64,000 nt of DNA. Origin: Candidatus Kapaibacterium sp. (lineage in GTDB: Bacteria > Bacteroidota > Ignavibacteria > Kapaibacteriales > UBA4661). Each line of letters starts with the position of its first letter. The stretch's first letter is position 1. The DNA lies in NCBI GenBank assembly GCA_025455065.1, contig JALONG010000010.1, forward strand, positions 1 through 64,000, read 5' to 3'. Under the pieces are notes generated by a model that did not search any database, was not told the DNA's origin, and was given only the letters and a program-made list of their open reading frames with translations. This document shows, piece by piece, positions 1 through 64,000 of this stretch. A program made the translations under genes and the position numbers.

Positions 1-110
1 AGCAATGTAAAAAACTCTCGCCCAGCGTCTTTGCCAAAACTATCAAAGAACTCTTTCAAAACCTCTGGAAAACCTAGCAAAATCCGTTAGGTACTAAAAC
101 TCAATTACAT

Positions 111-224
111 TAGGACTTTCGCAAATTTGACGGGCAAGGGGTCAAGAACCCTTGTTAAATAAAGACTTAGCAACAAGGGGTCTTGACCCCTTGCTATAAA
201 AAATGCACTTTTGCGAAAGTCCTA
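111..224. repeat. Palindromic element with TAGGACTTTCGCA termini, copy 1
   Basis: The outer arms are TAGGACTTTCGCAAA (from 111) and its reverse complement TTTGCGAAAGTCCTA (to 224). Inside them lies a second inverted repeat, CAAGGGGTCAAGAACCCTTG against CAAGGGGTCTTGACCCCTTG, so the whole unit folds into one long hairpin. The same outer termini, around a different interior, recur at 2051-2231. No open reading frame of note lies inside. The form is that of a MITE-like or REP-like element, which is an inference. Confidence 0.8.
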
Positions 225-227
225 TAC

Positions 228-370
228 ATCAATAGTCTGGACATTTTTGAAGAGCCTAGGTTTTATGCGGGTTTCAAGCCACGTTGTTTTTTACTCGAAA
301 TCAAGGTTTTATACGGCTTCCAGCAAAATTTTCAGAGAACCGTAGCAAAAATGTCCAGGCTATTGATACA
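228..370. repeat. Imperfect palindrome of about 140 bp
   Basis: The left arm ATCAATAGTCTGGACATTTT (from 228) matches the reverse complement of the right arm, which ends near 370, with one mismatch over about 22 bases. The centre holds less well paired sequence. It directly abuts the preceding palindrome and is probably non-coding. Confidence 0.65.
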
Positions 371-403
371 TAAGAGTTTTCGTACCGAGCAGTAGGATGA
401 ATT

Positions 404-526
404 GGAACACGGATTTGGAGGATCAAGAGGATAATGATGATATTTTGCCCAAATTTGCCACAAGTTTTCATTGCGATTCCGAAAGAAATCCTCTTTATCT
501 TCACAATCCGGGCTTCATCCGCGTCC
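404..526. repeat. Degenerate palindrome of the GGATTGA/ATCCGCG type
   Basis: The left arm has ACACGGATTTGGAGGATC followed by GAGGAT and GATGAT units. The right arm has the complementary ATCCTC, ATCTTC, AATCC and TTCATCCGCG units. The two arms pair imperfectly. It resembles the better preserved element at 30742-30862. Confidence 0.5.
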
Positions 527-686
527 CTTTTCGCTACGCATACCAACTACGAAAACTCCGATGTTGGTAAAGAACAGGGGCATCTACAACTATAAAGGAT
601 AACATTGCTGTCTGTGCAGTTTAGAAATACTCGAACCACTGGAGGTGTGAGCTGTGATAAAATATCATACGCGACAAACCGCGCTA
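527..686. other. Gene-free stretch, nothing recognised
   Basis: This stretch lies between the palindrome cluster and the 3' end of the LolC/E-like gene. No hairpin with a T-tract, promoter-like motif or convincing reading frame was seen in it. Confidence 0.5.
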
Positions 687-1949
687 TTACTGAAACCGTA
701 GCGCCTTCAACAAACGAATTCTTCCGCCGACGACCGCTGGGATAAATGCCGCAAGGGCGCTCATACTCACGCTTACGCCCAGCACGAGTGCGTAATGCTG
801 CCACGCAAATTCAATCGGAACGGCTGAAAGAAAGTAAATGCTGCCTTGCAAACGGATAATCTGAAATTGTGCTTGCAAAGCGCATAAAAACAGGGCTAGG
901 AGGCATCCTGCCAAACTCGCACTTGTGCCGAGAATCATCCCTTGCAGTAGAAAAATGCGCGTAATGGCGCGGCGTTGCATCCCCAATGCGCGTAAAATGC
1001 CGATAGACGAGATTTTCTGCACCACCGTCATAAGCAGCGTTGCAACGATATTAAACACCGCGACAATCGTAATCAAGCCCAAAACAAGCGGTACGGGCTG
1101 CTTTTGCAGGTCAATCCATGCGAAAATATCGTTGTAAATTTCATAGACCGTCCGCACAAAAAACGGATACCCCAAGAGTTTTTCGAGCGCAGCAGCGTTG
1201 TCGTAAATGTGCGTCATGTCGTGAAGCAGAATATCAAAGCCGCTTGCAGCATCGCTCGGAACACCAAACATCCGTGCTGCAAGCGCAAAAGGGATATAGA
1301 CATACAATTCATCAAACGAACTCATGCCTGTTTCGTAGATGCCGACGATAGTAAATTGCTCAATAACAGCGCTTTGGAGCGCTTTTTCCGGCACGGTGGT
1401 TTGATTTGTCCCCTCAGCAAAGGTTTGTGCCGTCGCTTGGTCGGTGGAATAAATGACCAATTTTTTCCCGATTTCGAGACCAAGTTTTTGCGCAAGTTTT
1501 GAGCCAATGACGATTTCACGGGCTTCCGGCGAAGAAAATGCGTAGTTGCCCGCCAGCATATTGGAACGAATACCCCTGACGGCGCTTTCCGTTTCAATTC
1601 CTCGCACCATTACGCCGTCAATAAAGGTTTTCGACCGGGCTAATCCCTCTGCTTCAATATACGCCGCAACCGCACGGATATTGGGCTGCGCGGCAATACG
1701 TTCCAGCACGGAGGTTTTATTCATCAAGACTTTTTTATTGAAACCGCGAACTTCGATATGCGCCGTAAATTTCACCGCATTGGCATTTAATTCGCGCTCA
1801 AATCCGCCTAAAATTGCTAGTGCTAAAATCAGCGCCATACTCCCCAAAGCAACGCTCACAAACGCTACAAGCGAGGCAAATGCAAGCAAACGCCCTTCAG
1901 CAGAAGAGGCTTGCAAATAGCGCCGTGCAATAAACAGTGTGAGGTTCAT
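687..1949 (-). CDS. LolC/LolE-like ABC transporter permease (FtsX family)
   Basis: Inner-membrane permease of the lipoprotein-releasing (LolCDE) type, 420 residues, close to the usual length. It starts at the ATG at 1949 (MNLTLFIARRYLQ). The N-terminal IARRYL motif is typical of LolC/E and is followed by a first membrane helix (about residues 22-48). A large periplasmic domain comes next, then a C-terminal FtsX domain with three helices (about 290-410) containing the GILRALGM coupling-helix signature. In the family these proteins work with the ATPase LolD to extract lipoproteins from the inner membrane. No LolD gene lies beside it here, so the ATPase must be encoded elsewhere. A macrolide-export MacB-like role is a less likely alternative. 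Confidence 0.87.
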   Translation of the reverse strand: MNLTLFIARRYLQASSAEGRLLAFASLVAFVSVALGSMALILALAILGGFERELNANAVKFTAHIEVRGFNKKVLMNKTSVLERIAAQPNIRAVAAYIEAEGLARSKTFIDGVMVRGIETESAVRGIRSNMLAGNYAFSSPEAREIVIGSKLAQKLGLEIGKKLVIYSTDQATAQTFAEGTNQTTVPEKALQSAVIEQFTIVGIYETGMSSFDELYVYIPFALAARMFGVPSDAASGFDILLHDMTHIYDNAAALEKLLGYPFFVRTVYEIYNDIFAWIDLQKQPVPLVLGLITIVAVFNIVATLLMTVVQKISSIGILRALGMQRRAITRIFLLQGMILGTSASLAGCLLALFLCALQAQFQIIRLQGSIYFLSAVPIEFAWQHYALVLGVSVSMSALAAFIPAVVGGRIRLLKALRFQ

Positions 1950-2050
1950 GGAGGAAAGTTGAGAAAAGTATGAAGTATGGAACAAGTGAACGTTAGGATT
2001 GAAGCCATGTACAGCATTTTTTTTCTGCTTGCATACTTCATCATTTATAC

Positions 2051-2231
2051 TAGGACTTTCGCAAAAGAAGGAAAGTACGCAGATTGAAGATGATTAGATT
2101 GATTGAAGATGATTAGCGTAAGTGTTATTTTTGTACAATGATAACGCGGTTTGGTTGCATCATTTTCATCAATTCCATCATCTTCAATCTGCGTCCACTA
2201 TCGCATAATCGGAGTATTCTGCGAAAGTCAT
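2051..2231. repeat. Palindromic element with TAGGACTTTCGCA termini, copy 2
   Basis: The unit starts with TAGGACTTTCGCAAAA at 2051 and ends with TCTGCGAAAGTCATA, almost the same termini as the element at 111-224. Its interior is different: ACGCAGATTGAAGATGAT near 2077 is perfectly complementary to ATCATCTTCAATCTGCGT near 2175. It sits between two minus-strand genes. Confidence 0.8.
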
Positions 2232-2238
2232 ATATACT

Positions 2239-2264
2239 TGGCTTGAAGCCATGGCTTCAAGCCA
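2239..2264. repeat. Perfect 26-bp palindrome at the thioesterase stop codon
   Basis: GGCTTGAAGCC, an ATGG-centred core and GGCTTCAAGCC form an uninterrupted self-complementary sequence that includes the stop codon of the thioesterase gene (2257-2259). It could serve as a transcript 3'-end structure, but it has no loop and no clear T-tract. Confidence 0.7.
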
Positions 2265-2751
2265 GCGCAGCGAACATTTGCGCCACTTTCTGACCATCTA
2301 CCCCGAATTTTGCCGCCGGAACAGCCATAAACATTCCCTCGGCTTCGGCAAAAAGCATTTCCGTCCCGTTGTTCATGCCTATCATGGTGGATCGCATTGT
2401 TAAGCGGGGTCCGTCTATTTCGATTGTTGTTTCAATCATTGCACTTGTGCCAAGCGGAATCATTTGTTTGTACGTGGTATTCAAACGCATTGCGAGCGTT
2501 GCATGACCAATCGCCCACGCACTAAAAATCATCGCTTCCGACATTGCCGCAGCGATACTACCGCTATGTGCCAGCCCGGGCGGACCTTCCGCACCTGCGC
2601 CGAACTGTACCCGCACAACAAGCCCACCCGTATCGGTACGCTTAAAAAACTCCAACGCAAGCGCAGATGGGCTCTCTACGGCAACAAATGAGCGTCTGTC
2701 GCCAAGTGCTTTGACCATATTTACCGAAATCAAGAGGCTTTCGTCAATCAT
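2257..2751 (-). CDS. PaaI-family hotdog-fold thioesterase
   Basis: A 164-residue protein with the hotdog-fold pattern of PaaI-type acyl-CoA thioesterases. It has the HSGSIAAAMSEAMIFSAW segment (about residues 60-80), equivalent to the family's HGG...DEA helix, followed by the RLNTTYKQMIPLGTSAMIE strand (about 88-108). The second glycine of the classic HGG motif is replaced (HSG). The glutamate that usually acts in catalysis appears to be present in SEAM. The family hydrolyses acyl- or aryl-CoA esters, and the substrate cannot be told here. The methyltransferase gene lies upstream on the same strand about 120 bases away, so co-transcription is possible. Confidence 0.8.
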   Translation of the reverse strand: MIDESLLISVNMVKALGDRRSFVAVESPSALALEFFKRTDTGGLVVRVQFGAGAEGPPGLAHSGSIAAAMSEAMIFSAWAIGHATLAMRLNTTYKQMIPLGTSAMIETTIEIDGPRLTMRSTMIGMNNGTEMLFAEAEGMFMAVPAAKFGVDGQKVAQMFAALA

Positions 2752-2873
2752 AGTTCACCTTTGGAGATTTCCGTCACGAGATTCTATCAATGCTTGACTT
2801 GAAAAAAATTTGGTGAATTTATGCTGCGTAACTTACGTTTTCAGAGCCTTTTCTGCAACAAGATTATGCACCA

Positions 2874-3614
2874 TCACACACGCCCTAAGCGCAAATGCAA
2901 TTTCCAACGTACGGGCAAAGGTGCATGAGGATTCTCCCAAACAGCGCGTAATTCCTGCTCTACTACGGGCAGAGGGCTTTCGCCGTGTTGTTTTTGATAA
3001 TTCGCCACACCCGACCACGAGCGATAATACCCAAGCACATCCTCAAGATTCCATGCGGCTTCCATGAAAACATTCGGTGCAGCAATTTCGGCAAACGGGA
3101 AGGGAATTGTTGCATATTTCTCATCCACCCACTTGCGTTCCGGCGGGAAATAGGAGCAAACACGGGCGTAAAAATTTTGCATGACAGCGTCTATCTCCGG
3201 CGTAATGGTGCTATGTGTGTATGTCCAAACAGCCAGTAAACCGCCCGGACGCACAACGCGGCGTACTTCAGTATAAAACCGCTCCCAATCAAACCAATGA
3301 AGCGCCTGCGCAACTGTGCAGACATCCACCGAAGCCGCATCCAAACCCGACGCTTCCGCAGATGCTACGCGGTATTCCACATTTTGGTGCTGCTCTGCGG
3401 CGGCAATTTGCTGTGCGCTGGCATCAGTCGCAATAACGTGAGGGAAATACCACGCAAGTGCGCGGGCGGCTTGTCCGCTTCCTGTGGCACAATCCCACGC
3501 ACGTTCGGGCTTGCGGGTTTGTTCTGCTAAAAAACGAAAGAGTGCATCGGGGTATGTGGGGCGGTGGCGAGCATAATCGCTTGCTAACGAGGAAAAGTGG
3601 TCTTTGAAGGACAT
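2874..3614 (-). CDS. Class I SAM-dependent methyltransferase (type 11)
   Basis: A 246-residue soluble enzyme with a Rossmann-type SAM-binding fold. Motif I is the modified WDCATGSGQAARALA (about residues 39-54). It is followed by the acidic loop VIATDASAQQIAAAE (motif II), SVDVCTVAQALHWFD (motif IV) and RVVRPGGLLAVWTY (motif V). The ALHWFDW segment is common in the trans-aconitate/ubiquinone-type methyltransferase group. The substrate is unknown. It begins with MSFKDHFSSLASDYARHRPT, a typical opening for this subgroup, which supports the chosen start. A palindromic repeat lies just upstream. Confidence 0.85.
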   Translation of the reverse strand: MSFKDHFSSLASDYARHRPTYPDALFRFLAEQTRKPERAWDCATGSGQAARALAWYFPHVIATDASAQQIAAAEQHQNVEYRVASAEASGLDAASVDVCTVAQALHWFDWERFYTEVRRVVRPGGLLAVWTYTHSTITPEIDAVMQNFYARVCSYFPPERKWVDEKYATIPFPFAEIAAPNVFMEAAWNLEDVLGYYRSWSGVANYQKQHGESPLPVVEQELRAVWENPHAPLPVRWKLHLRLGRV

Positions 3615-3648
3615 GAGACGATAGCAAAAAGAAAAAATTCAGGGATTA

Positions 3649-3763
3649 GACACGGAAAGCGCGGATTTCACGGAACTGCGCGGATTTTTTCGTATTTCGG
3701 GGGCAATTTAACGATTTCTCGCAGATCCGATTCCGTGCAAATCCGTGTTCTCGTGCTGTCCGT
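3649..3763. repeat. CACGGA/CGCGGATTT periodic palindrome
   Basis: The left arm repeats CACGGA, CGCGGATTT, CACGGA and CGCGGATTT at roughly 9-10 base spacing (3649-3687). The right arm (3720-3763) carries the complementary ATCCG, TTCCGTG, AATCCGTG, CGTG and TCCGT units. It lies between the methyltransferase and the cyclase genes. Confidence 0.65.
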
Positions 3764-3789
3764 ATCAAAAATTCTCACAACACAAGCAT

Positions 3790-6700
3790 TTACGCTATTT
3801 CTCGCACAACAAAGTATGTTTTCATCATACCTTTGCCTTTGACCTCAATCAAACCGCGCTCTTCAAACTCAAAACGGTCTTTGAGCGCAAGATACACTTC
3901 CTCACTGCACTGAATCCGGCTTGGCTCACCGCTTGATTCCATGCGGCTTGCAGTGTTCACTGTGTCGCCCCAAAGGTCGTACGCAAATTTCCGCATTCCG
4001 ATAACTCCCGCCACGACTGCACCCGTGTGAACACCGATGCGAATGCTGATTTTTTCGTCGGTGTCGGCGGTTAAATCGTGAATTTGCCGAATCGCTTCCA
4101 GTCCCATGCGAATAACTTGCGCTGCATGGTCGTGCATCGGGTCAGGAAGTCCGCCCACAGCCATATACGCATCGCCGATGGTCTTGATTTTTTCTAAATG
4201 ATACTTTTCCGCTAAATGGTCAAGCGTCGTAAAAACCATGCTCAAATTTTCGACTAAATGCTCCGGCGGAATACGTGCGGACATATTGGTAAAACCGACA
4301 ATATCAGCAAACATCACCGTTACGCTCTCAAATTTATCGGCAATGATTTTTTCCCCGGACATAAGGCGCTGTGCGATTTGCGGAGGCAAAATGTTGAGCA
4401 GCAAACGGTCGGATTTTGAGCGCTCTTCTTCGATAACTTGATTTTTTTCCTGTAATTGGGAGTTGCTCATTTCGATTTGGAAATTTTTCTCCTGCAATTC
4501 CGTGTTGTTCATCTCAATTTCTCGCGCCTGTTCGTCCAAAATCTTGACTTGGCGCTGAATTTCCGCCGTTCTGTCATCTACAAGTTTCGCTAATTCGCGT
4601 TCACGCTGCTTTGCCACACGTAAGCGCCATTGCAAAAAGCCCCAGACCGCAGCCATAAGCGCAAAGACGCACAAAATCAAGAACCACCACGTTTGGTAAA
4701 AACGTGGGCGCAGTTCGATACGCAATTCCGCACCGACATCGTTCCAGGTGCCGTCGTTGTTGCAGGCTTGCACACGGAACACGTATTCACGCGGGGAAAG
4801 ATTAGTGTAGTATGCTTCGCGGCGCTTACCCACGTCAATCCAATCTTCATCAAACCCCTCTAAACGATAGCGAAAGCGCACATTGTCGGGAAACAAGAGA
4901 GAAAGCGCGGTGTAGCGAATCGTAATGCGGTCTGTACCGGCGCGGAGTTGAACAATTCCGCCGTCTTCCGGCACGGTTACTCGTTTGTCGTTTGCCAAAA
5001 CTTCTTCAATCAGCACGGGCGGCGGAATGGTATTGCGCACAAGACGCTCCGGTGAAAAGCGCACCACACCTTTCATCGTCGGGAACCAGAATTGCCCGTG
5101 GCTGTCGAAAAATGCTGCGGGTTGGTTGTTGCCGTTGCACTCCGCGCTGCGCATTCCGTCGCTTTTTCCATAAGAAACCACTTCTACTTGCGTACGTTGC
5201 CCTGCCAGAAACTCGCGTACTTGCTGCTTTGGAATGCAGTAAATCCCGCCCAGCGCTGTCAGCCAATAATTTCCTTGTTTGTCTTGAATCATCTGGCGCG
5301 TTGCTTCTTCGGGCAGACCGTTTTGGCTGGAAAGTATTTTCAGCGAAGCCGCATTATTCGTGCCTTTGTTGGTATTTTCCTGCCAAAGTGCGATGCCAAA
5401 TTGTGTACCAATCCACATCGTGCCTTCGTCATCGCACGTTACATACAGCGCGGAATTGCTGGGCAATCCTTGTTTTTGGCGGATTGCGGTGATGGTGCCG
5501 TTTTGGTCAATAATGTTCACACCGCCGTCGCGTGTAGCCAACCACAAGCGTTTGCGGCGGTCTTGGGCGATATTGAAGATGTAATCGCTCGTCAAACCGT
5601 CTTTCGTGGAAAGCGCCGGAGTGAGCATTGGTGCGCCCTGAGCGGTATAATCAATTTTAAGCAACCCACCACCAAACGAACCTACCCAAACTTGGTCGTT
5701 GTGGTCGCGGTAGAGCGCTCGGATGATGTTGTGCATGATGTCGGCGCTGCTTGTAAGCTGCGTAAATCCCCCATTTTCATAACGAAGCAGCCCCAAACCT
5801 ACCGTTCCAAACCACACGCGCCCTTTGCCGTCGTCGCTGATAGCCCGCACAAAAGCGCCTTCGGGGATACCTTTGGTATTGGTGTGGTCGAGGTGACGGG
5901 GTTTGTCGTCTTGTACAAGCGTAATGCCGGCATTGTAAAAACTGCCCATCCAGACACGCTTTGAGTGGTCTTCAAAGACAGTGGAAACGATGTCGGGAAA
6001 ATTTTCTTTTTTGCCAAATGCCGTAAATTTCGGCTCTTTGATGCGGTCAATGCCGCTTCCACCCGCAGCAATCCACATACTTCCTTCGTAATCTTCGCAT
6101 AGCGCCAAAATCGTATTGCTGGAAAGCGCCGTATTACTCGAGTTGAAGACTGTTATGATACCATTTGCAAGGCGACACAGCCCATTTCCCGTGCCAATCC
6201 AAAGCGTACCGTTGCGGTGGACAATCAAGCCGGAAACCGCGTTACTGCTCAGTCCGTTTGCATCGGTGATACTGCGAATAAACACACCGTCTTTGCGGCA
6301 CTGCACACCACGCGAAGCCGTACCAATCCACACCGCGCCGGAGCTGTCTGCCGCGAGCGCCGTAATCACGTTGTCCGCAAGCCCGTCAGCCTGTGAAATA
6401 TGTTTAGTTTGACCATTTTCCACCACATACAGCCCGTCTTGCTGCGTACCAATCCAGATGCGGTGTTGAGCGTCTTCGACAATAGCGGAAATTTCTACCG
6501 GAGGGATATTGCCGGCTAATTGTGGCTTAGAAACGATGCCCGCATCGGATTCGTGGACAATCAGCGCACCATTTTGTGTTCCAGCCCAGACAATGCCGCG
6601 TGAATCCTGAAACACCGTGCGAATAACGCTATACAACTCGCTTGTGTCGCTGCTGTGCTGCGTAAATTTTCCGTTCCAATGCCGAAACAAGCCGTTTCCG

Positions 6701-7074
6701 CCTGTTCCAATCCACAGCGCACCATCCTTGGCTGCGTAGAGGGCTTTCATGTCCGTACCGCGCAAACCCTTTGCATTGGTGCTGTCTAAAATCACAAACC
6801 GCGCACCGTCAAAGCGCAGAAGCCCTGAGGAAGTCGCAATCCAGATGTAACCGTCGGTTGTTTGCGCAATGCTCACCGGCGCAATGTCCTTGGGCAAAGG
6901 TGGAGAGCCGCTTTCGCTTGTCCACGTATCGTAGAGGTATTGCGAAGGCAGTTTGGTGGGGGAAAGGCTTGGGAGGAAGGCAGGACGCGGCGCGGGAACT
7001 GTTTGCGCAAGAAGAATTTCTCCCCAAAACAGCACAAAACAAAGCATTACTCCCACTTGTCGTACCTTCGGCAT
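3790..7074 (-). CDS. Two-component-propeller receptor with class III adenylate cyclase output
   Basis: A large transmembrane sensor of about 1094 residues. A signal peptide (MPKVRQVGVMLCFVLFW, ending in LLAQ) supports the start at 7074, although upstream in-frame ATGs exist. The N-terminal two thirds contain repeated blades of the type GxIWIATSSGLLRFDG and GxVWIGTxxxGL (two-component regulator propeller), followed by a Y_Y_Y domain (YRLEGFDEDWIDVG). One membrane helix (WWFLILCVFALMAAVWGFL) comes next, then a coiled coil with repeated ELQEKN/QLQEKN and the catalytic domain. Metal-binding aspartates are visible in FADIVGF and IGDAYMAV. The adenine-specifying lysine (KIKTIGD) and aspartate (YDLWGDTVN) point to ATP rather than GTP. 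It probably turns a periplasmic signal into cAMP. The ligand is unknown. Confidence 0.9.
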   Translation of the reverse strand: MPKVRQVGVMLCFVLFWGEILLAQTVPAPRPAFLPSLSPTKLPSQYLYDTWTSESGSPPLPKDIAPVSIAQTTDGYIWIATSSGLLRFDGARFVILDSTNAKGLRGTDMKALYAAKDGALWIGTGGNGLFRHWNGKFTQHSSDTSELYSVIRTVFQDSRGIVWAGTQNGALIVHESDAGIVSKPQLAGNIPPVEISAIVEDAQHRIWIGTQQDGLYVVENGQTKHISQADGLADNVITALAADSSGAVWIGTASRGVQCRKDGVFIRSITDANGLSSNAVSGLIVHRNGTLWIGTGNGLCRLANGIITVFNSSNTALSSNTILALCEDYEGSMWIAAGGSGIDRIKEPKFTAFGKKENFPDIVSTVFEDHSKRVWMGSFYNAGITLVQDDKPRHLDHTNTKGIPEGAFVRAISDDGKGRVWFGTVGLGLLRYENGGFTQLTSSADIMHNIIRALYRDHNDQVWVGSFGGGLLKIDYTAQGAPMLTPALSTKDGLTSDYIFNIAQDRRKRLWLATRDGGVNIIDQNGTITAIRQKQGLPSNSALYVTCDDEGTMWIGTQFGIALWQENTNKGTNNAASLKILSSQNGLPEEATRQMIQDKQGNYWLTALGGIYCIPKQQVREFLAGQRTQVEVVSYGKSDGMRSAECNGNNQPAAFFDSHGQFWFPTMKGVVRFSPERLVRNTIPPPVLIEEVLANDKRVTVPEDGGIVQLRAGTDRITIRYTALSLLFPDNVRFRYRLEGFDEDWIDVGKRREAYYTNLSPREYVFRVQACNNDGTWNDVGAELRIELRPRFYQTWWFLILCVFALMAAVWGFLQWRLRVAKQRERELAKLVDDRTAEIQRQVKILDEQAREIEMNNTELQEKNFQIEMSNSQLQEKNQVIEEERSKSDRLLLNILPPQIAQRLMSGEKIIADKFESVTVMFADIVGFTNMSARIPPEHLVENLSMVFTTLDHLAEKYHLEKIKTIGDAYMAVGGLPDPMHDHAAQVIRMGLEAIRQIHDLTADTDEKISIRIGVHTGAVVAGVIGMRKFAYDLWGDTVNTASRMESSGEPSRIQCSEEVYLALKDRFEFEERGLIEVKGKGMMKTYFVVREIA

Positions 7075-7497
7075 AGACCAACAGCAAAGCCGCATCATCA
7101 GGCTGTGCAGTATCGTTGTATGGAACGCAGAAGAAAAGAAAAAAGAAGTGTGAATCACGCTTGTAATGCTGCTTGGTAAGGTGCGGGAAATTATGCGGGT
7201 TTGCATCGGATTGATGCGACAAACAAACCGAAATTTACTACTTTGTCACCCAATCAACCAAGCCTAAAATGCGAGAGCAGACTTTTTTATGAAAAATGTT
7301 TGTGCTTCCTGCTACAATTTTTGATTGTTGCAGAAAATCAATCATGGTAACGATTTCGGTCTGCCTGTACAATAATTCTTGCAAAATCAAAGCCGTGTAG
7401 ATAGCAAGAAATTTGTATCTTAGCAAGCGGGAACAGTAAGTGTTCTCGTTTTTTTTTGCTGCACAAGGTTTCATCACACTTCCAAAGTAATCTCCCT
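7075..7497. other. Divergent intergenic region, no gene recognised
   Basis: This region separates the minus-strand cyclase from plus-strand cinA, so both promoters should lie here. A near match to the Bacteroidota -7 motif (GAAATTTG, 7408-7415) occurs upstream of cinA without a well-placed -33 element. Upstream in-frame ATGs of the cyclase also fall here (for example at 7095, 7098 and 7206), leaving its exact start open. Confidence 0.4.
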
Positions 7498-8769
7498 ATG
7501 ACAATCGCATTACTCACCATCGGCGACGAAATTTGCATCGGTCAAATTGTGAACACCAATGCTGCATGGATGGCGGAAGCCTGTGCGAAAGAAGGCTGGA
7601 GAGTGCTTGCACACTCGGTTGTGGGAGATGAATTACCAAATATTCTCAACGAATTTCAACGATTGTTGGGGCTTGCCGATGCTGTTCTTATCACCGGAGG
7701 ACTCGGTCCAACGCATGATGACCGCACCAAAACTGCGCTGGTGGAATTTTTGCATGACACGCTCGTTTTGCATGAACCGACATTGGAACATTTACGCAAC
7801 CTGTTTAAGCGCTTAGGACGAGATTTGACCGAGCGCAATGCCGCACAAGCACTGCTTCCCGGCAAATGTACCGTCTTGCAAAACGACAAAGGCACTGCCG
7901 CAGGAATGTGGTTTACGCTTTCCGCAGGAACAATGCACAATGCTTCCAAGCGTGATAAAATCATGGTTTCTATGCCCGGAGTGCCGCACGAAATGAAACA
8001 CCTCATGCAAGACCGCGTTATTCCACGCTTGCGTGAACTCTCTGCAAACGACGCTGTGATGCGCTATACAACGCTTTTGACCACAGGCATTGCAGAATCC
8101 ACGCTTGCCGACCTCATCGGCGATGTCGAACCGATATTGGAAGGGCAGGAACTCGCGTTTTTGCCATCGCCTTCGGGCGTGAAATTGCGGATTACCGTCA
8201 CAGCTGCCAACAGAGTAAGTGCTGATGCGCTTTTGGAGAGAATTGAAGAACGCATCCGCGCACGGGCAAACAAATTTATTTTCGGTAAAGATGGCGACAC
8301 CTACGATGCGGTTGTCGGTGCGTTGCTTGCGAAACGCGGTTTGACAGTCGCCGTGGCGGAAAGCTGCACAGGCGGTTTGTTGGGTGCAACGCTGACAATG
8401 AAACCCGGCGCATCGGCATATTTCCTTGGTGGTGTGCAATGTTACAGCAACGACGCAAAAATGCGGTTTGTGGGCGTAAAACCCGAAACGCTGCGTCTGC
8501 ATGGCGCTGTCAGCGAAGAAACAGCACGGGAACTCGCTTTCGGGATTTGTGAGCGCTTTCAATCCGACATCGGCATTTCGGTAACAGGCATCGCTGGACC
8601 GGACGGCGGAACGCCGGAAAAGCCCGTCGGGACTATCTGGGTGGGCATTGCCGACAAAAAATCAGTGGAAGCACATAAATACACCGTCGGCGGCGACCGC
8701 ATCGTAAACCGTGAACGCGCCGTCGCTGCTGCTTTACAACTCCTTTTCAAGAAAGTTTCCGGTGTGTAA
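7498..8769 (+). CDS. cinA: CinA family protein (nicotinamide-nucleotide amidase)
   Basis: A 423-residue two-domain protein. The N-terminal MoCF/COG1058 domain begins MTIALLTIGDEICIGQIVNTNA (about residues 1-24) and has the GGLGPTHDD motif near residue 67. The C-terminal CinA amidase domain (about 260-420) carries AVAESCTGGLLGATLT, with the catalytic serine, and SVTGIAGPDGGTPEKPVGTI. Family members hydrolyse ADP-ribose and deamidate nicotinamide mononucleotide, recycling pyridine nucleotides in the cytoplasm. The ATG at 7498 is chosen because the conserved N-terminal strand starts there. No Shine-Dalgarno sequence precedes it. The stop codon overlaps the start of the TPR gene by one base (TAATG), implying coupled translation. 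Confidence 0.94.
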   Translation: MTIALLTIGDEICIGQIVNTNAAWMAEACAKEGWRVLAHSVVGDELPNILNEFQRLLGLADAVLITGGLGPTHDDRTKTALVEFLHDTLVLHEPTLEHLRNLFKRLGRDLTERNAAQALLPGKCTVLQNDKGTAAGMWFTLSAGTMHNASKRDKIMVSMPGVPHEMKHLMQDRVIPRLRELSANDAVMRYTTLLTTGIAESTLADLIGDVEPILEGQELAFLPSPSGVKLRITVTAANRVSADALLERIEERIRARANKFIFGKDGDTYDAVVGALLAKRGLTVAVAESCTGGLLGATLTMKPGASAYFLGGVQCYSNDAKMRFVGVKPETLRLHGAVSEETARELAFGICERFQSDIGISVTGIAGPDGGTPEKPVGTIWVGIADKKSVEAHKYTVGGDRIVNRERAVAAALQLLFKKVSGV

Positions 8770-9545
8770 TGCGATATTTTGAAATGGTTTGTTCCTGCAT
8801 TGCGCTCCTTTGCTGGAGTTCGACGCTCAATCTTGCTGCACAATCTCTTTCGCCGCAACCGTCTTCCACGCCGACGTTTCAAGCGGAAAACCTTATCCAA
8901 AGCGGTTTGGATAAGACCGACAAAGGCGATTTTACGGGTGCTGTGCGAGATTTTGACAGAGCAATTAAAACCTCGTTTGCAAGTGTGGCGGCATATCGGC
9001 ATCGTGGATATGCGAAATTGCAGTTGGGCGATTATACAGGAACAATCAACGATTGCAGCGAGGTTTTACGCATGAACCCGCAAGATTCCAATGCTGTTTT
9101 GGCATATTTGTACCGTGCTTACGCAAAGTTTTTTTTGAAGCAGTACGAAGGCGCAACGCATGATTGCTCAAGCGCTCTACGCCTTGACCCGCTTGATGAT
9201 GAGGCACTTTCGCTGCGCGGCATGGCAAAACTTCAACTCAACGATTACGAAGGCGCACAAAATGATTATTCCGCAGCACTCACCATCAACCACGAAAACT
9301 CTGTCTATTACTTCATGCGTGGGCAAGCACGGGCGCAAGCAGGCGACATTGTTGGCGCAATCGCTGATTTTACGCGCACATTGCAACTCGAACCGCAGGC
9401 GCTTCAAGCCTTGATTCATCGCGCCCGCGCAAAACTGACGCTTGGTGATGCCAGTGCGTGTCAGGATTTGTACACTGCAGCAGAGCGCAGGTCAGAAGAA
9501 GCATTAGTGCTACTCTCGCGCCATTGCAGCGCTATTTTCAAGTAA
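8769..9545 (+). CDS. Exported TPR-repeat protein
   Basis: A 258-residue protein with an N-terminal signal peptide (about residues 1-24, ending in NLAAQ). It is followed by about five tetratricopeptide repeats, visible as recurring blocks such as GDFTGAVRDFDRAIK, GDYTGTINDCSEVLRMNP, QYEGATHDCSSALRLDPL, DYEGAQNDYSAALTI and GDIVGAIADFTRTLQLEP. TPR arrays bind other proteins, and a periplasmic scaffold role is likely. The start codon overlaps the cinA stop codon by one base. That coupling is probably a layout effect and does not prove a shared function. Confidence 0.88.
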   Translation: MRYFEMVCSCIALLCWSSTLNLAAQSLSPQPSSTPTFQAENLIQSGLDKTDKGDFTGAVRDFDRAIKTSFASVAAYRHRGYAKLQLGDYTGTINDCSEVLRMNPQDSNAVLAYLYRAYAKFFLKQYEGATHDCSSALRLDPLDDEALSLRGMAKLQLNDYEGAQNDYSAALTINHENSVYYFMRGQARAQAGDIVGAIADFTRTLQLEPQALQALIHRARAKLTLGDASACQDLYTAAERRSEEALVLLSRHCSAIFK

Positions 9546-9669
9546 CCAAGACTCAAGGAAAGTCTGAAGTTTCAATAATAAAGTATAAAACCCAAAGACC
9601 GCTTCAATGCTTGCTTCAAAGTTTTATACTTCATTCTTGTCTGTGTGAGTGCTTTGCTAGGTATTATAC

Positions 9670-9737
9670 CAATTTGAGTTGATAACTGTGCAAAAAAATC
9701 CGGCTTCAGTGGCACAGACATTCTTGTCTGTGCGAGT
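9670..9737. repeat. GTGGCACAGACA palindromic repeat, half unit with flank
   Basis: AGTGGCACAGACATTCTTGT continues with CTGTGCGAG and is itself a palindrome (CACAGACA...TGTCTGTG). The flank CAATTTGAGTTGATAACTGT is the reverse complement, with small changes, of the flank of the copy at 20937-21058. The conserved unit is therefore larger than the hairpin. Only one of the two arms is present here. Confidence 0.7.
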
Positions 9738-9787
9738 ATTTATGCTGTTTCCAGAGAAAAGCATTTATGCTGTTTCCAGAGAAAAGC
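9738..9787. repeat. Two exact tandem copies of a 25-bp unit
   Basis: A unit beginning ATTTATGCTGTTTCCAGAGA occurs twice without a gap (9738-9762 and 9763-9787), directly after the palindromic repeat and about 100 bases before the next gene. The opening TATTTATGCTGTTT also follows the left arm of the copy at 25320-25398, so part of the unit belongs to the repeat family. Confidence 0.85.
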
Positions 9788-9888
9788 ATTAAAAAAAAAC
9801 AATGCACAACCCTCAACGTAAATTGGTATTAATACCTTCAGTTCTGCATAATTCTCATGTATCGCCCAATCATTTCGTCGAGGTGATT

Positions 9889-12800
9889 ATGCCCCAAAAG
9901 CGCTTAAAACCTTGCTTTACAGCGCTCGTGCTGATGTACTGTTGTGCGCCGCTTTTTGCTCAAACCACCTTCTACACTAGGCAAACAGGAACTTGGAGCG
10001 CTCCCGCCTCATGGTCGCTTGTGTCACACACGGGGGCGGCTGCGCCGACATTACCCGGAGCCACCGATACCGTCATTGTTGGTGCGGCACACACGCTTTC
10101 GCTTGATTTGACGACGGCTGTGGCAGATGTGCGTGTGGTGAACGGCACTCTGCAATTTGACAACGTTGCCGCGCGGGAACTTACCATCAACAACACGCTG
10201 CGCATAGAAAACACGGGCATTTTCACCGTGCGGACCATAGGCGCAGGCGTAGCCAACGCCGTGCTGTTGCGGGGAAACGTCGTCAATAACGGAACGTGGA
10301 CGATGCGCCCCGTGCCGAACAGCCCGTCTTTTCGTGCTGTTACCGCATTTCTCTCGCCCACATTGCAGACCATTATGGGAACGCCTGTTTTGACGCGGCT
10401 TAACCAAGTGTTGATTAACAAAGGCAGTCGTAGTGCGGTTGTGGACTGTGCTATTTCGCTGGGTGTCGGTATTCCGAACAACGTCTCGTCGCTGCAAACG
10501 TTGGATTTTTTTACGTCAGCTTACGGCACTGCGGGCGGGACGTGGCGGCAAAGTGCCGGCACAATCACGTTTGACGACGGCATTACCAATTCCTCCGAAC
10601 AGCGCATAGAAACGCCCGGCGCACTGCATATCGTCGGCACGGGCAATATGATTTTCGGGCAGAATGGTTTTGGTGCGTCCTTAGTCATAGACGGCGGGGA
10701 ACTGCTCTTCAACACCAGCAGTAGTGCGGCTTCACGGATTGGTCTGGCGGTCGGTAATTCGCTCTTGTACACGGGCAGCGTGGATAGAAGCAGTTTTGTC
10801 TTGCAACAAGGCGTGGTCGAGGTTGCAGGGCGTTTTTCGAGGAATAATGCCGGAAATATCATCTCTTACAGACAAAGCGGCGGAACGCTTCTGCTATGCA
10901 CCGCCGGAAGCCCTAGTAATGCGGGGCGCGGGATGTTTGAAGTGGTGAACGCTGCTTCGGAAATGGTGATGTCGGGCGGAATAATTCTTATTCGCAATGC
11001 TAATGCTTCCGCCTCGCTTGCGCGTCCCGCCGATGTGTTTATCGGGCTTGGCGCTGCTGCGAGTATTTCCGGCGGAACGGTGCAGTTTGCCGACCAAATG
11101 AGCCTTGCGAACCAGCGTTTTGATTGGAACACGCCGTCATCACTCGTCTGGGCGAATATCGTTTTGGGAAGTCCTTCGGCGCGGCTTTTTCCTTTTGATG
11201 CCGCACAAAATCTGCGTTTTGCGGGAAATTTTACCTGCAACGGCACATTTGACGGTACACAAACCCGCACGGGCGCTGCCGTGCAAACCACGCTGACTTT
11301 GCAGGGTAATAATGCTCAAAACCAGACATTATCAGGCTTGGGGAGCATTGTTCCCTTTCATTTGACCTTGAACAGGCAAGGCGCGGGAAGCGGCATTGCC
11401 ACAGCCCTTTTGCCAATGATTGTGCGCGGGACATTGGATTTCCAAGAAGCGGGAAACACCGCTCCGCAAGTGCTGGAACTCGGCACAAATGCTGACCTCA
11501 CGCTCACTAACACCGCTCCCAATGCCGTGCAGGATGCCACCGAAATACGCTCCATTCGCACACGAAGCGGCGGAGGCAGCCTTTGGCGGGCATTGGCGGA
11601 AAGCGGCGAGTACCTTTTTCCGGTGAGTTCGCTTGGAAGCAGCATCAATCCTACGGCGACTTACACACCGCTTACAATCAGGGTTACGGGTGCATCGGGG
11701 CAATTCGGCGTGAATGTTGCACCCGGCTCAAATACCGCACAAACAGGCGCTCATAGGCAAATTCCCGCAAGTGCAACGAGTTACGTGCGCCGCGTGTGGC
11801 AATGCCAGACCAATGGCGTGAGCGGCACGGCGCAGATAATTCCCGCTATTTCTCAGTCGTTTACCGATTTTGCCGGAAGCCAAGCAATTATGCGGCTTGC
11901 ACGGTATCGCCCGAATGAAACGGTGAGCGGAAACCCATGGTTTTATAGCGACACGCTGCAAACGCTCGCTGCCTCTGAGTGGAGCGGTGATTGGTCGTAT
12001 ATCGAAGCGCTTAATCGCACATTTTTCAGCCGTGCAAGCGGCGCTTGGAATGATGCGGCTTCGTGGTCGTTTGTGTCGCATACGGGCGTAGCTGTTCCGG
12101 CAGGCATATTTCCGTCGCGTTTGACCGATTCGGTGATTATTGGTGGAGGCGTGAATGGCGCGGGAAATCACGTTGTTTCGCTGAACTCGTCTGTTGCGGT
12201 GGGCGCACTGATGCTTGGTCTGAGCGCACAAACCACCGGAACGCTGGAATGTCCGCAGGAGCAGCGTTTGAGCGGTTTGCGTTTTGTTATGGGAGAACGC
12301 TCCACGCTGAGAATTGGTGCGGCAGACGGTATTGCGGCTCTTCCTTCTTTCGCGGGAAATATCGTAACAAGTGAGGAGCGGCGTTTTGTCAGCAATGCGA
12401 GTTATGAGTACATCGGCGCTGCGGAACAGGTTTTTGGCACAGGGCTTCCCGCAAGTGTTTCTACGCTGCGCGTGGCGAAATCTCCTTCAGCGTTGCTTCG
12501 TGCGGAGCGCTCTGTCGGTATTTGGCAGAATCTCACGCTCTCAAGCGGTGTTCTGGATGTGGGAGGTTTTTCCTTGGCAAACACAACCACAGCCACAAAC
12601 CAGCCTCGCGCCTGTGTTCTCGAAGAAAATGCTCTTGTGCGCATTGGTGGAATGTCAGGCTTTGCGGACGCTTCCACAGGAACGGTGCGGGGTTTCGGGA
12701 CTTACACGTTGCACGAGCGTTCCGGCGTGGACTTTTATGGCGCAAATCAAGTCATAGAGCCGATTCCGACGGGAACGTTTTACGGAAACATTTTCGTCAG

Positions 12801-12972
12801 CAACGCAGGTGTGAAAACGATGTGGAACGCCTGCACCGTGCGCGGAAATTTGACCGTTCAAAGCGGCGCGGAGTTTATCAACAACAGTCGTGGAGCGGGT
12901 TTGCGGATTTTGGGAACGTTCAGAAGTTCTTCTGCGTGGTTGAATAACGGTGTGATGGATATTGGGCAGTAA
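9889..12972 (+). CDS. Large secreted repeat protein, G8/adhesin-like
   Basis: About 1027 residues. The ATG at 9889 is chosen because it gives a clean signal peptide (MPQKRLKPCFTALVLMYC, ending in LFAQ). The mature protein is rich in Gly, Asn, Thr and Ser with short beta-strand repeats (INNTLRIENTG, NGTLQFDN), as in beta-helical surface proteins. A module recurs: FYTRQTGTWSAPASWSLVSH right after the signal peptide and FFSRASGAWNDAASWSFVSH at about residue 709, each followed by a DTVIVG/DSVIIG strand. That module resembles the start of G8-type domains. No recognisable T9SS sorting domain closes the protein, which ends abruptly in NNGVMDIGQ. Surface or extracellular location is inferred and the function is unknown. 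Confidence 0.75.
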   Translation: MPQKRLKPCFTALVLMYCCAPLFAQTTFYTRQTGTWSAPASWSLVSHTGAAAPTLPGATDTVIVGAAHTLSLDLTTAVADVRVVNGTLQFDNVAARELTINNTLRIENTGIFTVRTIGAGVANAVLLRGNVVNNGTWTMRPVPNSPSFRAVTAFLSPTLQTIMGTPVLTRLNQVLINKGSRSAVVDCAISLGVGIPNNVSSLQTLDFFTSAYGTAGGTWRQSAGTITFDDGITNSSEQRIETPGALHIVGTGNMIFGQNGFGASLVIDGGELLFNTSSSAASRIGLAVGNSLLYTGSVDRSSFVLQQGVVEVAGRFSRNNAGNIISYRQSGGTLLLCTAGSPSNAGRGMFEVVNAASEMVMSGGIILIRNANASASLARPADVFIGLGAAASISGGTVQFADQMSLANQRFDWNTPSSLVWANIVLGSPSARLFPFDAAQNLRFAGNFTCNGTFDGTQTRTGAAVQTTLTLQGNNAQNQTLSGLGSIVPFHLTLNRQGAGSGIATALLPMIVRGTLDFQEAGNTAPQVLELGTNADLTLTNTAPNAVQDATEIRSIRTRSGGGSLWRALAESGEYLFPVSSLGSSINPTATYTPLTIRVTGASGQFGVNVAPGSNTAQTGAHRQIPASATSYVRRVWQCQTNGVSGTAQIIPAISQSFTDFAGSQAIMRLARYRPNETVSGNPWFYSDTLQTLAASEWSGDWSYIEALNRTFFSRASGAWNDAASWSFVSHTGVAVPAGIFPSRLTDSVIIGGGVNGAGNHVVSLNSSVAVGALMLGLSAQTTGTLECPQEQRLSGLRFVMGERSTLRIGAADGIAALPSFAGNIVTSEERRFVSNASYEYIGAAEQVFGTGLPASVSTLRVAKSPSALLRAERSVGIWQNLTLSSGVLDVGGFSLANTTTATNQPRACVLEENALVRIGGMSGFADASTGTVRGFGTYTLHERSGVDFYGANQVIEPIPTGTFYGNIFVSNAGVKTMWNACTVRGNLTVQSGAEFINNSRGAGLRILGTFRSSSAWLNNGVMDIGQ

Positions 12973-13026
12973 GCTATTGCTAACGCTTTTTCTAACAACG
13001 ATTTGTTCATTATTGCTTTTGATTGT

Positions 13027-14211
13027 ATGACAACCTTGGCATTATATTTTCGCTCAAGTCTCATGGTTGCTTGTGTTCTCGCTTGCCTCTCGGCATCATT
13101 CCGATTACCTGCTTTTGCTCAAAAGCCCGACATCCGCGCCGTTGGCGTGACGGAAGACGGAAAGGAAGTGTCGCTTGAAACTATAATTGTTTCGCGGCAG
13201 ATGCAACAGGTTTTTTACGCACTTCCATCCGTCATTGAATTTGGGAAAAATTCGGTGCAACTACCTTCAACATTGGCGCAAATACCGCCCCTTACCAGTA
13301 AGACCTACCAGATTGAACGACTTTTAGGGTATGAATTTCTGAACAGCGAAGTGCTGAACGTCATTGGAAAGCGTATGAATACAAGCCCTGCGGAAGTGCT
13401 GACGATTGGAGAAAACGATAACACCTTTCCCCGCAGCGCTGCCGTGAAAAATTATCTCCAAACCATCTGGAGCATAGCACCGGAGCGCCTTCAAAGCAAA
13501 ATAGCAAAGCAACTCCCCAAAGACTGTAATTGCGTGGAACTCAGCAATGAAACGCTTTTGAAGCCTGTTGCTCTACGCGATACTGTTACTATTGCGTCGC
13601 CGCCGATTATCCGTTTTTATTCGACCACCGCCACGAAAGAAGAATATCCGCAGCAATGGTCAATAGTGATACGCCAAGATAGTAAGCCGCTTCGCAACCC
13701 TATTTCTGCCGGAGGCAGTATTCGTCCCGTTGTTGATTGGAAAATCAACAAAGAACGCAATACAATTCCTACAACAAACTCGCCGATGAAATATGTTTTG
13801 GAAGTTCGTTATCCGACAATACCCAATGAACGAAGTTTGTGGAAGGAAGTTCCTGTGCGGATTGGCGCTCTGACAAGCGAATTTTTTGTCACACGGTTGT
13901 TTTTCAAAGGTCAGGATAAAGACATTAACGCAAGTAACCGTGCGGTGTTGGCGCTCTTTCGTGAAAAAGCCTTTGCCGAAGCGCCCACGCAAATACGCAT
14001 TCAAAGTTACGGTCAGCCCCTGCCCGAAGGCAGCAAAGAAGCCGCCGCGCAAGATAAACTCTTGCAACAACGTTTGCAAATTGTCGAGAAAGCGCTTGGA
14101 ACGGTGCTTCGTCAAGCGAAATATGAAGGAAAAATTACCATTGATAAAAATTTCTATCTGCGCGAGAACGAAAGCGTTGTTGTTATTGAAGTGGAACGCC
14201 CGCTCAAATAA
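13027..14211 (+). CDS. Exported protein with OmpA-like domains
   Basis: A 394-residue exported protein. The ATG at 13027 gives a signal peptide (about residues 1-32, ending in PAFAQ). The region around residues 70-160 resembles an OmpA/peptidoglycan-binding domain. It has IEFGKNSVQLP at the first strand, then VLNVIGKRMNTSPAEVLTIG and a GENDN turn, then AAVKNYLQTIWSIAPERL. A second stretch near residues 285-390 has the same plan (TRLFFKGQDKDINASNRAVL ... IQSYGQPLPEGS). The conserved peptidoglycan-contacting Asp/Arg pair is not clear, so binding is uncertain. It follows the large secreted protein by about 55 bases and may be co-expressed with it. Confidence 0.65.
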   Translation: MTTLALYFRSSLMVACVLACLSASFRLPAFAQKPDIRAVGVTEDGKEVSLETIIVSRQMQQVFYALPSVIEFGKNSVQLPSTLAQIPPLTSKTYQIERLLGYEFLNSEVLNVIGKRMNTSPAEVLTIGENDNTFPRSAAVKNYLQTIWSIAPERLQSKIAKQLPKDCNCVELSNETLLKPVALRDTVTIASPPIIRFYSTTATKEEYPQQWSIVIRQDSKPLRNPISAGGSIRPVVDWKINKERNTIPTTNSPMKYVLEVRYPTIPNERSLWKEVPVRIGALTSEFFVTRLFFKGQDKDINASNRAVLALFREKAFAEAPTQIRIQSYGQPLPEGSKEAAAQDKLLQQRLQIVEKALGTVLRQAKYEGKITIDKNFYLRENESVVVIEVERPLK

Positions 14212-14302
14212 TGGTGCGTGGAATAATTCTCCGAAAAAAATCCCGCAGATTGTGTAACTTTTCCGTAACGGTTCTGTTTTTACTTTTAGATACAGGGAAC
14301 AA

Positions 14303-14938
14303 ATGAAACTGTTTTACCCGGCGAGAGAGCCACAAGCCGCAGGAACTATGACGGTTGCCAAAAACCACGCTGCCACAGAGCAGACGGACGAAGAGTTGTT
14401 TGCTCTTGTTCGTGAAAATGCCGATGAACGCGCCTTTCGTGCGCTGTATCGGCGATACGATAAACGAGTTTTCGCCTATTGCCTTCGCGCAATGAAAACC
14501 CGCGAAGGTGCAGAAGACGTATTCCAAAGCGTGATGACGCTTGTGTTTGAAAAACGTGCGTCATTTACAGGCGGAAGTTTTGCGGCATGGCTTTTTACGA
14601 TAGCGCGAAATCAAACGCTGAATCACAAACAGAAACAGCGCATCACAACAGACATTGACGACATTTCCTACACGATGCACGACGAAAGCGATCGCACAGG
14701 CGAGGATGTGCTGCTTTCCGACGCGCTCAAAAAAGCGATTTCTTCGCTTCCCGAAGAGTTCCGTGAACCGCTTGAACTCAAGCATTTCGACGGTTTCCAG
14801 TATGAAGAAATTGCCGATATGTTGAAAATTTCGCTTTCGCTGGCAAAAGTCCGCGTTTTTCGGGCAAAAAAAATGCTCCACGAGGCGCTCAAGCCCTACT
14901 TACGCGAACTTCAGACGGAAGAAGAAGATGAGGAATAA
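14303..14938 (+). CDS. ECF-type RNA polymerase sigma factor (sigma-70 family)
   Basis: A 211-residue extracytoplasmic-function sigma factor. Region 2 is visible at about residues 45-110 (FRALYRRYDKRVFAYCLRAM, then GAEDVFQSVMTLVFEK and AWLFTIARNQTLNHKQKQR). Region 4 lies at about 140-200 (ISSLPEEFREPLELKHFDGF, then YEEIADMLKISLSLAKVRVF), the helix-turn-helix that reads the -35 element. An alternative start is the ATG at 14348. The gene about 250 bases downstream has an anti-sigma-like N-terminus, so the two likely form a regulatory pair. Target promoters are unknown. Confidence 0.9.
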   Translation: MKLFYPAREPQAAGTMTVAKNHAATEQTDEELFALVRENADERAFRALYRRYDKRVFAYCLRAMKTREGAEDVFQSVMTLVFEKRASFTGGSFAAWLFTIARNQTLNHKQKQRITTDIDDISYTMHDESDRTGEDVLLSDALKKAISSLPEEFREPLELKHFDGFQYEEIADMLKISLSLAKVRVFRAKKMLHEALKPYLRELQTEEEDEE

Positions 14939-15185
14939 GGGAAAAAGGATGAGGGATGAGGGATAGGAGATAAGAGCTGTTTGTCGTGGTCTTTTGCAAC
15001 GCAAAAGCCTGAAAGCCTCTTCAAAACTTATTCCAAAACTCCTTACCCAAAACTCCTTACCCAAGACCCGAAACCTAGCACCTATAACCTAAAAAAAACA
15101 GAAATTTTATCGGTAGTTTGTACACCATAGATGTAACACGCAGTGCTGTGCGAGCAGGGCGCACACTGCACAATCACGAAACACC
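14939..15185. other. Sigma/anti-sigma spacer with short tandem repeats
   Basis: The region between the two genes starts with GATGAGGGATGAGGGATAGG-type purine repeats. It also contains two tandem copies of CCAAAACTCCTTAC (15032-15059), whose CTCC/TTAC units are loosely complementary to the purine tract. Nothing protein-coding is seen. Confidence 0.5.
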
Positions 15186-16427
15186 ATGAACAACGAAGAA
15201 CTTTTGGCGCTGTACTTGGACGGTTCGCTAACGGAGGCAGAGCGAACAGATTTTGAGCGCCTTTTGCAAACCTCACCGGCTTTCGCGCAGGAAGCCCGTG
15301 AATTCCTGACCATTCAGGATATGCTGGTTGCGTCCGAAGATGACGACGAGCGCACCGCAGCCTTCTTGCGAAAAATTGAGGATAATATCGCTAACGCCGT
15401 TATTGCCGCAGGCGCAGTTGCCACCGTTGGAACAATCGGGGCTGCGGCAGTGAAATCTACCGCAAGCGCCGTCGGTACAAACCTTGGCATAAGCCTTGGC
15501 ACGAGCATCGGTGCTGGCGCAAGTGTTGGTACAAGTGCCGGCACAGCAGTCGGTACAACAATCGGCACAGGCATAGCAGCCGGAACAGCCGCAAAAGTCG
15601 GTGCAAGCATCGGTGCGGCAACGTGGGCAAGTTCGCTCATTTCTACCATTTTTGCCTCGACAACATCAATGGTTGTTAGTGCAGGAATAGGCGTGGCAAC
15701 GATTGTAGGCGGTGTGGCAACGGTAAATTACGTTGCAAAGCGTAATACAGCCGCTCAAACACAACAAGCACCCGCAACGCAGGAACGAAGCGCACTTCCT
15801 GCAGAATCAGCGCCAAAGAGCGTTCCCGATAACACCGCCGCAAACAACACAACAGCAGAAAGTATCAACGCAAATACTATCAGCGCCGATAATCCTTCAG
15901 AAGCAGCAAGCACGGCAAGCAACACTCCTTCCACAGCGCAGGAAGCAAGTAGCAAGGCAGGCACGCAAACAGCAAGCGGCGTGTCTGCTGCTCCGGCGGG
16001 AAGCGAAAACGGCTTGTCCGGTGCAAAAGCCCGTGAATACAGCGCTCGCATCAGTGGCGGCAATGCTAAGGCACGGTACGCTGCCGCAATCAGCGATTAC
16101 ACCAAACAACTGCAAGCAAAAGAAGTTGCCGGAGACCGCACTGGTGCCGCATTTGTCGAAAAGTCATTAGGAGTTCTGCTCCGTCAAAATGGTCAAGGAC
16201 GCGAAAGCCGATTGCACCTGACTAATGCTGCAAAAGCCGCACATTCGCTGGGCTTGCAGGAACTCGAAGGCGAAGCATTAGCAGAACTTGCGCTCTTGGA
16301 TGCCGCCGAAGGCAAAAAAGAACGCGCTGTGCAGGGACTCCAAGCAGCCGTGAATATCTTGAATGTTGCCAAAAGCAACGCCGCAGAACGCTGGCAGAAA
16401 GAACTCGCTAAACTTTCCGGCAGATAG
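15186..16427 (+). CDS. Probable anti-sigma factor with glycine-zipper segment and TPR-like tail
   Basis: A 413-residue protein with a three-part plan. Residues 1-65 (EELLALYLDGSLTEAERTDF...FERLLQTSP) match the opening helices typical of anti-sigma factors. Residues about 75-190 are very rich in Ala, Gly, Thr and Val, with recurring GTSIGAGASVGTSAGTAVGT-type steps, and contain probable membrane helices. After an Ala/Ser/Thr/Asn-rich linker (about 195-285), the tail (about 290-413) forms TPR-like helices (YTKQLQAKEVAGDRTGAAFV, HSLGLQELEGEALAELALLD). It lacks the HxxxCxxC zinc motif of classical ZAS proteins. Position after an ECF sigma gene supports the role. That it binds this sigma factor is inference. 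Confidence 0.65.
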   Translation: MNNEELLALYLDGSLTEAERTDFERLLQTSPAFAQEAREFLTIQDMLVASEDDDERTAAFLRKIEDNIANAVIAAGAVATVGTIGAAAVKSTASAVGTNLGISLGTSIGAGASVGTSAGTAVGTTIGTGIAAGTAAKVGASIGAATWASSLISTIFASTTSMVVSAGIGVATIVGGVATVNYVAKRNTAAQTQQAPATQERSALPAESAPKSVPDNTAANNTTAESINANTISADNPSEAASTASNTPSTAQEASSKAGTQTASGVSAAPAGSENGLSGAKAREYSARISGGNAKARYAAAISDYTKQLQAKEVAGDRTGAAFVEKSLGVLLRQNGQGRESRLHLTNAAKAAHSLGLQELEGEALAELALLDAAEGKKERAVQGLQAAVNILNVAKSNAAERWQKELAKLSGR

Positions 16428-16558
16428 TTCCGTCAAATGATTGAAAACAAGGTTAGAAAAAGCAGATGACGATTGGCATCTCTCATGGGGACCATCGTAG
16501 TCCGGTAGGCACAACGGGCTACAACAATCACCAATCAAAAAAACACCTCCACCACACC

Positions 16559-16597
16559 CGGCAGAAGAATTAGGCACACTTCTTCTGCCGTTTTTTT
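16559..16597 (+). terminator. Intrinsic terminator after the sigma/anti-sigma genes
   Basis: CGGCAGAAGAA (16559-16569) pairs perfectly with TTCTTCTGCCG (16580-16590) around a 10-base loop and is followed by TTTTTTT. Confidence 0.92.
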
Positions 16598-16633
16598 ATG
16601 CGAGGGAAAATTTAGTTAAGGCTAAATTTTATT

Positions 16634-16663
16634 TTTGTACTTGCTAAATATCTTGTATATTTG
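16634..16663 (+). promoter_or_regulatory. Bacteroidota-type promoter for the small membrane protein / TonB receptor operon
   Basis: TTTG at 16634-16637 and TATATTTG at 16656-16663 are separated by 18 bases. This is near the sigma-ABfr consensus TTTG-N19-21-TAnnTTTG known from Bacteroidota. The predicted transcript would start near 16670, about 50 bases before the ATG at 16721. A second possible -7 motif, TATTTTTG, overlaps the -33 element. Confidence 0.55.
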
Positions 16664-16720
16664 TTGTACAAATGTAGCGATTTCAGAAATATCACAATAA
16701 CCCAAACACAAGGTGGAGTC

Positions 16721-17047
16721 ATGGGTACAACGAATAATCTTTGGTTTGACGTTGCCGTTATGATGACGGTTTTTCATGTCGGCAATCTCTTTTTCGGGCA
16801 TTTTGAAGCACACAAACCCGTTTGGAAACGTCTTTTGAAAACGGCACTGTTCCTCGTGTTTGTGCTTACGATGTCCTACTACGGCTTGCGTACTATCGCG
16901 TACAGCATAATTTTTGGTTTAGGTACGTTTATGGTCGTATATGTTCACGGCTATTGGCTGCCGAAAAACGGTGTAAATGGCTTAACTGCTGAACCTTTAG
17001 ACAAATACTATGAACTCATCGGTTACAATGCTTCCTCAAAAAAATAA
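16721..17047 (+). CDS. Small conserved-looking membrane protein, function unknown
   Basis: A 108-residue protein with three probable membrane helices (about residues 8-25, 38-57 and 60-78). The cytoplasmic-side loop is rich in His and basic residues (VFHVGNLFFGHFEAHKPVWK). Several histidines (HVG, GHFEAH and VHGYW) could bind a metal, which is speculation. The ATG at 16721 is the first start after the predicted promoter. The gene overlaps the start of the TonB-dependent receptor gene by 20 bases, so the two are very likely co-translated and functionally linked. I do not recognise a named family. Confidence 0.75.
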   Translation: MGTTNNLWFDVAVMMTVFHVGNLFFGHFEAHKPVWKRLLKTALFLVFVLTMSYYGLRTIAYSIIFGLGTFMVVYVHGYWLPKNGVNGLTAEPLDKYYELIGYNASSKK

Positions 17048-19382
17048 CAATTTCGGTTGGTGCGTAATTTCCATACTGTTCCTACAAGCCGCTTCATCGC
17101 TGCTTTTGGGGCAGAATCTTGTGGGAAATATCGAAGGCACCCTTTCCGCAAATGGCTCGCCAACAGGCTCGCCGACGGGCTTTGCAACGGTGCGGCTTGT
17201 GGGAACAAAACTAGGTACAAAGGCAGATTCTGCGGGACGCTTTCGTATTACCAACGTTCCCGAAGGCACATATACACTGGAAGTTCGGCGTTTGGGCTTG
17301 CAGACCTTAAAACAAGTAATTCGCGTGGAAGCCGCACAAACACTTGTTCTTAACCTTGCACTCCGCGAAGACAAACGAGTAACGGAAAAACTCGTCGTAA
17401 CGGGAACATGGCGTGAAACCTTGATTTCCGATTCGCCTGTTATGGTCGAAACCTATACTCCCGCATTTCTCAAAAAAAATCCTGCCGCGTGTTTGTTCGA
17501 TGCCCTACAAACCGTGAACGGTGTGCGTCCGCAGGTGAATTGCAACGTCTGTGGCACGGGCGACATCCGCATTAACGGGCTTCCCGGACCCTACACGATG
17601 ATAACACTCGACGGAATGCCGATTGTAAGCGGCTTGGCGACGGTCTATGGCTTGAGTGGTATTCCCAGTGCAATGATTGAGCGCGTCGAAATCGTGAAAG
17701 GTCCTGCATCCACGCTCTACGGTTCGGAGGCGGTTGCCGGGATTATTAACGTCATCACCAAAGCCCCGCAGCGCTCATCACGCCTTGCGTTTGATGTGTT
17801 TTCGACTTCTTGGCTGGAACACAACATAGACGCAAGCGCGAAGTTTACACTCTCTGCGCCGGATTCCGACAGAACATTACCTGCAAAGCCCTTTGCAACG
17901 GCGCTTGTGGGCGTGAACTATTTTAATTTCACCAACCGTGTGGATAATAACGCCGACGGAATGATGGATATGCCGCTCCAAAACCGCCTTTCCGCCTTCA
18001 CCAAATGGACATTTAACCGCGAGGACAAAGGCGAAGCATCTTTTGCGGCGCGGTATGTGTATGAAGACCGCTTGGGCGGTCAGATGAATTGGCAGCCCGA
18101 ATTTCGTGGCGGCGACAGCGTTTATGGTGAATCTATTTACACCAATCGCGTGGAATTACTTGGCGCGTATCAGCTCCCCATTCCGAATGAACGAGTAATG
18201 GTGCGGGGTTCATTCAATCATCATCACCAAAATTCGTACTACGGAACGACGTTCTATCTTGCGACACAGCAAGTTGCGTTTGGGCAACTCACGTGGGAAA
18301 AAACACTCTGGGACACGCATCAATTCTTGTTCGGCATAGCGACACGCTACAATTTTTACCAAGACAATACGCCCGCAACCAACGACGCGCAAGGTCGCCC
18401 GATGCCGCAACATATCGCGCTTCCGGGCGTGTTTGTGCAAGACGAAATTGCCCTTGCGCAAGACCACACCCTGCTTTTGAGTGCGCGGTATGATTACAGC
18501 ACGGCGCACGGCAGCATTTTTACGCCGCGTTTGAATTACAAATGGAGCGCGTCGAATGACGATATTCTGCGGCTTTCGGCGGGAAATGGCTTTCGTGTGG
18601 TGAACCTGTTTACCGAAGACCATGCGGCACTCACAGGAGCGCGTCAGGTGGTTATTGCCGAAGCGCTGCGCCCCGAAACATCGTGGAATGTGAACGTGAA
18701 TTACAGCAAAACGATTCAAACGGATGCATTTGCTTTGAACCTTGATGCAGCCTTGTTTTACACGTATTTCACGAACAAAATTATTCCCGATTACGACACG
18801 AATCCCGAACAAATTATCTACCAAAATTTGCGTGGCTATGCCGTCTCACAAGGCGCATCACTGAGCGCTTCGATGAGTTTTTCGGATGTTCCGCTTACTC
18901 TTAACATTGGTGCTACGGCAATGGATGTGTTCGATATGGAGGACGGCGTGAAGACATGGCAGGTGCTGAGTGAGCGCTGGTCGGGGACGTTTGCGGTGAG
19001 TTACGCGGTGCGCGAGTGGAATGTGTCGGTAGATTATACCGGCTCGGTGATAGGTCCGATGCGGCTTCCCGTCTTTCCGAATGACCCGCGTCCCGAAATT
19101 TCCCCTGTGTACAGTTTGCAAAATATCCAAATCACGAAAAAATTCGAGGACGACAAAGAGGGCTTTTTAGCCGGAGCGCCGCTTGAAATCTACGGTGGCG
19201 TAAAAAATCTGCTCAATTACACGCCTCCGGCAAACGCGATTATGCGCCCTTTCGACCCCTTCGATAAGCGAGTGAACGACGCGGTGAATAATCCTTACGG
19301 CTTCACCTTTGACCCGACGTATGCTTACGCGCCGTTTCAGGGGATTCGGGCGTTTTTAGGGGTGCGGTGGCATTGGGAATAA
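17028..19382 (+). CDS. TonB-dependent outer-membrane receptor
   Basis: A 784-residue receptor. The signal peptide runs MLPQKNNNFGWCVISILFLQ through SLLLG. A carboxypeptidase-regulatory-like domain follows (about residues 30-115, with FRITNVPEGTYTLEVRRLGL). The plug domain (about 120-250) has NCNVCGTGDIRINGLPGPYT and ERVEIVKGPASTLYGSEAVA. The rest is a 22-strand type beta-barrel ending in an aromatic C-terminus (FLGVRWHWE). The family imports iron complexes, cobalamin, metals or other ligands with TonB energy. The CxxC pair in the plug is conserved in one FCB subgroup as I recall it. The substrate is not determinable. The start lies inside the preceding membrane protein gene. Confidence 0.92.
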   Translation: MLPQKNNNFGWCVISILFLQAASSLLLGQNLVGNIEGTLSANGSPTGSPTGFATVRLVGTKLGTKADSAGRFRITNVPEGTYTLEVRRLGLQTLKQVIRVEAAQTLVLNLALREDKRVTEKLVVTGTWRETLISDSPVMVETYTPAFLKKNPAACLFDALQTVNGVRPQVNCNVCGTGDIRINGLPGPYTMITLDGMPIVSGLATVYGLSGIPSAMIERVEIVKGPASTLYGSEAVAGIINVITKAPQRSSRLAFDVFSTSWLEHNIDASAKFTLSAPDSDRTLPAKPFATALVGVNYFNFTNRVDNNADGMMDMPLQNRLSAFTKWTFNREDKGEASFAARYVYEDRLGGQMNWQPEFRGGDSVYGESIYTNRVELLGAYQLPIPNERVMVRGSFNHHHQNSYYGTTFYLATQQVAFGQLTWEKTLWDTHQFLFGIATRYNFYQDNTPATNDAQGRPMPQHIALPGVFVQDEIALAQDHTLLLSARYDYSTAHGSIFTPRLNYKWSASNDDILRLSAGNGFRVVNLFTEDHAALTGARQVVIAEALRPETSWNVNVNYSKTIQTDAFALNLDAALFYTYFTNKIIPDYDTNPEQIIYQNLRGYAVSQGASLSASMSFSDVPLTLNIGATAMDVFDMEDGVKTWQVLSERWSGTFAVSYAVREWNVSVDYTGSVIGPMRLPVFPNDPRPEISPVYSLQNIQITKKFEDDKEGFLAGAPLEIYGGVKNLLNYTPPANAIMRPFDPFDKRVNDAVNNPYGFTFDPTYAYAPFQGIRAFLGVRWHWE

Positions 19383-19408
19383 TTAAGTGCTTCGTTACTT
19401 TAATCTGA

Positions 19409-20689
19409 TTAAGGAATAGCTTGTAAACAGTAGAGATAGTAATAAACACGAGTGAATACTTTATCCTCTACCACACTAATTGCTCCAAAAACTTGCATAT
19501 TATCAATCCCTTCGTGCTCGTATAGGATTCTGCCGTCTCTACTGTCAACAGCAACCCATCTGCGATAGCCGCCGAAATAGAGAATATTATTCGCAAATGT
19601 CAGATTTAATTGGTCATTTGTCTCAAACCAAAAACCTCTTCTTTTCACCTCTTTACCTGTACGTACATCAACGCATTGGGCCAGATTTGTTAAACTAGCG
19701 TGCCATAGATGATAATTGAGAGTGTCTACGGAAAATGCTCGTACTTTGTACTCAGATTCCGTATTTGGAAGAAGTCTTGTATTTGTCTCCCATGCTATTT
19801 TGCCAGTAAGCATATTCATTCCTACCCAACCTTTGCCCCAAATTAAAAAGATGTAATACTCACCTACTTGTACTTTTTCATTAAAAGAATTAATCCCATG
19901 AAAACCCCAAAATGAGGTCCGACCTCGAAAAAATTCTTTTCCGTACACTAAGGTTTTTTTACCAAGATTATAGAGGAAGCACATACTGCGCACACTGTCA
20001 CCTGAGCGCGATATAGCATTTGCGGAAATGAACAGCATTTTCTCTTTAGTCTGTGGATGAAGAAATGTTATTGGTTCAAACACTCGACCAAAAAGATAGC
20101 CAGGCATATCAAGTTGAATTGATGTAAATAAAGCCCTTGGATTGAATAAAGATTGCTGCTGCGATATATTGCCAGCGTAGAGATCAATTTGGTTAGGTGT
20201 AAAATCGTGATAATAAAAGGTATTATCAAAAGCTGCTATTGACCACATCTTCAAATATGGTAACTGTTGCTCCCAAATAATCTTACCGTTATCAAGGTTT
20301 ATAGCCATTACGAAGTTTACACTTTTAGTAAAGTTGGATTGTATAAGTAGCAGCGTGTTATCATAGCGATACAATGGAATTGGTTGCACATCTGAAAATC
20401 GTTCAACAGTTGTCGTCCAAATAATTTTTCCCGTGCTTTTCTCCCGCATTTGTAGTGTTGAGTCAATCGAAAGAATATATCCGCGACGGTGATTTAATAC
20501 GGGGTGAATGTAAAAACTTCCTTGCGAATAATTGTAAGGTATTCGCCAAATTACCTTGTGTCCAAGAGGTTGCTGTTCAATTGGTAGGCGGAGAATATCA
20601 CAAGCTGAAAGCAGGCACAAAAAAAGCCACACTGTCAGTATTGTCGAACCCCAATATGATAAACGAGTTATACGAAACCAAACAAACAT
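19409..20689 (-). CDS. PQQ-like beta-propeller lipoprotein
   Basis: A 426-residue protein with a hydrophobic N-terminal segment ending in a lipobox (LCLLSAC, Cys at about residue 30), so it is probably a lipoprotein. The rest shows recurrent propeller blades of the PQQ/BamB type: STGKIIWTTTVERF, LDNGKIIWEQQLPY, MLTGKIAWETNTRL, VRTGKEVKRRGFWF and DSRDGRILYEHEGI. BamB-like propellers scaffold outer-membrane protein assembly, but this is too divergent to call bamB. The coding sequence is visibly more AT-rich than its neighbours (many TTA, AAT and ATA codons), which suggests a separate origin. It is transcribed toward the TonB receptor gene (convergent). Confidence 0.75.
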   Translation of the reverse strand: MFVWFRITRLSYWGSTILTVWLFLCLLSACDILRLPIEQQPLGHKVIWRIPYNYSQGSFYIHPVLNHRRGYILSIDSTLQMREKSTGKIIWTTTVERFSDVQPIPLYRYDNTLLLIQSNFTKSVNFVMAINLDNGKIIWEQQLPYLKMWSIAAFDNTFYYHDFTPNQIDLYAGNISQQQSLFNPRALFTSIQLDMPGYLFGRVFEPITFLHPQTKEKMLFISANAISRSGDSVRSMCFLYNLGKKTLVYGKEFFRGRTSFWGFHGINSFNEKVQVGEYYIFLIWGKGWVGMNMLTGKIAWETNTRLLPNTESEYKVRAFSVDTLNYHLWHASLTNLAQCVDVRTGKEVKRRGFWFETNDQLNLTFANNILYFGGYRRWVAVDSRDGRILYEHEGIDNMQVFGAISVVEDKVFTRVYYYLYCLQAIP

Positions 20690-20936
20690 GGGAATTGGAA
20701 ATTGTTATTATCAGAGCTTTTTTCTACTAGACTCAAGATGTAAAAGTCAATTGTCAAGACAAACATTTTAAGAATGATAGGAAGAAATCAAGCATCTATG
20801 TGATAGAGCAAAAAAAACGTATCCCTGCGTTTAATCACGCACGCTGGCATTAGGATTGAGGAGTGAACAAGACATTATATCGGTTAGGTGTTTTTGTAAG
20901 GAAAAATACCTGTACAGTGCATCAATACTGATGATT
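20690..20936. other. Gene-free stretch upstream of the propeller lipoprotein
   Basis: AT-rich sequence that should hold the promoter of the minus-strand lipoprotein gene. No well-formed promoter motif, hairpin or coding sequence was recognised. Confidence 0.4.
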
Positions 20937-21058
20937 AGTGGCACATACATTTTTGTCTGTACGTGCTATCTCAATACCACATGAAGATGGAATATTCGCA
21001 CAGACAAAAATGTCTGTGCCACTGAAGCCTGTTCTTATGCACAATTATCAACTCAAAT
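20937..21058. repeat. GTGGCACAGACA nested palindrome, full copy with flank
   Basis: The left arm AGTGGCACATACATTTTTGT (from 20937, followed by CTGTACG) and the right arm CGCACAGACAAAAATGTCTG (20997 on, ending GTGCCACT at 21023) are reverse complements with two mismatches. Each arm is itself a small palindrome. The conserved flank GAAGCCTGTTCTTATGCACA continues to about 21058 and matches the flank of the copy near 9670. Confidence 0.85.
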
Positions 21059-21117
21059 CGTTACAAACCAACAGATGTCTAAAATATTGTTGAAATGGGT
21101 TTCCCGAAAAAAATTAT

Positions 21118-22080
21118 CTACACATTCTCTTGGTCTTGGCGCACAAGCTCTCGTGCCATGCGTACCGCGCCGAAAAGCGGTACGGCTTTGGGTTCAATCA
21201 CTTTCAGTCCGTCGTGTTTGTTGATGCCTTTTTTGACCATTTTGGCGAGAATCGTATCTGCCTCCATAATGCCGCCAACACCGGCTACGGGGACTTTTTT
21301 GCCTTTGAAATGTTTTCCGTAGAGTGTCGTAACGTTCTCAATAAGATTCGATGCGGCGCGTTCAATAATTTCCACGCAGACTTCATCGCCATTGGTGGCA
21401 CATTCCATCACAAAGGGCGTAACGGTTGAATAATCAAATGCCCGCTCGTTGTAGGCGGCAACAAAAGAGCGCGGAACATCGGGGTTAATCGTAGGAAAAA
21501 ATTTAATCATCATATCGGCAAACGCTGTCCATTTGCCGCGTCCGTCGAAGGCACGTGCCATAGCGGTCAATCCTTCGCGTCCAATCCACGCGCCGCTTCC
21601 TTCGTCGGAAAGTTCGATGCCCCAGCCGCCGCAGCGCACAAAATCGCCCTTTGGCGTTTTAGCAATAGCGATTGTTCCTGTGCCGACAATCAGCACAATA
21701 CCGTGTTCGCCCTCAAATGCCGCATCCAGCGCGATAGCTGCGTCGCTGGTAACGACGAGTTTATCAATATCAATTTTTCGCTCACGCTTTGCAAGCAAGG
21801 AAATAAGCTGCTGCGAGCGGAGTTGCTCTTCTTTCAACCACGTTCCCGCCAAACCGATAAGCACGGCATCAATTTCACGATTTGGCAGTTTCGCCATTGT
21901 GATAAGTTCGCTAATGAGATTCAAAATGCGCTCTGCCGATTCGACCACACCGACAGTGCCGACGCGGGCTGTGCTGGTCTCGGTTTGCGCAAGTTCTTTG
22001 CTTCCTTTGTAGAGAATACCGCGAGTCCGCGACCCGCCGCCGTCAATGCCGATAATTGTTGGTTCGTAGGCTTTTGCCAT
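21118..22080 (-). CDS. N-acetylglucosamine kinase-like ATPase (BadF/BadG/BcrA/BcrD family)
   Basis: A 320-residue protein of the ASKHA ATPase fold. Phosphate-1 motif IGIDGGGSRTRGILY lies at about residues 11-25. The phosphate-2 region is GIVLIVGTGTIAIAKT (about 125-140), followed by GGWGIELSDEGSGAWIGREG, a signature of bacterial and eukaryotic GlcNAc kinases. A VAGVGGIMEAD segment near the end fits the adenosine motif. The likely reaction is ATP-dependent phosphorylation of N-acetylglucosamine or a related sugar in the cytoplasm, for example in cell-wall recycling. No sugar transporter or N-acetylglucosamine-6-phosphate deacetylase gene is adjacent. Confidence 0.85.
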   Translation of the reverse strand: MAKAYEPTIIGIDGGGSRTRGILYKGSKELAQTETSTARVGTVGVVESAERILNLISELITMAKLPNREIDAVLIGLAGTWLKEEQLRSQQLISLLAKRERKIDIDKLVVTSDAAIALDAAFEGEHGIVLIVGTGTIAIAKTPKGDFVRCGGWGIELSDEGSGAWIGREGLTAMARAFDGRGKWTAFADMMIKFFPTINPDVPRSFVAAYNERAFDYSTVTPFVMECATNGDEVCVEIIERAASNLIENVTTLYGKHFKGKKVPVAGVGGIMEADTILAKMVKKGINKHDGLKVIEPKAVPLFGAVRMARELVRQDQENV

Positions 22081-22240
22081 AATGCTGCTCCACGCAAAAT
22101 TGTGATGGAAATTGGATTGGTCGTATGCGGTTTTGCGGCAACGAGACCCTCACGAAGAAGTGAGAGCCTCGCTTTTGCGGGAATATTACGTGCTGACACT
22201 CAAAACTCAACACTCAAAATTCAACACTTTTCTTCAGGTT

Positions 22241-23053
22241 TTACGAGCCTTGTGGCGGACTCCAATTTGCACGTTTCCAGCGCACAAGTTGAATATCCAC
22301 TTTCCCAACGATAACTTTCATCTTTGCACGAATGGGAATACGCGCCTCGTCATCGCTGAACCAGCCCTCGAAATCTTTCTCCAAGCCGTAAATGCCTTTC
22401 CACTTGGCTTCGCCCTTGAAATAGAGCGTCTTGACGGGGTATTGGACGTTGTTCAGCGTGAGGTTTTCGCGTTGAATGTCGCGGAAATTGATGAGTGTAC
22501 GGGCGGTGTCGCCATTGATAACCGTTGGTACGTTCACATACCGACCGCTTTTGACAAATTCCCGTGCAAAGAAAAAGAGCGACAAACCGTCGTTCCAGCG
22601 CTTGGGCGTGAGGATGTCGAACTCTTTTTGTTTGGTATTTTTGATACCTTCTTCAACGTGGATTTTGCCTTGCGGTTGGAGAAAATCGTAGCGGGTGTAT
22701 TCCCAGCCTGCTTTGGTTTTGGAACTGGCGATAAATTGGTGCGAGTGCTGCGCAGAAGCATCCATCCATGTTTCATAGACGGAGTGAAATTCTACAAACG
22801 GAATTCCGGGCGCAGTGTCAATATCGGCTTTGGCTTTGAAAATGTTGTTGCCGCGCAGCGTATCGGCGCGTTCCACCGTCATTTTGATTGTGCCGAGCAG
22901 AATCCCTAAATACGATACTTCGTATTCCAAGACTTCACTCGGTTGAAACATTTGCGCCCAAGACCGCACGGGAACTGCACTCAGGGCAATGGAAACAAAG
23001 AGGGCAATGATACTATGAGAGAAACGGCGATATGCCTTCATGGAAACGTTCAT
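22241..23053 (-). CDS. DUF3108 domain-containing exported protein
   Basis: A 270-residue protein. The signal peptide covers about residues 1-34 (SIIALFVSIALSAVPVRSWA, then Q). A second ATG at 23041 is an equally good start. The mature part matches the DUF3108 pattern: GEVLEYEVSYLG-like opening (SEVLEYEVSYLGILLGTIKM), a central RYDFLQPQGKI strand and a LNNVQYPVKTLYFKGEAKWK segment, ending in VDIQLVRWKRA. Family function is unknown. The fold is thought to be a periplasmic beta-structure. It is encoded about 160 bases upstream of the GlcNAc-kinase-like gene, and a link is only positional. Confidence 0.8.
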   Translation of the reverse strand: MNVSMKAYRRFSHSIIALFVSIALSAVPVRSWAQMFQPSEVLEYEVSYLGILLGTIKMTVERADTLRGNNIFKAKADIDTAPGIPFVEFHSVYETWMDASAQHSHQFIASSKTKAGWEYTRYDFLQPQGKIHVEEGIKNTKQKEFDILTPKRWNDGLSLFFFAREFVKSGRYVNVPTVINGDTARTLINFRDIQRENLTLNNVQYPVKTLYFKGEAKWKGIYGLEKDFEGWFSDDEARIPIRAKMKVIVGKVDIQLVRWKRANWSPPQGS

Positions 23054-23284
23054 GGGAATGAGAATGTGTGAGAAAAATCGTTCAAACTTACGGAAAACTT
23101 TCTAAACTTGAACAGAAGAAATGCAAGCAAAAAAGGGAAAGATTCATCGCGGAAGCAAAGTTTTTGCTATATTTCCGTGCTGTTCGGCTTCCTCTCTTGG
23201 ATGACAAACAATCGCAAAAAGTTTATGATATTCGCTGAATGGCGCTATTTTCAACCACTTCCCAACACTTTTCAAGGAACAATC

Positions 23285-24199
23285 ATGCACTTCGTACCAC
23301 TGCACACGCCGGAGCGTCCTTTCGGAAAAAGCCCAATGATCGCATCAGCACTTGGTTTTGGTGCAGGACACATCGGCGGAACACAAATGACCGAACAAGA
23401 AGCGGGAACGCTGCTCAACAGGGCTGTGGATTTAGGTGTGACGCTTATTGACACTGCTCGCGGTTACGGAATGTCGGAAGAGCGTATTGGGCGGCATTTG
23501 TCCTATCGCAGGCAAGATTTTGTGCTGGTTTCCAAGTGCGGGTACAGCGTTCCGGGCTACGAAGATTGGACACCGGAATCCATTCGCGCAGGTGTGGATA
23601 TGGCTCTGCGTATGATGCGGACGGAATATCTGGACGTGATGCTGCTTCATTCCTGCCCCCGCGCAACCTTGGACACACCCGGCTTGATTGACGCACTTGA
23701 CGAAACGGTACAAGCCGGGAAAGTCCGTGCTATCGGCTATTCGGGGGAAAATGAGGATTTGGCATATGCACTGTCGCTGGGGCGTTTTTCCGTTATCGAA
23801 ACATCGGTCAATATCTTCGACCAGCGCGGTATTGCGAGGGTTTTGCCTGAAACAGCAAAAAACAATATCGGCGTTATTGCCAAACGCCCTTTGGGAAATG
23901 CTCCTTGGCGTTATGCAGAGCGCCCGGTGGGGAATTATTGCGAACCGTATTGGGAGCGCATGAACGCTATGAATTTGAGCAAAATTGTGGAACAAAGCGG
24001 CTTGGCATGGGATGAACTTGCGCTCCGCTTCAGTGTTTTCACCGAAGGCGTAAGTACGGCGATTGTCGGCACAAGCAGTACGGCAAATTTGCAACGAAAC
24101 GTCGAAATGGTGAATAAAGGCGCTTTGCCACAGGATTTGGTGCAGAAATTACACGAAGCCTTTGCAAAGCATGATAAAAACTGGGTTGGGCAGATTTGA
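23285..24199 (+). CDS. Aldo/keto reductase
   Basis: A 304-residue NAD(P)H-dependent oxidoreductase. The ATG at 23285 (MHFVPLHTPERPFG) is chosen because the family barrel starts just after it (ASALGFGAGHIGG). The catalytic tetrad can be placed: Asp in LIDTARGYG, Tyr in ARGYGMSEERIG, Lys in VLVSKCGY and His in DVMLLHSC. The C-terminal cofactor segment STAIVGTSSTANLQRNVEMV is typical. It is probably a cytoplasmic sugar or aldehyde reductase; the substrate is unknown. It lies 43 bases before tsaD on the same strand. Confidence 0.9.
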   Translation: MHFVPLHTPERPFGKSPMIASALGFGAGHIGGTQMTEQEAGTLLNRAVDLGVTLIDTARGYGMSEERIGRHLSYRRQDFVLVSKCGYSVPGYEDWTPESIRAGVDMALRMMRTEYLDVMLLHSCPRATLDTPGLIDALDETVQAGKVRAIGYSGENEDLAYALSLGRFSVIETSVNIFDQRGIARVLPETAKNNIGVIAKRPLGNAPWRYAERPVGNYCEPYWERMNAMNLSKIVEQSGLAWDELALRFSVFTEGVSTAIVGTSSTANLQRNVEMVNKGALPQDLVQKLHEAFAKHDKNWVGQI

Positions 24200-24242
24200 C
24201 ATTCGTAGATTTTGAAAACACCACCAATGACTACATTCCACC

Positions 24243-25274
24243 ATGCACCAATTCACCGAAAACAGCACCCTCCTTGCGATTGAAAGTTCCTGCGACGAAA
24301 CCTCAGCCGCATTGTATCAAGGCGGAGCGCTGAAAAGCAATATCATTTCCTCGCAGATGTTTCATACCAAATTTGGCGGCATTGTGCCGGAATTGGCTTC
24401 CAGAGCGCACGTGCAGCATATCGGCGCAGTTGTGCGTGAGGCGCTGAATGAGGCTGGTTTGGCGATGCAGGATGTGGATGCTATTGCTGTTACGCAAGCG
24501 CCCGGGCTTGCGGGGTCGCTGGTTGTGGGGACAAATTTTGCGAAAGGCTTGGCACTGCGCTACAATCTGCCCATTGTAGCGGTGAATCACGTTGAAGGGC
24601 ATATTTACTCGGCGTTTATTGAAAACACGGCGATTGCGTTTCCATTTTTGGCACTTATTGTGAGCGGTGGTCATACCTCGCTCTTTTTTGTGGAATCCTT
24701 TGAGCGCTACACGGCAGTCGGTTCAACCAGAGATGATGCGGCTGGCGAGGCATTTGACAAAATCGCAAAACTGCTTGGCTTGGGCTATCCGGGCGGTATT
24801 CACATTGACCGTTTGGCGAAAGAAGGCAGAGCGGATGCTGTCGCATTTCCGCGAAGTATGATGCGCGACGACAATTTCGATTTTAGTTTTAGCGGCTTAA
24901 AAACTGCCGTGCGGACGTATTGCCAAAAAACGCTCGCAGCGCCGCCGAATGAGCAGCAGTTACGCGACATTTGCGCTTCGGCTCAAGAGGCAATCGTAGA
25001 TGTGCTGGTGCATAAAACGCTGAAAGCCGCAGAAAATCTTGGTGCAAAGGATATTGTTGTTGCAGGCGGCGTAGCGGCAAATTCCCGTCTCCGTGTGCGA
25101 TTACAGGAAGCCGCCGCAGAAACAGGGCGTTCAGTATTTATTCCCGCGATGAGTTATTGCACCGACAATGCCGCAATGATAGGCTGCATCGGGCGTGAGA
25201 AGTTGTTGCGCGGTGTGCAAAGCCCGCTAACATTCACGATTGGCGTTGGTTCGCTGCGGGCGCGGTATCGGTAG
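24243..25274 (+). CDS. tsaD: tRNA threonylcarbamoyladenosine transferase TsaD
   Basis: A 343-residue protein, the normal length for TsaD (Kae1/YgjD). It transfers the threonylcarbamoyl group to A37 of ANN-decoding tRNAs with TsaB, TsaE and TsaC. Visible signatures are LAIESSCDETSAALY at residues 10-24, the metal-binding HVEGH at about 117-121, LIVSGGHTSLFFV, the GEAFDKIAKLLGLGYPGG segment and VVAGGVAANSRLR near residue 280. The start MHQFTENSTLLAIESSCDET places the first motif at the usual distance. No tsaB or tsaE gene is adjacent. Confidence 0.97.
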   Translation: MHQFTENSTLLAIESSCDETSAALYQGGALKSNIISSQMFHTKFGGIVPELASRAHVQHIGAVVREALNEAGLAMQDVDAIAVTQAPGLAGSLVVGTNFAKGLALRYNLPIVAVNHVEGHIYSAFIENTAIAFPFLALIVSGGHTSLFFVESFERYTAVGSTRDDAAGEAFDKIAKLLGLGYPGGIHIDRLAKEGRADAVAFPRSMMRDDNFDFSFSGLKTAVRTYCQKTLAAPPNEQQLRDICASAQEAIVDVLVHKTLKAAENLGAKDIVVAGGVAANSRLRVRLQEAAAETGRSVFIPAMSYCTDNAAMIGCIGREKLLRGVQSPLTFTIGVGSLRARYR

Positions 25275-25319
25275 AGGGTTGAAAAATAATTCGTTCAGAA
25301 AAAATTTGCGAGAGCCTTT

Positions 25320-25398
25320 AGTGGCACAGGCATTTCTGCCTGTGCGAGTATTTATGCTGTTTTTTCTGTTTCGCGCAGACAAAAATGCCTGTGCCACT
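25320..25398. repeat. GTGGCACAGGCA nested palindrome
   Basis: AGTGGCACAGGCATTTCTGC (from 25320, continuing CTGTGCGA) pairs with the right arm TCGCGCAGACAAAAATGCCT ending GTGCCACT at 25398. It lies between convergent tsaD and the histidine kinase gene and may act as a two-way transcript end. This copy has G in place of A at the central position (CAGGCA versus CAGACA), with the matching change in the right arm only partly present. Confidence 0.85.
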
Positions 25399-25432
25399 AA
25401 CAATTTCTGATTCAATTTTAGTAGCAAAAAAG

Positions 25433-28400
25433 CTACGCCCCGCGCAGCGTCACTCGCGCAATCACACTCCCTGCCTCTTCCGACAATGAAAAACTGTGCC
25501 GCCCCGGAAACAAGACCTGAAGCCGTTCACGGATGTTCCTCATGCCTGTTCCCGTGCCTTCGGGCTTGGTGGTGTGTTCGGGAATTGTCAGTGAGCCGGA
25601 ATTGGACACTTCCAGATGTAATGCGCTTTTGCCGTCATCTTCCTGTTTCATCGCCGCACGGATGCAGATTTCAAGCGGCATCGGGCTTGTTCGCATACCA
25701 TATTTCACGGCATTTTCCACAAGCGGTTGCAGCATAAAGCCCGGAACGTAGTAATCATCGGCTTCGGGAGTGGTTTCGATGCTGACGTGCAGACGCTCTT
25801 CAAAGCGCACTTTTTCAATGTCGAGATAACTTTGCACCGCCTTGATTTCCTCTGAAAGCGGCACTGTTGGAAGCCCCGCGGGTTGCAGCGCATAGCGCAA
25901 ATATGCCATAAGCGTTCTGAGCGTGCGCACGGCGTGATTGCTGTCTTCTTGCACGAGGTCGCTGATGGAAATAAGCGCATTAAAGAGAAAATGCGGGTTC
26001 AGTTGGTAGCGCAGCATCTCAAGTTGGGCGGTGCGGGTCTGCTCGGCAAGCTGGGCGTTGTGCGTGTTCAGCATAGCGTTTAAGCGTTCCACTTCTTGTG
26101 AGCGCTCTTCGGTGCGGCTTTTTTGCTGCTCCAAATCTTGCATAGATGCGGTTAATTGTGCCGTGCGCTGCTCCACAAGCCGCTTCAGTTCTTCATTTCG
26201 CTCACGTAAGCGCCGGACGCGCCAGCGAAAGCCACCCAAAGAACCCCCAACGACTGCTATTGTCACAAGCGCATAAAACCAGCGTGTTTGCCAAAACGGG
26301 GGATGCACAATCACTCTGAGCGCCCGTCCTGTCTCGTTCCAAAGCCCGTCGTTGTTGCAAGCAATGACACGGAAGGTGTATTCGCCACCGTCCAAATTCG
26401 TGTACACCGCTTCGTTCTTGGTGTCTGCGTCAATCCACGATTTATCGAAACCTTCCAATTTGTATTTGTAGCGATTTTTCTCCGGTGCAGAAAAATTGAG
26501 CGCGGCAAACTCAAACGTGATAAAATTATCGGTGTACCAAAGTTCAATTTCCTCTGCTTCGCTGATAGAAACAGGCAGCGCGGCGGGTGTGTTGAATTTT
26601 TTCAATGCCGTAATCACTACCGGAGGAATGTAATTGTTGTCCTGCACAGAATCGGGATGAAACCGCACAAAACCTGAACTCGTGCCGAAATATACACTGC
26701 CGTCGCGCCCTTGCGTATAAGCCCGTGAACTGAACTGTTCGGGCTGAGCGTCGTTTTTCATCATTGCCGTACCCAAACCGTCGCTAACGTCGTAGTAATG
26801 CGCCTTTTCGGTGCGCGGCGTGAATTTTGTAATGGTGCTGCTGCCCATAATCCAGATGTTCCCCCGCGTATCACCCACAACAGCCGATAAAACCTCATTC
26901 GGTAAGCCATGCTGTGTGCCATAGCGCGTAAAAACTTGGCTGCGGCGGTCGAATTTATCCAAACCCGCATCGGTCGTAATCCAGAGCGTTCCGTCGGACA
27001 ATTCGCACACGCTGGAAACCGCATTACTACTGAGAGAACGGCTATTGTGAGGATTATGCAAATGCCGCGTGAAGGCTTGAATAGTGGGATGGAAAGCGTT
27101 CAAACCGTCTTCATATGTGCCAATCCACAGCGTACCGTCAGCAATAAAGCGGTCTTCGGTGATAGTGCTGATACTGTTGCTGCTCAGGGTTGAGATTTTT
27201 TGCGGGTTGGAGCGGTATTGCGTAAAGGTTTCGCTCACGCGGTCGAAAAGATTCAAGCCGTTAATCCACGTGCCAATCCACAAGCGCCCTCGGCGGTCTT
27301 CGTAGATGCAGGAAATATTATCGCTGCTGATGCCGGAAGAATCGGCGCTGTTTTGCCGAAAGGCGCGAAAACGCTTGGTTTTGCGGTCGAATATGTTCAA
27401 TCCGCCCGCCGTTGTGCCAATCCACAAGGTTCCCAAGCGGTCTTCGTAAATGCAGGAAATGGTATTGCTGGAAATCGAGGTTCTGTCACGCTTATCGTGC
27501 TGGAAGAGTTCCCATGCGCCTGTGCGAGGCGAATAGCGAAACAAGCCGTGTTCTGTGCCTATCCACACCAAACGCTCAGAATCCTCGTAAATGCACAAGG
27601 TCAAAAATGCTTTGCCGTCGGGAAGCGAGGAAATATCAGGTCGGAAGGGGGTAAACTTACGAAGGGAGCGGTCAAGTTTGTAGAGCGAACCGTCGGTCGC
27701 GCCAAGCCAGAGAATACCTTGCTTGTCCTCGAAAATGCTTGTAAAAAAGCGCCCTCCGGCAAATTCGTTGGTGTAATGCCGCTTTGTCGTGGTGTCGGTA
27801 TTCCGTGCTTCGGTATTCCGCGCTTGGGTTTTCCTCGCTTCGGCGTTCATCGAAAACAAGCCGCCACCCGCAGTGGCGCACCAAATCTCGCCTGTATGCT
27901 CTTGCAAGAGCGCAATGACGCGGCTTTGACCGCTCAAGAGTAGTTCGCTTGTTGTGGATGTTTTTCTGTACAGCGCACCATTGCTTGTTCCGACGAGAAT
28001 GGCATTGCCGCCGTCAGAAGTGCTTTGTGCAAGGGTAACAATCTCCTGTAAAGCGTTATTTTGTGCGGTATTGCGTTGTTTAGGCAGTGGGGGTAATGCG
28101 ATTGGAATGGCGCGAAATATCCCTTGTTCTGCGTCGAAAAGTTCCAATCCTTGCGATGTTCCCACGTAGAGCGCACCATTCGTAGCACACAAGGCTGTGT
28201 TGATGCGGCTCTTGGTGTGAGTGTAGCGTTTTCCTGTGCTGACGTTTTCGAGAGAATATTCTCTGCAAACCCAGATTGCACCGTGCTTATCGGCGATAAG
28301 CGCCGTAATGATGTTTTTGGAAGAAGTATCGCCAGAGTGAGCAACGATGCGGTCTTGCCGCCTGTCAAAGCGAAAAAGATTCGTGCTGTTTGCCAGCCAC

Positions 28401-28735
28401 AGTGTGCCGCTTGAATCTTCACACAAGGCACTCACCGCATTGTCAAGACTGCCTTTGTCAGGATTGATGCGGTATGCAACAAAATTTCGCCCGTCGTATC
28501 GGTGCAAACCGCTTTCACCGGCAAACCACAAAAAACCGCGTTTGTCTTGTACGATGCTTGAAATAGCGCTTTGTGGGGCTTCGGGGTGTGGGGCGATGCG
28601 CTGAAATTCTTGTGCGGTGGCGGGGAAATGCAAGAGTAGAGCCAAGAAGAAGATAGAAAGCGTTACAAATCTTCCCCCGTAGCGCAGACATTCCTGTCTG
28701 CGCCACCTGTACCCCCAATACGCGCAGCGTATCAT
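25433..28735 (-). CDS. Two-component-propeller sensor histidine kinase (LytS/YehU-type)
   Basis: About 1100 residues. A signal/anchor segment ends in LLLHFPATAQ, followed by about a dozen propeller blades (RGFLWFAGESGLHRYDG, GTLWIGTTAGGLNIFD, GRLWIGTWINGLNLFD). Next come a Y_Y_Y domain (YKLEGFDKSWIDAD), one membrane helix (WFYALVTIAVVGGSLGGF), a coiled coil and a His_kinase domain with the phosphoacceptor in NPHFLFNALISISDLV. The ATPase segment ends in GTGMRNIRERLQVLFPG. This is a hybrid-like receptor without a receiver or AraC output. The reading frame stays open upstream to a GTG at 28849 that overlaps the ddl stop, but a palindromic repeat lies in that extension (28679-28706, inside even the ATG-28735 version), so the true start is uncertain. 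No response-regulator gene is adjacent. Confidence 0.88.
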   Translation of the reverse strand: MIRCAYWGYRWRRQECLRYGGRFVTLSIFFLALLLHFPATAQEFQRIAPHPEAPQSAISSIVQDKRGFLWFAGESGLHRYDGRNFVAYRINPDKGSLDNAVSALCEDSSGTLWLANSTNLFRFDRRQDRIVAHSGDTSSKNIITALIADKHGAIWVCREYSLENVSTGKRYTHTKSRINTALCATNGALYVGTSQGLELFDAEQGIFRAIPIALPPLPKQRNTAQNNALQEIVTLAQSTSDGGNAILVGTSNGALYRKTSTTSELLLSGQSRVIALLQEHTGEIWCATAGGGLFSMNAEARKTQARNTEARNTDTTTKRHYTNEFAGGRFFTSIFEDKQGILWLGATDGSLYKLDRSLRKFTPFRPDISSLPDGKAFLTLCIYEDSERLVWIGTEHGLFRYSPRTGAWELFQHDKRDRTSISSNTISCIYEDRLGTLWIGTTAGGLNIFDRKTKRFRAFRQNSADSSGISSDNISCIYEDRRGRLWIGTWINGLNLFDRVSETFTQYRSNPQKISTLSSNSISTITEDRFIADGTLWIGTYEDGLNAFHPTIQAFTRHLHNPHNSRSLSSNAVSSVCELSDGTLWITTDAGLDKFDRRSQVFTRYGTQHGLPNEVLSAVVGDTRGNIWIMGSSTITKFTPRTEKAHYYDVSDGLGTAMMKNDAQPEQFSSRAYTQGRDGSVYFGTSSGFVRFHPDSVQDNNYIPPVVITALKKFNTPAALPVSISEAEEIELWYTDNFITFEFAALNFSAPEKNRYKYKLEGFDKSWIDADTKNEAVYTNLDGGEYTFRVIACNNDGLWNETGRALRVIVHPPFWQTRWFYALVTIAVVGGSLGGFRWRVRRLRERNEELKRLVEQRTAQLTASMQDLEQQKSRTEERSQEVERLNAMLNTHNAQLAEQTRTAQLEMLRYQLNPHFLFNALISISDLVQEDSNHAVRTLRTLMAYLRYALQPAGLPTVPLSEEIKAVQSYLDIEKVRFEERLHVSIETTPEADDYYVPGFMLQPLVENAVKYGMRTSPMPLEICIRAAMKQEDDGKSALHLEVSNSGSLTIPEHTTKPEGTGTGMRNIRERLQVLFPGRHSFSLSEEAGSVIARVTLRGA
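28679..28706. repeat. GCGCAGACATTCC palindrome overlapping the kinase N-terminus
   Basis: GTAGCGCAGACATTCCTGTC followed by TGCGCCAC is a single-arm member of the GTGGCACAGACA family. On the minus strand it would encode an Arg-rich stretch just before the signal sequence of the kinase. Confidence 0.7.
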
Positions 28736-28845
28736 CTTCGATAGGCTGTATTGCCGATTGTTACGCCTGTCGGCGTTGAGGACACAGATAGGTGAGCGCT
28801 GCGCTCGGTCTGTGCTACGGGAGGGAAAGAGAGGTGCTTGGGTTC

Positions 28846-29868
28846 TCACGAGAGTTCAATAATTTTTTCACACAGTTCGCCGAAGTCCATTCCAAGCGCT
28901 GCTGCGGCTTTCGGTACAAGGCTTGTTCCTGTCATGCCCGGAAGCGTGTTTACTTCCAAGCAAAACGCCTGAAATTCGTCGTTCAAACGGAAGTCCACGC
29001 GGCTGTACGCCTTGCATCCAAGCGCTTCGTGGGCGGAAAGGGCAAGTTGCGACACGAAATCTTCCACGTCGGGCGGCAATTCTGCGGGGCAGATGTATTC
29101 GGTGCGCCCTTTGGTGTATTTGTGCGCATAGTCGTAAAAGCCTGTATCGGTGCGGATTTCGATGATTGGCAGTGATTCATCACCCAGCACTGCAACCGTC
29201 AATTCCCGTCCTTCGATAAACTGCTCAACAAGGATGATTTCGCCCCATTGTGCGGCTTCTTCGATGCCGCGTTTGATGTCGTCCACATTGCCATTTGGCA
29301 CAATCGTAATTCCAACGGTTGAACCCTCTGTATCGGGCTTGATTACTACACCTTCGCCGAGTTCGGAGCGAAGTTCATCCGCAAGGTCGTACTCTACACC
29401 CTTTTCACGAATACTCGCCGACGAAAGCGTGATAAATGCAGGCGTAGGAATACCGACACTTTGAAAAATGCGCTTGGAAGCAAGTTTGCTCATGGCGATT
29501 GTGCTGGAGAGCATACGGCTTCCGGTGTAGGGAATACCGTGCATATCCAGCAAGGCTTGGATATAGCCGTCTTCGCCGTATTTCCCGTGCAGTGCCAAAA
29601 ACACCGTGTCAATGCCCTGCAAATGCGGTGATTGCACACATTCCACAAGGCTTTTCGGGGAAAATGAGGCTAATTCTTCGGCACTCGGCTCTTTTCCGGC
29701 ATCGGCTTGGAATGTTGCGAGGTCTATCAGTCCCGCAGCGCCTTTTGCAGGGTCGAGAGCAATAACCTTGTGTCCACGCGCTTGGAGAGCCTCCGCAACG
29801 GCTTTCCCGCTTGCAAACGAGACATTTCGCTCGGCGGAAATTCCGCCCATGAGTACGGCTATGTTCAT
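28846..29868 (-). CDS. ddl: D-alanine--D-alanine ligase
   Basis: A 340-residue ATP-grasp ligase that makes D-Ala-D-Ala for peptidoglycan. Visible are the N-terminal MNIAVLMGGISAERNVSFAS (serine-containing substrate loop), HGKYGEDGYIQALLDMHGIP (about residues 94-113), the ATP-binding VVIKPDTEGSTVGI and EGRELTVAVLG. The C-terminal metal site is in CLEVNTLPGMTGTSLVPKAA (about 303-322). Length and motif order are normal. Its TGA stop overlaps a GTG of the downstream kinase frame. A -7-like TATCTTTG lies upstream on the minus strand (29926-29933), without a clear -33 partner. Confidence 0.96.
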   Translation of the reverse strand: MNIAVLMGGISAERNVSFASGKAVAEALQARGHKVIALDPAKGAAGLIDLATFQADAGKEPSAEELASFSPKSLVECVQSPHLQGIDTVFLALHGKYGEDGYIQALLDMHGIPYTGSRMLSSTIAMSKLASKRIFQSVGIPTPAFITLSSASIREKGVEYDLADELRSELGEGVVIKPDTEGSTVGITIVPNGNVDDIKRGIEEAAQWGEIILVEQFIEGRELTVAVLGDESLPIIEIRTDTGFYDYAHKYTKGRTEYICPAELPPDVEDFVSQLALSAHEALGCKAYSRVDFRLNDEFQAFCLEVNTLPGMTGTSLVPKAAAALGMDFGELCEKIIELS

Positions 29869-30170
29869 GCTTTATGGTGTAAAAAATTGAGGAAATTGGT
29901 TTCGTTATACCAGCAATTCTGCAACCAAAGATACAAAAAATCAGGTATTTTCGTCTTGAGAACTCCATTACTGCACGGAATTTTTGTCTCGTTTTGGGAG
30001 AATTTAGAGAAATTTGTGGAAAACCTTCCTGTTCTGGGGATATTTTGATTTGTGCAGGAATCTTCTTCGTCGTAATTTCCTGCTTGCGTAATTTTCGCAT
30101 AATTGCTGCATTTTGAAACAGATACCCATTCACCAAAGCGCCATTTCATGCGCTTCCTTTGCAGGTTTGC

Positions 30171-30707
30171 ATGATTCAATCTTGGGAAACTCTCGACCAA
30201 ACAACGGTCGCGGATTTGAAAATTTTTTCCGCCCTTGCCGTGCGTCGGAGACACCCCAAAACCAATGCCGTCGGCACGTTTACTGTGCTTGATTCTGCCG
30301 AATGGGTGAATATCATTCCGCTCACAGCAAACAATGATGTGGTGATGATTCGCCAATACAGGCACGGCACAGACAGCATCACGCTTGAGGTTCCGGGCGG
30401 TTTGGTAGAGCGCGGCGAAGATCCCGCAGAAGCAGGCATGAGAGAATGTCGTGAAGAAACCGGATATGCCGCCTCCGAACCCGCACTATTTCTAGGCGCA
30501 ACCGAACCCAATCCGGCATTTATGAACAATCTATGCCATTCGTTTTTGTGGAAAAACTGTACGCTGCAACACGCACAAGCCTTTGACCAATTTGAAGATA
30601 TTGACGTTGAACTTGTGCCGCTTGAGGCAATACCAAACCTCATTCGTCAAGGCGCAATCAGACATTCGCTCACGCTGACAGCGTTTTTCTACTTCAATTT
30701 GAAGTAA
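30171..30707 (+). CDS. Nudix hydrolase, ADP-ribose pyrophosphatase-like
   Basis: A 178-residue protein. The Nudix box GGLVERGEDPAEAGMRECRE, continuing ETGY, lies at about residues 76-99 and has the full GX5EX7REVXEEXGU pattern. The preceding VVMIRQYRHGTDSITLEVPG strand pair is typical of NudF-type ADP-ribose pyrophosphatases. These cleave ADP-ribose or ADP-sugars to AMP and sugar phosphate. The ATG at 30171 is chosen because upstream sequence is not family-like. Substrate assignment is from family resemblance only. Confidence 0.88.
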   Translation: MIQSWETLDQTTVADLKIFSALAVRRRHPKTNAVGTFTVLDSAEWVNIIPLTANNDVVMIRQYRHGTDSITLEVPGGLVERGEDPAEAGMRECREETGYAASEPALFLGATEPNPAFMNNLCHSFLWKNCTLQHAQAFDQFEDIDVELVPLEAIPNLIRQGAIRHSLTLTAFFYFNLK

Positions 30708-30741
30708 GTTTTTCGCAACCATTTGTCATCTCACGAAAGAA

Positions 30742-30862
30742 AGAACGCGGATTGAGAGGATGAAGAAGAAGATGTAGAGGATTTTTTTGCTTGAGATACT
30801 CCTTGAGATACTCATTGTTCCGGAATCTTCTCAATCCTTTCAATCCTCATCATCCGCGTTCC
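30742..30862. repeat. GGATTGAGAGGATGA periodic palindrome
   Basis: The left arm GAACGCGGATTGAGAGGATG (30743 on, with further GAAGAAGAT and AGAGGAT units) is complementary to the right arm ending CATCATCCGCGTTC at 30861. The units GGATTGA, GGATGA and AGGATT recur about every 10 bases. The loop contains a direct repeat of TTGAGATACTC. It lies between the Nudix and parA genes. Confidence 0.75.
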
Positions 30863-30932
30863 CCTGCACAAGACTTAGACAGTTACAATTTTTCTCTGCA
30901 TTCCAACATTTTTCGATTTTCATTATTTCTCT

Positions 30933-31805
30933 ATGGCACGTGTAATCGCCGTTGCAAACCAAAAAGGCGGTGTCGGCAAGACCACAACAGCCGTCAATCT
31001 TTCTGCGTCCTTTGCCGCAGCCGAGCAATCAACGTTGCTCATTGACATTGACCCGCAGGCAAATGCGTCCAATGGTTTGGGCATAAAAACCCGCGAATTG
31101 GACAAGACTGTTTATGAGGTCATCGTCGGAACAACGCCTGTTCACGACGCGATTGTTCATTCCGAAATGCCGCATCTGGACGTGCTTCCGTCGCATATCA
31201 ACTTGGTAGGTGCGGAAATTGAGATTGTGGATGTGAAAAATCGGGAACGATTGCTTGCAGAGCGCATCAACGCTGTGCGCGACAAGTATAAGTTTGTGGT
31301 GATTGACTGTCCGCCGTCGCTGGGGCTTTTGACGTTGAACGCACTCACGGCAGCAGATTCTATCCTCGTTCCGGTGCAGTGCGAATACTACGCGCTGGAA
31401 GGTTTGGGGCAGCTTTTGAACACGATTTCGATTGTCCGCAAGCACCTGAATCCGCGCTTGGAAATTGAGGGTGTGCTTTTGACAATGTACGATAACCGTT
31501 TGCGCCTTTCTAACCAAGTCGTGCAAGAAGTAACGCGGCATTTGGGCGAAAAAGTCTGCAAAACCATTATCGGGCGTAATGTCCGCCTTGCTGAAGCGCC
31601 AAGTCACGGGAAGCCTGTTATTCTCTACGATGCGCTGTCTATCGGCGCGAAACATTATCTGGATTTAGCGCAAGAAATTCTCGACCGTGAAAAACAGCGT
31701 CTTTCGGGTAAAAACGGCGCAATCACGGAAACAGGAGCGGTTGTGGCAGCCGCAGGTGCGGCAGTTTCCGCAGTGGCTTCGGCAATGCAAGAACCGACGA
31801 AATAA
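30933..31805 (+). CDS. parA: Chromosome partitioning ATPase ParA/Soj
   Basis: A 290-residue ParA-type ATPase. The deviant Walker A box KGGVGKTT (residues 11-18) carries both signature lysines, and the [13 protein letters not shown] segment and [17 protein letters not shown] (Walker B region) follow. It moves chromosome origins together with ParB. The core is followed by an Ala/Val-rich tail ([18 protein letters not shown]) not found in most Soj proteins. parB lies 65 bases downstream, the normal operon order. Genes typical of the replication origin (gidA, gidB, dnaA) are not adjacent. Confidence 0.95.
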
Positions 31806-31870
31806 TCAATCACACACAGTCTCACTCCTTCTCTCGCTCAAGACATTCTCGCACATCCTTCACGCACATT

Positions 31871-33007
31871 ATGGCAAAACGCGCTATTTCCCTTGGCAAA
31901 GGCTTAGATGCTCTGCTTCCTTCAAGTTTCAGTATTGAGCCGCCTGACGCTGCAAAACCGGACGACGGACAGTCAGTCGGCGTTATTGCTATGATTGATG
32001 TGAAGCGTGTTCGCCCAAATCCCATGCAACCGCGTCAGGACTTTGACCGCGAGGCATTGGAAGATTTGAAAAAGTCTATCAAGGAAAAAGGCGTAATTCA
32101 GCCGATAACGGTGCGCCGTATGGACAACGGGTACGAGATTATCGCCGGAGAGCGCCGCGTCAGAGCCTCAACGGAAGTGGGCTTGCAGACTATTCCCGCG
32201 TACATTCTGGATGTGGAAACCGACGCGGATATGCTTGAATTGGCGCTGATTGAAAACGTTCAGCGTGAAAATTTGAATCCCGTCGAAGTAGCACTTGGGT
32301 ACAAGCGCCTTATGGAAGAATGTCATCTGACGCAGGAAGAAGTCTCGAAAAAAGTCGGTAAAGACCGCACCACGATTACCAACTTCCTCCGCCTTTTGCG
32401 GCTTCCGGGAACAATTCAAGAATCGCTCCGCAAAAAAACGCTTTCGATGGGACACGCCCGTGCAATTTTGGCTGTTACCGATGAACGCAAGCAAATAAGC
32501 GTCTTTGAGCAGGTTCGCGCTCAGGAACTTTCCGTGCGCCGCACTGAGGAAATCGTCAAAAAAATCGAAGCAGGAGCCAGCATTGAAGAGGCGTTAGCGG
32601 AAAAACCCGCCGCACAAGCACCACAGGCGTTTCATGGCGCGATTGACCAACCGCTTTCGGAAATTAGCAACCGTGCTGGTTCGGGCGGCTTTGGCGGCTC
32701 GAAAACTCCCCTTCCGGTGGTCAGCACCGACGGTTTTGCTATCCCCGACGACCTCAAAGACGATTTTGCCCCCGCAGAAGCCGATGACCTGCCGGAGCGC
32801 ACCAAATCAAGCATGGAAGCGCCACAAAAAGATGCAACAATCGTTGCGCTGGAAACAAAATTCCGGCATATTTTAGCAACGCAAGTGCGCATCAAAACTC
32901 GTCCCAATACGCAAAGCGGTTCGATTGAAATTGATTTTTATTCCAATGACGAACTTGAGCGTTTAACGGAGTTATTGGAAATTATTGAGCGTGAGCAGTA
33001 TTCGTAG
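31871..33007 (+). CDS. parB: Chromosome partitioning protein ParB/Spo0J
   Basis: A 378-residue DNA-binding CTPase. It opens MAKRAISLGKGLDALLPSSF, the classic ParB start. The N-terminal CTP-binding domain has IRPNPMQPR-like VRPNPMQPRQDF and the GERR box in YEIIAGERRVRAS (about residues 88-100). The central helix-turn-helix is LTQEEVSKKVGKDRTTITNF. A linker of about 80 residues rich in Pro, Ala and Asp precedes the dimerisation domain (IEIDFYSNDELERLTELLEI). It is co-transcribed with parA. No parS site was recognised in the window. Confidence 0.95.
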   Translation: MAKRAISLGKGLDALLPSSFSIEPPDAAKPDDGQSVGVIAMIDVKRVRPNPMQPRQDFDREALEDLKKSIKEKGVIQPITVRRMDNGYEIIAGERRVRASTEVGLQTIPAYILDVETDADMLELALIENVQRENLNPVEVALGYKRLMEECHLTQEEVSKKVGKDRTTITNFLRLLRLPGTIQESLRKKTLSMGHARAILAVTDERKQISVFEQVRAQELSVRRTEEIVKKIEAGASIEEALAEKPAAQAPQAFHGAIDQPLSEISNRAGSGGFGGSKTPLPVVSTDGFAIPDDLKDDFAPAEADDLPERTKSSMEAPQKDATIVALETKFRHILATQVRIKTRPNTQSGSIEIDFYSNDELERLTELLEIIEREQYS

Positions 33008-33038
33008 AGGAAGTGTATTCGGTCAGGCGTTTCCCCTC

Positions 33039-33153
33039 CTACCGCTTCGCACCGTCTTCGGGGCGGCGGTAGAACGAATTGCCCGAAAGAAAAATTTTAA
33101 CGTGGAAACCCGTGCGACGGCAGCGTTTTTGAGTGCTTCAGCCGTCGGACGGG
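33039..33153. other. Structured intergenic segment with two hairpins
   Basis: Two stem-loops follow parB. The first pairs CTACCGC near 33040 with GCGGTAG near 33066. The stronger one pairs CCCGTGCGACGGC (33109-33121) with GCCGTCGGACGGG (33141-33153), with one mismatch, around a loop containing CGTTTTTGAG. Neither is followed by a long T-run, so an ordinary terminator is only one possibility. Confidence 0.5.
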
Positions 33154-33222
33154 GAAGAAATACCACTCCCCGACTTTTAACTCACCTTGTGTGTTCTCAT
33201 TTCACTTTATTTTTTGTGTGTT

Positions 33223-35067
33223 ATGCCTCAGCGTTTTGTAACGATTCCGCAGATGTTTCTGCAAGTAACCGATCATTTTAGCGCCCGCAACACAGCACCA
33301 AATCGTGGAGATGCTGCGAAATATGTGTATATGCGAAAGGTCGGAAAAGAGTACGTCGGAATGACCTACGACGAACTCCGCGAACTCACCGAAAATTTTG
33401 CCGCAGGCTTAAAAACGCTTGGCATAGAGCGCGGCGACAAAATTGGTATTGTTGCGGAAAACCGCATAGAATGGGTTGTTTCAGACTTTGCTATTATTGG
33501 TATGGGCGGAATTGACGTACCGATTTTTCCCACGATGACTTCCGCGCAAGAATCCTACATTTTCAACCATTGCGAAGCGAAAATCGTCATTGTCTCGAAC
33601 AAATTTCAACTCAATAAGTTGATGAAAGTTCGTGCGGAACTGACGAAAATGCAATATGTTATCGTGATGAATGATGATGTGGAAATTGACGAGCCGGAAG
33701 TGCTGAAATTTGCCGATGTCGTTCACAAAGGCGCAGCTTCGATGTCGCTTGAAGAGCGCCGTGCGTGGTTTGTGAAAGAGTGCGCCGCGTCGAATCCTGA
33801 CGACCTCATCTCGCTCATTTACACAAGCGGCACAACGGGGAATCCGAAAGGCGTAATGCTCACCAATACAAATTTGGTCAGCAACGTCGAAGGCTCTTCC
33901 GATGCGATTGACATTACCGAAAAAGACACGCTGCTTTCCTTCTTGCCGCTTTGCCACGCTTACGAGCGCACAACGGGCTACTACACGCTCTTTGCGTGCC
34001 ATGCGACGGTAGCATTTGCCGTTTCGATTGACACCGTTGCCGACAATATGAAAGAAGTTCGCCCGACCTATATGACCGCCGTGCCGCGCCTATTTGAGCG
34101 CATTCAAGGGCGAATTTTGACGGCGATTGAAAAAGACACTCCCGCAAAACAGCGCGTCTTTCATTGGGCAATCGGTGTCGGTAAAAAATATGTCAGCCAG
34201 AAATTATCGGGGAAAAATCCCTCGCCTGTGCTGTCCGCACAGTACGCGCTTGCAGACCGCTTAGTTTTTGGAAAAATCCGTGAACGTACCGGCGGACGGC
34301 TTCGCGCCTTCATTTCCGGCGGTGCGGCACTTCCGCAAGACCTTGCGGAGTTTTTCTTTGCCGCAGGCATTACGATTTTGGAAGGCTATGGTTTGACGGA
34401 ATCCTCGCCCGTGCTTTCGGTTACAAGGGCTGCTGCTCCGGCAGTTGGCACAGTCGGCAAGCCGCTGTTTAACGTGCAAATCAAAATTGCGGAAGACGGT
34501 GAAATTTTGGCAAAAGGTCCGAATGTGATGCGCGGGTATCTGCATGATGAGGAAGCCACCAAAGCAGTGATTGACGATGACGGCTGGCTGCATACGGGCG
34601 ACATTGGTCTTATCAACCCCGCAGGAAACCTTGTTATTACCGACCGCAAAAAGAATATTTTTGTCTCAAGCGGCGGAAAAAATATCGCTCCGCAGCCGAT
34701 AGAAAACACGCTGACGCAGAGCCGCTTTATTGACCAAATCGTGCTTATCGGCGACAAACGTGAGTTCTGCACGGCGCTGATTGTGCCGGATTTCGAGTAT
34801 TTGAAAGAATACTCTTCCATGCACGGTTTGAGTTATCCTGATGCAAAATCTATGATTGAAAGCGACGTGTTGCTGCAAGCAATTCAGCGTGAAATAGACG
34901 GTTTGCAGGTAGATTTTGCGAAGTTCGAGAAAGTGCGCAAATTTGCACTGATGGACAGAGCATTTACGGTTGAAGATGGCGAAATTACGCCCAAATTGAA
35001 CGTGCGTCGGCACGTCATTGAAAAGAAATTTGCCGACAAAATCGAGAAAATGTACGCGGAAGTGTGA
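33223..35067 (+). CDS. Long-chain fatty acid--CoA ligase (AMP-forming)
   Basis: A 614-residue acyl-activating enzyme. The phosphate-binding loop YTSGTTGNPKGVMLTN lies near residue 199, the adenine motif GYGLTESSPVLSV near 387, and WLHTGDIG plus DRKKNIFVSSGGKNIAPQPI near 455-495. The overall plan, with a long insertion before SGGAALP, matches bacterial long-chain ligases of the FAA1/FadD15 type that convert fatty acids to acyl-CoA. The catalytic lysine expected close to the C-terminus appears in GEITPKLNVRR. The ATG at 33223 is preferred over upstream starts, which would add an unrelated hydrophobic stretch. Confidence 0.92.
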   Translation: MPQRFVTIPQMFLQVTDHFSARNTAPNRGDAAKYVYMRKVGKEYVGMTYDELRELTENFAAGLKTLGIERGDKIGIVAENRIEWVVSDFAIIGMGGIDVPIFPTMTSAQESYIFNHCEAKIVIVSNKFQLNKLMKVRAELTKMQYVIVMNDDVEIDEPEVLKFADVVHKGAASMSLEERRAWFVKECAASNPDDLISLIYTSGTTGNPKGVMLTNTNLVSNVEGSSDAIDITEKDTLLSFLPLCHAYERTTGYYTLFACHATVAFAVSIDTVADNMKEVRPTYMTAVPRLFERIQGRILTAIEKDTPAKQRVFHWAIGVGKKYVSQKLSGKNPSPVLSAQYALADRLVFGKIRERTGGRLRAFISGGAALPQDLAEFFFAAGITILEGYGLTESSPVLSVTRAAAPAVGTVGKPLFNVQIKIAEDGEILAKGPNVMRGYLHDEEATKAVIDDDGWLHTGDIGLINPAGNLVITDRKKNIFVSSGGKNIAPQPIENTLTQSRFIDQIVLIGDKREFCTALIVPDFEYLKEYSSMHGLSYPDAKSMIESDVLLQAIQREIDGLQVDFAKFEKVRKFALMDRAFTVEDGEITPKLNVRRHVIEKKFADKIEKMYAEV

Positions 35068-35106
35068 GATAGTATGCGCACAAGAATAATATGTGTCTAA
35101 ACAACA

Positions 35107-35200
35107 AGTGACACAGACATTTTTGTCTGTGCGAGTTTTGGTACAGTGTCGCAGCAAAACGCACAGACAAAAATGTCTGTGCCACTGAAGCCTGTTCTTA
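35107..35200. repeat. GTGACACAGACA nested palindrome with flank
   Basis: The left arm AGTGACACAGACATTTTTGT (from 35107, continuing CTGTGCGAG) pairs with the right arm GCACAGACAAAAATGTCTGT ending GCCACT at 35186. The flank GAAGCCTGTTCTTA matches the one after the copy at 20937, then diverges. Confidence 0.85.
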
Positions 35201-35357
35201 AGCTATCAGGGATACTCTTTGTTCTGTCAGATATAATCTGCACCATTGTTACCTGTATTGACACGTATTCTCAAGCCAATTTCCATAACATAAAGAAAAC
35301 CCAGTCCCTGTGCCGCTTCTCCGGCGGCACACTTTTTTTATTTTTTCAAGGGTCAGT

Positions 35358-36110
35358 ATGAATAATATTCGGAAGGTCTCGCAAAGTCTCGTGGTGGCTT
35401 TGGTGACGGTAGTTTGTAGCCGTGCCTTGGTGTTTGCACAAAGTACGGAAAGCGGCGGCGGAACAACGATGCAAGAGCAGCGTGTCACCGAGCGCCGCAC
35501 GGTAACGGACGAAGATGGTAAGGTTTCACGCACCTCTGCGGTGATTGAAACGAAGATAGAAAATATCGCCCCTCCTACGCGGCACTTGATTTATGCTGCT
35601 CCGGTGCGGATGATTTGGATGGCGAATATCGGTTATATGCGGGCAATCAGCAATACGTTTGCTTTTGGTGGCAACATTGATATTCCCACAGCGATTGATA
35701 GCCGCGTACAGAGTGGTTTTGGTATATCGGTCGAAGGGCGATATTATCCGGGCGGGAATGGTTTGCGCGGATTTTACCTTGCTCCGGGCTTGAATTTTCA
35801 CAGTTTCCAAGCCATGCAGTACAGTTTTGGACCGGTAACACCAACGATGCCCAATCCACGTACAACCCCCACACAAGTCACGGCAACGCCCTTTTCCGTA
35901 GCTGCCATCGGCGGTTGGGTGTTTAATTGGGGCGATTTGTCGCTGGATTTTGGCTTGGGCTTCAAAGCCCACTTGATTAGCGGTACTCCGTCGAACACAG
36001 CAACGTTTCCGGTGTATTACGGTGGTGAACGTGGCGTTGGTGCTGTTGGTTTTGACAGTTTTAGCGGCACAATGCCTGTGTTCCGTGTGAATGTCGGATA
36101 TTCATGGTAA
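35358..36110 (+). CDS. Outer-membrane beta-barrel protein, function unknown
   Basis: A 250-residue protein. The ATG at 35358 gives a signal peptide of about 27 residues (MNNIRKVSQSLVVALVTVVC, ending in VFAQ). After a charged linker, alternating amphipathic strands run to the end: MIWMANIGYMRAISNTFAFG, GFGISVEGRYYPGG, GFYLAPGLNFHSF, LSLDFGLGFKAHLISG. The protein closes with FRVNVGYSW, a typical barrel C-terminus with terminal aromatic residue. It resembles small porin-like or DUF3575-type barrels. No function can be assigned. Confidence 0.72.
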   Translation: MNNIRKVSQSLVVALVTVVCSRALVFAQSTESGGGTTMQEQRVTERRTVTDEDGKVSRTSAVIETKIENIAPPTRHLIYAAPVRMIWMANIGYMRAISNTFAFGGNIDIPTAIDSRVQSGFGISVEGRYYPGGNGLRGFYLAPGLNFHSFQAMQYSFGPVTPTMPNPRTTPTQVTATPFSVAAIGGWVFNWGDLSLDFGLGFKAHLISGTPSNTATFPVYYGGERGVGAVGFDSFSGTMPVFRVNVGYSW

Positions 36111-36129
36111 CAGAGCAGAACAGTCTTTG

Positions 36130-36190
36130 AATGCCTACACGGTTTATCTACCAAACAAGCATGGTTTGGTGAACGTTGTAGGCATTTTTT
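36130..36190 (+). terminator. Intrinsic terminator after the barrel gene
   Basis: AATGCCTAC at 36130 pairs with GTAGGCATT ending near 36185, and an inner ACCAAAC/GTTTGGT stem lies within. A T-run (TTTTTTT) follows. Confidence 0.85.
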
Positions 36191-36215
36191 TCACTCACTC
36201 CATTCCATTGCTTCT

Positions 36216-36878
36216 ATGAAACAAACGCACCATCCTCGCGCCAATCTCAACTTAATGAAACTGCTTTTTAAGCCGCACCCTTGGCATGGAATTGAAAGCG
36301 GCGAAGATGCGCCGGAGCGCGTCAATGCGTTTATTGAGATTGTTCCTTCGGATACGATTAAGTACGAAGTAGATAAAGCAAGCGGATATTTGAAAGTGGA
36401 TAGACCGCAGCGTTTCTCGAATATCTGCCCCGCGCTCTACGGCTTCATTCCGCAGACCTATTGCGGTGAGGAAATTGCGCGGTATTGCATGGAAAAAACG
36501 GGGAAAGCAAACATCATCGGTGACGGCGACCCGCTTGACATCTGCGTTCTGGCGGAGAAAAACATCCCGCACGGCGATGTGATTTTGGAAGCCTTGCCCA
36601 TTGGCGGTTTTCGGATGATTGACGACAACGAAGCGGATGATAAAATTATCGCCGTGATGAAGGGCGATGCGGTGTATGGCGAACTCAAGGACATTAGTGA
36701 TTGCCGCGAAGACGTGATAGAGCGCCTTCGGCACTATTTTTTGACCTACAAAAGTATTCCCGGCAAGGGAAAAAAATCGGTGGAAATTTCTCACGTGTAC
36801 GGGCGCGACGAGGCGTACCAAATCATTCGCCACAGTCAAGAAGATTATTGGGCAAAATTTCCGTATTTTGACATCTAA
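36216..36878 (+). CDS. ppa: Inorganic pyrophosphatase (family I)
   Basis: A 220-residue soluble pyrophosphatase that hydrolyses PPi to phosphate and so drives biosynthetic reactions. The metal-binding signature DGDPLDICV (about residues 105-113) contains the three conserved aspartates. IEIVPSDTIKYEVDKASGYL and YGFIPQTYCGEE mark the earlier substrate-binding strands. The C-terminus has the Lys-rich PGKGKKSVEISHVYGRDEAY. It is a little longer than the 175-residue E. coli form. An internal ATG at 36255 (MKLLFKPHPWHGI) would give a more typical N-terminus. Confidence 0.95.
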   Translation: MKQTHHPRANLNLMKLLFKPHPWHGIESGEDAPERVNAFIEIVPSDTIKYEVDKASGYLKVDRPQRFSNICPALYGFIPQTYCGEEIARYCMEKTGKANIIGDGDPLDICVLAEKNIPHGDVILEALPIGGFRMIDDNEADDKIIAVMKGDAVYGELKDISDCREDVIERLRHYFLTYKSIPGKGKKSVEISHVYGRDEAYQIIRHSQEDYWAKFPYFDI

Positions 36879-36950
36879 ACTTACATCTTCGTTTTCTGAA
36901 TTCAAACCAATTCAGAACGTGAGACAATTCCTCCACCTTTGTCTTTGTGC

Positions 36951-38324
36951 ATGAGTAAACACCAAACTATCACTATTGTTGGCGGAGGGCTTGTCGGCTC
37001 ACTGTGTGCAATTTTTCTTGGGAATCGTGATTATGATGTGCATCTGTTTGACAGGCGACGTGATATGCGCCTCACCGGTGCAGAGCGTGGGCGGTCTATC
37101 AATTTAGCGCTTTCGCACAGAGGTCTGCGGGCGCTCGAAGCCGCCGGAGTTGGTGCGCACATAGAAACAATCGGTATTCCGATGCGCGGCAGGATGATTC
37201 ACAACACCGACGGAGGAACGGTTTTTCAGCCTTACGGCAAAGAGGGCGAGGCGATTTACTCAGTTTCTCGCGGCGGCTTGAATGAACTCCTACTGAACGT
37301 CGCTGACCGTCACCCCCACGTCCATTTCCATTTTGAAGAGCGCTGTCACGATGTGAACCTTGATGCCGCAAGTGCAGTATTTATGCGCTCTGACGGAACG
37401 TTGCATGAAGTGAAGGCTGATTGTCTTATCGGCGCAGACGGCGCATATTCGGCGGTGCGGGGAGTGATGCAAAAACAAGGGCGATTTAATTACGAGCAGT
37501 TCTATTTGGATCACGGCTACAAAGAACTGACTATACCCGCCGCACCCGATGGAAGCTGGGTTGTAGAGAAAAATGCCCTGCATATTTGGCCCCGTGGACG
37601 CTATATGTTCATCGCTCTGCCAAACACGGACGGCTCGTTTACGTGTACGCTATTTCTTCCTTTCAAGAGCAACCGTGCCGATGAGCCTTCCTTTGAAGAT
37701 TTAGACTCCGAAGAAGCAGTGATGCAGTTTTTCCGCTCGTCATTTCCCGATGCCGTACCGTGTATGCCGAATTTGGTTGAAGAATTTTTTGCTAATCCCA
37801 CCTCCAGCCTTGTAACAGTACGGTGTTCACCGTGGATTCACCATGACAGCGCAATGCTCATTGGCGATGCGGCACACGCAATCGTGCCGTTTTACGGGCA
37901 GGGTATGAATGCGGGATTTGAGGACTGCCGTATTTTTGATGAATTGCTTACCAAACACGATGACCATTGGTTAGAAGCAATGCAAGAATACAACACCGTC
38001 CGCAAACCCAATGGTGATGCGATTGCGCGTCTGGCAATGCAAAATTTTGTTGAGATGAGTGAGCGCGTTGCTGACCCGATGTTTTTACTCCGAAAAAAAA
38101 TTGAGCAACGCTGCCAAAGCCTGTATCCAAGTGCTTTTCAGCCGGTCTATTCTATGGTAACATTTTCCCACATCCCCTATTCCGAAGCGCTCAAAGAAAT
38201 GGAGCGTCAAGATGCAGTATTTGAGCGGGTTTTGAGGTTGGAATCTATTCGAGAGCGTTGGAATACTCCCGAAGGAGATGCTGCGGTGCAAGCAGTCTTG
38301 ATCTCTGCGGGGTATGCGGTGTAA
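36951..38324 (+). CDS. kmo: Kynurenine 3-monooxygenase
   Basis: A 457-residue FAD-dependent hydroxylase of the KMO type. The dinucleotide-binding motif ITIVGGGLVGSLCAIFLG lies at the N-terminus, followed by the KMO-like RSINLALSHRGLRALEAAG and GRMIH. The second FAD motif is LIGDAAHAIVPFYGQGMNAG (about residues 303-322), where the FYGQGMN segment is diagnostic for KMO. A C-terminal hydrophobic segment as in eukaryotic KMO is not obvious. It hydroxylates L-kynurenine in tryptophan breakdown or de novo NAD synthesis. No other kynurenine-pathway gene lies in the window. The ATG at 36951 is preferred to an in-frame TTG four codons upstream. Confidence 0.93.
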   Translation: MSKHQTITIVGGGLVGSLCAIFLGNRDYDVHLFDRRRDMRLTGAERGRSINLALSHRGLRALEAAGVGAHIETIGIPMRGRMIHNTDGGTVFQPYGKEGEAIYSVSRGGLNELLLNVADRHPHVHFHFEERCHDVNLDAASAVFMRSDGTLHEVKADCLIGADGAYSAVRGVMQKQGRFNYEQFYLDHGYKELTIPAAPDGSWVVEKNALHIWPRGRYMFIALPNTDGSFTCTLFLPFKSNRADEPSFEDLDSEEAVMQFFRSSFPDAVPCMPNLVEEFFANPTSSLVTVRCSPWIHHDSAMLIGDAAHAIVPFYGQGMNAGFEDCRIFDELLTKHDDHWLEAMQEYNTVRKPNGDAIARLAMQNFVEMSERVADPMFLLRKKIEQRCQSLYPSAFQPVYSMVTFSHIPYSEALKEMERQDAVFERVLRLESIRERWNTPEGDAAVQAVLISAGYAV

Positions 38325-38387
38325 TTGTTGTGTACTTCTGTGAAACTCCCATCCCATTTTTTTCACATTTAATTGTTTATTGTTGTT

Positions 38388-41285
38388 ATGAAAAATGTCG
38401 TTGCAATGACCTTGCCAAAGCAAGGTTTGAAGCGGACATTGAGTGCGTTGTGCGCCGCCCTTGTGGTGATTGGCGGCACATTGCACCTTCCGCTTTTTGC
38501 GCAGAAAAAAGGCGCAAAACCTACTCCACCAGCCGCCGCGCCTGCTGTACAGTCGGCTGCTGCTCCTTCGGCTGTTGCCGCATCTACGCCTGCTGCACTG
38601 CCCACGCCGGAGAAATATACGTCGGTGGAAGGCATCACGGAATACCGTTTGCCGAATGGTCTTCGCATTCTGCTCTTCCCAGACCAATCCAAACCGACGA
38701 TTACCGTGAATATCACGTATTTAGTGGGTTCGCGGCATGAGAATTACGGAGAAACAGGCATGGCGCACCTTTTGGAACACCTCGTGTTCAAAGGCACACC
38801 CAAGCACCCGAATATCCCCGATGAACTCACCAAACACGGTGCTCGCCCGAATGGTACAACGTGGCTCGACCGCACGAATTATTTCGAGACTTTCTCCGCA
38901 ACGGACGAAAACCTCGAATGGGCGTTGGACTTGGAAGCTGACCGTATGGTCAATTCCTTCATTGCGAAAAAAGACCTCGAAAGCGAGATGACGGTTGTGC
39001 GGAATGAGTTTGAGTCGGGTGAAAATAACCCGTTTTCAATTCTGCTCCAGCGTGTTATTTCTACCTCGTATTTGTGGCATAATTACGGCAAATCTACCAT
39101 TGGCGCACGTGCAGACTTGGAAAATGTACCGATTGACCGGCTGCAAGCCTTCTACCGCAACTATTACCAGCCGGACAACGCTATTTTGCTCGTTGCGGGA
39201 AAATTTGACGAGAAAAAAACTCTCGGTTTGATTACGAAGTATTTTGCGCCGATTCCTCGCCCGACGCGAGTTTTGCAGAAAACCTACACACTCGACCCGA
39301 CACAAGACGGAGAGCGCTATGTAACGCTGCGTCGCACAGGAGATATTCAAATTGCTGCGGCTGCATACAAAATTTGCGCCGGTTCGCATCCTGATTATCC
39401 GGCGTTGGAAATGCTCAATCATATTTTGTCGGAAGACGGTACGGGAAGGCTGTATAAGGCGCTTGTTGATACGAAAAAAGCAAGCAGTGTAAGCGGTTTC
39501 CCGTTCCAATTACGGGAACCCGGCATTATGTTTTTCTCGACGGAAGTCCGCGTACAGCAGTCATTGGATTCTGCACGGCAGATTTTTCTTGCTGTGCTTG
39601 ATTCTGCGGCAACAATGAAATTTACCAAAGAAGATGTTGAACGCGCACGCACGGCACTGTTGAAAAATATTCAACTGACTTTGAATAACGCTGACCGTGT
39701 TGGTTTGGATTTAAGCGAATTTATGGCACAAGGTGATTGGCGCTTGTTTTTCCTAACACGTGACCGTATCGAAAAAGTAACGGTTGAGGATGTTCAGCGT
39801 GTGGCAGCGCTTTATTTGAAGCCCTCGAACCGTACAACGGGTGTGTTTATCCCAACCGAAAAACCCGACCGCACAGAAATCCCCGCTACGCCCGACGTGG
39901 ACGCGCTTGTGAAAGATTACAAAGGCAAAGAAGCAATCGCCGCCGGTGAAGCATTTGACCCGTCGCCGGAAAACATTGAAGCCCGCACCAAACGAGTGCT
40001 TCCGGGGGGTGATTTGGGGCAGCTTTCAACAGCATTTTTGAGCAAAAAAACACGTGGTGGCAGTGTTGCAGCCCGCATTGCTGTTCGTTTTGGTGATGAA
40101 ACCAGCTTGACGGGCAAAGGTACGGCACACGAAGTAACCGCACAAATGCTGCTTCGCGGCACGAAATCGAAAACCCGTGAGCAAATCCAAGACGCTATCA
40201 ACAGCCTCAAAGCACGACTAAACATCTTCCCAAGCGGTCAAAGCGTTGTTGCGATTGTCGAGACCACACGCGAAAACCTTCCCGCGCTGATGAAACTTAT
40301 CGGCGAGGCGTTCCGTGAGCCTGCTTTTGCGGACAAAGAATTTGAATCGCTGAAGCAAGAAACGCTCGCAGGTTATGAATCGCAGCGCTCCGAGCCGACG
40401 GCTGTGGCTTCTATTGCGCTTCAAAAGCACCTTTCGCCGTATCCGAAAGGACACATTTTTAGTGTGAACTCGATTGACGAAAGCGTTGTCAATTTGAAGG
40501 CATTAACGCTGGATGACGTGAAAAAATTCTACCAAGAATTTTACGGTGCTTCCGATGCGCAAGTAAGCGTGGTGGGTGATTTTGACGAAGCAGAAATCGG
40601 CAAAATTGTCCGCGAAATGTTCGGTTCATGGAAAAGCCCGAAACCTTTCAAACGCATTGAATCCAAACGCAAAGAGGTGGAAACGGTCAATCTGAAACTC
40701 GAAACCCCTGACAAAGCAAATGCGTTTTTCCTCGCAGGCGTAACGATGCCGATGCGCAATGATGACGCGGATTATCCGGCACTGGTGCTTGGAAATTATA
40801 TGCTCGGTGGCGGCTTCCTCAATTCCCGTTTGGCTGTGCGGATTCGCCAAAAAGACGGACTCAGCTACGGCGTAGGTTCGCAATTTAGCGCGGGTTCGTT
40901 GGATAAAGTCGGTTCGTTTAACGGATTTGCTATTTACGCACCGCAAAACCTGGAAAAACTCGAAAAGGCGTTCAAAGAAGAAATTGAGCGGGCTTTGAAG
41001 GAAGGTTTTACCGAAGAAGAGGTGAAATCAGCGAAATCGGGCTATTTGCAATCGCAAACCGTCAATCGCTCGCAAGACGCAGGTTTGGCAAGCCGTTTGA
41101 ACGATTACCTCTTCATCAAGCGTACACTGCTTTGGGACAAAGATTTGGAAACGAAAATTGCGGCACTTACGCCTGACCAAATCGCAACGGCAATGCGTAA
41201 ATGGATTGACCCCGCGAAAATCAACATCGTCAAAGCAGGAGATTTTGCGAAAGCCGCGAAAGATGCTACTGCGGGCGGGAAATAA
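38388..41285 (+). CDS. Double-domain M16 zinc protease, exported
   Basis: A 965-residue protein. A signal peptide is visible (NVVAMTLPKQ to LPLFAQ), followed by a Pro/Ala linker. The first M16 unit has the inverted zinc motif HLLEH (about residues 127-131, in MAHLLEHLVFKGT) and the downstream glutamate in EMTVVRNEFE (about 205). The second half (about 530-950) repeats the fold without HxxEH and is presumably the inactive partner (LSYGVGSQFSAGSLDKVGSF). This is the pitrilysin/PqqL-like layout of periplasmic peptidases. It starts at the ATG at 38388. A terminator follows at 41317. Confidence 0.92.
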   Translation: MKNVVAMTLPKQGLKRTLSALCAALVVIGGTLHLPLFAQKKGAKPTPPAAAPAVQSAAAPSAVAASTPAALPTPEKYTSVEGITEYRLPNGLRILLFPDQSKPTITVNITYLVGSRHENYGETGMAHLLEHLVFKGTPKHPNIPDELTKHGARPNGTTWLDRTNYFETFSATDENLEWALDLEADRMVNSFIAKKDLESEMTVVRNEFESGENNPFSILLQRVISTSYLWHNYGKSTIGARADLENVPIDRLQAFYRNYYQPDNAILLVAGKFDEKKTLGLITKYFAPIPRPTRVLQKTYTLDPTQDGERYVTLRRTGDIQIAAAAYKICAGSHPDYPALEMLNHILSEDGTGRLYKALVDTKKASSVSGFPFQLREPGIMFFSTEVRVQQSLDSARQIFLAVLDSAATMKFTKEDVERARTALLKNIQLTLNNADRVGLDLSEFMAQGDWRLFFLTRDRIEKVTVEDVQRVAALYLKPSNRTTGVFIPTEKPDRTEIPATPDVDALVKDYKGKEAIAAGEAFDPSPENIEARTKRVLPGGDLGQLSTAFLSKKTRGGSVAARIAVRFGDETSLTGKGTAHEVTAQMLLRGTKSKTREQIQDAINSLKARLNIFPSGQSVVAIVETTRENLPALMKLIGEAFREPAFADKEFESLKQETLAGYESQRSEPTAVASIALQKHLSPYPKGHIFSVNSIDESVVNLKALTLDDVKKFYQEFYGASDAQVSVVGDFDEAEIGKIVREMFGSWKSPKPFKRIESKRKEVETVNLKLETPDKANAFFLAGVTMPMRNDDADYPALVLGNYMLGGGFLNSRLAVRIRQKDGLSYGVGSQFSAGSLDKVGSFNGFAIYAPQNLEKLEKAFKEEIERALKEGFTEEEVKSAKSGYLQSQTVNRSQDAGLASRLNDYLFIKRTLLWDKDLETKIAALTPDQIATAMRKWIDPAKINIVKAGDFAKAAKDATAGGK

Positions 41286-41316
41286 CGAGTATTTTTTCTC
41301 TGCCAAAAAAAACATC

Positions 41317-41353
41317 AAAGCCGCTTCAAACCTCGTGTTTGGAGCGGCTTTTG
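41317..41353 (+). terminator. Hairpin terminator after the M16 protease gene
   Basis: AAAGCCGCTTCAAAC (41317-41331) pairs with GTTTGGAGCGGCTTT (41337-41351) around a short loop, with one G-T pair. It is flanked by A-rich sequence upstream and TTTTG downstream, so it could end transcripts from both sides. Confidence 0.85.
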
Positions 41354-41530
41354 TGTAATGACACGTTTTTTTTTGATGTAATGACATTTTTTCTGAAACT
41401 TTTCGGCACGGCTTGCGTTTAGAAAGAAGTGTACATAAGCAAACGATGAAAAGGCACATTTCAGGTACAGTTTTTGCTCATTCACACCACACAAAGCATT
41501 TTTGCATATCAGTCTCAAGGAAATGTCATC

Positions 41531-41704
41531 ATGGAACTCTTCAAAAAAATAGCGTTAGTCGTCGGTGCATTTGTGATTGCAGGGTTTATTCTGCGCATCA
41601 TTTTTGGCATCCTCGGCGCAATTTTCTCCATTAAAGGGCTGCTGCTCATTGCGGCTATCGGTATTCCGATTTACCTTATTGCCGAGAAGAAATTTTTGCG
41701 TTGA
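41531..41704 (+). CDS. 57-residue hydrophobic membrane protein
   Basis: The ATG at 41531 starts MELFKKIALVVGAFVIAGFI, and the protein continues through two closely spaced membrane helices (about residues 7-32 and 35-51) to a basic end (EKKFLR). It lies alone between the M16 terminator and a palindromic repeat. No family recognised; its coding status rests on the good membrane-protein pattern and on the absence of a better explanation. Confidence 0.55.
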   Translation: MELFKKIALVVGAFVIAGFILRIIFGILGAIFSIKGLLLIAAIGIPIYLIAEKKFLR

Positions 41705-41720
41705 TGGGCGGCTGTGGTTG

Positions 41721-41814
41721 TCCACGAATATCACGAATCTTTACGAATAGTAACGAGACACTCAACGATAAAATCACAACTTGTGTTTCATCCAAGATTC
41801 GTGCGATTCGTGGA
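41721..41814. repeat. CACGAAT periodic palindrome
   Basis: The left arm TCCACGAATATCACGAATCT carries (C)ACGAAT at 9-10 base steps. The right arm AAGATTCGTGCGATTCGTGG, plus a final A, is the reverse complement of much of it. It separates the small membrane protein gene from the convergent ATP-grasp gene. Confidence 0.78.
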
Positions 41815-41849
41815 AAAAATAGACCGCAACGCAAGATTGAATGCGGTTT

Positions 41850-42767
41850 CTAGTCACATTTTTGGTTCATCCAATCGTGAACTGCCTGTGCAAAGCGCTC
41901 CGGCGCACCCTCACTCGTGCGTAAATACAGTGACGGTTCTATCAGTTCCAACTCCATGAGTGCAAAAGCATCTTCCTTGCCATAGTCGGAAAGCCGCACT
42001 ACATCTACCCTCGCATACATCGGCGTACCGAAGCGTAATTCTTTGAGTGTCTGCATCACATTTCCTGTCTGCTCCAAAAGCGCATCGTAATGCGGCGTAG
42101 CATCCTTAACTGCTTCGCGGATGTCGCCTCCATGTTCTTCTTGCACACGAAAATCGTCCTCGGCGGGAGTTTTGATAATCGCATGGCTAAATTTTCCGTT
42201 GAAATAAAACACCGAATACTCTCCTTCCCGCACCACTGCTTTGAGGAAAGGCTGCACCATGTATGAACGTGTCCGAAAGGCATCATGCAGCACAGGCAGC
42301 ATTTCTGCGGCGTTATCGGGACGCACACGGTAGGTGTGGTCAGCATTAGCGCTGATGGTGGGTTTAACGATAATCTCTTCTGCTTGAAGCGCTTCAAACC
42401 AGCTTTCTAGGGGCATTTCCGAACTTGCCTCTCCCCAGAGCGTAGGAACAATGCCTATTCCGACTTGCTCTAAATCACGAAGATAGGTTTTATCCATGTT
42501 CCAGCGCACGATTTTAAGCGGGTTTTGCAAAATCGTATTACTGTCCGCAATGCGCTCCAATGTTTGCAAAAAGGTATCGGGGTCTTGCTGGTAATCCCAC
42601 GGAGTGCGGATAAGAACGAGGTTGTAATCGCTCCAATCAACATCGGTGCGTCGCCACGAGACGGGAATAATTTCCCAGCCGAGCGCGGTAAAATGCGGGT
42701 AGGCGAGTTCGTCGTCAATAACGAAATCGGCGCTGTTGTCCATTGTCAGGGAAGCAATTTTGAGCAT
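41850..42767 (-). CDS. Orphan ATP-grasp ligase (RimK/DcsG-like)
   Basis: A 305-residue protein. The N-terminal third is a Rossmann-like preATP domain (LVLIRTPWDYQQDP near residue 50). The central ATP-grasp part has EEIIVKPTISANADHTYRV (about 128-147) and SYMVQPFLKAVVREGEYSVF, with FNGKFSHAIIKTP. The C-terminal metal-binding region is ALMELELIEPSLYLRT. The IIVKPTISANADHT pattern is shared with DcsG-like and glutathione-synthetase-like ligases, which join a carboxylate to an amine or thiol. No biosynthetic partner gene is adjacent, so the substrate is open. Confidence 0.78.
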   Translation of the reverse strand: MLKIASLTMDNSADFVIDDELAYPHFTALGWEIIPVSWRRTDVDWSDYNLVLIRTPWDYQQDPDTFLQTLERIADSNTILQNPLKIVRWNMDKTYLRDLEQVGIGIVPTLWGEASSEMPLESWFEALQAEEIIVKPTISANADHTYRVRPDNAAEMLPVLHDAFRTRSYMVQPFLKAVVREGEYSVFYFNGKFSHAIIKTPAEDDFRVQEEHGGDIREAVKDATPHYDALLEQTGNVMQTLKELRFGTPMYARVDVVRLSDYGKEDAFALMELELIEPSLYLRTSEGAPERFAQAVHDWMNQKCD

Positions 42768-42846
42768 GGTTTTGTTGAAGAAAGTGATAGAATTTCATAT
42801 AATTGTCGGTGCCAAATATCTGCGCGAGTTTAGGTTCAGCACGTAC

Positions 42847-42878
42847 TTTGGTTTTCGATTTTGGTTGGCGTATATTTG
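42847..42878 (+). promoter_or_regulatory. Bacteroidota-type promoter for the DUF4160-DUF2442 pair
   Basis: TTTG (42847-42850) and TATATTTG (42871-42878) lie 20 bases apart, matching TTTG-N19-21-TAnnTTTG exactly. The transcript would begin near 42885, which makes the ATG at 42884 unusable and supports the one at 42914. Confidence 0.7.
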
Positions 42879-42913
42879 TCAAAATGTTATCTGCAATTAT
42901 TTTCTCGCTTGCG

Positions 42914-43219
42914 ATGCCTGTTTTGTACCGATACTTGGGCATAGAAGTTCTGTTTTTTAGCAACGACCATTTGCCTATTCATGTTCACGGTGTATATCAA
43001 GACTGTGAATCTAAAGCAGAAATTTTTATGCGTGATGGTAAAGTTCACGAAATTATCTTCACAGAAATTAAGAACGCAAAATCATTACCCACACAGCAAC
43101 AGCGAGACTTTGAAAGCCTTGTGCGAGTGAAAGCGGATGAAATCGTTCAACGTTGGATAGAGTATTTTGTGCTTCAAAAGAAAATATCCTCAACGACCAT
43201 AACAAGGAGAATTAAATGA
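42914..43219 (+). CDS. DUF4160 domain protein
   Basis: A 101-residue protein. The opening MPVLYRYLGIEVLFFSNDHL followed by PIHVHGVYQD is the DUF4160 signature (family members usually read MPxxxR..G..FxFYSNE...PHVHV). The rest (EIFMRDGKVHEIIFTEIKNA and the KADEIVQRWIEYF helix) fits. The start is chosen from the family and the mapped promoter. Its TGA overlaps the ATG of the DUF2442 gene (ATGA), so the two are translationally coupled. The function is not established. The repeated pairing with DUF2442 in bacteria suggests a two-part system, perhaps toxin-antitoxin-like. Confidence 0.85.
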   Translation: MPVLYRYLGIEVLFFSNDHLPIHVHGVYQDCESKAEIFMRDGKVHEIIFTEIKNAKSLPTQQQRDFESLVRVKADEIVQRWIEYFVLQKKISSTTITRRIK

Positions 43220-43473
43220 TAACCTCCGTAGAAATTATTGCGATAGAAAAAGCAGAATATCTTGGTGCTTACACAATAAGGTTTTCTTTTACTGACGGTA
43301 CGGAACGCATCATTGATTTTGAGCCGTTTCTACGGGCAGCCGCCAATGAAATGACAACAAAATACCTATCGCTCAAAGAATTTTGCACGTTTGAAATCAA
43401 ACATCGAAACATTTCGTGGAATGACTACGAAATGTGTTTCCCGCTTGCAAGTCTGTATGAAGGAAAACTCTGA
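43216..43473 (+). CDS. DUF2442 domain protein
   Basis: An 85-residue protein matching DUF2442: SVEIIAIEKAEYLGAYTIRF near the start, then the hallmark FTDGTERIIDFEPFL (about residues 28-42) and a C-terminal ISWNDYEMCFPLASLYEG. Small DUF2442 proteins are often encoded next to DUF4160 proteins and have been considered DNA-binding or antitoxin-like. That is not shown here. The start overlaps the upstream stop codon by four bases. Confidence 0.85.
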   Translation: MITSVEIIAIEKAEYLGAYTIRFSFTDGTERIIDFEPFLRAAANEMTTKYLSLKEFCTFEIKHRNISWNDYEMCFPLASLYEGKL

Positions 43474-43518
43474 TATTTTGTAGCAAAAGCCCAAGATTTG
43501 CGGCTTGTAGGAACATTG

Positions 43519-44475
43519 CTAATTGTTGTACCGATGCCGATTTTGATAAAACCACGCCACGACCCCGCTAATTCCCTCACGAAGCGAGATTTTATGCCGC
43601 CAGCCGAGTGCATGAAGTTTGCTCACGCTCATGAGTTTGCGCGGTGTGCCATCCGGCTTCGATGTGTCCCACGTGATAGTGCCTTGAAAGCCGACAATTT
43701 CGGCAATGAGTTCGGTGAGCGCTTTAATACTGAGGTCTTCGCCTGTGCCGATATTCAGAAATTCCCGTCCGTCGTATTGCTGCATAAGAAAAATCATCGC
43801 ATCGGCGGCATCGTGTGAGTGCAGAAACTCACGGAGCGGTGAGCCTGTTCCCCACGCAATGACTTCCTTCGCGCCCGATTCCTTTGCTTCCACAAATTTC
43901 CGAATAAGCGCCGGAAGGACGTGCGAGGTTTGTAGGTCGAAATTGTCATTAGGTCCGTAAAGATTCGTCGGCATACAAGAGATTGCCTGAAAACCGTATT
44001 GGTCGCGGAGCGCTTCACAGAGCTTGATTCCGGCGATTTTCGCAATCGCATACGGTTCATTGGTCGGCTCAAGTGGTCCCGTCAGCAAAGCGTCTTCGTG
44101 CATGGGCTGAGGCGCGAGTTTGGGATAAATACAGGAACTTCCCAAAAAGAGCAGTTTCTTTGCGCCGAAGCGGTATGCAGAATGAATAACGTTATTTTGG
44201 ATAGCTAAATTTTCGTAGAGAAAATCAGCGCGGTAGGTGTTGTTTGCATGGATTCCACCTACTTTCGCTGCCGCATCGAAGACATATTCGGGGCGCTCTG
44301 CCTCGAAAAAGCGCTCTACATCTGCTTGGCGACGCAAATCCAATTCCTGCGACGTGCGTGTGATAATGTTCGTAAACCCTTGTTCTTGCAAACGATGAGC
44401 TATCGCCGAACCGACCAAACCTCGATGTCCGGCGACATAAATTTTGCTGTTGTAATTCATTGAAAAATTGACCAA
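43519..44475 (-). CDS. fcl: GDP-L-fucose synthase
   Basis: A 318-residue short-chain dehydrogenase. The cofactor motif is [10 protein letters not shown] (about residues 16-25), and the catalytic site is formed by the serine in [17 protein letters not shown] (about 105-121) with Tyr and Lys in [30 protein letters not shown] and [20 protein letters not shown] are family hallmarks. The enzyme converts GDP-4-keto-6-deoxymannose to GDP-L-fucose for surface polysaccharide. The partner gmd is not adjacent. The ATG at 44460 ([14 protein letters not shown]) is an equally likely start. It lies 23 bases downstream of mnmA on the same strand. Confidence 0.95.
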
Positions 44476-44498
44476 AATGAGAAAATTGGTAACAAGAT

Positions 44499-45602
44499 TT
44501 AGAGTTTTCCCGCAATAATTCCGCCACCAATCACATCGTTTCCGTCGTACAACACGACCGATTGACCGGGCGTAACGGCGCGGCGCGGCGCATGAAAACG
44601 GACGGTGAGATTACCCTCGTCATCGGTTTGGCAAAAGGCATCTTCGCCGTTGTCTTTGTAGCGAATTTTTACCGTGCAATCGCGTCCTTCGCGGAGATGC
44701 TCGTATTTCATCATGTTCAGCGAATGAGCGCGTAAGCCGTCCGTGAGCAAATCCTCATCCCGTCCGACAACGACGGTGTTTGTTTCTGCCACGACATTCA
44801 GCACATACAGCGGCTCAGGATGCGAGACACCAAGCCCTTTGCGCTGCCCGACGGTATAGTGAGCAAAACCTTGATGTTCACCAATAACTTCGCCGTCCAA
44901 GACGAGTTTTCCGCCGTGCATTTTGTCATCAAAATTCTGCACATTATCGCGCAAAAAGCGTTTGTAATTATTATCGGCAACAAAACAAATCTCATAGGAT
45001 TCAGGCTTTGAAGCAATCGAAAGCCCAAACCGTGCGGCTTCTGCGCGAGATTTCTCTTTGGTGAAGCCTGAAAGCGGGAAAAGCGTCCGTGCGAGCGATT
45101 CTTGTTGCAAGCCCCAAAGCGCGTACGATTGGTCTTTGCGTGTGTCGTCGCCGCGAGAAATGTAGTAGCGTCCGGTGTCTTCGCTTTTGCGCACGTAGGC
45201 ATAATGCCCCATGGAGACGTATTCCGCACCCAGAGCATCCGCTTTTTTGAGCATTTCTTTCCATTTGATGAGGCGATTGCACTTCACACAAGGGTTCGGC
45301 GTGTCGCCCGACATATAGCTGTCAATGAAATAATCAATAACGTTTTTCTTAAAAACATCGGTGAAATCTACGGTGTAATGCGGTATGCCGAGCGTCATGC
45401 AAACACGCCGTGCGTCGTTGATGCCGTCCAGCGAACAGCAACTTGAATCATTGCCGACATTGCCGCCAACGTCTTCGTATTTGTAGGTTTTTATCGTGAT
45501 GCCGATAACCTCGTATCCTTGCTCGACAAGCAATGCTGCCGCGACCGACGAATCAACGCCGCCGGACATTCCGACAAGAACACGGTTGGAATTGCGTTTC
45601 AT
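44499..45602 (-). CDS. mnmA: tRNA-specific 2-thiouridylase MnmA
   Basis: A 367-residue enzyme that makes s2U34 in tRNAs for Lys, Glu and Gln. The PP-loop SGGVDSS is at residues 13-19, and the first catalytic cysteine is in NPCVKCN near residue 102. DQSYALWGL near 160 binds tRNA or ATP. The second catalytic cysteine appears as ESYEICFV near 205, a variant of the usual SQDICF. The C-terminal beta-barrels carry [20 protein letters not shown]. Its promoter may be TATTTTTG at 45666-45673 (minus), with a slightly distant CAAA box (45697-45700, 23-base spacer). Confidence 0.95.
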
Positions 45603-45708
45603 TTGTGGTGAAAATCTGGGGAAAAAGGAGGAATGCTGCGACGAAACAGCGTGAAATCCAGATTACAAAAATACGATTTTTTTTCCGAAATCTTGGCAAA
45701 TTGTCCGA

Positions 45709-45825
45709 TTTGTCCACGAATTGCACGAATGGACACGAATCTTGTTGTAGAGTCTCGTTTTCTTTGAGTGAAAAAAGTACACTCATGTTCTTGATTCGTG
45801 AGGATTCGTGCAATTCGTGGACAAA
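45709..45825. repeat. CACGAAT periodic palindrome, nearly perfect
   Basis: The left arm TTTGTCCACGAATTGCACGA (continuing ATGGACACGAATC to 45741) matches the reverse complement of the right arm (45793-45825) at 30 of 33 positions. CACGAAT units recur at about 10-11 base spacing. The same family occurs at 41721-41814. The 539-base stretch between mnmA and the LRR gene holds this element, a small TGTCAG/CTGACA hairpin near 45848, and a TATTTTTG motif (46009-46016) that could be the -7 box of the LRR gene. Confidence 0.85.
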
Positions 45826-46141
45826 GGCAAATGATTTGTGTCAGAACATCCTGACACCTGACAATGGAGCGTACGATATCCACCGCAAGTGTGTCGGAAG
45901 TACCTGACACGTCTTATTTTGAAACAAGCAACACTTGAATGGAAGTGCCTGAAAATGCCGTAAAATCGTACTTTTGAGGTGATGAGCGTACTTGGCATGA
46001 ATTTTGATTATTTTTGTACTAGAAATTGCAGCACAATTTTTTTTCGCAGCGTTTGTCTGAAATTGTATAAAACCAATGACTGACGTGTCTTATACAAACA
46101 ACGCATTGTTTTCTTTCACTTTTTTTGAACGGAATTTCGCC

Positions 46142-47536
46142 ATGAACAGCCAGCCGCACACATCGCTTTTTACCTCGTCCAAGCGCCTTGGTATCGCGCT
46201 GTGGTGCATTGCGTTTTGGTGTTTGGTTACGGTTTTTTCTGCTTCGTCCGTGATTGCCCAAGTCGCTTTGCCGTCCGCAAAAACAACGACCCAAACAGAA
46301 TATCGCTCAATCGAACGCGCTTTGCTGAACCCCGATAAAGTCTATCGGTTGAACTTGAGCGGTCTTATGATGACCGAATTACCGCCGGAAATTGTCAAAT
46401 TCAAAAATTTGCAGTCGCTCGACCTTAGTTTTAATCAACTTGATTCACTGCCGACGGAAATTTGTCGTTTGAAAAATCTGGAAAATATATCGTTGCTGTT
46501 TAACCAATTAAAAAAGCTGCCGGACAGCCTCAGCGAACTGAAGCAGCTGAAAACACTAAACATTGCGAATAATAAGTTTGAAGCATTTCCGCTTGTGCTG
46601 ACGACGCTCACATCGCTTCAAAATTTGGACATTGCCGGAAATGGCTTCACTACTTTGCCGCAGGAGTTTTTTGCGCTCACCGAACTGCAAGATTTAAGCA
46701 TTGCCAGCAACAAACTCACGATGCTTCCGGCAGAAATCGGCAAACTGACGAATTTACTTTCGTTGGATATGAGCAGTAATCAAATCGCCGCACTGCCGCC
46801 GGAAATGATGAATTTGGCAAAGTTGCAAGTCTTGGAAGCGGGTTCAAACCAGATTCAATCGTTGCCGGAAGACATGACGAAATTAGCAAAATTGCACACA
46901 CTTGTTTTGCGGAATAACAAACTGACCGCGCTCCCGCAAACAATTGGGCAAATGCCGAAATTGCGGACGCTCATGTTGGCGAAAAACCGCATCAAAACGC
47001 TGCCGGACAGCCTTCAATGGTTTTTGCTCCTGAAAGAATTGGACATAAGCAAAAATCGCCTTTCCGAACTGCCCGCCAGTTTCGGTGAAATGGCGAGTTT
47101 GGAAAGCGTTGATATGAGTTCCAACTACCTTAAAGTTCTACCCGCAAAATTCCCGCAACTCACCACGCTCAAGCGTTTGCGCATGGTTGCCAATGAGTTC
47201 AACATTTTTCCCGTTGAAATCACGAAATTGGCTGCGTTGGAGGAATTGGACTTTGCAAATAATTTTGTGGCACAAATCCCTGCAAGCATCAGCGATATGA
47301 CGGCACTTTCGGTGCTGAATATGCGTGGAAACAGGCTGCTGGCTGTTCCGGCGGAAATAGGATTTTGCCAAAACCTCACGTTTATCAATGTTGCTTACAA
47401 CGAGCTTTTGACGCTGCCGCAGGAAATCACGAAATTGGCAAAATTGCAAACGCTCAGTATCGGTCAAAACCCGATGCAACGCAGCGAAATCGAGAAAATA
47501 CGTGGCTTTGTGCCACAGGCGCGGATTGGATTTTAA
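46142..47536 (+). CDS. Exported leucine-rich-repeat protein
   Basis: A 464-residue protein. The ATG at 46142 gives a signal peptide (MNSQPHTSLF to ASSVIAQ, about residues 1-40). It is followed by some sixteen 23-residue repeats of the LxxLxLSxNxLxxLPxEI kind (for example LQSLDLSFNQLDSLPTEICR and LLSLDMSSNQIAALPPEMMN), ending with the cap region IEKIRGFVPQARIGF. LRR horseshoes bind other proteins. A surface or periplasmic binding role is inferred. An upstream in-frame ATG at 46076 exists but would hide the signal peptide. A terminator follows immediately. Confidence 0.9.
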   Translation: MNSQPHTSLFTSSKRLGIALWCIAFWCLVTVFSASSVIAQVALPSAKTTTQTEYRSIERALLNPDKVYRLNLSGLMMTELPPEIVKFKNLQSLDLSFNQLDSLPTEICRLKNLENISLLFNQLKKLPDSLSELKQLKTLNIANNKFEAFPLVLTTLTSLQNLDIAGNGFTTLPQEFFALTELQDLSIASNKLTMLPAEIGKLTNLLSLDMSSNQIAALPPEMMNLAKLQVLEAGSNQIQSLPEDMTKLAKLHTLVLRNNKLTALPQTIGQMPKLRTLMLAKNRIKTLPDSLQWFLLLKELDISKNRLSELPASFGEMASLESVDMSSNYLKVLPAKFPQLTTLKRLRMVANEFNIFPVEITKLAALEELDFANNFVAQIPASISDMTALSVLNMRGNRLLAVPAEIGFCQNLTFINVAYNELLTLPQEITKLAKLQTLSIGQNPMQRSEIEKIRGFVPQARIGF

Positions 47537-47562
47537 GCCTGTTTGTCAAAAAATAAATGTAG

Positions 47563-47599
47563 CGAGGCGCTTGAGTTTTCAAGAGCCTCGTTTTTTTTT
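47563..47599 (+). terminator. Intrinsic terminator after the LRR gene
   Basis: CGAGGCGCTTGA (47563-47574) pairs with TCAAGAGCCTCG (47579-47590), with one mismatch, and is followed by nine T residues. Confidence 0.9.
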
Positions 47600-47697
47600 G
47601 AGCCAAAACGAAAAAAGGTTGTAACCAAAATATTGGTCGGGGCTTTTTCCTTGTGAATGACAAAAAACAATCTTCTCACGTATTCACAAGAACTACT

Positions 47698-48378
47698 ATG
47701 AAAACCGCATTCAATCTTCTTCGCACGGCTGTTGTCGTTATTGCTTTTTCGCTTTCTTTGACAAGTTGCGTTTTTAATGTAACAGGATTTGACAATATCG
47801 TCGGCAACGGCGTTACAAAGTCTGAACGCCGCACCGTTACAGCATTTTCGGCAATCAGTAACCGCATCGGTGCAGACGTGGAAATTACCTGCAAACAGTC
47901 TCCGGGCTTAGAAATTACGGGCGATGAAAACATTCTGCCCTACATCACCACAGAAATCAGCAATGGTGTTCTCATCATCAGCACTAACCGTGTCAGCATT
48001 AACCCTCGCCGCCTCAGCATCAAAGCAAGTACGGATATGCTCGTTAATGCAGAAATTCTCGGTTCGGGCAATATGACCGTTGCAGGTGTAGATACGCCCA
48101 ACTTTGTAGGAAATATCGGCGGTTCGGGCAATATGACCATTAACGGGCAAGCACCCTCAGCACGATATACCGTGAGCGGCAGCGGCAACGTGGAGGCGCG
48201 TAATACCACTTCGCAAAACGTGGTTGCGACCATTACCGGTTCAGGAAATATCACCGTCAATGTCTCGCAAACGTTGGAAGGCACGATTTCCGGTTCGGGC
48301 AGCATTATTTACTTCGGCAATCCCGGCACGGTACGCCGTAATATCACGGGTTCAGGCAGTATCGTTGGTGGTCGTTAA
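47698..48378 (+). CDS. DUF2807 (GIN-domain) lipoprotein
   Basis: A 226-residue protein. The ATG at 47698 begins MKTAFNLLRTAVVVIAFSLS, followed by the lipobox LTSC (Cys about residue 23). The mature part is the DUF2807 fold: FSAISNRIGADVEITCKQSP near the start, then six or so Gly-rich turns of the SGSGNV/GSGNMTV/GSGSI type at the corners of a right-handed beta-helix. These proteins are described as putative auto-transporter adhesin heads and are common in Bacteroidota. The role is unknown. The lipobox points to attachment to a membrane on the periplasmic or outer face. Confidence 0.87.
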   Translation: MKTAFNLLRTAVVVIAFSLSLTSCVFNVTGFDNIVGNGVTKSERRTVTAFSAISNRIGADVEITCKQSPGLEITGDENILPYITTEISNGVLIISTNRVSINPRRLSIKASTDMLVNAEILGSGNMTVAGVDTPNFVGNIGGSGNMTINGQAPSARYTVSGSGNVEARNTTSQNVVATITGSGNITVNVSQTLEGTISGSGSIIYFGNPGTVRRNITGSGSIVGGR

Positions 48379-48416
48379 ACGATACTGACGCTGGGATACG
48401 GATATACCCCGCAATG

Positions 48417-48456
48417 AACAGGTGTAGTCTGCTTTTGTGGCAGATTACGCCTGTTT
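48417..48456 (+). terminator. Intrinsic terminator after the DUF2807 gene
   Basis: AACAGGTGTAGTCTGC (48417-48432) pairs with GCAGATTACGCCTGTT (48440-48455), with two G-T pairs, and continues into eight T residues. It overlaps the open 5' extension of the next gene, which argues that the gene starts further downstream. Confidence 0.9.
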
Positions 48457-48536
48457 TTTTTGTGTCATGGTCTTGGGCATTTTTTGTATTATTGGGGTGC
48501 ATCGCAAATTATCCATCATTATTCGGGGCTTGCCAA

Positions 48537-51032
48537 ATGGAAGAACTTTTTTATGGGCTTATCGCTTTGGCACTTGTCATAGCGCCATTTTGGGCGCTTA
48601 TTGCCAATATCCGCAAAACGAGCCGTTTGGAGCGTGATTTATGGATATTGCGGCAACGGTTCGATATTGTCGAGAAAAAAATACTTCCTTCTTCCGAAAG
48701 CAGTGCCGAAGCGGCTTCCAAGACTATTCCCGCACACCAACTCGCCACGCTCATAGACCTCGAAACACTTCGAGCCGAAACCCTCCGCACTGAGGCGCAG
48801 AGCCATTCTGCGCAAAGCTCTTTTACAGAAGCTCCTTTTACGGAAGCTCCCTCGGAAAATGTATCAGAAACGCCTATAAGCACAAGCAATGTTGCTCCCA
48901 ATCCAATCAATGAAGCGGCACAGGAGCCGTTGTTGCAAGATACACCAATGCCCAAAAGTCCCCAAAAACCGCAGAAAACCAATACCGAATGGGAAGCGCT
49001 TATCGGAGGACAGCTTTTTAACAGGATTGGTGCGGCGGCGATTGTGATTGGTATGGGATTTTTCTTGAAATATGCTTTTGACAACGACCTCATAAGTGAG
49101 CCGGTGCGAGTGTTCATCGGGCTTTTGGCGGGAATGGTGTTGCTGTTTTTCGGTGAACGCCTGCAAACAAAAAAATTGCCGCTTTTCGCACAGGGCTTGA
49201 CGGGCGCAGGCATTGGAACGCTGTATTTGTCGGTTTATGCAGCGTATAATTTTTATCACCTTGTTCCCGTGTTTCAGGCATTTGCGGGAATGATTGGCGT
49301 AACAGCGATAGGTTTTGTGCTGGCTCTGAGGTATAATGCCCTTTCAATCGCACTGCTATCGTGGTTTGGCGGTTATCTCACGCCGTTGCTTATTCACAGC
49401 GAACAGCCGAATCCGTTTGGTTTGATGAGCTATTTAACCGTGCTGACGCTGGGAATGTTGCTTCTGGTCTTGCGCCGCGATGATTGGTTTGTGCTGAAAC
49501 CGCTCAGTTTTTTGGCAACGTATTCCGTGTGCGGGTTCTGGTACGCCAATGCCTACACGACAATGGAGCATTTCGGCATGACAACGGGCTTTGCGGCGCT
49601 GTTTTGGGCGATGTATTTTGGGGTGGATTTTTACCGTGCCGTGAGCGGGCGATCCATTACGGATGTTTGGTGGTGGCGCATTGATTCGTTCCTCAATTCG
49701 AGCCTTTCCTACGCAGCGCTTTTTGCGCTCATTTACGACGCACACCCGCGTTGGATGCCGCTTGTAAGCCTTTGTTACGGCGGCGTGTATTTCCTTGCGG
49801 GGCAGAGCATGCGTCTTCGCAAACCCGAACACACCTTTGCATTTATGCGCTACACGCTGACAGCGATTGTACAAATGGTCTTGGCAACGGCGCAGCAATT
49901 CAACGATGAACATACGCTCATGCTTTGGGGTGTAGAGTTTGTACTGCTTTTGTGGGCGGCGCTGCGTTGGAAGCATGGTTTTGTCGGCTTTGCGGGAGTC
50001 GTTCTAAGTTTGGTAACATTTTTAGCGTTCTGGGAATTGCAAGGCAGAGCGGGTGCGTATCCGCCGAAGGTAGATTTTATCGGCTTGCGAGGGCAATTAC
50101 ACGTTGTGTTGGCAATAGCGTATTTTTGTGCTGCATTCCTCGAAGAGCGTTTGATTGCGGAAGGAACGTGGGATAATTTCTTCTTGCGAAAGTATTTGCG
50201 TGATTCGGTATCATCATCGTACAGCATTTTGCGTCTTTGTTTTGCCCTCAGCGCTGTGTTCTTTTTCATCTACGAGTTTGACCAATATGAGTTGTGGTCT
50301 GAATCACAGCAAATGAAGCATGAGCCGTATTGGTATCGCATGGCGTGTTCCGCAGCCTACGCGGTTGTTGCGCTTTTTCTGGCATGGATAGCAAAATGGC
50401 GTTCTTGGCGTGAACCTGTATGGGTAGGCACTGTTTTACTGCTTCTATTTACTGCAACCCTGATTGTAAGCGGCTTTGCTTACGAACCCGCTAGCGAATG
50501 GTCGTTATTGCTCAATGTACGAGTAATGTCGTTATTGCTCACGCTTGTTGTTGTTATTGCTTTTTGGCGTGTCTTTGACGAAACAAATGCAACACTGCCG
50601 GAAAAAATTCGTCCCTATATTCATCCTGCGCTTGGCGGAATCGCGTTTTTGCTGGTGTTCTCGTTGTTGTCGGGCGAGGCTTCGGATGCCTCGCACAGCC
50701 AAATAATGAGGCTGTATGCGCTCCCCGAAGCAATCCAGCAAAGTGCAACAATCACCGACAAAATCGCCGCTCTCGAAAATGCAAAGCAACTTTCACTTTC
50801 GCTTGTGTGGCTTGTCTATGCGGCGGTGATAATGGCGGTGGGATTTGTGCAGCGTTTGCGCGTGGTGCGGCTGGTGGCGCTCGGTTTGGCGGGTATTGCG
50901 ATATTGAAAATATTCCTCTACGATTTGTCATTTCTCACAACGCCGTATCGTATCGGTTCATTTATCGGGCTTGGCGTGGTGCTGCTTTTGGTGTCGTATT
51001 TGTACCAGCGCTTCAAAGACCGCATAATTTGA
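48537..51032 (+). CDS. DUF2339 multi-pass membrane protein
   Basis: An 831-residue integral membrane protein. After an N-terminal helix (MEELFYGLIALALVIAPFWA) and a coiled-coil/low-complexity linker (SFTEAPFTEAPSEN), the DUF2339 core begins at NTEWEALIGGQLFNRIGAAA (about residue 155). It runs through roughly twenty hydrophobic helices to the C-terminus. The IGGQLFNRIGAxAIVIGMGF opening is the family hallmark. Function is unknown. The ATG at 48537 is chosen because the longer frame would run through the terminator of the preceding gene. Confidence 0.88.
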   Translation: MEELFYGLIALALVIAPFWALIANIRKTSRLERDLWILRQRFDIVEKKILPSSESSAEAASKTIPAHQLATLIDLETLRAETLRTEAQSHSAQSSFTEAPFTEAPSENVSETPISTSNVAPNPINEAAQEPLLQDTPMPKSPQKPQKTNTEWEALIGGQLFNRIGAAAIVIGMGFFLKYAFDNDLISEPVRVFIGLLAGMVLLFFGERLQTKKLPLFAQGLTGAGIGTLYLSVYAAYNFYHLVPVFQAFAGMIGVTAIGFVLALRYNALSIALLSWFGGYLTPLLIHSEQPNPFGLMSYLTVLTLGMLLLVLRRDDWFVLKPLSFLATYSVCGFWYANAYTTMEHFGMTTGFAALFWAMYFGVDFYRAVSGRSITDVWWWRIDSFLNSSLSYAALFALIYDAHPRWMPLVSLCYGGVYFLAGQSMRLRKPEHTFAFMRYTLTAIVQMVLATAQQFNDEHTLMLWGVEFVLLLWAALRWKHGFVGFAGVVLSLVTFLAFWELQGRAGAYPPKVDFIGLRGQLHVVLAIAYFCAAFLEERLIAEGTWDNFFLRKYLRDSVSSSYSILRLCFALSAVFFFIYEFDQYELWSESQQMKHEPYWYRMACSAAYAVVALFLAWIAKWRSWREPVWVGTVLLLLFTATLIVSGFAYEPASEWSLLLNVRVMSLLLTLVVVIAFWRVFDETNATLPEKIRPYIHPALGGIAFLLVFSLLSGEASDASHSQIMRLYALPEAIQQSATITDKIAALENAKQLSLSLVWLVYAAVIMAVGFVQRLRVVRLVALGLAGIAILKIFLYDLSFLTTPYRIGSFIGLGVVLLLVSYLYQRFKDRII

Positions 51033-51071
51033 GCAGAATGTATTATTTGAGGAGAGAATGTGCAGGCAGCA

Positions 51072-51099
51072 TTGACGCTTGCATATCCCGCATTTGAGG
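51072..51099 (+). promoter_or_regulatory. Possible Bacteroidota-type promoter
   Basis: TATCTTTG (51092-51099) fits the -7 motif TAnnTTTG. A TTG at 51072-51074 is 17 bases upstream, closer than usual, so only the -7 part is convincing. The ATG of the next gene is 41 bases further on. Confidence 0.4.
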
Positions 51100-51139
51100 C
51101 GTATCTTTGCAGGTCTCTTTCACACTTTTTCTTGACATT

Positions 51140-51961
51140 ATGCACCGTATTATTTCCCACTTTATCCTTGGCTTCGTGACAAGTTTTGTGATAATTTGCG
51201 TGATTCATCTCACGAATTTTTCACTACTTTTTGCCCAGCAACTACAAGTTACGGCGCAGCTTGCCGACACGAGTGTTCAGCGTGGCACGGTTGTGCGGTT
51301 GCCCATTCGTGTAGCTTTTCGTCAAGCGCCTGCGCAACTTGAATCCTTGCGCTTTACGCTGCGATTTGCCCCGTCAGCGTTGGCTGTGCAACGTGCCATT
51401 GGTGGTGGCGGAAACGTGATGCAATGCGCTTTGCCGCAAGTGGAGAATCAATTTGTGAATTTGTCGGTTGGTGCGGTGCGCGTGTCGTGTGCAACGCTCA
51501 GTACGCTTCCCACCGCGCAGGATGCACCAGTAACACTTGCTGTGGTCGAACTTCTGACGCTTGCCGGACCGGATGCTGTTACGTCGGTAAGTATTGATTC
51601 GGTCGTCGTGAATGGACGATTTGTGCCGTTCTTTACGCCTCCGCGTCCGGCACAAATTACCTTGCAGGGCGCTCCACTAGTTGCAGGACAGTTTGCCGAC
51701 GGTATTGGGCAGAATTACCCGAATCCTGTTCCTGTGAGCGGTGCGACGTTTCCTTACACCGTAGCAGAAACGGGGAATGTTACGTTTGAACTCATTACCT
51801 CGCAGGGAGTTGTTGTGCGGGAATATCCACCCGAATTTCGCCGTCAAGGGCGCTACCTTTGGAATTACCGTCCCGAAGGGAATTTGCCGAGCGGTTTGTA
51901 TGTCCTTCGTATGACAACGACGCGCGGCGTGTATTTGCGCGGGTTTGTGGTGGCAAGGTGA
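51140..51961 (+). CDS. Secreted protein with cohesin-like domain and T9SS sorting domain
   Basis: A 273-residue protein. The ATG at 51140 gives a signal peptide (MHRIISHFILGFVTSFVIIC, ending in LLFAQ). The middle (about residues 36-165) has a cohesin-like beta-sandwich pattern: VQRGTVVRLPIRVAFRQAPA, LESLRFTLRFAPSALAVQ and a closing hydrophobic strand. The last 80 residues match a type A T9SS sorting domain: QNYPNPVPVSGATFPYTVAE, then VTFELITSQGVVVREYP and NLPSGLYVLRMTTTRGVYLR, ending in a basic residue. It is therefore probably exported by the Por/type IX system and attached to, or released from, the surface. The function is unknown. Confidence 0.82.
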   Translation: MHRIISHFILGFVTSFVIICVIHLTNFSLLFAQQLQVTAQLADTSVQRGTVVRLPIRVAFRQAPAQLESLRFTLRFAPSALAVQRAIGGGGNVMQCALPQVENQFVNLSVGAVRVSCATLSTLPTAQDAPVTLAVVELLTLAGPDAVTSVSIDSVVVNGRFVPFFTPPRPAQITLQGAPLVAGQFADGIGQNYPNPVPVSGATFPYTVAETGNVTFELITSQGVVVREYPPEFRRQGRYLWNYRPEGNLPSGLYVLRMTTTRGVYLRGFVVAR

Positions 51962-51965
51962 CTCT

Positions 51966-53327
51966 TTACAATCCGAACAAGCCTTCCTGCCCGGTCTCAC
52001 TTTTTCCTTCCGACGGCTTCAGTGCTTGTTTGTAGGTTGCTAAGGCACGTTCTCGTGCAAATTTGTGTTCTACTATCGGTTTGGGATAAGCATTCGTGCC
52101 AAATTCCGGCACCCACTTTTTGATATAATCGTGCTTTGCGTCGAATTTTTCTGTTTGTGCATCAGGGCTGAACACACGGAAATACGGCGCTGCGTCGCAA
52201 CCTGTTCCCGCCGCCCACTGCCAGCCGCCGTTATTTGCTGCAAGATCAAAATCCAGCAGTTTTTGTGCAAAATACCGTTCTCCCCAGCGCCAATCCAGTA
52301 GCAAATGTTTCGTTAAAAAGGACGCAGTAATCATGCGGACGCGGTTGTGCATATAGCCTGTGCTGTTCAGTTCGCGCATTCCTGCATCCACAATCGGATA
52401 GCCTGTTGTACCGTCGCACCAGCGCCGGAGGTCGTTTTCATCGCGTCGCCATTGGATGCGGTCGTAATCGGGTTTGAAGGATTCCTCGACGATACGCGGA
52501 AAATGCCAGAGAATTTGCATATAAAAATCCCGCCAAATGAGTTCATTCAGCCACGTTTCGTTCATCTCTCGCGCTGTGCGCACGCATTCACGCACACTCA
52601 CCGTACCGAAACGTAAATGCACCGAAAGCCGCGTTGTGCCTTGTTGTGCGGGGAAATCGCGTGTTCGGTCGTAATGGCGGATAATGTCCTCACGAAGAAC
52701 CTTCGCGGGAAACGGCTCAGAGAGAGCCTCAAAGCCCATTTCGGCAAGGCTTGGCAGGGGAAAGGGTGCGGAAACTTCTGCAAAAGCGCTTGCGTACTGC
52801 TCTACGGGGTATGCTTGTGTGTGCGCTTCGCTCAAAAGCCCCTTCCATTTACGGCTGTATGGTGTGAATACGGTATAAGGGCGATTTTCGCCAGTCAGAA
52901 TCTCGCTTTTCTCGAAGATTGTTTGGTCTTTGAAAGTGTGAAAGGTGATACCATGCGTCGTAAGGAGCGTTTGTATGGCTGCATCGCGCTCAGTGGCGTA
53001 AGGTTCGTAATCGTGATTGGTGAAGACCGCTTTAATGCTGTATTCTTGCAACAGTGATTGCCACACATCAAGTGGGAAGCCATAGCGCACCAGAAGTGAG
53101 GAATGATGAGGCTTTAAGGCAATATTGATTTCATGCAGTGCGTTGTGAATAAATTCAACACGGCGGTCGCGTTTGTCCGGGAGTTTATCCAAAATTGCCT
53201 TGTCGAAAATAAACAAGGGAAGTACGCGTAAGCCTTGTTCTTGTGCGGTTTTGAGTGCATTGTACAATCCCGCATTGTCGCTGAGACGCAAATCGCGGCG
53301 AAACCAAAAAATGATGATAGGATTCAT
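51966..53327 (-). CDS. phr: Deoxyribodipyrimidine photolyase (class I cryptochrome/photolyase family)
   Basis: A 453-residue flavoprotein. The start at 53327 (MNPIIIFWFRRDLRLSDNAG) sets the antenna-chromophore domain at the N-terminus. The FAD domain has TRLSVHLRFGTVSVRE (about residues 235-250), WRDFYMQILWHFPRI and the long conserved block WCDGTTGYPIVDAGMRELNS, followed by TGYMHNRVRMITASFLTKHL and DFDLAANNGGWQWAAGTGCD. It repairs cyclobutane pyrimidine dimers with blue light. Its C-terminus (TGQEGLFGL) ends four bases from the convergent secreted-protein gene. Confidence 0.95.
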   Translation of the reverse strand: MNPIIIFWFRRDLRLSDNAGLYNALKTAQEQGLRVLPLFIFDKAILDKLPDKRDRRVEFIHNALHEINIALKPHHSSLLVRYGFPLDVWQSLLQEYSIKAVFTNHDYEPYATERDAAIQTLLTTHGITFHTFKDQTIFEKSEILTGENRPYTVFTPYSRKWKGLLSEAHTQAYPVEQYASAFAEVSAPFPLPSLAEMGFEALSEPFPAKVLREDIIRHYDRTRDFPAQQGTTRLSVHLRFGTVSVRECVRTAREMNETWLNELIWRDFYMQILWHFPRIVEESFKPDYDRIQWRRDENDLRRWCDGTTGYPIVDAGMRELNSTGYMHNRVRMITASFLTKHLLLDWRWGERYFAQKLLDFDLAANNGGWQWAAGTGCDAAPYFRVFSPDAQTEKFDAKHDYIKKWVPEFGTNAYPKPIVEHKFARERALATYKQALKPSEGKSETGQEGLFGL

Positions 53328-53487
53328 CCGGCGTGTTCGGTGTAATGTGATGAGAAGTGAGGAATATTGCGTGGTGCAGAGTGCTCGCAGGATACACGAA
53401 TGAGGCGGGGTTTTGTTGTGGTTTTGGAGTGAATGTTTTACAGGGAAACCCGTACCACCGAAGCGGTAGCACGGGAAAGGCAAAAAA

Positions 53488-53526
53488 ATACGGCACATTT
53501 CCAAAGTTGTCGGAAATGTGCCGTAT
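53488..53526. terminator. Bidirectional terminator between photolyase and rplI
   Basis: ATACGGCACATTTCC (53488-53502) and GGAAATGTGCCGTAT (53512-53526) form a perfect 15-bp stem. It is flanked by an A-run on the left and an A-run on the right, so read from the minus strand it ends rplI transcripts with a T-tract. Confidence 0.92.
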
Positions 53527-53557
53527 CAAAAAAACGCTCTGTCTGCAAAAGCAGTCG

Positions 53558-54004
53558 TTACGCCGCGCTTGTAACCCAGACTTTAAGCGGTGCGTGAACT
53601 TCGGGATGCAATTTGATTTTTACTTCAAATTCACCGATAGACTTAATCGGTTCATCCAAAATAATCGTGCGGCGGTCAATGTTGAAGCCTTTGTCGGTGA
53701 GTTCTTGCGCAATCATTTGGTTGGTTACGCTACCAAAGAGGCGACCTTCTTCACCGACTTGCATTGCGATAGAAACTTGTGTTTCCGCAAGTTTCGCAGC
53801 GATAAGTTCTGCTTCGGTTTTGAGTTTCGACATACGGGCTTCGTACTGCTTTTTCTCGCCTTCGAGAATACGAATAGCTTTCGGTGAAGCATAGTACGCA
53901 AAGCCGCGTGGAATAAGGAAATTGCGAGCATAACCGTCGCGGACGTTAATAATTTCGCCCACTGCGCCCAGATGCTCAACGTTTTCACGGAGAATGATTT
54001 TCAT
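53558..54004 (-). CDS. rplI: 50S ribosomal protein L9
   Basis: A 148-residue protein, normal for bL9. The N-terminal signature MKIILRENVEHLGAVGEIIN, followed by VRDGYARNFLIPRGFAYYAS (rRNA-binding domain), is complete. A long connecting helix (residues about 41-75) leads to the C-terminal domain (RLFGSVTNQMIAQELTDKGF). It binds 23S rRNA domain V near the L1 stalk. It follows rpsF by 46 bases. The usual intervening genes rpsR and ssb are absent. Confidence 0.97.
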   Translation of the reverse strand: MKIILRENVEHLGAVGEIINVRDGYARNFLIPRGFAYYASPKAIRILEGEKKQYEARMSKLKTEAELIAAKLAETQVSIAMQVGEEGRLFGSVTNQMIAQELTDKGFNIDRRTIILDEPIKSIGEFEVKIKLHPEVHAPLKVWVTSAA

Positions 54005-54050
54005 GGTCTTCGTCCTTCAAAAGAAAATAATGTTCGGGGTGAGTGAGAAA

Positions 54051-54464
54051 TTATGCAGCAGTCGCCGCTTCTTCGGTGGCGACTTCGGCGCTTGCAGCCG
54101 GAGCGGGCGGTGTGTCCATCATACGCTCGTGGCGGTTTTGCAAGAACTGTTTGCGGAATTCGATAGCGTGTCCACTCATTTTGAGCGACAAGTGGCGCAG
54201 CACGTTTTCTTCGAGTTGGAAAAAGCGCTCCAACTGCGGTAACAGCGTCGCCGGGGCATCGTACATAAGGTACACGTAGTAACCGTTATGTTTTTTCTGA
54301 ATCGGGTAAGCAAGACGGCGGCGACCCCATTTGTCGCTGGTGGTGATTGTTCCGCCGTTGTTTTGGATGAAATCAACGGTGTTGTTGATAATCACCTCAA
54401 TATTTGCGTCTTCAAGAGACGCATTGACGATAAACGTCGTTTCGTAAGTGCGTTTAGGATTCAT
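54051..54464 (-). CDS. rpsF: 30S ribosomal protein S6
   Basis: A 137-residue bS6. It starts at the ATG at 54464 (MNPKRTYETTFIVNASLEDA). The core has VDFIQNNGGTITTSDKWGRR and LAYPIQKKHNGYYVYLMYDA, typical of S6, then FQLEENVLRHLSLKM. It is longer than average because of an Ala/Glu-rich C-terminal tail (SAEVATEEAATAA). S6 normally dimerises with S18 on the 16S rRNA platform, yet rpsR is not in the cluster. It is expressed with rplI from a promoter at 54602-54633. Confidence 0.96.
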   Translation of the reverse strand: MNPKRTYETTFIVNASLEDANIEVIINNTVDFIQNNGGTITTSDKWGRRRLAYPIQKKHNGYYVYLMYDAPATLLPQLERFFQLEENVLRHLSLKMSGHAIEFRKQFLQNRHERMMDTPPAPAASAEVATEEAATAA

Positions 54465-54601
54465 TGAACCTAGAACTCCTTCGGATGTTTGAAGAAAAAC
54501 AGCTTTTCTTGAGTGCCTTGGAAGTGCTTGGTTTTTAACCGTTAAGAGCCACAAACAAGACGTTGTGTGAAAAGCAGGAGCAGTGATTTGATAAAGAACA
54601 G

Positions 54602-54633
54602 CAAAAATAGGAAGAAATTGTTAGTCATCCAAA
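54602..54633 (-). promoter_or_regulatory. Bacteroidota-type promoter for rpsF-rplI
   Basis: Read on the minus strand, TTTG (54633-54630) and TATTTTTG (54609-54602) are 20 bases apart, an exact fit to TTTG-N19-21-TAnnTTTG. The predicted start near 54595 leaves a leader of about 130 bases before rpsF. Confidence 0.65.
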
Positions 54634-54787
54634 AAAAATCTTTCGTAAAGCATCTTCACCATTGTTCTTGAGCCTGATCATCGCAATCAATGTAAAAAAA
54701 CTCCTTGCAGCCGCGAAGTTTGCTGTGTAAATTGGGATAGACAATGACAATCGCGTTTACTTTGATGCAAAATGCTCTCTCTTCGGC
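54634..54787. other. Divergent spacer between rpsF and the CPBP protease
   Basis: Together with the rpsF leader this makes a gene-free stretch of about 320 bases. Apart from the rpsF promoter I see no hairpin, repeat or second promoter of good quality in it. Confidence 0.4.
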
Positions 54788-55993
54788 ATGAATCAATCCC
54801 CAGACAATCCTTTTGTTCCTCATTCTGAGCGCCCGGAATCACTGCCAAATTCGGGTGAAGATGTCGTGCGTCCTGCAGGTATTGACGGGCAGATGAGCCG
54901 CAATGCCGATATACAAAGCAATGACGAACAGAAGCAAGAACCACCCAATCCTCCATTAAATCAAGAACCTTTCCACGAAACTCCTCCAAACGACGCGCCC
55001 GAAACTGCACCTGTATCCGAAATTGATGTACCAAATCAAGAAAGTGTTTTGCTGAATCAAGAAAGTGTTTTGCCGAATATCGAAGAAAATATCGCTGCCG
55101 CAAGTGCCGAAGCCGAGCCGTTTGCACACGCAAAGTACGGTTTTGCCGCCGTTGTGACAATTTTTCTCATGTATCAATTTGCCGGAGGAGCGCTTCATTC
55201 CTTAGCGCGTAATCATTCGGAGGCGTTTGAAACAGTGCTACAAGGCTTGGGGCAGATTTTATTTATGCTTATTCCGGCGGTACTTGTTATGCGGTATTCA
55301 CCCCTCAAAGTGCAAGGTTTGATACGCTCCGGTGGTGAGGTGAACGCCTTGCAGTGGGTGTTAGGTCTTGTGGGAATTTTTGGTATTCAAATTTTCGATG
55401 CGGGGTTTATTGCCGTTCAAGAGCGCATCGTTCCCTCATTTTTGATACCTGTCTATCAACAATTACGGATGTGGTCAGATATGGTTGAGCAGTTTTATCG
55501 TACGTCCTTTGCCGGAACAACGCCTTTTGAAGCGGTTCGGGCGTTGGTTATTGGTGCGGTTGTGCCGGCATTTGCGGAGGAGGTTTTGTTTAGAGGCGTG
55601 TTGCAGCGCTCGTTGGAGGAAATGTACCCTGTCAGGCGGGCAATTATTGTTACGGCGATGATCTTTGGTATTCTCCATTTTAACCCGCTTTCGGTTCTGC
55701 CACTCATTTTGATTGGTGCATATCTGGGATTTTTGGCATATTACACGCAGAGTTTGGCACTGCCGATTGTTGCGCATTTTTTGAGCAATGCCATTGCGAT
55801 TGTGGCGCTCTATGCGCCCGGGCAGGGCTTGGAAATGTCGCCGTATGGTTTTTCGCTGGGGCGAGGAGTGTTATTGCTTGCTTTTGGTGCGATGTTGATT
55901 CTTGGCGCACTGATGCTTATTGTTCGCTTAACCCCGCAAACACCGAAAGCACATTTGATGCCGAGTTCGAGCATTCCGCCTGTGGTAAAATGA
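54788..55993 (+). CDS. CPBP family intramembrane metalloprotease
   Basis: A 401-residue protein. The first 110 residues are hydrophilic and rich in Pro, Glu, Asn and Gln (with a duplicated NQESVLLNQESVLPN) and are unlike the family norm. Then follow about eight membrane helices with the CPBP (CAAX protease/Abi) motifs: EEVLFRGVLQR near residue 263, FGILHFNPLSV near 295 and HFLSNAIAIV near 335, which together bind the catalytic metal. Family members cleave membrane substrates or confer bacteriocin immunity. The role here is not known. Confidence 0.9.
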   Translation: MNQSPDNPFVPHSERPESLPNSGEDVVRPAGIDGQMSRNADIQSNDEQKQEPPNPPLNQEPFHETPPNDAPETAPVSEIDVPNQESVLLNQESVLPNIEENIAAASAEAEPFAHAKYGFAAVVTIFLMYQFAGGALHSLARNHSEAFETVLQGLGQILFMLIPAVLVMRYSPLKVQGLIRSGGEVNALQWVLGLVGIFGIQIFDAGFIAVQERIVPSFLIPVYQQLRMWSDMVEQFYRTSFAGTTPFEAVRALVIGAVVPAFAEEVLFRGVLQRSLEEMYPVRRAIIVTAMIFGILHFNPLSVLPLILIGAYLGFLAYYTQSLALPIVAHFLSNAIAIVALYAPGQGLEMSPYGFSLGRGVLLLAFGAMLILGALMLIVRLTPQTPKAHLMPSSSIPPVVK

Positions 55994-56069
55994 GGAATGT
56001 TATTGTGTAGAGTTCATGCTATTCATATCGAAACTTTTTCATCTTGTTTCACTTTTTCAATCATCATCC

Positions 56070-56990
56070 ATGAAGCGACATCCTTTTTCTTTGCTTCGTC
56101 TTTTTGCCGGAATGCTTGTTTTGACGCTGGCTCTGGGGCTTGCGGATTGCACCAGAGGCAAACGCGACGATGAGCCGATAGACGACCCGCAGCTTGCCAA
56201 CAAATCCCGCGAAGAACTCGCCGAAGAAGTGCGCCGTTTGACGATTACCGCCAGCGAAAAAGACAGTTTGTTCAACGAAGTTGTGGAAACGACCAAATTC
56301 ATCAGCGAAGTTTATACCGAACTTTCCTCGCTTTCCGGGGAACTCAATTCGCGTGGCGTAGAGCAGAAATCGCCCGATTATCGCCAAGAAATCACGAAGA
56401 AAATTCAACTTCTGGCGAAAAAAATGTCGGAAAACGAAAAGCGTTTGAAAGATAATCAATCGCGCATTTCGGAATTGAAAAAGAGTAACACAAAGTTTGC
56501 AAACCAGATTGCAAGCTATGAGCAGGTTATCGCGGATTTGAATGTGATTATTCAAACGCAAAAAGAAGAAATCGGCGGTTTGAATACCAAAGTTGCCGAA
56601 CTTTCGGGCAAAGTCGCTTCGCTGACCGAAGAACGAGCAGCGCTCAACGACCAAGTTTCAACGCTTACCGAAGAAAGCAACACGTGTTATTACGTGATTG
56701 GAACGCAGAGTTTCTTGGAATCAAACAAAATCATTGACAAAAAAGGCGCAGTGCTTGGGTTTCTCGGCGGAAAGCGTGTTCCGAATGAGAATTTGAATTT
56801 GAGCGCTTTTACTGCCATCAACATCACGCGCCAAACCGAAATCGGCTTGCCCGGAGCGTTCAACGAAGTCGTTTCGACGCACAACCTTCAGTACATGAAG
56901 GTTTCTGAGGATAAGAAAAAAATCACGATTACCGACCCGAAAAAGTTTTGGCAAACATCGCGGTATTTGATTGTGGTGATTGACGGTTAA
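56070..56990 (+). CDS. Coiled-coil lipoprotein, function unknown
   Basis: A 306-residue protein. The ATG at 56070 gives a signal peptide with a lipobox-like end (LALGLADC, Cys about residue 30). Residues about 45-215 form a long coiled coil (EELAEEVRRLTITASEKDSL, then heptads such as LNTKVAELSGKVASLTEERA). The globular C-terminal part contains SNTCYYVIGTQSFLESNKII and closes with RYLIVVIDG. Similar coiled-coil lipoproteins occur widely in Bacteroidota without known function. It is encoded about 75 bases after the protease gene and ends in a good terminator. Confidence 0.78.
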   Translation: MKRHPFSLLRLFAGMLVLTLALGLADCTRGKRDDEPIDDPQLANKSREELAEEVRRLTITASEKDSLFNEVVETTKFISEVYTELSSLSGELNSRGVEQKSPDYRQEITKKIQLLAKKMSENEKRLKDNQSRISELKKSNTKFANQIASYEQVIADLNVIIQTQKEEIGGLNTKVAELSGKVASLTEERAALNDQVSTLTEESNTCYYVIGTQSFLESNKIIDKKGAVLGFLGGKRVPNENLNLSAFTAINITRQTEIGLPGAFNEVVSTHNLQYMKVSEDKKKITITDPKKFWQTSRYLIVVIDG

Positions 56991-57043
56991 GTACAATGTG
57001 GTAATTACCGTTTGAGTGCAACAAATGCAATGACAACGCAGCA

Positions 57044-57084
57044 ACGGCACATAAAAGACTGTTCTTTTATGTGCCGTTTGTGTT
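57044..57084. terminator. Terminator hairpin between convergent genes
   Basis: ACGGCACATAAAAGA (57044-57058) and TCTTTTATGTGCCGT (57063-57077) form a perfect 15-bp stem with a 4-base loop, followed by TTGTGTTTTT. It lies between the coiled-coil lipoprotein and the convergent small membrane gene and could serve both. Confidence 0.9.
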
Positions 57085-57125
57085 TTTGAGAAGGTTTGAT
57101 TGTATGCGGTTTTCAGGCAAAAATA

Positions 57126-57383
57126 TCAACCACGTTCTTGCAAAAAAATGACCACGATGGTCAGCGTAATTGCCAGCAAGAGCAATCCTTGGCGGAGTTT
57201 CATGACGCGAGGATTGTAGGCAGGTTGGAGACCTTTGCGGAGGGCGCGAGCGCCATTGATAATAATGCCGGTACCTGCCAATACAAACGCCGATGCGCCG
57301 ATACCGTCTGAGCGGCGAATAAAGAGCGCTCCTAAAATAAGGAACAAGATGCCAAGCACGATGTAAAGCCGATGTTCGTTCAT
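57126..57383 (-). CDS. Small membrane protein, function unknown
   Basis: An 85-residue protein. The ATG at 57383 starts MNEHRLYIVLGILFLILGAL. Three hydrophobic segments follow (about residues 6-22, 28-45 and 65-81) with a basic loop (RALRKGLQPAYNPRVMKLRQ). No family is recognised. Coding status is supported by the regular membrane-protein pattern. Confidence 0.6.
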   Translation of the reverse strand: MNEHRLYIVLGILFLILGALFIRRSDGIGASAFVLAGTGIIINGARALRKGLQPAYNPRVMKLRQGLLLLAITLTIVVIFLQERG

Positions 57384-57647
57384 GGTGTGTGGGGGAAAAG
57401 TGAAGCCTAAGTTTACACAATTCTTGTGCAAACTCCAAGCCTTTAGCGTTTGAGGGATAATTTGCAGAAAACAACGTTAAAGTGCTTGTATCTGTGTGGA
57501 TTTCGCACTATATTCGGAGTTGCCGATACATTAGGCGGATTTGCCTTCTCTCTCAGGTGCTACGGCGCATTATTGCTGTGTTACAGACATTTTCTTTATA
57601 GAATTTCCCAATTCACTTTTCACCAATTCATTCCAAAGGTATTCCAG

Positions 57648-60600
57648 ATGAAACGATTGTTTCTCGGTTTTGTTGCGGTGGTGTTTGCGCTGGCAAGCGT
57701 TCAGGCGTTTGCGCAGAAGACTGTTTCCGGTCGCATCACCTCCGCAGATGACGGCGGACCATTGCGCGGAGCGCGTGTAGTCGTCAAAGGCGCAAAGGTT
57801 GGAGCGTTTTCGGATGCTCGTGGTCAGTATAAAATTGTTCTGCCGGAAGGCGCAACAACGCTTGTGTTTAACTCTGTCGGCTATGTGCCGCGTGAAGTCG
57901 CTATCGGCGACCGCACGACGGTGGATGTGCGTTTAGACCTTGATGCAAAGGCGCTTGATGATGTCGTCGTGACGGCATTTGGCGTGAAGCAGGAGAAAAA
58001 AGCACTTGGGTATTCGGTGCAGGAACTTTCCGCCCAAGAAATCATGCAGAACAACCAGCCCAACATCGTGGCAGGTTTGCAAGGGCGCTTGGCAGGCGTG
58101 ACCATTAACAATAGCGGTGGCGGTGTTGGTGCAGGTTCGCAGATTATTATTCGTGGCGTGTCGTCGCTTTCGCCGAGTGGAAACAACCAACCACTCTTCG
58201 TTGTTGATGGTATTCCCATTAGTAATGAAACTCGTGCCGGTAATAATCAGCCTAGTCAAGGAGCTGGCACAAGCGGTGGAAGCGCAGAATCATTCGCAAT
58301 GTCAAACCGTGCTGCCGATATTAACCCCGATGATATTGAATCTATCAACATCCTCAAAGGACCTGCCGCAACAGCCCTCTATGGCTTGCGTGCAGCAAAC
58401 GGGGTTGTTGTCATTACCACTAAAAAAGGTATTTCGGGTAAAACACTCATTACCTTCAGTTCCACCGTAACCGCCGACGAAGTTGGTAAAACACCGACGG
58501 TACAGCGCACGTACGGTGAGGGTGGTTATGCTGACGGCGCAGACACTGCCACCGGGCGGACGGTATTTTGGAGTTTTGGTCTGCCCCGTTCTATGCGCGA
58601 CCAGCCATTTTACGATAATTACCGTAATTTCTTCCGCGTTGGTATGCGCTACGACCAGCAACTTTCTATTTCGGGTGGTAATGAGACGGCAAAATTCTTT
58701 ACCTCTATTTCGCGCATGGATCAAACAGGTATCGTGCCGGGGACAGATTTTCAGCGCACAACCATTAGTTTGCGCGGAACAGCAAAACTTGACGAACAGT
58801 TTGATGCCAGCGGCTCGGTGAATTATTCCAACTCCGGTGGCGCACGCCCACAAAATGGCGGACGCTCAATTTACAGCGCTCTTTCATTTTGGATTCCGAC
58901 GTATGATGTCAATAACATTAGTGTACAACCTGGTGGCTTAGTGAATGGGCAGCTTGTTCCCACAACTGATGGCCGGCAAACAAACTTTAATTACTCCAAC
59001 GGCATTATTGAAAACCCGCTTTATGTTGCTCTGAACGCGCCACTTCGTGATAATGTGAATCGTATTTTTGGTGATGTTAAGTTTAACTATCGTCCTTTTA
59101 GCTGGCTTACGGCAACGTATCAAGTTACTTTGGACTATTTCAACGATTCGCGCCGCCGCGTTGTCGGTCCCGAAATTGAAGGCGCTGCGGCAGTGGGCGG
59201 CTTCATTACTGAAGAAAGCTATAACAACCGTGAAATCAACTCGCAGCTCTTTATCACCGCTGCACAGGATTTTAGCGAAGATTTCAGTGGTTCGCTTACG
59301 ATTGGTAATGCCATTACCGATATTCAATCATCGGGTATTTTTTCGCGTGGCGAAGGTTTCTCTGTAACAGGATTTTTTGATTTGAGCAATACTACAACGC
59401 TCTTCACCGGAAGAGATTTTGCATTACAGCGTCTTGTTGGTGTCTTCGCGGATGCGAAATTGAGTTACAAAAATATGCTCTTTTTGAACCTTACTGGTCG
59501 CAATGACTGGTCTTCAACGCTGCCCGCGCAAAACCGTTCGTTTTTCTATCCTTCAGCAAGTTTGAGTTTTGTTTTCAGCGAACTCTTCAAAGCCGATGCA
59601 GAATGGCTTAGTCTCGGTAAAATTCGCGCTTCCTACGCGGCAGTCGGACGCGACGGTATTGGTCCTTATCGTATTGGTGAATACTACCAACTCTCCGGTG
59701 CATTCCCGATTGGCAACGTTACCGGCTTCCGTCTTGCCACGCAATCCGGCTCTTTGAATTTGCGTCCTGAACGCCAGACCGGTATTGAAGTTGGTGCCGA
59801 GTTGCGCTTTTTGGAGAATCGTTTTGGTGTAGATGTTGCATACTTTAACCAAACAACCGAAGACCAAATTGTGAATATCCCTGTGTCCAATGCCACAGGC
59901 TTTTCGACCTTTGTTGCTAACGGCGGTACGATTCGTAACACAGGTATTGAAGTATTGCTGAATGCTCGTATTATCCAAACAAATGAGTTTTCATGGGACG
60001 CAAGCCTCAACTGGTCGCGTTTGCGTGGTGAAATTCTGGACATTGCGCCGGGCATCAATGAAATCGTACCAACCGGTGGCGATTTTGCCCCATATGCAAG
60101 TCTGCGCTGGGTGCGCCCGGGATCTGACCCAACAAATCCCAATCCTTCTGTTGGCGATATTTACGGCTTTGACTTTGTGCGTAATGCTAACGGACAAGCT
60201 ATTATCGGTGCTGACGGCTTCCCGACAGTGGATTTGAACCGTCCGGTCAAGGTAGGAAATGCCTTCCCTGATTGGCAAGGCGGATTGAGCAATACGTTCT
60301 CGTGGAATGGTTTGTCGTTATCGTTCCTCATCGAATGGCGACATGGCGGTCAGGCAGTGGATCTGTCCGAGCCAAACCGCTTCCGCAATGGCATAAGTGG
60401 CTGGACGGGCGATGTGCGCAATCGCAATATCGTGTTCAACGGCGTAGATGCACAGGGGAATCCCAATACCCAGCCTATACTTTGGTCAGGAACAGCAATC
60501 AACAACACGTATCGTATTTTCCGAACCAATGCAAGCTATATCAGCCACTATTCTGTTGCCGTGCAAGACGCATCATGGCTGCGTTTACGCAATGCTTCAC

Positions 60601-60818
60601 TCAGTTATTCCTTTCCCAAATCAATGTTTGGTGAAGGCAGTGTAATTCAAGGTTTGCGCGTAACAGTAACAGGAAATAATCTTTGGCTTAATACACCGTT
60701 CCGTGGCTTCGACCCTGACGGACTTTCGTTTGGTGCCGGTGCCAGCACATACGGTTTTATCGGCAGAAATACGCCCGCAACACGGAGTTATGCTTTGGGT
60801 GTAAGTGTTACTTTCTAA
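57648..60818 (+). CDS. SusC/RagA-family TonB-linked outer-membrane protein
   Basis: A 1056-residue receptor. The ATG at 57648 starts a clear signal peptide (MKRLFLGFVAVVFALASVQA, then FAQ). A carboxypeptidase-regulatory-like domain follows (about residues 24-105, TVSGRITSADDGGPLRGARV). The SusC plug has DVVVTAFGVKQEKKALGYSV, GVSSLSPSGNNQPLFVVDGI and ILKGPAATALYGLRAANGVV. The long beta-barrel ends in the aromatic pattern TRSYALGVSVTF. With the SusD gene 63 bases downstream it forms a bedbin-type importer of glycans, peptides or other nutrients. No hydrolase gene accompanies the pair, so the substrate is unknown. Confidence 0.95.
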   Translation: MKRLFLGFVAVVFALASVQAFAQKTVSGRITSADDGGPLRGARVVVKGAKVGAFSDARGQYKIVLPEGATTLVFNSVGYVPREVAIGDRTTVDVRLDLDAKALDDVVVTAFGVKQEKKALGYSVQELSAQEIMQNNQPNIVAGLQGRLAGVTINNSGGGVGAGSQIIIRGVSSLSPSGNNQPLFVVDGIPISNETRAGNNQPSQGAGTSGGSAESFAMSNRAADINPDDIESINILKGPAATALYGLRAANGVVVITTKKGISGKTLITFSSTVTADEVGKTPTVQRTYGEGGYADGADTATGRTVFWSFGLPRSMRDQPFYDNYRNFFRVGMRYDQQLSISGGNETAKFFTSISRMDQTGIVPGTDFQRTTISLRGTAKLDEQFDASGSVNYSNSGGARPQNGGRSIYSALSFWIPTYDVNNISVQPGGLVNGQLVPTTDGRQTNFNYSNGIIENPLYVALNAPLRDNVNRIFGDVKFNYRPFSWLTATYQVTLDYFNDSRRRVVGPEIEGAAAVGGFITEESYNNREINSQLFITAAQDFSEDFSGSLTIGNAITDIQSSGIFSRGEGFSVTGFFDLSNTTTLFTGRDFALQRLVGVFADAKLSYKNMLFLNLTGRNDWSSTLPAQNRSFFYPSASLSFVFSELFKADAEWLSLGKIRASYAAVGRDGIGPYRIGEYYQLSGAFPIGNVTGFRLATQSGSLNLRPERQTGIEVGAELRFLENRFGVDVAYFNQTTEDQIVNIPVSNATGFSTFVANGGTIRNTGIEVLLNARIIQTNEFSWDASLNWSRLRGEILDIAPGINEIVPTGGDFAPYASLRWVRPGSDPTNPNPSVGDIYGFDFVRNANGQAIIGADGFPTVDLNRPVKVGNAFPDWQGGLSNTFSWNGLSLSFLIEWRHGGQAVDLSEPNRFRNGISGWTGDVRNRNIVFNGVDAQGNPNTQPILWSGTAINNTYRIFRTNASYISHYSVAVQDASWLRLRNASLSYSFPKSMFGEGSVIQGLRVTVTGNNLWLNTPFRGFDPDGLSFGAGASTYGFIGRNTPATRSYALGVSVTF

Positions 60819-60881
60819 CCCTATATTGAGTATAGTATTTCATTTTAACGAACAAATCTTAGAACATATTTTTTTAAGACT

Positions 60882-62408
60882 ATGAACTTTTTTCAACACC
60901 TGCAAAAGCGGGTGCGATACGGGCTGACAGGTCTCATGGCACTTGCTGTGATAGCCTTCACAGCGTTTGGCTGCGAAGATTACATCGGAGGCAACACGAA
61001 TGTGGACCCTACGCGCCCCGCACAAGTGGATTTGCGGACGATGCTTCCTGCAATTCAACTTTCCAGTGCCAATGCTTATTACAGCGTAGGCATTAACACA
61101 GCACAGTGGACACAGCAAATGTCAAGTATTCTACAAGGCGCAAGCGACACCCACATCCCGAACGGACTTGGTAATGCGTGGACAGAAGTGTATTTGGACG
61201 CAATGACTAACGCAGACCGTATGATAAAACAAGCAAATGCCCAGCGTTCGCCGTATTACGAGGGAGCAGGTAAAATTATGCAAGCAATCAATCTTGGATT
61301 GGCAACCGACGCATTTGAAAATGTACCGTATTCTCAGGCGTTCAAAGGTAGCGAGAATCTTTTTCCGACCTACGACCGCCAAGAACAAGTGTATGCGACT
61401 ATTCAAACACTGCTGAATGAAGGGATAGAACTTTTGCGTCGTCCTAATAATAACGCAGATTTGGCTGCCGGAGCGCAGTTTACCAATCGTGGCGATATTG
61501 TCTATGGCGGCACTGTTGCGTCGTGGATTGCGGTTGCAAATGCGTTACGCGCACGCTATGCAATTCACCTTACAGCCAAAGGTGCAACAATGGCGGCTCA
61601 AAACGCGCTCACAGCGCTGAATGCAGGAGCGCTCACCAGTAACGCTCAAGATTTTCAGTTTCCTTACGCCAATGCTCGTACGCCAAGTCCATACTTGGGT
61701 TTGGCAAATCAAACCGTCTTAAATAGCACCTTTACTGTTCTCTTTGGTGAGTATTACGTAAGCAAGATGTCGTCGGGATCGCCTCGTGTACCCGACCCAC
61801 GATTGCCAATTATTGCGGGCGCTTCTAATGGTGGTGCTTTGCCTTTGCCACCGGTGGGCGGCATAAGTGGTGCAGGTTCGGGAACGGCGGGCAGACCATT
61901 TATTACCCCAAATTCATGGTTCCCACGTAACCCGATTCAAATTATCACCTTTGCTGAACAAAAGTTTATTGAAGCTGAGGCACGGTTCTTAGCGGCTGGT
62001 GGCACAGAAACAAGCATAGGTGCGCCTGCGGATGCACGTACCGCGCTTGTGGATGCTATTCGGGCGAATATGCAGAAATATGGCGTTGCGACAGCCGATA
62101 TTACCGCCTACACTGATAGAATCCCCGCAGCAGCGCAGATTCGCCTTTCAACCATCATGGAAGAAAAATATAAAGCGCTCTTTACTCATCCCGAAATCTG
62201 GGTTGATATGCGCCGATATGCCTATAGCACGAATGTCTATACCGGGCTGACGCTACCGGAAAATCACAACCCCGAAGCTGGCGGTAAATGGATACAGCGT
62301 GCGCAATATCCTTTGTCCGAGCAAAATCGTAACCGCGAAGCCTACCAAGCAAATTGGGGTACGGCACGCGATTTCTTTACAACGGTGATGTGGCGTGACC
62401 GTCGGTAA
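60882..62408 (+). CDS. SusD/RagB-like nutrient-binding outer-membrane lipoprotein
   Basis: A 508-residue lipoprotein (signal peptide and lipobox AFTAFGC, Cys about residue 31). It fits the SusD-like_2 type: VDPTRPAQVDLRTMLPAIQL after the lipobox, TPR-like helices with QQMSSILQG, and VPYSQAFKGSENLFPTYDRQ. A C-terminal part has EKYKALFTHPEIWVDMRRYA and RAQYPLSEQNRNREAYQANW. It caps the SusC channel and captures ligand. The three genes SusC, SusD and the following lipoprotein have short spacers (63 and 48 bases) and form one operon. Confidence 0.94.
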   Translation: MNFFQHLQKRVRYGLTGLMALAVIAFTAFGCEDYIGGNTNVDPTRPAQVDLRTMLPAIQLSSANAYYSVGINTAQWTQQMSSILQGASDTHIPNGLGNAWTEVYLDAMTNADRMIKQANAQRSPYYEGAGKIMQAINLGLATDAFENVPYSQAFKGSENLFPTYDRQEQVYATIQTLLNEGIELLRRPNNNADLAAGAQFTNRGDIVYGGTVASWIAVANALRARYAIHLTAKGATMAAQNALTALNAGALTSNAQDFQFPYANARTPSPYLGLANQTVLNSTFTVLFGEYYVSKMSSGSPRVPDPRLPIIAGASNGGALPLPPVGGISGAGSGTAGRPFITPNSWFPRNPIQIITFAEQKFIEAEARFLAAGGTETSIGAPADARTALVDAIRANMQKYGVATADITAYTDRIPAAAQIRLSTIMEEKYKALFTHPEIWVDMRRYAYSTNVYTGLTLPENHNPEAGGKWIQRAQYPLSEQNRNREAYQANWGTARDFFTTVMWRDRR

Positions 62409-62456
62409 ATTATTCTTCTCAATAGCTTTTTCTTTTTACTTTATAGTGTAACTACC

Positions 62457-62924
62457 ATGAAATATATAGTTTGGTTGCTGCTCGCAGCGACAACACTTTT
62501 TTGTAACGCTTGCTATACCGAACCCAATCCACTAAGCAGTGTGGCGACAGTTGGTGGTCCGATAGCACTGGTGCGGACATTTACCGTTACCAATCCCGCA
62601 ACAAATACTCAGGTGAGCGCTTTAACAGCAGCGACGGCGACACCACTCACATTGACGGTCGCTTACACAACACTTGATGTACCTGTAACACAGGTGAATC
62701 TTTACCGACAAATCGGAACAATGCGAACACAAGTTTCCACGGTGAGCGTGAATGTTGCGCCATCAATGAATCAAGTACGCCAAACGTTTACGTACACCAT
62801 TCCTGCCGGAACAGCCGCAAATACACGGATATTCCTCATTGCAGGAGTTGTAACGGCAAATGGCGAATCGTTCTCCGGTAACGGAGTCTCAGGCGCGGGG
62901 ACAGTTATTCTGACTTCGCGGTAA
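62457..62924 (+). CDS. Small lipoprotein, third gene of the SusC-SusD operon
   Basis: A 155-residue protein. Signal peptide MKYIVWLLLAATTLFCNAC ends in a lipobox with Cys at residue 19. The mature part (about 136 residues) is rich in Thr, Val and Ala, with alternating strands such as RTFTVTNPATNTQVSALTAA and FTYTIPAGTAANTRIFLIAG, suggesting an Ig-like beta-sandwich. A surface-exposed SusE/F-like ligand-binding role is plausible from its position, not from sequence. A diverged, 5'-truncated copy of its C-terminal part lies at 63741-64000. Confidence 0.75.
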   Translation: MKYIVWLLLAATTLFCNACYTEPNPLSSVATVGGPIALVRTFTVTNPATNTQVSALTAATATPLTLTVAYTTLDVPVTQVNLYRQIGTMRTQVSTVSVNVAPSMNQVRQTFTYTIPAGTAANTRIFLIAGVVTANGESFSGNGVSGAGTVILTSR

Positions 62925-62981
62925 GCATAATGAGGTAAACATTACGCACGAAACTTGCGTGTGTTTGCCGAAACAAACAAC

Positions 62982-63035
62982 AAACCGCCGCTCGAAACAC
63001 CGTTTTTACACGGTTTCAAGCGGCGGTTTCTGTTT
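62982..63035 (+). terminator. Strong terminator ending the SusC-SusD operon
   Basis: AAACCGCCGCTCGAAACACC (62982 on) pairs with CGGTTTCAAGCGGCGGTTT (63011-63029), with minor mismatches, and TGTTTTT follows. Confidence 0.88.
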
Positions 63036-63132
63036 TTCCTGGGTGCTATGCTCATATGTGCTGTCATTGCATAAGAGTTTTTGCATATTCAACCTCATCC
63101 CGATAATTACATTTTTTGCAGAAGGAGGTGCC

Positions 63133-63162
63133 ATGAGCGGTGTACACGTAACTGAGAACTAA
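63133..63162 (+). other. Possible 9-codon mini-ORF with a strong Shine-Dalgarno
   Basis: GAAGGAGGTGCC directly precedes ATG, giving the peptide MSGVHVTEN and then TAA. Most genes in this window lack a Shine-Dalgarno sequence, so the site stands out. It could be a leader peptide or a chance match. Confidence 0.3.
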
Positions 63163-63252
63163 AAATCTTGAGTCCAAATACATCAACACAAAATTCACAT
63201 AAAATTTGAGAAAAATAAGAAATAAATTGAAAATATCGTCAGGAGGAACTTT

Positions 63253-63291
63253 GTGCCGACATTTCTTGTTAAGAAAATGTCATCCATATAA
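63253..63291 (+). other. Possible GTG-started mini-ORF with Shine-Dalgarno
   Basis: CAGGAGGAACTTT precedes GTG, which opens VPTFLVKKMSSI and then TAA. The frame overlaps a small hairpin (GACATTTCTT against AAGAAAATGTC, one bulge). The surrounding 408-base gap between the operon and the peptide precursor also holds the terminator and the first mini-ORF. Confidence 0.25.
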
Positions 63292-63332
63292 TTTCATTTA
63301 TTTCTATTCATATTTTTTTTACAGGAGTTGTT

Positions 63333-63659
63333 ATGTTAGAGCAAAAGCAAAAATTGCGTTTAGATGAGTTGAATATTGAAAGTTTTGTTACTGACACTAG
63401 TTCAGGCACTACCACTCGCACCTATAAGGGTGGCTACACAACATTTGAGTGGGGTGGGACAGGGCGTGCGAGTGGGGTGTCTTGGTGTGATTGTGTAAGT
63501 GATAATTGTTATGGCACTGAAGGCATTTATACACGACGTGCTGATTGCCAAAGTCAAGCATGGACATGTACATGCCCACCAATACCACCGAACCACACAC
63601 AGAATAATTGCACAATACACGGTCCTGGTTGTTATGATACAATTAATGAACCCTGCTAA
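63333..63659 (+). CDS. Pinensin-like, Cys-rich RiPP precursor peptide
   Basis: A 108-residue peptide with a clear ribosome-binding site (ACAGGAGTTGTT before the ATG). The N-terminus KQKLRLDELNIESFVTD (residues 5-21) matches the leader consensus of pinensin-type and related Bacteroidota precursors (K.L.LdeL.v.SFvT). A Gly-Gly pair at 33-34 or 41-42 could be the protease cut site. The remaining core has nine cysteines (CDC at 52-54, then Cys at 59, a TCTC pair and further single Cys to the C-terminal residue) with many Thr and Ser, as needed for lanthionine or disulfide formation. No LanB, LanC, radical-SAM or peptidase/transporter gene is inside the window. Secretion and modification are inferred. 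Confidence 0.75.
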   Translation: MLEQKQKLRLDELNIESFVTDTSSGTTTRTYKGGYTTFEWGGTGRASGVSWCDCVSDNCYGTEGIYTRRADCQSQAWTCTCPPIPPNHTQNNCTIHGPGCYDTINEPC

Positions 63660-63740
63660 TATTAATCCCATATAAAATCATACAGTTAGGCATCTTATAA
63701 AAAAAATAACAAAAGGGGCTTTTGCTTCATTTTTTCTTTT

Positions 63741-64000
63741 ATTGTCGAATACACAACGCTCGAAGCGCCCGTTACGGCAGTAAATCTTTATATCCAAAGC
63801 TGTAGCACTCGTACTCGTGCGGTGAACGTTGCGCCCTCGCCCAATCGTGTGCGGCAAACCATTATGTACACCGTCCCCGCGACGGCAGCAGCAGGGTCAC
63901 GTATCGCCCTTGTTTCCGGTGTGGTAACGGCAAATGGTGAATCCTTCTCTGGGACAGGCGTTGTCTCCAGTGCAGGTGTGCCGACAGCAGGTGTCGCCGT
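63741..64000 (+). pseudogene. 5'-truncated copy of the small SusC/D-operon lipoprotein (runs off the window)
   Basis: From about 63744 the frame encodes YTTLEAPVTAVNLYIQ, a Cys/Thr/Arg stretch, VNVAPSPNRVRQT and SGVVTANGESFSGTGV, clearly homologous to residues about 70-150 of the lipoprotein at 62457-62924. The part encoding the signal peptide and first half is missing. The frame is closed by a TAG at 63687 and has no ATG between, so it has no start. Many differences are synonymous, so the duplication is not recent. The 3' end lies beyond the window. Confidence 0.7.

Follow-up and report, generated by a model that had tools for sequence, protein, structure and literature searches.

Short inverted-repeat elements of Candidatus Kapaibacterium and its relatives enclose unrelated palindrome pairs between shared ends

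We analysed 64,000 nucleotides of Candidatus Kapaibacterium sp. (assembly GCA_025455065.1, contig JALONG010000010.1, positions 1 to 64,000 of the forward strand), hereafter the window. Two short elements lie near its beginning. Both start with TAGGACTTTCGCA and finish with the inverse of TAGGACTTTCGCA, and they are made up as follows.

106..110: left direct repeat of element 1, TACAT (5 bp), read from the sequence
111..224 (114 bp): element 1, MITE-like, with TAGGACTTTCGCA ends and an AAGGGG-type core (class F); recognised by its ends, further copies and fold
111..125, plus strand: left end of element 1, a perfect 15-bp inverted repeat with 210-224
134..194: core F of element 1; arms 134-156 and 172-194, each with a CAAGGGG-type palindrome
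210..224, minus strand: right end of element 1, inverted-repeat partner of 111-125
225..229: right direct repeat of element 1, TACAT, read from the sequence
2046..2050: left direct repeat of element 2, TATAC (5 bp), read from the sequence
2051..2232 (182 bp): element 2, MITE-like, with TAGGACTTTCGCA ends and a GATTGAAGATGAT-type core (class G); recognised by its ends, further copies and fold
2051..2066, plus strand: left end of element 2, pairing with 2217-2232
2077..2194: core G of element 2; arms 2077-2103 and 2168-2194; a related core lies between GTAACTGGTCAGGT ends in genome G006
2217..2232, minus strand: right end of element 2, pairing with 2051-2066
2233..2237: right direct repeat of element 2, TATAC, read from the sequence

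A first-pass annotation had described two units with common ends around unlike inverted repeats, and the anatomy bore out both statements. The ends form the perfect 15-bp repeat in element 1 and are 88% complementary over 16 nt in element 2, and the inner arms belong to different classes, F (23 nt, 96% complementary) and G (27 nt, 89% complementary). The coordinates given for the units were exact for the first (111-224) and one base short for the second (2051-2231), which ends at 2232. Folded as single-stranded DNA, element 1 reached -39.9 kcal/mol (z -11.89) and element 2 reached -37.4 kcal/mol (z -7.86), each beating 200 of 200 shuffles. Both are short, have terminal inverted repeats and carry no transposase gene, as MITEs do. 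Element 2 is located between the start of a minus-strand open reading frame (1985) and the stop of another (2257).

Two further structures adjoin these elements. Positions 230-365, separated by 5 bp from the right-hand border of element 1, hold a 136-bp inverted-repeat element with CAATAGTCTGGACA ends and the flanking repeat ATACAT; among the fetched loci, contig C33 (L017/L044) has a similar copy equally near a TAGGACTTTCGCA-type end, and L010 has a third that is not next to one. Just beyond the right flank of element 2, positions 2239-2264 form a perfect palindrome, TGGCTTGAAGCCATGGCTTCAAGCCA, that overlaps the end of the reading frame stopping at 2257.

Within the window alone, the evidence for shared ends was modest: the TAGGACTTTCGCA 13-mer, with up to two mismatches, had 5 matches against 1.58 expected, and one of 100 shuffles also reached 5. 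The further end pairs that the first-pass annotation had proposed to look for were found across the 5.6-Mb genome, where exact TAGGACTTTCGCA occurred 57 times (reversed control, 0) and GGACTTTCGCA 65 times (reversed control, 10); a pair of units having no further copies is thereby excluded. The 13-mer was present in all ten genomes searched from the bacterial family of the window organism, with 1 copy in three genomes and up to 70 in G001 and G006, against 0 or 1 for the reversed control. A 14-mer search with three mismatches did no better than its control (670 matches in total versus 747), and its usable rows are those with 0-1 mismatch.

The fetched loci contained 126 elements with TAGGACTTTCGCA-type ends, 119 of them distinct after seven nested or duplicate rows had been dropped. 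Target-site duplications, a second proposed check, were 5 bp long: 78 of the 118 distinct elements having both flanks showed identical 5-bp flanks, and 40 of the 118 lacked an exact duplication. Before row removal the figure was 78 out of 125, against a mean of 1.04 out of 125 for shuffled partners, so that these elements, like MITEs, exist in several copies with target-site duplications. A collection scan, from which records of the window's own genome were possibly left out, yielded 43 elements, 42 in stretches of Kapaibacterium or Ignavibacteria MAGs and one in a Cytophagaceae MAG; exact 5-bp duplications flanked 29 of the 42 that had both flanks.

After deduplication, the window's genome contained 31 AAGGGG-core elements, mostly 113-115 bp long, and five GATTGAAGATGAT-core elements of 180-184 bp; a minimum of four other GATTGAAGATGAT-core copies are incomplete or decayed (L033, L035, L103 and L104). 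The interior of element 2 had been assigned to a GGATTGA-like periodic family, with which the distribution of GATTGAAGATGAT agrees in part: the genome has 12 exact copies, each within such an element or an incomplete or decayed version of one, and in the window the exact sequence is confined to element 2. Copies of element 1 are up to 99% identical, which indicates recent spread. We rejected chance as the source of the shared ends, given the reversed control of 0 and the shuffled-partner control, and we likewise rejected two unrelated insertions with convergent ends, given the many copies with duplications.

We sorted the interiors into core classes under labels set in this analysis: A (CATTCCGACnnnnGTCGGAAT), B (ACAGACAnnnnTGTCTGT; short motif ACAGACA), C (GCGGAATTTATTCCGC; short motif GCGGAAT), D (CGAACGGAAGTTCG), E (CTTCGACAnnCTCAG), F (CAAGGGGnnnnnnCCCCTTG), G (GATTGAAGATGAT) and H (CCCCCTAAAGGGGG). 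Seven of these unrelated palindromic interiors occurred between the same ends within the family of the window organism, and the eighth, H, in the Cytophagaceae MAG, so that the unlike interiors first seen in two units extend to many. The counts below cover the 119 elements and depend on which loci were fetched.

Window's own genome: F 31, G 5
G001: A 21, D 4, B 1, F 1
G006: B 18, C 6, E 1, F 1
G005: B 16, A 1
G007: C 2, B 1, unclassed 1
G002: A 1, C 1
G003: unclassed 1
Cytophagaceae MAG: H 1
Five elements not tied to a genome: B 2, A 2, unclassed 1

One or two core classes dominated each genome, and 3 out of 119 elements fitted no class. The usual form was an inverted palindrome pair in an element of 112-127 bp in total, class G being longer. 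The flank GGAGTGCG is common to classes C and D, which possibly form a single lineage. The AAGGGG palindrome was also searched for across the phylum (395 genomes), where at least 16 genomes had a match among the matches listed, and where the form CAAGGGGTTGCAACCCCTTG was repeated many times. Several of the core palindromes are presumably widespread in other phyla. The element of the Cytophagaceae MAG (L210:2370-2486) is 117 bp long and has exactly the same 14-bp ends around its CCCCCTAAAGGGGG core; its occurrence outside the family may reflect transfer, convergence or a binning error.

The ends themselves proved to be of a known type. They match those of an IS701-type insertion sequence in sister species, so the terminal hairpin module put forward as new in the first-pass annotation is not new as far as its ends are concerned, and mobility would ordinarily be ascribed to a transposase acting in trans. 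At least ten G007 contigs break off within an insertion sequence with TAGGACTTTCGCA-type ends; among the four left and six right ends read, two pairs had matching 5-bp flanks, against about 0.02 expected (24 comparisons, 1 in 1,024). A search with one of these G007 ends led to G002, where the frame of an IS701-type protein opens 58 bp inward from such an end, whose first base pairs are TAGGGC, and is cut off by the end of the contig (L167), and where a full 342-aa copy is found at L168, its end region interrupted by another insertion sequence with a DDE_Tnp_4 protein. The 342-aa protein has Pfam DDE domains and scored 364.6 bits for NCBIfam NF049921 (IS701 family; cutoff 250). G002 also holds a complete sister insertion sequence (L193:1492-2602) with TAGGACTTACGAAAA ends, AAATT on both sides and a 350-aa frame, whose transposase scored 362.9 bits for the same model (cutoff 250) and is 51% identical to the 342-aa protein.

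By these scores both partner transposases belong to the IS701 family, and their duplications are 5 bp instead of the 4 bp characteristic of it. Since the protein is named IS701 by NF049921 despite the 5-bp duplication, we call the element IS701-type. The autonomous TAGGACTTTCGCA-ended form was present in pieces, with its two ends on different G007 contigs and the G002 contigs cut; the insertion sequence that was whole is the sister with TAGGACTTACGAAAA ends. The matching transposase that had been proposed as a check was located in sister species and was not found among the 131 contigs of the window's own assembly; multi-copy insertion sequences are easily lost from assemblies of many contigs, which makes this absence uncertain. 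The first-pass annotation had set its proposal against termini belonging to a known IS family with its usual interior: the IS type is indeed known, and the interiors are not those of that insertion sequence.

Some of the interiors belong to a second mobile system. A search for Y1 genes in ten genomes returned 13 matches, two of which, in the window's own genome, lie among the core palindromes: for the gene at L338 the flanking palindromes are of class B (at 59 and 569, tagged GTAG), and the gene at L345 has class C palindromes on both sides. The two proteins scored 92.3 and 104.2 bits for NF047646 (REP-associated tyrosine transposase; cutoff 80). Because RAYT genes of this genome are flanked by the B and C palindromes, as in REPINs, classes B and C are REP sequences, and elements with B or C cores join two unrelated transposition systems. 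Core B also has the abundance of a REPIN, its palindrome occurring 542 times in G006 and 554 times in G005 (control, 0), often in doublets. Core C had three matches in three 400-kb samples, two of them inside TAGGACTTTCGCA-type ends.

The cores of the window itself were not seen to be flanking a RAYT: neither F nor G lay beside any of the 13 Y1 matches in the ten genomes, class G being searched by exact motif only, and one F palindrome lies about 1 kb from a Y1 gene (L347). In the window's genome, 41 of the 43 F palindromes fall within these elements or their remnants, a count that takes in remnants cut at contig ends or lacking an end (C97, C112 and C114:222432). The remaining two are at L249, by eye with degenerate GGTTCT-type ends, and at L250. 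As to the RAYT genes, the class-B-flanked gene of L338 (contig C58) stands in one 518-aa open frame with RecG helicase sequence, and the open frames that hold the Y1 matches at L344 (G006; 1,060 aa) and L339 (G007; 997 aa) are bordered on each side by class B palindromes.

Several cores also occurred between other ends. We scanned stretches of four genomes de novo for 14-bp ends with up to two mismatches, duplications of at least 5 bp and lengths of 55-260 bp; G000, G006, G005 and G001 (464, 400, 400 and 184 kb) gave 7, 6, 22 and 21 rows, some being shifted duplicates of one element. In G005, core B was framed by GGTGCTAAATGATT ends with an 8-bp duplication, by CTTTGTACACGACAAAAC ends with a 9-bp duplication in three elements (L183, L235 and L304), and by TAAGGTTGTGGACA ends with a 6-bp duplication; in the window's own genome it was framed by GAGATTATACGG ends with a 5-bp duplication (L316:6701). 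Core F occurred between TAGGACTTACGAAAA ends with 5-bp duplications in L086, L094 and L102 and in four more elements without; the pattern for these ends was loose and also matched TAGGACTTTCGCA elements, and we used only the seven rows reading TTACGA, including the three with the duplication. Between GGTTCTAAATGATTTCAGTTGG ends, core F had an 8-bp duplication in L254 and none in L255.

Core G lay between GTAACTGGTCAGGT ends in five G006 elements, three of them with 8-bp duplications, one of which is a T run. In a two-sequence blastn comparison with one of these elements (L285:13061), the core G of the window aligned in two segments, one of 42 bp at 88% (E 4e-11) and one of 37 bp at 89% (E 6e-9). 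The GTAACTGGTCAGGT ends also occurred in G005, around another core, CGTCGGGCGGC, in six elements, and around a less closely related G-like core in L302. One result speaks against framing by shared ends: of the 35 core-B doublets in 400 kb of G005, 15 were flanked by an inverted repeat matching at 12 or more of 14 positions, but 6 of 35 mismatched pairs were so too, partly because different copies share ends; many G005 core-B doublets were unframed or decayed. A CCCTCTCCC-type core was also seen at two further G005 loci, L298 and L307, framed by two unlike ends (ACTCGCCTTACGCAC and TTGAAGTTTAGATAAA) and with repeats at the flanks.

The same ends thus hold many cores and the same cores lie within several kinds of ends, and this shuffling is the pattern that an explanation has to meet. 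We think it probable that both window units are non-autonomous MITEs. An IS701-type DDE transposase acting in trans would move them, recognising their TAGGACTTTCGCA ends and leaving a 5-bp target duplication, and their interiors would be interchangeable palindrome pairs, not remnants of the insertion sequence. The anatomy supports the opening step, in which the ends would serve as substrates of a transposase supplied in trans and insertion would duplicate 5 bp; that this enzyme moves the window's own copies is suggested by the match with sister species. A hairpin doublet would then get between two ends, whether it inserts into a short element or neighbouring ends come to bracket it, and the composite would amplify as a unit, which would account for one or two cores dominating each genome. 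Cores F and G of the window presumably came to lie between the ends in the same way as the others. The first-pass annotation had spoken of a module that captures other palindromes; the unrelated interiors between the same ends, some of them also between other ends, agree with this, and the capture itself is what we infer from them.

These elements could instead be ordinary MITE subfamilies, one IS701-type element having repeatedly given short derivatives with differing interiors and the cores never having been exchanged. The dominance of one or two classes per genome is what few founding events predict, and core F in the window's genome is almost confined to these ends. Independent deletions of an insertion sequence would not, however, place classes B, F and G within other kinds of ends that have target duplications of their own, nor palindromes B and C beside RAYT genes, and we regard this account as improbable. 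Still less credible is a single ancestral element whose hairpins diverged in sequence and kept their structure: layout and size are alike across classes, but the classes match palindromes found outside these ends and are therefore not private drift products.

For interchangeable cores, two routes of capture come into question. In the bracketing route, a possible one on which we remain doubtful, neighbouring IS701-type ends flanking a palindrome pair would be used together and mobilise whatever lies between; palindrome pairs would be caught because they are common between genes. Such use of ends fits L059, where an end 20 bp further out was used and TGAAG stands on both sides of the 134-bp unit, L232, where 7 bp separate two elements whose cores differ, and L156, a 190-bp form with a repeated half, a second right end and AATTT on both sides. 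It fits less well with the scarcity of non-palindromic interiors (3 unclassed out of 119, in a survey that looked only below 260 bp), and the regular size, mostly 112-127 bp, calls for a further cause. Insertion, by which a RAYT would put a REP doublet into a short IS701-type element that was then amplified, appears similarly doubtful to us. The class C pair does run from GGAG to CTCC, about 7-12 bp from the ends (L229 and L248), in the same form as the pair beside the L345 RAYT, and a 22-bp unit of two ends back to back occurs at L050. That unit, however, sits in an A run, so its 5-bp repeat means little; the unit order of core B inside these ends is opposite to that of most stand-alone doublets, which the plain entry of a standard doublet leaves unexplained; and no RAYT accompanied F or G among the Y1 matches.

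MITEs, REPINs and IS701 elements are known kinds. The available text of the review PMC10969869 describes IS-derived MITEs of prokaryotes as short, with inverted ends and target duplications, without a transposase of their own and presumably moved in trans. The window elements are alike in being short, with inverted ends, target duplications and no transposase, and differ from the MITEs of that text in having one end type with many unrelated cores and cores common to several end types. QMITE2 of Coxiella burnetii (PMC5896051), another MITE with inverted ends and direct repeats, includes a GTAG REP, which is noted in the review as an IS1111 target; it has one REP and one end type there, in contrast to the several cores and several end types described here. 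BrickBuilt of Porphyromonas gingivalis also has another kind of repeat as its interior, a minisatellite (PMC4596501); it is a tandem repeat, with no swapping described in the text available, and here the interior is a palindrome pair. Like REPINs, B and C are inverted palindrome pairs and flank RAYT genes of the window's genome, but the accessible portions of PMC3116915 and PMC3733652 describe no REPINs inside IS-type ends, where our cores lie, and F and G have no known RAYT. IS701 elements, according to the excerpted text of PMC2266710, almost all make duplications of exactly 4 bp; the partner transposases of our ends resemble that family in scoring above the NF049921 cutoff, whereas the duplications here are of 5 bp and the window elements have no transposase. 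In the open-access literature searched we found no description of cores exchanged between IS ends.

MITEs are usually seen as deletion remnants of one insertion sequence, and REPs as the business of RAYTs. We tentatively entertain a broader idea, namely that these are combinatorial, chimeric mobile elements, in which RAYT-copied hairpin cores are repeatedly fitted with ends from several unrelated DDE insertion sequences, which lets them ride on more than one enzyme, ends and cores evolving as separate selfish modules. If cores and ends do reassort in this manner, the unit of selection would not be the whole element, and REP-like palindromes would gain a route to spread with whichever transposase is active. 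The question bears on the origin of non-autonomous elements whose interior resembles no insertion sequence.

The window's genome also contains altered forms of these elements. At L044, L060 and L080, and at L074 and L078, type-1 elements are broken mid-way at contig ends, seemingly by two kinds of insertion sequence, with the inner borders CAATGTCATCAACTTAAG and ACCAATTTGAGTTGAC. In the 22-bp units at L050 and L062, two TAGGACTTT-type ends are joined back to back; as one of the units is embedded in an A run, it could be a terminator-like hairpin.
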